A stretch of 20,246 nt of DNA from a virus, in the IMG/VR virus record IMGVR_UViG_3300001750_000034, positions 1 through 20,246 of that record; one strand, given 5' to 3'. Below the pieces are notes generated by a model that did not search any database, was not told the origin of the DNA, and saw nothing but the letters and a program-made list of their open reading frames with translations. This document shows positions 1 to 20,246 of this stretch, in pieces; the first letter of the stretch is position 1, and every line of letters begins with the position of its first letter. Made by a program: the position numbers and the translations under genes.

Positions 1-715
1 CATCGGCGGTCTTGTAGGCTTGCGTCGCTTTGTCTTTCACACTCTTGGCGGCGCTGGCCGGGCTCCCGGTCAATGCCCTGGCGACCGCTCCGGTCACCGC
101 CCCAGTAGCGCCGCCCAAGACCGCGCCTTTGGCCGCATCCTGCAAACGCCCGCGGGCGCCCTCACCGCGACCGAAGCCATGGGCGGCGCCATACGCAGCG
201 CCCTCAGCAGCGCCACGGCTGACCAGCGACGGTAAGATGGCCTTTGCGCCCTTGAGCAGAGACATGCCTCCCTTGGCCAGCCCAGAGCCCGTGAGAACGG
301 CGCCAGCGACCTCGCCGGGAACGGCAACGTACGGTGATATATCGGCGTCTCTTGCGCGCTCGGCGGCAAGATTTTTAGAATATCTTTCTTCGTCGTACTG
401 CTGACCAGTGCCTTTGAAATTAGCCATACCGGTCGCGAATTCTTTGACCGAGCGCGCATATTTTGGATTTTTACTTCCGCCAGACAACCCCTGCAAACCG
501 GTGTTCATCGTGGCCGCAAACTCGTCCGCCAGCCCAAATGATGCACCGCTTGCCATCGATCTGAAAAAATCGTTCACGCCGTTATAGGCCGTCTCGATAG
601 GTCCCGGCCTTTCCTGCTTCTCGGCTACTTGGGACTTGGAGGTGTTTGGCGCATCATATTTCGACCACGGGCTATCGTCGCCGGAGGCCTTGTAGCTCTC
701 CCAGGGCTTCTGCAT
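1..715 (-). CDS. Internal virion / DNA-ejection-like protein, N-terminal part (cut by left edge)
   Basis: This reading frame starts with ATG at 713-715 and stays open for 238 codons to the left edge, so the C-terminus is missing. The start overlaps the TAA of the gene before it (TAATG). The translation begins MQKPWESYKA. Residues 41-68 read like the 'FGLADEF' segment common in large phage internal proteins, and residues 107-122 carry Y-x-x-x-L-A-A-E-R-A-R. From about residue 134 to 217 the protein is rich in Gly and Ala with GxxxG spacing (EVAGAV, GAAYGAAHG, GGATGAVTGAVA), a glycine-zipper-like, possibly membrane-active stretch. Such segments are typical of phage proteins that leave the head with the DNA and cross the envelope. 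The exact role is inferred from composition and from its place at the end of the tail module. I see no enzymatic motif in the visible part. Confidence 0.75.
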   Translation of the reverse strand, partial: MQKPWESYKASGDDSPWSKYDAPNTSKSQVAEKQERPGPIETAYNGVNDFFRSMASGASFGLADEFAATMNTGLQGLSGGSKNPKYARSVKEFATGMANFKGTGQQYDEERYSKNLAAERARDADISPYVAVPGEVAGAVLTGSGLAKGGMSLLKGAKAILPSLVSRGAAEGAAYGAAHGFGRGEGARGRLQDAAKGAVLGGATGAVTGAVARALTGSPASAAKSVKDKATQAYKTAD

Positions 716-2022
716 TACTCGGCCTTCCACCAACTGTCGGGCTTGCTCGGATCGCCGCCCATGAATGTGTAACCGCCTTCTACGGACCCGACCGCCGGGC
801 CCTGCCCCAAGGCTGGCGCTCCATACTCACCGCCGGACAAATCGCCGGGCTTAATGCCCTTGTTGATCACATCGGAATAAATCTTCTTAACCCGAGTGAG
901 ATTGAACAGGAATTGCTCCTTTGTTTGAGACTGTTCCATGTTGCCAATGGTCGCCTGCAAGAGCCTATTCTCAAATTCGGATACCTGGCCCAGGGCTCCC
1001 CCAGTCTTTGAGTTGTTGCGCATCTCCTGCAATCGGTCGAAACCGGCATTGGCCTTAACGGTGTCGAGCATTTTGCTGACATCGTGCGCGGCGGTGCCGG
1101 GAACATTCGACAAAAAGGACCCACCCAATCCTGTCGTTGGAAGATCGGCGTCCTTCATGGTGTCAAAGATGCGGTCGATGTCGGTAGTGACCACATCGGC
1201 GTAAACGTTTTGCTGAGCCACTCTGGCTTCATCCTGCGCGGCAGCTTCTGCCGCCTCAATATCGGCCGGTCCGCCAGTAATAAGCGACATGCTGAGATTT
1301 CCCTGGTCATCTCTCTCTAGCTGATACCCAGGCGGGATCGTCCCGTATTCGCTCTGCCCGACATCGACATTCATGGCGCCCGCCTTTCGAAGTGCCAACC
1401 TCTGGTCCGCCACATCCTTCGGGTACGGTATATCTCGACCGGGCACCAGTGCTTTCGGTTCCTTGGGCGGCGGGGCATAGCCCGTCACCGGTTGGGTGCC
1501 GCCCCGGTTACCGGCACGGAAGAACGCCGGCTTGCCATCCGGCCCAACACCGGCGGTCGGCTGGCCGTACGTCTCGGGCGCCACCGGGTCGGGGAATTCT
1601 TGCTTGAAGTACTGTCCCTGAGCGGCCTTCATCATCTCTGGACTGTTCCGCAACGCCTCGACCATGGACTGCCGTTCGGCGTTCTGCCCAGCCTCACCCT
1701 GCTCGAAGACCCCCCGGGCCGGGCCGGAGACGCCCGGGTCCTCGCCGCGAGGCCGCAACGCATCGGCGTAGAAATTTGCCATTGAGTCCTTTTGCGCCGC
1801 CTCGGCCTCACTAGCCTTGTCCATGTTGTAGCGAAGTGCTGCGGCCTGAGCGAGCCGTGAGGCTATTTGCAGCGGGTGGCGGACCGGTGCGCCTGCATTG
1901 CTGTTGGCCAGGGCCTTAATGATCTCGCGGCGTGCCGCCGGGTCAACTTTCGGCGCGATGACGGGTGCTGCCACGGGTGCCGCACCCTGGGCGCCGGGCT
2001 GGTACATGGTTTGAACTGGCAT
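715..2022 (-). CDS. Conserved phage virion protein, probable DNA-ejection protein (435 aa)
   Basis: The ATG at 2020-2022 follows a good GGAGG site eight bases upstream. The N-terminal half is low-complexity, Pro/Ala/Gln-rich, with a helical stretch around residues 28-80. The best conserved part is residues 270-385, with 'DIDRIFDTM', 'FLSNVPGTAAHDV', 'GFDRLQEMRNNS', 'TGGALGQVSEFENRLLQ' and a following helix. I recognise this pattern from structural proteins near the tail and ejection genes of podovirus-like phages, where it is usually annotated as hypothetical or as an injection protein. It has no signal peptide or transmembrane segment. Its TAA overlaps the ATG of the next gene, so the two are probably translated in step. 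The functional name is inference; membership of a recurring phage family is fairly secure. Confidence 0.75.
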   Translation of the reverse strand: MPVQTMYQPGAQGAAPVAAPVIAPKVDPAARREIIKALANSNAGAPVRHPLQIASRLAQAAALRYNMDKASEAEAAQKDSMANFYADALRPRGEDPGVSGPARGVFEQGEAGQNAERQSMVEALRNSPEMMKAAQGQYFKQEFPDPVAPETYGQPTAGVGPDGKPAFFRAGNRGGTQPVTGYAPPPKEPKALVPGRDIPYPKDVADQRLALRKAGAMNVDVGQSEYGTIPPGYQLERDDQGNLSMSLITGGPADIEAAEAAAQDEARVAQQNVYADVVTTDIDRIFDTMKDADLPTTGLGGSFLSNVPGTAAHDVSKMLDTVKANAGFDRLQEMRNNSKTGGALGQVSEFENRLLQATIGNMEQSQTKEQFLFNLTRVKKIYSDVINKGIKPGDLSGGEYGAPALGQGPAVGSVEGGYTFMGGDPSKPDSWWKAE

Positions 2023-2060
2023 TGGTTAGCGCCTCCTATCTCGATCGAGCGGCTGATCGT

Positions 2061-2486
2061 TCACCTTGCGCCTCCGGTCAGATTCCAATTATCCAACGGT
2101 CGTTGCGCTCTCGCCGCGGGTGCGGTCGCTGCCGGCTGTGGTGCCTGAACTTGCGGTTGCCCCGCGATCTGACCCCACTGCGGCGGCAACTGTCGCGGGG
2201 CTACTGGCCCAACTGGATTGATACTCGTGCCCCGCAAAGCAGCGATCACATCCGGACGAAACCCGAGGGCCTCTACGTCGAGCGGATCGGACCCGGGGAC
2301 CATCTGCGAATGTCCCTGAGAGCGCAGCACGCGCAGAATATCTTCCCGCCCGGCGTCGTCCAACGGCTTTGGCGGGGGGCTGGCGGTGGGGTAGGCGAGT
2401 GGGGCGACGTCCTCGTTCTGATCGAAGAGCCCGCTGAGATTCCCCGGGTCGAGGGCTGCCTTGGTGAATTTGTTGAATATCGACAC
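2061..2486 (-). CDS. Small Pro/Ala-rich phage protein of unknown function (141 aa)
   Basis: The start is GTG at 2484-2486, chosen because AGGAG lies six bases upstream and the frame opens only ten bases after the stop of the PP-loop gene. The protein starts MSIFNKFTKAALDPGN and has a short helical segment around residues 43-60 (DDAGREDILRVLRSQG). It ends in a Gln/Pro/Ala-rich tail (about residues 90-130). No catalytic motif, signal peptide or membrane segment is visible. It sits between the PP-loop enzyme and two ejection-like proteins, so a minor virion or assembly role is plausible but unproven. I do not recognise a named family. Confidence 0.6.
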   Translation of the reverse strand: MSIFNKFTKAALDPGNLSGLFDQNEDVAPLAYPTASPPPKPLDDAGREDILRVLRSQGHSQMVPGSDPLDVEALGFRPDVIAALRGTSINPVGPVAPRQLPPQWGQIAGQPQVQAPQPAATAPAARAQRPLDNWNLTGGAR

Positions 2487-2495
2487 GACGCTCTC

Positions 2496-3365
2496 CTAAC
2501 TTGCTTTCCTGTCTCGCGGCACTTCCAGCGCCATATCGAGGATCGAGACTGTCCGCTCGGTCTCGTCCGTCAAAATACGCTTCAACATTTCGGCCCGGCG
2601 CCTAATTTCCGGCATGAACTCCGGGTAGGTCTTGGCCAAGTACCGCATCCGGTCCGCCGCATAGTCGGTGCGCAGATGACCGGTGCAGAACCAGCAATCG
2701 ATGCCGTCGTTCGCACCATTCAGGTACTGGCGGGGGATCTCCGCCCCCTCACCCTTGAGATATTCCAGCACATCGTCATCGGACCATTCCCAAATTGGAA
2801 AGGCGTACTCAATACCGTCGCCGTCCACAGTCCCGGGCCCGATGCCAACTCTCTCGTCGCATCGCTTGGTCCCGCGCAAGAGAAGGCGGATATCGCTGCG
2901 CATCACCGCATGATGCAGCGGCTTCAAAACCATCTCGAGACAGCAATTCAGCGACGTCTGGATCAAGGTCTCCCGCGGCTCTTCGAGGAAACGGGCCATC
3001 TCGGCTCCGTACCACTCCGGCACCACGTCGAGCGGCAACCCGCGCAGTTCGTGAAATTGGTCTATCGGCATCGGCGGAGATATCAATTTGAGATCGACGC
3101 CGAGCTTTTCGCAGGTGCGCTCGACCAGATCCACGGTATCGGGTAGCCAAGCGCCCGGGTTGGCGAAATGCACCTCTATCTTGTCGAGCCAAGGCCGGGC
3201 CAGATAGAGAACGGCAAGCGAATCCTTGCCGCCGGAGAATTGCAGTATGGCGCGGTCATGACAGGTCCCGGTGTGCGGGGATCTCCAGAGACATGTCTGC
3301 CCCGGTTCCGGCGGCTCAGCGGCCTCGGTATCGAACGGCGGGGTCTTGTGCTTGGTCTCGGTCAT
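2496..3365 (-). CDS. PAPS/APS reductase-like PP-loop enzyme with a 4Fe-4S cysteine signature
   Basis: This 289-residue protein carries the PP-loop S-G-G-K-D-S at residues 44-49, which in this superfamily (N-type ATP pyrophosphatases) binds the phosphates of ATP or of an adenylylated substrate. A CC pair at 141-142 is followed by P-L eight residues on, and then by C-W-F-C at 224-227. This is the CC-X81-CxxC spacing known for the iron-sulfur cluster of assimilatory APS reductases. An RGTKRCDE segment (164-171) fits the substrate-binding part of the family. The usual C-terminal ECGLH motif with the catalytic cysteine is absent, so sulfonucleotide reduction as in CysH is unlikely. A thiolation or other adenylation-dependent reaction, as in DndC-like relatives, is possible. 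It lies within the tail gene cluster, one base after the stop of the preceding gene. Substrate unknown. Confidence 0.88.
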   Translation of the reverse strand: MTETKHKTPPFDTEAAEPPEPGQTCLWRSPHTGTCHDRAILQFSGGKDSLAVLYLARPWLDKIEVHFANPGAWLPDTVDLVERTCEKLGVDLKLISPPMPIDQFHELRGLPLDVVPEWYGAEMARFLEEPRETLIQTSLNCCLEMVLKPLHHAVMRSDIRLLLRGTKRCDERVGIGPGTVDGDGIEYAFPIWEWSDDDVLEYLKGEGAEIPRQYLNGANDGIDCWFCTGHLRTDYAADRMRYLAKTYPEFMPEIRRRAEMLKRILTDETERTVSILDMALEVPRDRKAS

Positions 3366-3366
3366 G

Positions 3367-4299
3367 TCAGAACGCGGTTATGGCTGCGCCGCCGAGGCCC
3401 GCGATAGCACCCATGGCGGCCTGCTGGCCGCCGGCGCTTCGGTTCGCATTGGCATTCCCGGCGTTCTGCTGGAGCCCGTAGGCACTAATGATATCGGGCG
3501 GCGCCACGGCGTAATTCGCGGTCGGCCCGAAATTCGGCAACGGCATGGCCGGTGTACCCTGCATGTAGGCGCTGATCTCGTTGATCGGCTGGGAGCGCTC
3601 GAGGAGCCGGTCCGAGATACCCTGCTGCCGATCCGCCGAGGCAATGCCGAAGAGCCTGGACTGCTCGGCCCGGCCGGACCGCACGGCCTCTTGAGCGGCC
3701 TTGAGGCTGGTCTCGTCCTCCCTTTCGCCAAACTCCTCCAGCGACCGGTTCCAGGCCTCGCCGCCGACCGGCAGACCGCGCACCGTCAGATCGTTTGTCA
3801 TGTCATGCCGGGCTCGATCGAGTTGCGGCCGGACCATGCCCATGATGCGGCCAAACGTCGCGTCCTCAACGGGCTGGGCGGCTCCCTCCAAGTCCTCGGT
3901 GCCGGGTAACTCCCGGAGGCCCTCAAGGTTGAAGGACGGCTGCTCGCCAATCTCCAGCGCCCGGGACATGGCCGGACCGCCCAGGGTTAGACCGAGACGC
4001 CGCTGCAGGTCCACCAACGCCTGCTGGTCTTCGGGCAGTTCTGTGATGCGCGTGCGGCTCGGGTCGCCGATATCGCCGACGTAGCGTGAGGTGCCGAACG
4101 GCGTGATCTCATTGATCTGCGAGACTTTGGCTGATTCCAGCACCGCTTCCTTGTTGGCCGCGCCTTGAGCGGCTGTCAGGGCTACCGGGTCCGGCGTGGG
4201 CGCCGCCGAACCGCCGCCTTTCTTAAAGCGGCGCTCGTCTCTGCCCTGCCCAGTTCCGGCATAGCGGCGGTGCCGTGCGTCTGAACGATATATCATCAT
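3367..4299 (-). CDS. Conserved podovirus-type virion protein, tail/ejection module (310 aa)
   Basis: The frame is open far upstream, but the start is set at the ATG at 4297-4299, because it overlaps the TGA of the acetyltransferase gene (ATGA). A second ATG follows at once. The N-terminus is basic (RSDARHRRYAG), followed by a Gly/Ser/Pro linker and the segment 'INEITPFGTSRYVG', a motif I associate with virion proteins next to tail and ejection genes in podovirus-like genomes. The middle is helical and rich in Glu, Arg and Gln (about residues 70-235). The C-terminus is Gly/Ala/Asn-rich ('NANANRSAGGQQ', 'GAIAGLGGAAI'), possibly membrane- or DNA-interacting. No enzyme motif is seen. An internal virion or tail role is inferred from context. 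Confidence 0.72.
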   Translation of the reverse strand: MMIYRSDARHRRYAGTGQGRDERRFKKGGGSAAPTPDPVALTAAQGAANKEAVLESAKVSQINEITPFGTSRYVGDIGDPSRTRITELPEDQQALVDLQRRLGLTLGGPAMSRALEIGEQPSFNLEGLRELPGTEDLEGAAQPVEDATFGRIMGMVRPQLDRARHDMTNDLTVRGLPVGGEAWNRSLEEFGEREDETSLKAAQEAVRSGRAEQSRLFGIASADRQQGISDRLLERSQPINEISAYMQGTPAMPLPNFGPTANYAVAPPDIISAYGLQQNAGNANANRSAGGQQAAMGAIAGLGGAAITAF

Positions 4300-4757
4300 G
4301 CTGCCGCCCTTTCGTTTCGGCCACCCGGTCTGGTCAGCCAGCGCTGAGCCTCGGCGGCCAGCATGCCGTAGATCATCGCGTCGTCGTCGAGGAACGCCTG
4401 GCGAGCCTTGCCCTCGAGCACGAAGCCCAACCGCTCGACGAAACGCCGCGCTCTTTTGTTTCGGGACGGGATAATTAATGTCGCCCGAGCGCATCCGCAT
4501 TGCACGAACGGATACGCCAGCAAGGCATGGACCGCGCCGCGCGTCGCCCATTTTGGTGTCTCGGTCGCAAAGGCCATTTCTATCGACCGGTAACGCTCCG
4601 AGTAGTTGTAGTACCCAGCAACGGCAACAAGTGCCCCGCTGCCATCCGCTATGCCGATCGCCCGGAAGTTCGGCACGGGCTCGAGGTGAGGAAGCCTGTC
4701 GAGCAACCATTGACCGAGCGTCATCTGGGTATAGGCGTCTCCGATCACGAGCTTCAT
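4296..4757 (-). CDS. GNAT-family N-acetyltransferase, phage-encoded (153 aa)
   Basis: The start ATG at 4755-4757 overlaps the stop of the nozzle gene (ATGA), which fixes this start although the frame is open upstream. The fold is recognisable from the order of elements: a beta strand with 'LVAVAGYYNY' (43-52), the central strand with 'SIEMAF' (58-63), the acetyl-CoA loop and helix region 'ATRGAVHALLAY' (71-82), then 'ATLIIPSRNKRARRFVERLGF' (92-112), which is the classic GNAT 'N-x-x-A-x-x-x-x-x-x-L-G-F' element, and the closing strand 'DDAMIYGML' (125-133). It transfers an acetyl group from acetyl-CoA to an unknown amine. Being locked between two structural genes suggests it modifies a virion or host protein, or acts on host metabolism late in infection. 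The acceptor cannot be deduced. Confidence 0.85.
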   Translation of the reverse strand: MKLVIGDAYTQMTLGQWLLDRLPHLEPVPNFRAIGIADGSGALVAVAGYYNYSERYRSIEMAFATETPKWATRGAVHALLAYPFVQCGCARATLIIPSRNKRARRFVERLGFVLEGKARQAFLDDDAMIYGMLAAEAQRWLTRPGGRNERAAA

Positions 4758-6313
4758 CGCGCACCGCCTTGCTTGATCAAGTAATCGATCGAATACCAGG
4801 TCAGCGAGGCAGCGGTAGAGAAATTCCCCCGGAACCCTATGTTGCGGCCGATCGCCGTAGCGCCGATCCACTTCGGACGCGATTGCGCGCGACTGGCCCA
4901 ATCCGCCACATCCCAATCGTCTTCGTCCCAGGCGCTGCCCACCGACTGGCCGGCCAAAGAAAGCGAGCCCGGGCTAATGTTGCGGGCCGAAAAATCGGCG
5001 TTGAGCGCAATGCCGCCGGTCAAGGTGCCCTCTATGGCCATGACCGTGCGCACCGCCGTTACATGCTTCTTGGAGCCGCGACTGCCCAGGTAGGTGAATG
5101 GCCCGGACACATCGAGATTAATGTCAGAGCCGTTGTCGTTAACACCTGTGTGCTGGTAGACGATGCCGCCGGCGGAACCGAAGTAAATTCCCCCGTTGTG
5201 GTACTCCCAACACCGTGCCGGCAGATCAATAAACCGGGTCCATGCTCCGCGCTGCAGGTTCAAGCAGTGCTGGCGGAACAGCGTGGTTGATTCCGGATAG
5301 TTGAAGTACATGCGGCCATTCGGGAAAACCCGCCCAGCCTGCCAGCCCCATGTTGTTCTGTGCTGCACCGCTAGGTCACGGACAGACTGGGCAATCTTGC
5401 CCCACATGGTGTTTTGGATAATCGCATCGATGGTCCAGCCCTGCATGATCAGCGAGACCGGCAGATAACCCGCCTCGGTAAGAATGGCTAGATCGCCGCC
5501 GACCTTCGTTACGCAGCGCCGGCCAATCGGTGGGGCGCCTTCGTAGGAGCCGACCTTGACCCAGGCCGAGGCCGTGCCCGGGTCCGTGCCCTGATAAACG
5601 ATGATCTCACCGGTGGACATGACAAAGACCTGCATGTCCTCTAATCCAGCACCGCCATCGCGCGACCAGGCGCCACCGGCCACGAGGTAACCGCCCTTAT
5701 TGGCAATTTGGCTGAGATCGAACGCGGCAAGCGCGCCGGTTACCGCCCCGGCACCGGCATAGTAGGCGTTGGCGCTGCCGTCTAGGGCGAACCACAGCCG
5801 GCTCACATGGCTCCAAACCGCCGTCAGTTTGGTGATGTCGGCCGGGCCGGTCCAGGAAGTGTCTTGGAACGTCGTACCATCGTAGTCCCACGGCGCGTCG
5901 TTGCCGTTACACCCGAACATCCGTCCGGTGAAATTATGGGTCTGCCAACGGTTGGATGCGTAGGACTTGCTGGGTGTTAGATCGGTTGCCGCACCGGAGG
6001 AACTAGCGTCGTAGATTTTCCCCCCACCACCGGCGAGCAGCTTTTGAGACGATGCGCTCTCCAATGCGGCCAAGGTTTCGACATCACCAGCGCCGACACC
6101 GGTGGCATGAGACGCATATCCCGGCCGGACCACCAGGCCATGGGTATCGGCGATCCAATTGACCAAGTCCTCGGCATCCGTCTCGGGTAGGGCGTCGCGG
6201 ATATCGCGCGTGTTGATGCCGCCGACCGGTGCCGGATGGGACACAACTCTGGTGCGGACACCTTGCCTCTGCCGGGCCACGGCCGCGCGATATCTGGGGG
6301 CAACAAGTCCCAC
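4754..6313 (-). CDS. Beta-rich tail protein, nozzle/stopper type (519 aa)
   Basis: The chosen start is GTG at 6311-6313, giving MGLVAPRYRAAVARQRQG. A GGGGGG run lies a few bases upstream and the preceding gene stops just four bases before. The frame is open further upstream, but those starts would overlap the adaptor gene. The N-terminal region has 'LPAPVGGIN'-like sequence (HPAPVGGINTRD) and 'LPETDAEDLVNWIADTHGLVVRPGY', typical of phage proteins that open with this head and continue as a beta-propeller. The rest is rich in short Trp/Gly/Tyr/Asp strands, consistent with repeated blades. Proteins of this kind sit directly after the adaptor in P22-, T7- and SU10-like phages (gp10, gp12 and nozzle analogues) and form the DNA-retaining tail tube end. 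The analogy is inferred from position and composition. Confidence 0.78.
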   Translation of the reverse strand: MGLVAPRYRAAVARQRQGVRTRVVSHPAPVGGINTRDIRDALPETDAEDLVNWIADTHGLVVRPGYASHATGVGAGDVETLAALESASSQKLLAGGGGKIYDASSSGAATDLTPSKSYASNRWQTHNFTGRMFGCNGNDAPWDYDGTTFQDTSWTGPADITKLTAVWSHVSRLWFALDGSANAYYAGAGAVTGALAAFDLSQIANKGGYLVAGGAWSRDGGAGLEDMQVFVMSTGEIIVYQGTDPGTASAWVKVGSYEGAPPIGRRCVTKVGGDLAILTEAGYLPVSLIMQGWTIDAIIQNTMWGKIAQSVRDLAVQHRTTWGWQAGRVFPNGRMYFNYPESTTLFRQHCLNLQRGAWTRFIDLPARCWEYHNGGIYFGSAGGIVYQHTGVNDNGSDINLDVSGPFTYLGSRGSKKHVTAVRTVMAIEGTLTGGIALNADFSARNISPGSLSLAGQSVGSAWDEDDWDVADWASRAQSRPKWIGATAIGRNIGFRGNFSTAASLTWYSIDYLIKQGGAR

Positions 6314-6317
6314 GACA

Positions 6318-7034
6318 TTACCCCCCGAAACCACTGTCCGGGACGTTATCGACATCGAGCAGATACGGCGTGCGCCGTCCGGAGAGCGACACCGGGCCAT
6401 GGCCGCCATCGCGGGCTTTGGTCAGGGCGACCTCGTCGTCGTACTCCGTTTTCTCGTCCGCATAGGGCAGTCCCTTGGCGCGCAGATAGCGCCAGTGCAC
6501 GCCCATGGTGAGGAGGTCTTCATCCAGCACCGATGTGTCGGTATCGGCCGCCCAGGTAAGGGCGTCGGCCGCACCGTCACCGTCGCTGTCGACCAGGTTC
6601 TTCGACACGTACTCGAACGCCACTGTATCGGCGGTGTCGGGATTCGGGTGGGCCAACAAATCGGAGCCGCGGACCCGGATCCATTTACGCGGCGTCTGCT
6701 GCACGATACCGGACCGGAGAACCTGCCACTGGTTCGACGTAGAGGGGCCGCGCAGCCGCCACTCGTTGGTGCGATCCCACCAGGTGAAGTTCTTGAAGCA
6801 CCAGAAATCCGACGGGATGGCCCCGGTCTGCACTGACTGTCCGGTTGTCATCGTGAACGTCTGCTCGGCAGTCAGAACCTTCCACGGGTAGCATCTGGCA
6901 AGGTTTTTTAACTCCCGCTTGGCCAACGCAAGAAGTTGGCACGCCGCAGGATCAGTGTTGCCCACGATCGTGCCGGGCGCTTGGTATTCGCCGATTTCTT
7001 CGATGGCGTCGGTGCAAATCGAGAGCAGCGTCAC
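6318..7034 (-). CDS. Head-tail adaptor protein, gp4/tail-tubular-A-like (238 aa)
   Basis: The start is GTG at 7032-7034 with GAGGTG upstream, twelve bases after the stop of the fibre-like gene. The protein starts 'MTLLSICTDAIEEIG' and continues with 'VGNTDPAACQLLALAKRELKNLA', a helical N-terminal domain. Then come 'PSDFWCFKNFTWWDRTNEWRLRGPSTSNQWQ' and 'FEYVSKNLVDSDGDG', and a C-terminal helical part 'LDEDLLTMGVHWRYLRAKGLPYADE'. This is the layout of the podovirus adaptor family (T7 gp11 tail tubular A, P22 gp4 and SU10-type adaptors), a ring that sits under the portal and receives the nozzle. The next gene is the candidate nozzle, as expected. Family assignment is from recalled sequence pattern. 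Confidence 0.82.
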   Translation of the reverse strand: MTLLSICTDAIEEIGEYQAPGTIVGNTDPAACQLLALAKRELKNLARCYPWKVLTAEQTFTMTTGQSVQTGAIPSDFWCFKNFTWWDRTNEWRLRGPSTSNQWQVLRSGIVQQTPRKWIRVRGSDLLAHPNPDTADTVAFEYVSKNLVDSDGDGAADALTWAADTDTSVLDEDLLTMGVHWRYLRAKGLPYADEKTEYDDEVALTKARDGGHGPVSLSGRRTPYLLDVDNVPDSGFGG

Positions 7035-7046
7035 TGGTTCACCTCG

Positions 7047-7466
7047 TTAAGTGGCGATCCCAGCACTGACCAATTGGGTACGTAGCTCATTCACCTTGTC
7101 GGAGAGAGAGGACAAAGCATTTATGAGCACCGTGTTCAGCGCATTCTGGGTGGCGAGCTGGTCCGCAACCTCTTTGAAGTTGTTGTCGATGTTCGCAATG
7201 GAGGTGTCGCGGTTCGCGGCAGTGTCCCAACCGCCAGCCGCCGCGCCCGTGCCCCCCGCTATCATCGGGCTAATGGTGTCGTCCGCGGTGCCGCCGGAGC
7301 TATCCGTCAATGTGTCCGTGTTGGTGGCCGCAGCGAGGGTATCGGAGCCGGTGCCACCAGTATTGTCGGTCAAGGCGGCCACTGCTGTGCTATCCGGTAC
7401 TCTGGCTACCGACACGGCCCACTTAGCCGGCATTCCTAGACCCATGAGGTTATTTACTGAGGGCAT
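7047..7466 (-). CDS. Fibre-like virion protein with LGMP module, Thr/Gly repeats and coiled coil (139 aa)
   Basis: A strong AAAGGAG site precedes the ATG at 7464-7466. Residues 4-21 (VNNLMGLGMPAKWAVSVA) repeat the module found three times in the neighbouring 70-residue protein. Residues 32-65 hold two related Thr/Gly/Asp-rich units 21 residues apart (LTDNTGGTGSDTLA and LTDSSGGTADDTIS). The C-terminal part (about 85-139) is a heptad-like helix, 'IANIDNNFKEVADQLATQN' followed by 'LINALSSLSDKVNELRTQL', likely a trimeric coiled coil. This combination is common in small phage head-fibre or tail-fibre proteins. A surface or fibre role is inferred; the receptor or partner is unknown. It lies just before the adaptor gene. 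Confidence 0.72.
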   Translation of the reverse strand: MPSVNNLMGLGMPAKWAVSVARVPDSTAVAALTDNTGGTGSDTLAAATNTDTLTDSSGGTADDTISPMIAGGTGAAAGGWDTAANRDTSIANIDNNFKEVADQLATQNALNTVLINALSSLSDKVNELRTQLVSAGIAT

Positions 7467-7507
7467 TTTATTCTCCTTTGGCCAAGCCGCCGCCTAAGTT
7501 CCGTTAT

Positions 7508-7720
7508 TCACGCAATGATGACCGCGTTGACATCGACCGCTAGGTCCGCCGGCATGCCCATTGCCATGAGGCGCTCGACAGAGCCGTCCGCCACGATCAC
7601 ATCGGCCAAGCCGATCGGCACACCAAGCGCCAACAGCACATCCGCACCGTCGTTCGCGACCACGGCCGCGGCGACGTTGGCCGGCATTCCTAGCGCTACG
7701 AGACTGTTGACATCCGCCAT
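7508..7720 (-). CDS. Small protein built of three 22-residue LGMP repeats (70 aa)
   Basis: The ATG at 7718-7720 follows GAGGAG. Nearly the whole protein consists of three units in exact 22-residue register: 'SLVALGMPANVAAAVV', 'VLLALGVPIGLADVIV' and 'RLMAMGMPADLAVDVN', with glycines at 11, 33 and 55. The pattern is L-x-[AG]-[LM]-G-[MV]-P-x-x-x-A-x-x-[IV], consistent with a short helix, a G-x-P turn and a second helix. It has no Cys, no signal peptide and very few charged residues. The same unit caps the next protein downstream (start of the 139-residue fibre-like protein). A structural adaptor or docking role is a guess. I recognise the motif as recurring in phage structural regions but know of no assigned function. 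Confidence 0.72.
   Translation of the reverse strand: MADVNSLVALGMPANVAAAVVANDGADVLLALGVPIGLADVIVADGSVERLMAMGMPADLAVDVNAVIIA
7511..7702 (-). repeat. Protein-level tandem repeat, three 22-residue units
   Basis: The three units of the 70-residue protein have a constant 66-base period. The DNA copies have diverged at third positions while the amino-acid pattern L-x-x-L-G-[MV]-P is kept, which suggests old duplication under selection rather than a recent tandem expansion. A fourth copy starts the adjacent gene (7404-7457 approximately). Confidence 0.7.
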
Positions 7721-7750
7721 AGAGATTCTCCTCGGGCGTTAATCCGATGA

Positions 7751-8185
7751 CTAGCTTGCCTGCTCGGCGGGCGCTTCCGTGCCGGTGTGATCTTCGGAAG
7801 CCTCCGGCTCGTTTTCCGTTTCCGCATGCTCGGGATCGGTCGCATCGGCCGTTTCTGGTTTGGCTTGGTTACCAATGCCCACAGATCTAAGGACATTGCC
7901 GACAACTCCCCCGCCCGTCGGCGGTGGCGGTGGTGAGTCCGGCGGAACAGCGTCGCTTGGCTGCTCTCCCGGCTCTGTGTCATCGGTGGCCTCGGTGACA
8001 TCGGCGGCTTCCGGGGCGGCGCGGTCCTTTCTGGCCTCGGAAGCCACGAACCGGGCGTATTCCGCCGGGTATCGTTTTTGCGCCGCATCATCGGCCTTGC
8101 CGACCGCCTCGGTCTGGCCGGGGGCCGCTACCACGCGAACCAGCACGATGCCCCGGTGATCGCGATAAAAATCAACCTTGGACAT
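7751..8185 (-). CDS. Acidic, Pro/Glu/Thr-rich phage protein of unknown function (144 aa)
   Basis: The ATG at 8183-8185 is preceded by AAGGATTAGGAG and lies five bases after the previous stop. Residues 1-50 look folded (beta strand 'GIVLVRVVAAPG', then helix 'KADDAAQKRYPAEYARFVASEA'). The rest is an acidic low-complexity tail rich in Ala, Glu, Asp, Thr and Pro with a run of five prolines at about residue 85. The tail has one short Gly/Val segment (TGGGVVGNVLRSVGIG). Such small proteins often follow the capsid and decoration genes in this phage type. No enzymatic motif, signal peptide or membrane segment is visible. Function unknown. Confidence 0.65.
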   Translation of the reverse strand: MSKVDFYRDHRGIVLVRVVAAPGQTEAVGKADDAAQKRYPAEYARFVASEARKDRAAPEAADVTEATDDTEPGEQPSDAVPPDSPPPPPTGGGVVGNVLRSVGIGNQAKPETADATDPEHAETENEPEASEDHTGTEAPAEQAS

Positions 8186-8190
8186 GGCTC

Positions 8191-8898
8191 CTAATCCTTC
8201 TTCTTCGCCGAGCGACCCGGCGTTGGCTGAACCGGTGCCGGCGCTGCGGTCGTCTCGGAAGATGGTGTCGAGCCCGCCGCTACCGCGTTGGCTTCCATCT
8301 GGCCCTGCATCTGGGCGATCAGGTTCTCCAGCCGCAGAACGCTCGCCTCGAGCTCCTGGTTTTTCTCAGCCAGGCGCTCCTGGGGTTCGGAGGTCTTGCG
8401 GGACTCCACGTAGGCCTGGGCCATGTCGCGCAGGGTGCGCGGGTCAAAACCGATGGACCCGAATGCCGCGCCGTGGAGTTGCGACAGTCCGTTGTCGCTT
8501 AACTCCGCCAAGGCCTCGACGGTGAAGATGTTGTACATCTTGAGCGCCTGGATGGCGGCCGGGCGGGCCGTGAAAACGGGCCATTGCTCCAGCGGCGTAC
8601 CGCTGGCCGCCACGGTTTCGCCCCGCTTGAAGGCCTCATAGGCCTCCGGATACATCGACCGATGCTGGTCGGTTACCTTCTGCACCGGGGCCGACTTCAT
8701 GTCTCCGGCCAGGAGAATTTCGACGTACTCCACATCGTGAAACGCAAAGCCGTCCGCCCCTTGTTTGACGCGCACCGGTAGGGTGTAGAACCTTGGCACC
8801 AGGGAATGGGCCTGGGTCGGCATCTGACCGCCGGGTTCTAGCGCCGGGATCCCTGCTAGTGGGCCACGGTGAAACTGTCCTTCGACAATTTGGCTCAT
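8191..8898 (-). CDS. Conserved phage protein of unknown function with C-terminal coiled coil (235 aa)
   Basis: The frame is open to an ATG at 8940, but the start is placed at the ATG at 8896-8898, because GGAGAG lies four bases before it and the upstream ATG is buried in a strong hairpin. Residues 35-110 form a conserved block, 'RFYTLPVRVK', 'DVEYVEILLAGD', 'MYPEAYEAFKRGE' and 'GTPLEQWPVFT', that I recognise from many phage genomes next to the capsid genes. Residues 115-165 are helical ('FTVEALAELSDNGL', 'DPRTLRDMAQAYVE') and look helix-hairpin-helix-like. Residues 172-202 form a coiled coil, and the tail is Ala/Thr/Pro-rich ending in a basic KKK. Role unknown; head assembly or completion is plausible from position. 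Confidence 0.72.
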   Translation of the reverse strand: MSQIVEGQFHRGPLAGIPALEPGGQMPTQAHSLVPRFYTLPVRVKQGADGFAFHDVEYVEILLAGDMKSAPVQKVTDQHRSMYPEAYEAFKRGETVAASGTPLEQWPVFTARPAAIQALKMYNIFTVEALAELSDNGLSQLHGAAFGSIGFDPRTLRDMAQAYVESRKTSEPQERLAEKNQELEASVLRLENLIAQMQGQMEANAVAAGSTPSSETTAAPAPVQPTPGRSAKKKD

Positions 8899-8902
8899 GA
8901 TT

Positions 8903-8908
8903 CTCTCC
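8903..8908 (-). promoter_or_regulatory. Ribosome binding site GGAGAG that fixes the start at 8898
   Basis: On the minus strand GGAGAG is followed by AATC and then ATG. It decides between the ATG at 8898 and the longer in-frame ATG at 8940, which has no comparable site and lies in a stem. Confidence 0.6.
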
Positions 8909-8914
8909 AAGTTG

Positions 8915-8940
8915 ATGGCGGGGACCGAAGCCCCCGCCAT
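8915..8940 (-). promoter_or_regulatory. UUCG-capped RNA hairpin between decoration gene and next gene
   Basis: On the minus strand the arms ATGGCGGGGGC and GTCCCCGCCAT pair over 11 positions (ten Watson-Crick, one G-T) around a TTCG loop closed by C-G, the extra-stable tetraloop. It lies 13 bases after the stop of the decoration-like gene and six bases before the next ribosome binding site. No T-run follows, so it is not a standard intrinsic terminator. Possible roles are partial attenuation, a barrier to 3' exonuclease that protects the abundant capsid message, or an RNA processing site. The pairing is directly visible; the role is inferred. Confidence 0.75.
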
Positions 8941-8953
8941 TCTGTTACGCGAG

Positions 8954-9445
8954 TTAGGCGGCTACCGCGTCGTCCATGAACGGACGATCGATTTCAAACT
9001 CCGCCTGTCCCGCCGCCGGCGTTCCGATCGCCGATGCGCCCTTGGCCCGCTTCACACGGTCGCCGGCGACGACGGCGTCATCAATGCTGCCCGCCGTGGC
9101 GGTGGCGTAGACGTTGGCATTGTCGACGAAGCCAGCCAGACACAGGCCCACGGCCTTACCTTGGATCTGATACCAGCCGTACTGGCTGGCAATATTGGCC
9201 GACATGGCCACCGCAACCGGACCGATAGCGTTGGCCGCCAATAGCGCTGTCGAGCCGTCGTCCGTGTTGTAGGTCACCCACTCACCGATGGCCGTGGAGG
9301 CAAGGCCGAGCAAGTAGATAAACTCGCCAGCCCCGTAGGTCGGGTCCTCGGCACGAACGACGGTGCCGAGCGGGTGGTTCTGCACAGTGTCGGTATCTGC
9401 GATAGCCTGCATACCGATCGTGTGCTCTGTGATCGCGTAAGTCAT
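8954..9445 (-). CDS. Probable head decoration protein / conserved capsid-associated protein (163 aa)
   Basis: A full AAAGGAG site precedes the ATG at 9443-9445. The protein starts 'MTYAITEHTIGMQAIADTDT' and contains 'LGTVVRAEDPTYGAGEFIYLLGLAST', 'GEWVTYN' and 'AANAIGPVAVAMSANIASQYGWYQIQGKAV'. It ends 'EFEIDRPFMDD'. I recognise this small beta-rich protein as one that regularly follows the major capsid gene in podovirus- and siphovirus-like genomes, where it is annotated as hypothetical or as a capsid decoration protein. It would bind the outer shell after expansion. Here it is separated from the capsid gene by the HNH endonuclease gene. The decoration role is inferred from position and length. 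Confidence 0.75.
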   Translation of the reverse strand: MTYAITEHTIGMQAIADTDTVQNHPLGTVVRAEDPTYGAGEFIYLLGLASTAIGEWVTYNTDDGSTALLAANAIGPVAVAMSANIASQYGWYQIQGKAVGLCLAGFVDNANVYATATAGSIDDAVVAGDRVKRAKGASAIGTPAAGQAEFEIDRPFMDDAVAA

Positions 9446-9478
9446 GGTTCTTTCACTCCTTTGGTGGCATCGGCTCGG

Positions 9479-10102
9479 TCATCGCTTCTTAGGCCGCTTG
9501 GGTTTGGTTAAAGCGGCCGCGACTTGCCAGCCCTTGTTCAAACGCCATCGAATGATTTTGGCCGGGATACTGGTTTCCTCCGCCCAATCGGCCAGGCTTT
9601 GCGAACGGCCTTTGAAGCGGATCATCGATGTCGAGGTTTTGTTGCGCTGTTGCATTGATGCAGTTGCCCAACGGCAGTTTCCGGGCTCGTAGTTCCCGTT
9701 CACCTCTTTGCGATCTAGCGTAGTTCCCTCGGGGCGCTCGCCCATATCGGCAAGGAATTTCGCGAAATCCGAGATCCATGGCTTGTGAATCTTGATGCCC
9801 CGCTCGCCGTACCGCGAGTAGTCTGGCGCTTTGGGGTTGAGGCATCGTTGCTTCATCGATTCCCAGGATTTGAAGGTCCGTGTCTTGGTCATCCCGTGCG
9901 TCGTAACGGCAGCGAGATGGAGACAACCGCACGATGTGCTCCTGCCGGAGCGCAAGTACCCTGCCCTTACCGTTCGCTTGGTGCCGCATTCGCATCGACA
10001 CAACCAAAACACTTCTCCTCGTTCGTTCCTGTGTGATCGCCCTAGCACAATCCATTTGCCGAAACCTTGCCCTGTCAAATCGAGCCGGTGTATTTTCCGC
10101 AT
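9479..10102 (-). CDS. Free-standing HNH-type homing endonuclease (207 aa)
   Basis: The ATG at 10100-10102 follows AAGGGG. Residues 35-60 form a zinc-ribbon-like cluster (C-R-C-E-C-G and, 18 residues on, S-C-G-C). Residues 77-113 hold 'FKSWESMKQRCLNP' and 'YGERGIKIHKPW', and residues 128-154 hold 'TLDRKEVNGNYEPGNCRWAT' followed by Q-x-x-x-N, the HNH-like catalytic block of this phage endonuclease group. The C-terminal 50 residues (SLADWAEETSIPAKIIRWRL) resemble a helix-turn-helix DNA-binding module. The enzyme would cut unoccupied sites in related phages and spread by repair. The gene sits alone between the major capsid gene and the decoration gene, with 64 AT-richer bases before it, as expected of an inserted mobile gene. 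Confidence 0.88.
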   Translation of the reverse strand: MRKIHRLDLTGQGFGKWIVLGRSHRNERGEVFWLCRCECGTKRTVRAGYLRSGRSTSCGCLHLAAVTTHGMTKTRTFKSWESMKQRCLNPKAPDYSRYGERGIKIHKPWISDFAKFLADMGERPEGTTLDRKEVNGNYEPGNCRWATASMQQRNKTSTSMIRFKGRSQSLADWAEETSIPAKIIRWRLNKGWQVAAALTKPKRPKKR

Positions 10103-10166
10103 ATGCTATCCCCTTGTTTAGGAGACAACAGTTTAAGCGAAAACTCCGCCTTATGCGACAATCACG

Positions 10167-11132
10167 TCAGGCAACAATTACTCCTTGCAATGAGCGATTG
10201 CGGGCCGTCATGTTCCCCGCCCAACCGATGAGCTTGACCATAGCATCCTGATTTGTTGCATATCTATCCGGGTTCAACGGCACCATGTCGCGCCGGGCGT
10301 GCGGCCGGTACGACAGGTAATCGCAGTTCAGGAAGTACATGTGGCTGGCCGGGGCGTTGCCGCCGAGGCCACCGTCGAACACCACGTCGGCGCCCATGAA
10401 GCGCAGGTTCTCGAACCCTGCCTCTCCGAGCTTCGCATTGGTGACGCGCTGGATCGCCTGCAGCGATTCCCAGTAGTAGCGGAAGTACGTGTTATCCGCG
10501 ACGATCAGGTCCGGGTGATCCCGGTTACGCGAGCAGTTGAGGTACAGCGTGTTCATGGCGGTCTGGATCGTCGACGGACCCGGGGTCACGCTGTTGGCAG
10601 AGAAGTCGTAGAACTGGTTCTGCCAGAACGTCCAGGTGGTGCTGTTGATTCCGCCCACCGTGCCGGTGCCGGCGTCACCGACCAGGAGCTGCAAGCCCCC
10701 GATCTGCTTGCCGGAGTCGGCGGTGCCGTTCGAGTAGCAGTCGGACGAGATGTTGTTCATCATCGTCCGCTCGGCGTTCTCGATACGACCGGCCAATAGA
10801 TCGATGACCTGATCGTCGCCCGCGTTCTGCAACTCTTCGAGACCGGACATGGTGACCGCCACGGCGGCCTGCTTGATCTCGAATTCCGCCGCGGTGAACA
10901 CGTCCGAGGCCGCGATATTCACATTGTCGTAGCCGGAATACCGCTTGTAGGTCCCGGTTTCCTGGTAGGCGATCTCCTCCAGGATGGTACGGCCGCCCGA
11001 GAATGGACGGCGTTTGCCGCGCTCTCTCAGCCGGTAGAGAAGGGCTGTGTTGTTGGAGACGTTATCGGCGAGCTTCTTCGAGCGATTGCGCAGTGTGGTG
11101 CTCGCCACCTCCGAAATATTCGGGGATGCCAT
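10167..11132 (-). CDS. Major capsid protein (321 aa)
   Basis: The ATG at 11130-11132 follows AGGAG, and the gene lies 26 bases after the scaffold stop. Its sequence has the marks of an HK97-fold phage capsid family I recognise: 'STTLRNRSKKLADNVSNNTALLYRL' at the N-terminus, 'GGRTILEEIAYQE' and 'YKRYSGYD' (E-loop area), and 'AAVAVTMSGLEELQNAG'. Further along are 'AERTMMNNISSDCYSNG', a P-domain-like core with 'WTFWQNQFYDFSA', 'DLIVADNTYFRYYWESLQAIQRV' and 'MYFLNCDYLSYRPH'. It ends in 'TARNRSLQGVIVA'. Several hundred copies would form the icosahedral shell around the scaffold. Position after a scaffold-like gene and before a decoration-like gene supports the call. No maturation protease is seen in the window, so the scaffold is probably released rather than cleaved. 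Confidence 0.9.
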   Translation of the reverse strand: MASPNISEVASTTLRNRSKKLADNVSNNTALLYRLRERGKRRPFSGGRTILEEIAYQETGTYKRYSGYDNVNIAASDVFTAAEFEIKQAAVAVTMSGLEELQNAGDDQVIDLLAGRIENAERTMMNNISSDCYSNGTADSGKQIGGLQLLVGDAGTGTVGGINSTTWTFWQNQFYDFSANSVTPGPSTIQTAMNTLYLNCSRNRDHPDLIVADNTYFRYYWESLQAIQRVTNAKLGEAGFENLRFMGADVVFDGGLGGNAPASHMYFLNCDYLSYRPHARRDMVPLNPDRYATNQDAMVKLIGWAGNMTARNRSLQGVIVA

Positions 11133-11158
11133 TTGTCACTCCTGGGGATTTGTGTTGA

Positions 11159-12403
11159 TCAGGCATGGCCGTTCCACACCTGTCTGACTTCATCCAACAC
11201 GCTGTCCGCAGGTTGGCGCTCGCCGTGTCCGGCCGGTGTCCCGGTGACTGACGATCCCGCCCTTTGGGCTGCCACTGCCTTTGCCGCGGCCTCGTTCTGT
11301 CGCTTGCGAGCCGCCGCTGCTTCACGGGCTGCCTCAAGCTTTGAACGGGTCACGGGATTGGCATATACGGCCATGTCGTAGGCCGACTCCATGTCGGCTG
11401 CGTGGCCTTTCTCCATTAGATCGGCCATCACTGCCCGCACCTCGGCGAAGTACGGGTGTTTCGATACGCCGGACTCATCGGTCGCGGCTTGAAATTGTTC
11501 GACAGTCTGCTGACCGCTGGTCGCCCGGGCCTGGGTGTCGGCCGCGGTCATGCCCTGGATCTGGCCCTGGAGGGTTTTGACCTGCTCCAACAAGGGGGCA
11601 ACGATGGGCGCGACGTGGGAGGCCAACACCTGGCTGACCTCCGGGTCCAGCGCCGTTGCCGGGTCCGCGCCATGGACGACTGTTGGATCAGCGCCCGGCG
11701 CCGGCATCGCGCCGGTTAACGTGCCGAGATCAAAGCCGCGCTCCTTGGCGAACCAGGAGATAAAGGCCCCCGGATCATTGTTGGCATAATCGCTCAGGGC
11801 CAGGAGATGATCGACGTACTGAGGCACCGACATGCCCTGCATCTTGATAGCCTGCTCGCGTGGCCCGATAACTTGGTCCAGGCCTTCGTACCGGCGGCGC
11901 TGCTCTGCCACGGCCTCGGTTTTCTCAGTGAAGGCCTTCGCGGTCTCCCGGTCTCGCTCCGTCATCCATTTCTGAACCGCTTCCGGTTGCTCGCGGAAGA
12001 GCTTCTGCTGGTCGAGCGGCCAATGCGGGGGCGGCTCCAGCGGTCCGAGTACCGGATCGGCCGGGTCTGCGGCCGCTGCTGCTGGCTCCGTTGCCGCTGC
12101 CGGGTCTTCGGGCGCGGCGGGATCGGTGGCTGCCGGTTCAGCCGGGTCTCCACCGGCCTTGGTGAACCGGCCCTTGCCGTCTCGAACCGGGCCCGCCGAC
12201 GGCTCCGGCTGAGTCGAGGCAGGAGGTTCCGCAACAGGCTCTGGGCTGGGCGATGGGTCAGCGCCCGGCTCAGGCGTTGGAGCGAGCTCCGATGCACCGC
12301 CGGCGGGTTCGGGTTCCATGGCTGAGCGCAAGTCCGCCACGATGTCGTTGTGGCCGCTTTCCACGGCGGGCATAGAGTCGGTCTGGATCGCGGGCTCGGT
12401 CAT
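11159..12403 (-). CDS. Scaffold-like assembly protein (414 aa)
   Basis: The start ATG at 12401-12403 overlaps the stop of the preceding gene (ATGA). Residues 1-130 are a Pro/Ala/Glu/Asp low-complexity tail. Residues 140-240 are helical ('QKLFREQPEAVQKWMTERDRE', 'YVDHLLALSDYANNDPGAFISWFAKERG'), and residues 250-300 include 'LLEQVKTLQGQIQG', a short coiled coil. The C-terminal region has 'HPYFAEVRAVMADLMEKGHAADMESAYDMA' and a basic helix 'AAAARKRQNEAAAKAVAAQ'. An acidic, mostly helical protein directly before the major capsid gene with a basic C-terminal helix fits a scaffold, which guides shell assembly and leaves before packaging. The 'HPYFxxVRxxM' block is one I recall from phage scaffold-position proteins. 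Confidence 0.8.
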   Translation of the reverse strand: MTEPAIQTDSMPAVESGHNDIVADLRSAMEPEPAGGASELAPTPEPGADPSPSPEPVAEPPASTQPEPSAGPVRDGKGRFTKAGGDPAEPAATDPAAPEDPAAATEPAAAAADPADPVLGPLEPPPHWPLDQQKLFREQPEAVQKWMTERDRETAKAFTEKTEAVAEQRRRYEGLDQVIGPREQAIKMQGMSVPQYVDHLLALSDYANNDPGAFISWFAKERGFDLGTLTGAMPAPGADPTVVHGADPATALDPEVSQVLASHVAPIVAPLLEQVKTLQGQIQGMTAADTQARATSGQQTVEQFQAATDESGVSKHPYFAEVRAVMADLMEKGHAADMESAYDMAVYANPVTRSKLEAAREAAAARKRQNEAAAKAVAAQRAGSSVTGTPAGHGERQPADSVLDEVRQVWNGHA

Positions 12404-12753
12404 GCCAGCATCCTAAATTCGTCCTGATTGACTGTTTCGTCCGGCGGCCCGGCGTTGCCCGCAGCAACTTGCTCGATTGCGTCCTTGATGTCGGACGCGA
12501 CCGGTGTCGCCTGGGGCTTCGATCCCGTGACCGGGCGCTCGTTGCCGACCTCGACGAGATCGTGTTTGCGCAAATGATCCCGGTGCTGACGACGGCCGCC
12601 GATCACCTCGTTGGTCACGGCGGAGCGGTACGGGGAGATGTCGGTCATAATCATCGGGCCACGGCCGTGGAGCTGGGCGGCCTGGGCGGCGTAGTACGCC
12701 TCGGCGGGTACGAATTTGTGCTGTTCTTTGTCCCAAACGAAGCGTTCGCGCAC
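12400..12753 (-). CDS. Conserved small phage protein upstream of scaffold (117 aa)
   Basis: The start is GTG at 12751-12753, with GGGAG a few bases upstream; the protein begins 'MRERFVWDKEQHKFVPAEAYY'. The central block 'IMTDISPYRSAVTNEVIGGRRQHRDHLRKHDLVEVGNE' (about residues 35-73) is a pattern I know from small proteins that sit directly before scaffold or capsid genes in many phages. It may act as an assembly or regulatory factor. The C-terminal part is helical and acidic. There is no membrane segment or catalytic motif. It is coupled to the scaffold gene by an ATGA overlap. Function unknown. Confidence 0.75.
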   Translation of the reverse strand: MRERFVWDKEQHKFVPAEAYYAAQAAQLHGRGPMIMTDISPYRSAVTNEVIGGRRQHRDHLRKHDLVEVGNERPVTGSKPQATPVASDIKDAIEQVAAGNAGPPDETVNQDEFRMLA

Positions 12754-12819
12754 GGCCTACTCCCTTTTCGGCACTAATTTACACGCGAAGTCTCACAATC
12801 CGTTGGGGATGGGCTGGGA

Positions 12820-13356
12820 TCAGTGGAGCAGCAGCAGGGTTGCGGCCTCTTCGTCGTCGCGAATTTGCCTGATCCGCTCGGCTTCGGCCGCCGGGCCAAT
12901 ACCTCCGATCTTGGCAATGAGCGCCGTCAATTCATTGGCCAGGGCGGCGTATTGGCGCTGCTGCTCCTCGGTGAGGCCGGGCGGTGCCGGCGGCGGTGCC
13001 TCCAAGGCATCAAGGTCCTGCGCCTCCAATGCCTCGGGCGGGCGGCCCTCGGTGCCGTATTCCCAAATCTCCCGCATCTTGGCTCGAAGTGCCTCGGCCT
13101 CGGCCGCCTTTTTGCGCCATTCCTTGGAACGGCGGTGTGATCGGCTATCCTCTGCCGGACTGGGCCAGATACCGCCGGCCTCGCCCAGTGTCGCCGGGGG
13201 GGAGATTGCCCCGCCTACGGCAATCCCGGAGTAGCCCCAGCACGACTGCTGCCGCCATTCACCGTCTTGTGACGCGTTCGGTGTAACGCCGGGCCCAACT
13301 ACGAAGAAGCCGACACCTGCCGCGCTCCGGCGCTTCTCGGCGCTGTCTATGGCCAT
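12820..13356 (-). CDS. Conserved phage protein of unknown function (178 aa)
   Basis: The ATG at 13354-13356 shares a base with the TAA of the preceding gene (TAATG). The N-terminus 'MAIDSAEKRRSAAGVGFFVVGPGVTPNASQDGEWRQQSCWGYSGI' is a recurrent opening of small phage proteins in head or tail gene clusters. A helical, charged middle (about 75-100, 'KEWRKKAAEAEALRAKMREIWEYG') is followed by a Pro-rich linker and a C-terminal helix ending in LLLLH. It is probably a virion accessory protein. A 63-base gap without any clear promoter separates it from the next gene. Function unknown. Confidence 0.7.
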   Translation of the reverse strand: MAIDSAEKRRSAAGVGFFVVGPGVTPNASQDGEWRQQSCWGYSGIAVGGAISPPATLGEAGGIWPSPAEDSRSHRRSKEWRKKAAEAEALRAKMREIWEYGTEGRPPEALEAQDLDALEAPPPAPPGLTEEQQRQYAALANELTALIAKIGGIGPAAEAERIRQIRDDEEAATLLLLH

Positions 13357-14204
13357 TACGGGATGTTCGCTTCGCTCTCGGTGTAGTCGGTGCCGTCGTC
13401 AGCCAGGTCCTTCTCCCATTCGACCGTTCCGCCGTCGTCGAAGAATTGCTTCTTCGTCGCACTTACGAGGACCTTGTTGCGCAGCGCCATGAAGAGATAG
13501 GCGAGCTTAACAAGCGGCGTCTCATTGGCAGCCGGCACGCCCGTTGGCTCCGAATCGGCAGCATTTAGCAAATCAGTGACGGCCTTGATAGCGTCTATCA
13601 AAAGGTCAAGCCGCCCGCCGTCGGCCCAGTCACCTTGAAGCTCATCAGAGTCTGCAACAATCGCCGCAGTCTCTGCTTTCAGGGCAATGATATCGGCGGC
13701 TATGTCATCCCCTGCCGCGTTGGTAATCACCGCCGCTTGAATGGCATCCAATTCTGCTTGAAGCGTGGTACCGGTGTCCACCAGGATGGCGGCAATCTCG
13801 GTATCGAGGAAATCATCGATAGTGTCGATCAATGCCTTAAGTGCGCCGAGACCATCTGTGCCGTTCGCTAAGTCCTGTGCGGCTGCACTGCGGCCTAGCG
13901 AGAACGACTCCACAACCTCACCGACGACCGAGACACCGCCCACCGTACCCGTGGTGATAACGATGGAATAGTTCTTGCCGGTCTCGAAGCCATTGGCCCC
14001 CGTGGCCACGATGGTCGCGAGATTGAGACCCACCACCGAATCATGATCGACGCCAAGCGAGACACCCGCTGTAATCTGGGTCAGCGAAGCATCTTCGTAA
14101 GCCGAGAGCACCGGTGTACCGGCCAGCACAGTTGGGACACCCGTCGCGAAAGCACGCGTGGTGAAGAGGAAATGCAGGGTATCGCCGACTTGGAAATCCG
14201 TCAT
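13356..14204 (-). CDS. Probable virion surface/fibre-type protein (282 aa)
   Basis: The ATG at 14202-14204 overlaps the stop of the preceding gene (ATGA). Residues 1-110 form a beta-sandwich-like domain: 'FQVGDTLHFLFTTRAFATGVPTVLAGTPVLSAYEDAS', 'VSLGVDHDSVVGLNLATIVA', 'KNYSIVITTGTVGGVSVVGEVVESFS'. I recognise this as a recurring phage-contig domain with no settled function, reminiscent of the N-terminal domains of receptor-binding accessory proteins. Residues 115-215 are strongly helical, acidic and Ala/Ile-rich with heptad-like spacing, suggesting a long oligomeric stalk. The C-terminus (about 225-282) is a third block. The beta head plus helical stalk suggests a fibre on the head or neck; this is inference. 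Confidence 0.68.
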   Translation of the reverse strand: MTDFQVGDTLHFLFTTRAFATGVPTVLAGTPVLSAYEDASLTQITAGVSLGVDHDSVVGLNLATIVATGANGFETGKNYSIVITTGTVGGVSVVGEVVESFSLGRSAAAQDLANGTDGLGALKALIDTIDDFLDTEIAAILVDTGTTLQAELDAIQAAVITNAAGDDIAADIIALKAETAAIVADSDELQGDWADGGRLDLLIDAIKAVTDLLNAADSEPTGVPAANETPLVKLAYLFMALRNKVLVSATKKQFFDDGGTVEWEKDLADDGTDYTESEANIP

Positions 14205-15472
14205 CCCGCCAGCCCTCCGCCCACACCTGCTATTCCACCTGCCCCTGCCAGACCTCCCGGCCCGGCCAAGCTGCTCATGACGCGGCCGCCACCAGCAGCC
14301 GCAAGCTCCGTCGTGAACGCAACCAGGGCGTGGTCAACCGCCACCGGGAACAATGCGTTGGCAAAGTCAGTCGCGCTGTCCTCGTCGATAGTCTTGGTGC
14401 CGCTAGTCATGGACGCCACGGCGAAGCGTGTTTGAGGGACGATATCTGTGGTTCCGCGCAGGCCGGAGCCTAAGTCGGTCCACGCGATGATGTCCGTGTT
14501 GTTCTCCTGGACCCGGCTGTAGGGTGAGGTCTGCACATGGTTGACCTGAAACATGGACTGGGCGAAATACACCACGTCGCGGGTCGCGGAGAGTACCAAA
14601 TCGACTGTGTTCGTCTCGACAAAAACATCTGCGGTCGTTGGTAGATTAACATCGGTGCCGTCCTGGCTCCCGATATGAGCCTCGAAAGCATCCATCCGCA
14701 GGGCGAAGATCGCCGAGCGGGTGTAGTCATGGGTGTTTCCGCCTTCCGCCGCGTACTGCAGTTTGCAGACCGCGCTCGCCGATGCCGCCGCCAGATACCC
14801 CACGGAGCCAATCGACCATGTTTCCGCGAGGTCCTCTCCCTCCCACTGGTTTATCATGGCAACCGTGCCGCCAAGGCTAAGTTGCTGGCGCATCGCGTCG
14901 GTAACGCTGTCGACTAGCCAATCAGCCGTAGCGATAACAAGCCAATCATCGCCGCCGCCTGACGGCAGGGTAACGGACGCTCCATCGGCCTCCGACCCGT
15001 AATCGGGGGCATCGCCGCTGGATGTATCCTCAGCGTAGCGGAAGTCTCCGGCTGCCAAGTCGTCCAGCTTAAGAACCAAGATCGAGAAGTTATCCGCCCG
15101 CGCCGTGCCCGCCGCTGCTGAGGAAAGCGCGATGTAGAAGTTGTCGTTGGTCGCCAGTGTGATCCGATCGAGCCATACAAACTCCCGAGCACCACGACCT
15201 GCATTAGAGCTATCCGGCTCGGTACGGTTGGACGACTGCACGGTGGCGCCGGCGAATGTCGAGCCGATGCGGAAATCGGACAACGAGTTGGTCGTCGTGC
15301 TGGCCCCGCCGACAGACCAGCGGACGAGAACGATGACATCGTCGCCATTGGCAAACCCGGCGGTAGTCAAATCGCTCCAGGCAACCGTGTATTGCGTGAC
15401 CTCTGCGGCAGACGTCGAGGTCGTGGTACGTTGTGTTACATCGGTCTTGTTGTAGGTGGTAAGCGCGGTCAT
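14201..15472 (-). CDS. Beta-rich putative virion protein with Gly-rich tail (423 aa)
   Basis: The ATG at 15470-15472 directly follows the TAA of a 14-codon open frame, and only a weak GGCGGA lies upstream, so reinitiation is possible. The protein is rich in Thr, Ser, Ala, Asp and Gly with repeated beta-type segments: 'FANGDDVIVLVRWSVGGAST', 'REFVWLDRITLATNDNFYIALSS', 'NFSILVLKLDDLAAGDFRYAED', and later 'NLPTTADVFVETNTVDLVLSATRDVVYFAQSMFQV'. The last 20 residues are almost only Gly, Ala, Leu, Ile and Val (GGLAGAGGIAGVGGG). It has no signal peptide. It lies just after the portal and before a fibre-like protein, so a head-surface or neck role is plausible. I do not recognise a named family. Confidence 0.65.
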   Translation of the reverse strand: MTALTTYNKTDVTQRTTTSTSAAEVTQYTVAWSDLTTAGFANGDDVIVLVRWSVGGASTTTNSLSDFRIGSTFAGATVQSSNRTEPDSSNAGRGAREFVWLDRITLATNDNFYIALSSAAAGTARADNFSILVLKLDDLAAGDFRYAEDTSSGDAPDYGSEADGASVTLPSGGGDDWLVIATADWLVDSVTDAMRQQLSLGGTVAMINQWEGEDLAETWSIGSVGYLAAASASAVCKLQYAAEGGNTHDYTRSAIFALRMDAFEAHIGSQDGTDVNLPTTADVFVETNTVDLVLSATRDVVYFAQSMFQVNHVQTSPYSRVQENNTDIIAWTDLGSGLRGTTDIVPQTRFAVASMTSGTKTIDEDSATDFANALFPVAVDHALVAFTTELAAAGGGRVMSSLAGPGGLAGAGGIAGVGGGLAG

Positions 15473-15517
15473 TTACGATCCGCCCGTGACTGGACACAGG
15501 ACGATGCGAATAGGCAT
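15473..15517 (-). CDS. Possible 14-residue micro-ORF between portal and next gene
   Basis: On the minus strand the portal stop TAG is followed by GGGGATCTC and then ATG. The frame reads MPIRIVLCPVTGGS and its TAA touches the ATG of the 423-residue gene (TAAATG). It fills nearly all of the gap. It may be a translated leader that hands ribosomes to the next gene, whose own site is weak, or it may be chance. Only the placement supports it. Confidence 0.3.
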   Translation of the reverse strand: MPIRIVLCPVTGGS

Positions 15518-15526
15518 GAGATCCCC

Positions 15527-17782
15527 CTACTGCACCACGATTTCAGAAGCGACAATCTGCCCGCTTGCGTCACGCACCAAGCGCCGCGGCGCGGTGGACG
15601 CTGCCGCCATTGCCTGCATGGCCTGGGCAAGCTGTGCCAGCGCTTGCAGCATCGCCTCATTGTGCTGAGCAGGCCCCGCTCCGAGCTGCGCGACGATTTG
15701 TCGAACGGTTTCGACGCCCTGACTGGTTCGACCCTGAGCTTCGTCTAGCTGTTCCGTATTAAAGGCGCCATCGACAACCAGCTTCAGCATCTCGATGGAT
15801 CGGGCGGCTTCCATGTCGACCCGCTTGTTGTCGATCTCCTGTTGCCGTTGGTTTAGTTCGGCTTTCCGCTGGTCGATATCGACTTGGCGGTCTTCCAGTT
15901 GCCGGGCCATGTCGCCGTCAGCCGAGCCGTCCATCTGGCGGCGTTCCATGTCGAGACGGGCCGCTTCTATCTCTAGCTTGGCCCGGTCGTTCTCGATACG
16001 CGCCTCGATGGACTTGATATCGGCCTGGGCCTTCGCCGCTGTGGCTTGCTGCTCGGGTGACGGTCCGTCATCGCTGGCTTTCTCCATATCGGACAACGCC
16101 TGCTCGAAGACCGTTTCAAGCTGCCGTCCGGTCGAGAAACCGCGAACGCTGAACATCAGCATCTCGGACAAGAGTCGGCCAAGCGCTGGGTTTTCCTTGG
16201 CGGCCGGCACGGCCCGCTCCAGGAACGGCGTGACGGCGGTCAAGAAAGCCACCCTGGCCTGTTGCTCGGCCGCTCGGTCCGGCGCCACGGTGCTGTCGGT
16301 TTCGACATCGATGCGGAAGCCCCGGAGCTTGTCGCTCTTGAGCAACTCCAGCGCCGCGGCAAACGTTTTCTCGTCGCCCTGCTTGGATTGCAACCAGTTC
16401 GACATGGACTCGATGGTCTCGGGGGTGAAGTGCTCGCCGGCTATCTCGGCGGCTATGCGTAGATTAGCCCGCACGAAGCTTTGCATCTTGGCCTGCCGGT
16501 CCTCGACCCGGACGGAGCCGAAGCGCGCCTTGATGCGCTGGGCCCCGAAGGTCTCCTTTGGGTCGCTGGCACCGCGCATGATGTCCGCAACACCGCTGAC
16601 CTCGTAGAAGTCCTGTTTCAAACGGTCACGCTCGGCCCGCAGCACGCCAAGAGCGGACACCAATTGCTCGAGCGGCAGAAAATCCACGTTGCCCTTGAGC
16701 CCGCCGGTCTCCTGCAACTGGGCCCAATTGTCGACCGGGATCAGGCGGTTCTCGGCCCGGCTCGACAGCAGGTCCTGGATGCTTTCGCCGATCAGTGAAT
16801 TGTAGACACCGCGCACCGCGATGGCCTCGGTCAGCAGCGAGATGCGCTCTGAGATCGAATCAAGCTGGCCCAGTTGATGGCGCCACTGGTGATGATCCGG
16901 GACCGGCACCGTGGTGTTGGGCGTTGAGTTCGCGTAGAGCGGCTTGGGACACGGAAAGAAGCCCTCGAGGCCCAAGGGGTCGGCCTTGGTATCGAGCGTC
17001 TTGTCAAGAAAGCCTTCGGCGACCCACACCACCTCGCGTTTGGTCTTGTCCCATATCTCCCACACGGCGGCGCGTTGGAAGACATCGCCGTACTGGCTGG
17101 CTTCATCGTCGGTAAGTCCAGGCGTGCGCTGGTTGAGATTAACCTCCTTGCCGATATCTCCGAACCGGTCCACCAGGGCGTCACGGGTCATCAGAACCCG
17201 GCGGGCCACCCAGGTGACCTTACCCCACAGCGGCACCGGGGTATGTCGAAAGTCCCTATAGTGGACGAATTCGGGCTCGGCCCGCTCGGCCACCACGGGG
17301 TTGAACTCCTTGCCGTCGTCTCCCTTCTCCGGCTCGCCAAAGGTCGGAATATACCGCCACCAGGTTTGACCACGACCGGCCAACAGGTAGTCGTCTCGAG
17401 CCGCCTCCATGGCTTCCTCGAAGGGATCCACATCAACGATGTTCCCGAGTGTGCGCTCGATCAGTTGCGCCGCGGCGCGGGCGACCGGGTCGGGGTCCTT
17501 GAACTTGCGCTCGGTCTCCACCTTCGGGGGCCGGGCATAGACCAGCGGCTGGAGCGTCTTGATTGTCGACCAGAAGACGTTGAAACGGTCGCTGTCGTCG
17601 CGCCGGCCGGTGTCGTCCTCGTCGTCGCGGAACCGTTTGACCGCCTTGTCGGCGCGCTTGATGTGGTCGCTGAAATATTTCTCCGAGGCCTTGAGTTCCG
17701 CATGCCAGCGGCGGGCCACGGATGCTGTGTCCTTGCCGAAGTCCTTGGTGGTTTCGACCTGGGTGCCGGTGGGCTCAGCCAT
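15527..17782 (-). CDS. Portal protein, P22-like (751 aa)
   Basis: The ATG at 17780-17782 overlaps the previous stop by one base (TGATG). The 751-residue length is that of P22-type portals. Residues 13-90 have 'RRWHAELKASEKYFSDHIKRADKAVKRF' and 'SDRFNVFWSTIKTLQPLVYARPPKVETERKF', a common opening of this family. The middle contains 'DYLLAGRGQTWWRYIP', 'EFVHYRDFRHTPVPLWGKVTWVARRVLMTRD' and 'YEVSGVADIMRGASDPKETFGAQRIKARFG', the latter a hallmark of this portal group. The C-terminal 180 residues contain a long charged coiled coil (about 575-667), matching a barrel-like extension into the head, and an Ala/Gln helix. Twelve copies form the DNA gate at one vertex, binding TerL during packaging and the adaptor afterwards. 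Confidence 0.9.
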   Translation of the reverse strand: MAEPTGTQVETTKDFGKDTASVARRWHAELKASEKYFSDHIKRADKAVKRFRDDEDDTGRRDDSDRFNVFWSTIKTLQPLVYARPPKVETERKFKDPDPVARAAAQLIERTLGNIVDVDPFEEAMEAARDDYLLAGRGQTWWRYIPTFGEPEKGDDGKEFNPVVAERAEPEFVHYRDFRHTPVPLWGKVTWVARRVLMTRDALVDRFGDIGKEVNLNQRTPGLTDDEASQYGDVFQRAAVWEIWDKTKREVVWVAEGFLDKTLDTKADPLGLEGFFPCPKPLYANSTPNTTVPVPDHHQWRHQLGQLDSISERISLLTEAIAVRGVYNSLIGESIQDLLSSRAENRLIPVDNWAQLQETGGLKGNVDFLPLEQLVSALGVLRAERDRLKQDFYEVSGVADIMRGASDPKETFGAQRIKARFGSVRVEDRQAKMQSFVRANLRIAAEIAGEHFTPETIESMSNWLQSKQGDEKTFAAALELLKSDKLRGFRIDVETDSTVAPDRAAEQQARVAFLTAVTPFLERAVPAAKENPALGRLLSEMLMFSVRGFSTGRQLETVFEQALSDMEKASDDGPSPEQQATAAKAQADIKSIEARIENDRAKLEIEAARLDMERRQMDGSADGDMARQLEDRQVDIDQRKAELNQRQQEIDNKRVDMEAARSIEMLKLVVDGAFNTEQLDEAQGRTSQGVETVRQIVAQLGAGPAQHNEAMLQALAQLAQAMQAMAAASTAPRRLVRDASGQIVASEIVVQ

Positions 17783-18081
17783 CAGGGAAACACCGCATAG
17801 ATTGCGTCATGCACTCGGCGGCGCAGCGCCTTCTTCAATTTTCTCCTGCTTGAGTACACCACGAGTTCAAGGCCAGTAACGATCACGCGGACCAGACACG
17901 GCTTGCTCGGCTCGATAAGGCCTTCTAATCCCCGGGGAACCCGAGTACCGATGAAGGCGATCGCATCCATGTTTAAGTGCGTTTCGGCGCGGACGAACTT
18001 CACACGTCGATCGCCGAAAAGTGTCTTAACTAGGCTTTGCACTGTGCGGAGGGTGATCACGCCATGCCGTCCCGTTGCCAT
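17782..18081 (-). CDS. Small basic phage protein coupled to portal (99 aa)
   Basis: The ATG at 18079-18081 lies inside the end of the preceding gene (25-base overlap). A GTG at 18058-18060 that overlaps that gene's TGA (GTGA) is an equally good start and would give 92 residues. The protein reads 'GDRRVKFVRAETHLNMDAIAFIGTRVPRGLEGLIEPSKPCLVRVIVTGLELVVYSSRRKLKKALRRRV' in its main part, with a beta-like centre and a very basic C-terminal helix (about 78-90) that could bind nucleic acid. It is coupled to the portal gene by TGATG. No known family is recognised; a packaging or portal-assembly role would be a guess. Confidence 0.6.
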   Translation of the reverse strand: MATGRHGVITLRTVQSLVKTLFGDRRVKFVRAETHLNMDAIAFIGTRVPRGLEGLIEPSKPCLVRVIVTGLELVVYSSRRKLKKALRRRVHDAIYAVFP

Positions 18082-18419
18082 GGCGGCAACAACAGATATT
18101 CAACGCGCTGCTCTATAAGCCGGGCCATGGTTTGCTCGCGCTCTGTGAGGCGCGTGCTTGGCTCCCAATCATGCTCGGGCTCCATACCGAATAGCTCGTC
18201 AATGTCGCCGCGGTGATACCCGCAACTGAGGACAAGTCGGCCGGGGCTGTGCGTTCCTGCTACTGCGACGCCGATCGGCAAGCCCATCCCCGCCGCTGCA
18301 GCGCTGGCCGCTAAGGCGATGAAGAACTGGCGGCGCGATAACACACCGCCTGTTAGCGACACATTTTGGCTAACGCCGCCGCCGTGGTTTTGACCGTGCA
18401 GATGTCGGCTACTGGACAC
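18057..18419 (-). CDS. Small protein with twin-arginine-like leader, function unknown (120 aa)
   Basis: The start is GTG at 18417-18419 with GAGGTG about eight bases upstream. An in-frame GTG at 18342-18344 would give a 95-residue form that opens directly with the leader. Residues 28-54 read 'SRRQFFIALAASAAAAGMG' and then 'LPIGVAVAG': a twin-arginine S-R-R-x-F-F element, a hydrophobic Ala-rich core and an A-x-A site, as in Tat signal peptides. The remaining 65 residues have one Cys and an acidic middle ('GDIDELFGMEPEHDWEPS') and a helix 'TEREQTMARLIEQRVEYLLLPPW'. If exported it could act in the envelope; it might also be a membrane-anchored protein. It lies between two structural-region genes. 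The reading frame itself is plausible rather than certain. Confidence 0.55.
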   Translation of the reverse strand: MSSSRHLHGQNHGGGVSQNVSLTGGVLSRRQFFIALAASAAAAGMGLPIGVAVAGTHSPGRLVLSCGYHRGDIDELFGMEPEHDWEPSTRLTEREQTMARLIEQRVEYLLLPPWQRDGMA

Positions 18420-18459
18420 TGGTCTTCACCTCACTGCCGTTCTCGCGGCTGCTTCTTGC

Positions 18460-18870
18460 TCATCGCAGATACACCGCGCCAATCGAGTACGTGAAGCTCG
18501 GCGTCGTGCCGCCGATGGTCGAGACGATGCGCCAGTCTTCGGGCAACACATCGCTGACCGAACGGTTCGCGGTCTCGCCAACGCCCGGGTACACGGTGAG
18601 GGTGTCGGAGCCGGCGCCGGTCTTCTGTGCAAACGCCGCGCCCGGCATGTCGACGTAGCCGTCACTCACCGGGTCTTTGGTCTGCAGCTTGATATCCAGC
18701 GTCGGCGTCGTGCCGGAGGCCGCCGTGATATCGAGGTACAGCGTGACGCCTCGAAAGCCGAGGTTTTTGATATCATCACTGTTCTCGGTCACGGTCCGGG
18801 CCGCAGCGGCGACCGCCTCGAACGACAGATGCGCGCGGCTCGGGATATCCAGCGGGATGTTTTCCAGCAT
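18460..18870 (-). CDS. Conserved small beta-rich phage protein (136 aa)
   Basis: The frame is open upstream, but the ATG at 18868-18870 is chosen because a perfect TAGGAGG lies ten bases before it, overlapping the stop of the J-domain gene. The protein starts 'MLENIPLDIPSRAHLSFEAVAAAARTVTEN'. It continues with strands 'GFRGVTLYLDITAASGTTPTLDIKLQTKDPVSDGYVDMPGAAFAQKT', 'TLTVYPGVGETANRSVSDVLPEDWRIVSTIGG' and 'SFTYSIGAVYLR'. This pattern, a compact beta-sandwich, recurs in many phage genomes near head and tail genes and is usually annotated hypothetical. A decoration or structural role is likely but not shown. It lies 14 bases after the J-domain gene. Confidence 0.75.
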   Translation of the reverse strand: MLENIPLDIPSRAHLSFEAVAAAARTVTENSDDIKNLGFRGVTLYLDITAASGTTPTLDIKLQTKDPVSDGYVDMPGAAFAQKTGAGSDTLTVYPGVGETANRSVSDVLPEDWRIVSTIGGTTPSFTYSIGAVYLR

Positions 18871-18880
18871 GGTCAGATCG

Positions 18881-18887
18881 CCTCCTA
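18881..18887 (-). promoter_or_regulatory. Ribosome binding site TAGGAGG overlapping a stop codon
   Basis: The TAG that ends the J-domain gene is the first three bases of TAGGAGG, a full anti-16S match. It sets the start of the next gene at 18870 and lets terminating ribosomes be caught at once. Confidence 0.65.
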
Positions 18888-19520
18888 GTACGAACCAAAG
18901 ATGTTGGTGGTAGTGCTCAGGCCGTGGAACACCGAGACGTGTTGGGCCAACTCGGTCACGCACTCGTAGGTTTCCAGTTCCGCCAGCACCGCCGCGAAGC
19001 CCTTGGTCTCCCGTTCCATCACGGCGATCTGCGTCTCGACGTCCGTGGCCTTACGCTCCACGATGGCGCGGAAAAGGTTGTCGCCCTCCTTGCGGCTGAT
19101 CCGGCCCGCCAACGCCCGCAACCGGTCGCGGTGTTCCCTGGCCTCCGACAATCCCTTGGCCACCATACCGGCCGCTTCTCCGGCACAGTTCACCATGGCC
19201 TTGACGATATCGACGTCCTTCCGGAACGCCTGGCCGGTGCCAATCACTTCCTCGAAGAGCTTGGCCTGCAGGGACGCCACATAACCGTGGAACCGCAGGT
19301 CGCTATCGTCGTCGACCGCGCCCGTTTCGTCATAGCGCAGGCGCTTCGCCGGATCGGAGAGAACCAGGTAGGCCCGGCGCACCGCGACGAATGCTTCGAT
19401 GTTGCCGCCCACGTCGGGGTGCGTTGCCTTGCTGCGCTCCCGGAACGCCGCCTTGATAGCGGGCGCCGCTGCGTCTTTCGGCACGTCGAGGATGCGGTAT
19501 GGATCGAAGATTTCGCTCAT
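18885..19520 (-). CDS. J-domain (DnaJ-like) co-chaperone, phage-encoded (211 aa)
   Basis: The ATG at 19518-19520 overlaps the stop of the 65-residue gene (ATGA). Residues 6-67 are a complete J domain: 'DPYRILDVPKDA' (helix I), 'AIKAAFRERSKATHPDVGG' with the essential H-P-D at 34-36, then 'FVAVRRAYLVLSDPAKRLRYDETG' (helices III and IV). J domains stimulate the ATPase of host DnaK. There is no Gly/Phe linker or zinc finger, so this is a class C type J protein. The C-terminal 140 residues are helical and charged ('RKDVDIVKAMVNCAGEA', 'HRDRLRALAGRISRKEGDNLFRAIVERKATDVETQIAVMERE') and likely bind a specific client. Placed between terminase and portal genes, it may recruit host DnaK to capsid or terminase assembly. 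The client is inferred. Confidence 0.88.
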   Translation of the reverse strand: MSEIFDPYRILDVPKDAAAPAIKAAFRERSKATHPDVGGNIEAFVAVRRAYLVLSDPAKRLRYDETGAVDDDSDLRFHGYVASLQAKLFEEVIGTGQAFRKDVDIVKAMVNCAGEAAGMVAKGLSEAREHRDRLRALAGRISRKEGDNLFRAIVERKATDVETQIAVMERETKGFAAVLAELETYECVTELAQHVSVFHGLSTTTNIFGSY

Positions 19521-19714
19521 GCCTCTGCCTCGATGGTGAAACCCTGGCCTAGCCCGGGTGGCAACACGCCAGCCATGAGATACCGGCGGTGCCGGCGTAA
19601 CTCGCGCTTCAACCGCGTGATGGTCCGGCGTGAACTACCGACCGGCACAAGCTTGGCGCCGACCCGGGGATTGATCTCCAACTGCGCCACGATCTCACCA
19701 GCCCACCGGATCAC
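19517..19714 (-). CDS. Small basic phage protein coupled to terminase (65 aa)
   Basis: The start is GTG at 19712-19714, which overlaps the terminase TGA as GTGA; the stop overlaps the next ATG as ATGA. The protein reads 'MIRWAGEIVAQLEINPRVGAKLVPVGSSRRTITRLKRELRRHRRYLMAGVLPPGLGQG' and has a strongly basic helix (about 29-44) that could contact DNA. The same frame is open for 400 bases further upstream inside terL, but that part reads as shadow sequence (Pro/Gly/Arg-rich without pattern). Double coupling to terminase and J-domain genes supports it being real. Function unknown. Confidence 0.6.
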   Translation of the reverse strand: MIRWAGEIVAQLEINPRVGAKLVPVGSSRRTITRLKRELRRHRRYLMAGVLPPGLGQGFTIEAEA

Positions 19715-20246
19715 CGCCCGATCCGCGAGCGTTGCCGCTGCGGCCCCTGGTCTTCCCAAAGCTTCTGCATGGTCACGTCCTCGAGCGTGGAGATCGGCGG
19801 CGGCGGTTGATCCTCCCGTTGCCCCTTGACCATCCGGGCCAGCATCCGGCCGAACAGGGACAGGACGTCCACCTGGTCGTCGTTCATGCCCGCAGGGAAC
19901 ACCAGAAGTTCGGATTTGAGATCTTCGATCCATGGCGCTTTCCGTGGGAGATAGACCTTGCCTTGTGCCATCCGACCCCGGATCGCCTGGGCTCGGGTCG
20001 CCTTGTCCTTTGCCGAGGGATAGGACCGTCGATAGCAATATACTCGGCTCTCCTGCATTCTCTTGTGGATGAAGGGCCCGACGCTTTTCTTGATCTGCCC
20101 GGCCTCCTCGGCCCACTCGATCGGGCTCCACCGCTGCATCATGTTCAACAGCATCTCAATCCAGACATCCGAGGCCGTCTGACCCCGCCACAGATCGAGC
20201 AGGAAGAGATTATCGGTCGGATCAATACCGGCCACGGCATGGACGG
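19711..20246 (-). CDS. terL: Terminase large subunit, C-terminal nuclease part (cut by right edge)
   Basis: The frame ends with TGA at 19711-19713 and stays open to the right edge, so the ATPase half lies outside. About 178 codons are visible. They start 'VHAVAGIDPTDNLFLLDLWRGQT', with the first acidic residue of the RNase H-like nuclease in 'GID'. Then come 'SPIEWAEEAGQIKKSVGPFIHKRM' with the second acidic position, 'YCYRRSYPSAKDKATRAQAIRGRMAQGKVYLP' and 'ELLVFPAGMNDDQVDVLSLFGRML' with the third (D-D-Q-x-D). This matches the C-terminal domain of the large-terminase family common in podovirus- and siphovirus-like phages. It cuts concatemeric DNA at packaging start and end, and works with the portal. 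The remaining C-terminus is a short polar tail (about 35 residues). Confidence 0.92.
   Translation of the reverse strand, partial: VHAVAGIDPTDNLFLLDLWRGQTASDVWIEMLLNMMQRWSPIEWAEEAGQIKKSVGPFIHKRMQESRVYCYRRSYPSAKDKATRAQAIRGRMAQGKVYLPRKAPWIEDLKSELLVFPAGMNDDQVDVLSLFGRMLARMVKGQREDQPPPPISTLEDVTMQKLWEDQGPQRQRSRIGR

Follow-up and report, generated by a model that had tools for sequence, protein, structure and literature searches.

The gene cysH is a commonly reported viral auxiliary metabolic gene (AMG), which underpins claims of phage-driven sulfur cycling, and AMG surveys count it in phages (PMC10914622). The closest annotated relatives of the gene considered here, at 33-35% identity, are the 'PAPS reductases' borne as morons by the Lessieviruses, Bcep22-like podoviruses of Burkholderia (JC1 gp65, BcepIL02 gp67 and the copies in DC1, BcepMigl and CSP3), and the authors of JC1 read gp65 as a protein of sulfate reduction (PMC9144972). 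Other described members of the PP-loop superfamily provide further points of comparison. An intact PP-loop in this superfamily usually accompanies ATP-dependent adenylation of an acceptor, as in the tRNA thiolases, and the cluster-dependent tRNA thiolases hold their cluster by three Cys ligands with one iron left free (PMC10067955). DndC has been described as carrying a three-Cys cluster along with a separate Cys dyad (PMC10853773). A literature search turned up no residue-level study of viral CysH that was on point. In what follows we compare a new phage locus with these systems.

The window, that is, the whole stretch of DNA analysed, is a virus record fragment of 20,246 bases in which all recognisable genes lie on the minus strand, in the order terminase end, DnaJ-domain protein, portal, major head protein, HNH endonuclease, tail protein, head-closure-like protein, GNAT, virion protein and PP-loop gene. 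The last of these is a 289 aa open reading frame; on the plus strand of the same segment the frame is broken by a stop codon. The relevant features are the following.

2061..2486, minus strand: downstream gene of 141 aa with no assigned role
2496..3365, minus strand: PP-loop / PAPS_reduct family gene, 289 aa (PF01507 43.4 bits, cut-off 22.5; PHROG 424 E 1.6e-23)
2499..2681, minus strand: helical C-terminus (residues 229-289), standing where reductases have their RxGR and ECG[IL]H tail, from sequence and model
2685..2696, minus strand: codons of C224-W-F-C227, predicted cluster ligands, aligned to the CxxC of 7lhr and invariant in 59/59 sequences
2940..2945, minus strand: codons of C141-C142, predicted cluster ligands, aligned to the CC of the M. 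tuberculosis APS reductase 7lhr and invariant in 59/59
3219..3236, minus strand: codons of SGGKDS, the intact PP-loop, residues 44-49, invariant in 59 sequences save for K/R at 47
3367..4317, minus strand: structural protein of the virion, encoded upstream and with an unfixed start; Lessieviruses also have this gene next to the family member
4296..4757, minus strand: GNAT acetyltransferase-like gene, a frequent neighbour whose specific link to the PP-loop gene is not supported
4754..6409, minus strand: virion protein, start not fixed, profile-related to the JC1 head-closure protein gp61 (PHROG 5107)

The stop of the upstream virion structural gene lies one base ahead of the ATG of the PP-loop gene (TGAcATG), and 9 bases separate the stop of the latter from the start of the downstream gene. 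The location inside the tail gene cluster, as given in the initial annotation, is thus borne out in the form of a tightly packed minus-strand operon with virion genes, and from this position it is plausible that the PP-loop gene is co-expressed with the late genes; scans for promoters and terminators gave a signal no higher than in shuffled sequence. The Lessievirus morons belong to the same family, carry the same motifs and occupy the same location, after the virion gene and GNAT, and apart from about 35 extra N-terminal residues the window protein shows no essential difference from them. The Lessievirus counterpart of the 3367..4317 product is JC1 gp64, a detected virion protein; since virion proteomics of JC1 lists gp64 and not gp65 (PMC9144972), a virion-borne role of the PP-loop protein itself was set aside.

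The neighbourhood recurs in the family. Of 90 loci, 81 have a head-closure-type gene in the vicinity and 48 a GNAT gene, two genome-borne copies are also neighboured by virion or ejection-protein genes, and further relatives lie in plasmid records with virion genes among their neighbours. Among the 17 relatives that were located by the tail gene and offer enough DNA, GNAT is present in 11 and the PP-loop gene in none, so that the notion, prompted by synteny, of a functional 'module' of GNAT, virion protein and PP-loop gene was dropped; the PP-loop gene is accessory in these phages.

The motifs described in the initial annotation are found exactly as claimed, namely SGGKDS at residues 44-49, CC at 141-142, P149-L150 and CWFC at 224-227, giving CC-X81-CxxC; likewise the C-terminal end, ...MALEVPRDRKAS, lacks ECG[IL]H, as do all 89 family copies. 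Searching the virus contigs with just the one protein returned no relatives and an alignment query was needed, with which 2.9 million contigs yielded 310 relatives, the best 80 of which were retained. In 59 non-redundant aligned sequences, which are 23-42% identical to the window protein, S44, G45, G46, D48, S49, C141, C142, C224 and C227 are invariant (59/59) and residue 47 is either K or R. Homologues without the cysteines, which had been named beforehand as evidence against the cluster reading, were looked for in this set, and all four cysteines proved invariant. The pattern CC-X(77-88)-CxxC occurs in 89 of 90 loci, the sole exception being an archaeal virus protein (L005) which falls outside the clade, and ECG[ILM]H in 0 of 90. 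The way the search was made does not account for the conservation of CxxC, because many loci matched the PP-loop search pattern only, nor for that of CC, which formed part of no search pattern. Among close copies in a Lessievirus group the dN/dS values of 0.11-0.41 indicate purifying selection, and PHROG 424 matches all 53 members tested.

The AlphaFold2 model of the window protein, computed from the 59-row set minus six rows from annotated records, is confident (pLDDT 91.6, pTM 0.86), with a helical tail. Compared with solved structures, it resembles APS/PAPS reductases best (Z about 17), followed by CysD, GMP synthetases and the tRNA thiolase NcsA (Z about 14) and by LarE (about 12). In a profile alignment to 7lhr the CC falls over CC and the CxxC over CxxC, both with 81-residue spacing, and in 7lhr the cysteines in these positions bind the cluster. 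The other observation named beforehand as counting against the cluster reading, a model with the cysteines lying far apart, is addressed only indirectly by these comparisons. At the level of sequence, therefore, the CC-X(about 80)-CxxC of the family coincides with the ligands of a [4Fe-4S]-type site, and the four cysteines are predicted to form a cluster site of the APS-reductase type. The invariant SGGxDS loop, with its K/R alternation, is that of a PP-loop ATP pyrophosphatase. We consider it likely that the protein is an ATP-dependent enzyme bearing a cluster.

Whether such an enzyme could reduce sulfonucleotides is best judged against the reductases themselves. All six reference APS reductases, taken from bacterial genomes also holding a family member, have CCxxRK, RxGR, ECGxH and a degenerate PP-loop such as SSFGAE, and the PAPS reductase of E. 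coli has the loop SSSFGIQA and the tail ECGLH. The phage family presents the reverse set, with an intact SGG[KR]DS, no ECGxH and a hydrophobic residue in place of the Lys that follows CC (L/I/V/F/M in nearly all 59 sequences, never Lys), and there is no RxGR in the tail of the window protein. Thus, with the [4Fe-4S] APS reductases (CysH; 2goy, 7lhr) the family shares the fold and the four equally spaced cysteines, but differs from them in these determinants, in the state of the PP-loop and in forming a separate clade. A working APS/PAPS reductase, an AMG boosting host sulfate assimilation, would agree with the matches to PF01507 and PHROG 424, with the nearest solved folds, with cluster cysteines that are those of APS reductases, and with both the reading of gp65 by the JC1 authors (PMC9144972) and the counting of cysH in AMG surveys (PMC10914622). 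Yet ECG[IL]H with its catalytic Cys is missing in all copies, neither RxGR nor the Lys that follows CC is there, and the PP-loop is of the ATP type; moreover the NCBIfam CysH model PRK02090 gives the window protein 28.1 bits against a cut-off of 154, and 6 of the 7 bacterial genomes that carry a family copy already encode an ECGxH-bearing enzyme. We regard it as improbable, and very probably the phage family does not perform APS or PAPS reduction at all. Sulfur insertion into the phage DNA backbone in the manner of DndC or SspD, which could protect the DNA or alter its packaging, appears no more probable. These proteins belong to the same superfamily, share the SGG[KR]DS loop, a cluster motif and the lack of ECGxH, and the SspD and BrxP profiles match many family members weakly; but their cysteine layouts differ, and in a tree of 68 sequences, including the phage family, APR/PAPR, CysD, DndC and SspD, the phage family is one clade (support 100/99), separate from APR/PAPR (99/97), CysD, DndC (100/99) and SspD (100/100). 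The DndC model TIGR03183 does not match the window protein and matches 1 of 53 members, weakly. In the 27 virus records of at least 30 kb no gene for DndD (0/27) or cysteine desulfurase (0/27) was found, although host IscS could substitute for the latter and the window is a fragment; the idea of a Dnd-like island was dropped for lack of these partner genes. Hence, of the original proposal of a repurposed cluster-bearing PP-loop enzyme, the DndC-type identity is not supported, while a probable non-reductase with a four-cysteine motif is supported by conservation, profile alignment, fold and tree.

The constant placement of the gene directly after that of a virion protein could also suggest an enzyme that modifies protein, for example by adenylylation or nucleobase conjugation of the adjacent virion protein, in the manner of Cap9 or QueC. 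QueC-family enzymes have indeed been recruited for protein conjugation (PMC11996544), and Cap9 (9nto, E 3.3e-7) is one of the solved structures that the sequence matches. Adjacency is weak evidence in phages, however, and relatives possess the same virion genes without the PP-loop gene, while the NCBIfam QueC models match only 1 of 53 members. To our knowledge QueC enzymes do not have this four-Cys pattern, and we think protein modification unlikely. The sporadic, accessory distribution would, in principle, also suit an arms-race gene, such as a decoy or binding protein without enzymatic activity, made to sequester a nucleotide signal used in host defence, but strict conservation of both the PP-loop and the four cysteines points to catalysis, and of the alternatives weighed here we give this one the least credence, holding it to be very improbable.

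The explanation that we prefer, and to which we would give somewhat better than an even chance, is that phages carry a PP-loop ATP pyrophosphatase family of their own, built on an APS-reductase scaffold and carrying out an ATP-dependent modification, whatever its substrate. On this explanation the intact PP-loop would bind ATP and activate an acceptor by adenylation, an APS-reductase-like [4Fe-4S] cluster held by the four cysteines would lie close to the ATP site, and a nucleophile, either sulfur or another group, would displace AMP, with no APS or PAPS reduction by the phage enzyme. The enzyme would act on its own, with host enzymes as the source of any sulfur, and would be produced alongside virion proteins without being itself a virion component. 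The acceptor would most likely be nucleic acid, with RNA somewhat above DNA; taken by itself, the assignment of the substrate to nucleic acid is a tentative one, which we place a little below evens.

Such preference as there is for RNA stems from the archaea. The nearest match for the whole combination of motifs is found in archaeal proteins with SGGKDS, CC-X85/86-CxxC and no ECGxH, several of which have PUA (RNA-binding type) and ferredoxin domains and one also TGT_C2, and on account of these PUA domains RNA may be weakly favoured as the substrate of the phage enzyme. This is an argument by analogy, since the archaeal PUA proteins and the phage clade do not group together in the tree, where a deep split of 59/47 only leaves the placement of the clade among its neighbours unfixed. 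The archaeal PRK13795-type proteins (PAPS_reduct, PUA and ferredoxin), whose model is named 'hypothetical protein', differ further from the phage family in being cellular and in their extra domains; against the preferred explanation, the domain search saw neither PUA nor any other nucleic-acid-binding domain in the phage protein. With TtcA, TtuA and NcsA the family has in common the PP-loop fold (NcsA 6scy, Z 13.6, a fold match only) and a cluster, which in the phage protein is a predicted one, but those enzymes bind theirs by three Cys and leave an iron free (PMC10067955), a mechanism into which four invariant cysteines in the APS-reductase arrangement do not fit simply. A simple thiolase of the TtcA/TtuA type is therefore disfavoured, and thiolation is just one option among the reactions that may be envisaged.

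For the reading of viral cysH these findings are of consequence. Because the reductase determinants are absent and the ATP-type PP-loop is intact, the usual name of the family, PAPS reductase or cysH AMG, and with it the reaction that the name implies, is on sequence evidence probably wrong, and the family-wide evidence calls into question the published sulfate-reduction reading of the Lessievirus 'PAPS reductases'. Among 50,697 phage records, proteins related to the true CysH of bacteria occur in no more than a handful, chiefly two Acinetobacter records of 254 kb and one Salmonella record of 691 kb that look like pieces of bacterial chromosome. Across the 2.9 million virus contigs a scan for true APS reductases found 1 contig compared with 310 for the phage family, a contrast which, as the pattern scans are unequally sensitive, provides a lead and not a rate. 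It is conceivable, although we think it rather unlikely, that the whole gene class read as cysH is a phage-specific cluster-bearing ATP pyrophosphatase which modifies RNA, DNA or a virion protein in a manner not described before, while virions are being made.

Several observations made alongside concern individual records. On a Comamonas thiooxydans plasmid (L010:7494-8756) a single product, annotated as a whole as 'methyltransferase type 11', joins about 170 N-terminal residues to the family domain, and the long virus record of L045 (G203:C1:11623-12441 and 41174-41317) encodes a further PAPS_reduct domain protein that differs from the first and has a far higher Pfam score (90.7 bits). Archaeal loci such as L097, L110 and L118 combine PUA, PAPS_reduct and ferredoxin domains without the reductase tail, the matching models being called 'hypothetical protein', and L181, entered in the tree as an APR, clusters with CysD and is devoid of ECGxH. 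In the window itself, a DnaJ-domain protein (18885-19520, minus strand; PF00226 E 8e-14), unusual in a head-packaging cluster, is encoded between terminase and portal, and a likely homing endonuclease, the HNH-endonuclease-like gene at 9479-10102 (minus strand; PHROG 374 E 1.1e-66), separates the gene of the major head protein from the virion gene that comes next. Finally, a 42.7 kb contig from another dataset (L219, IMGVR_UViG_3300027822_000022) ends within its tail gene, which is 98% identical over 122 residues to that at 6318-7034 of the window, and on this sequence match it probably represents a near relative of the window virus.
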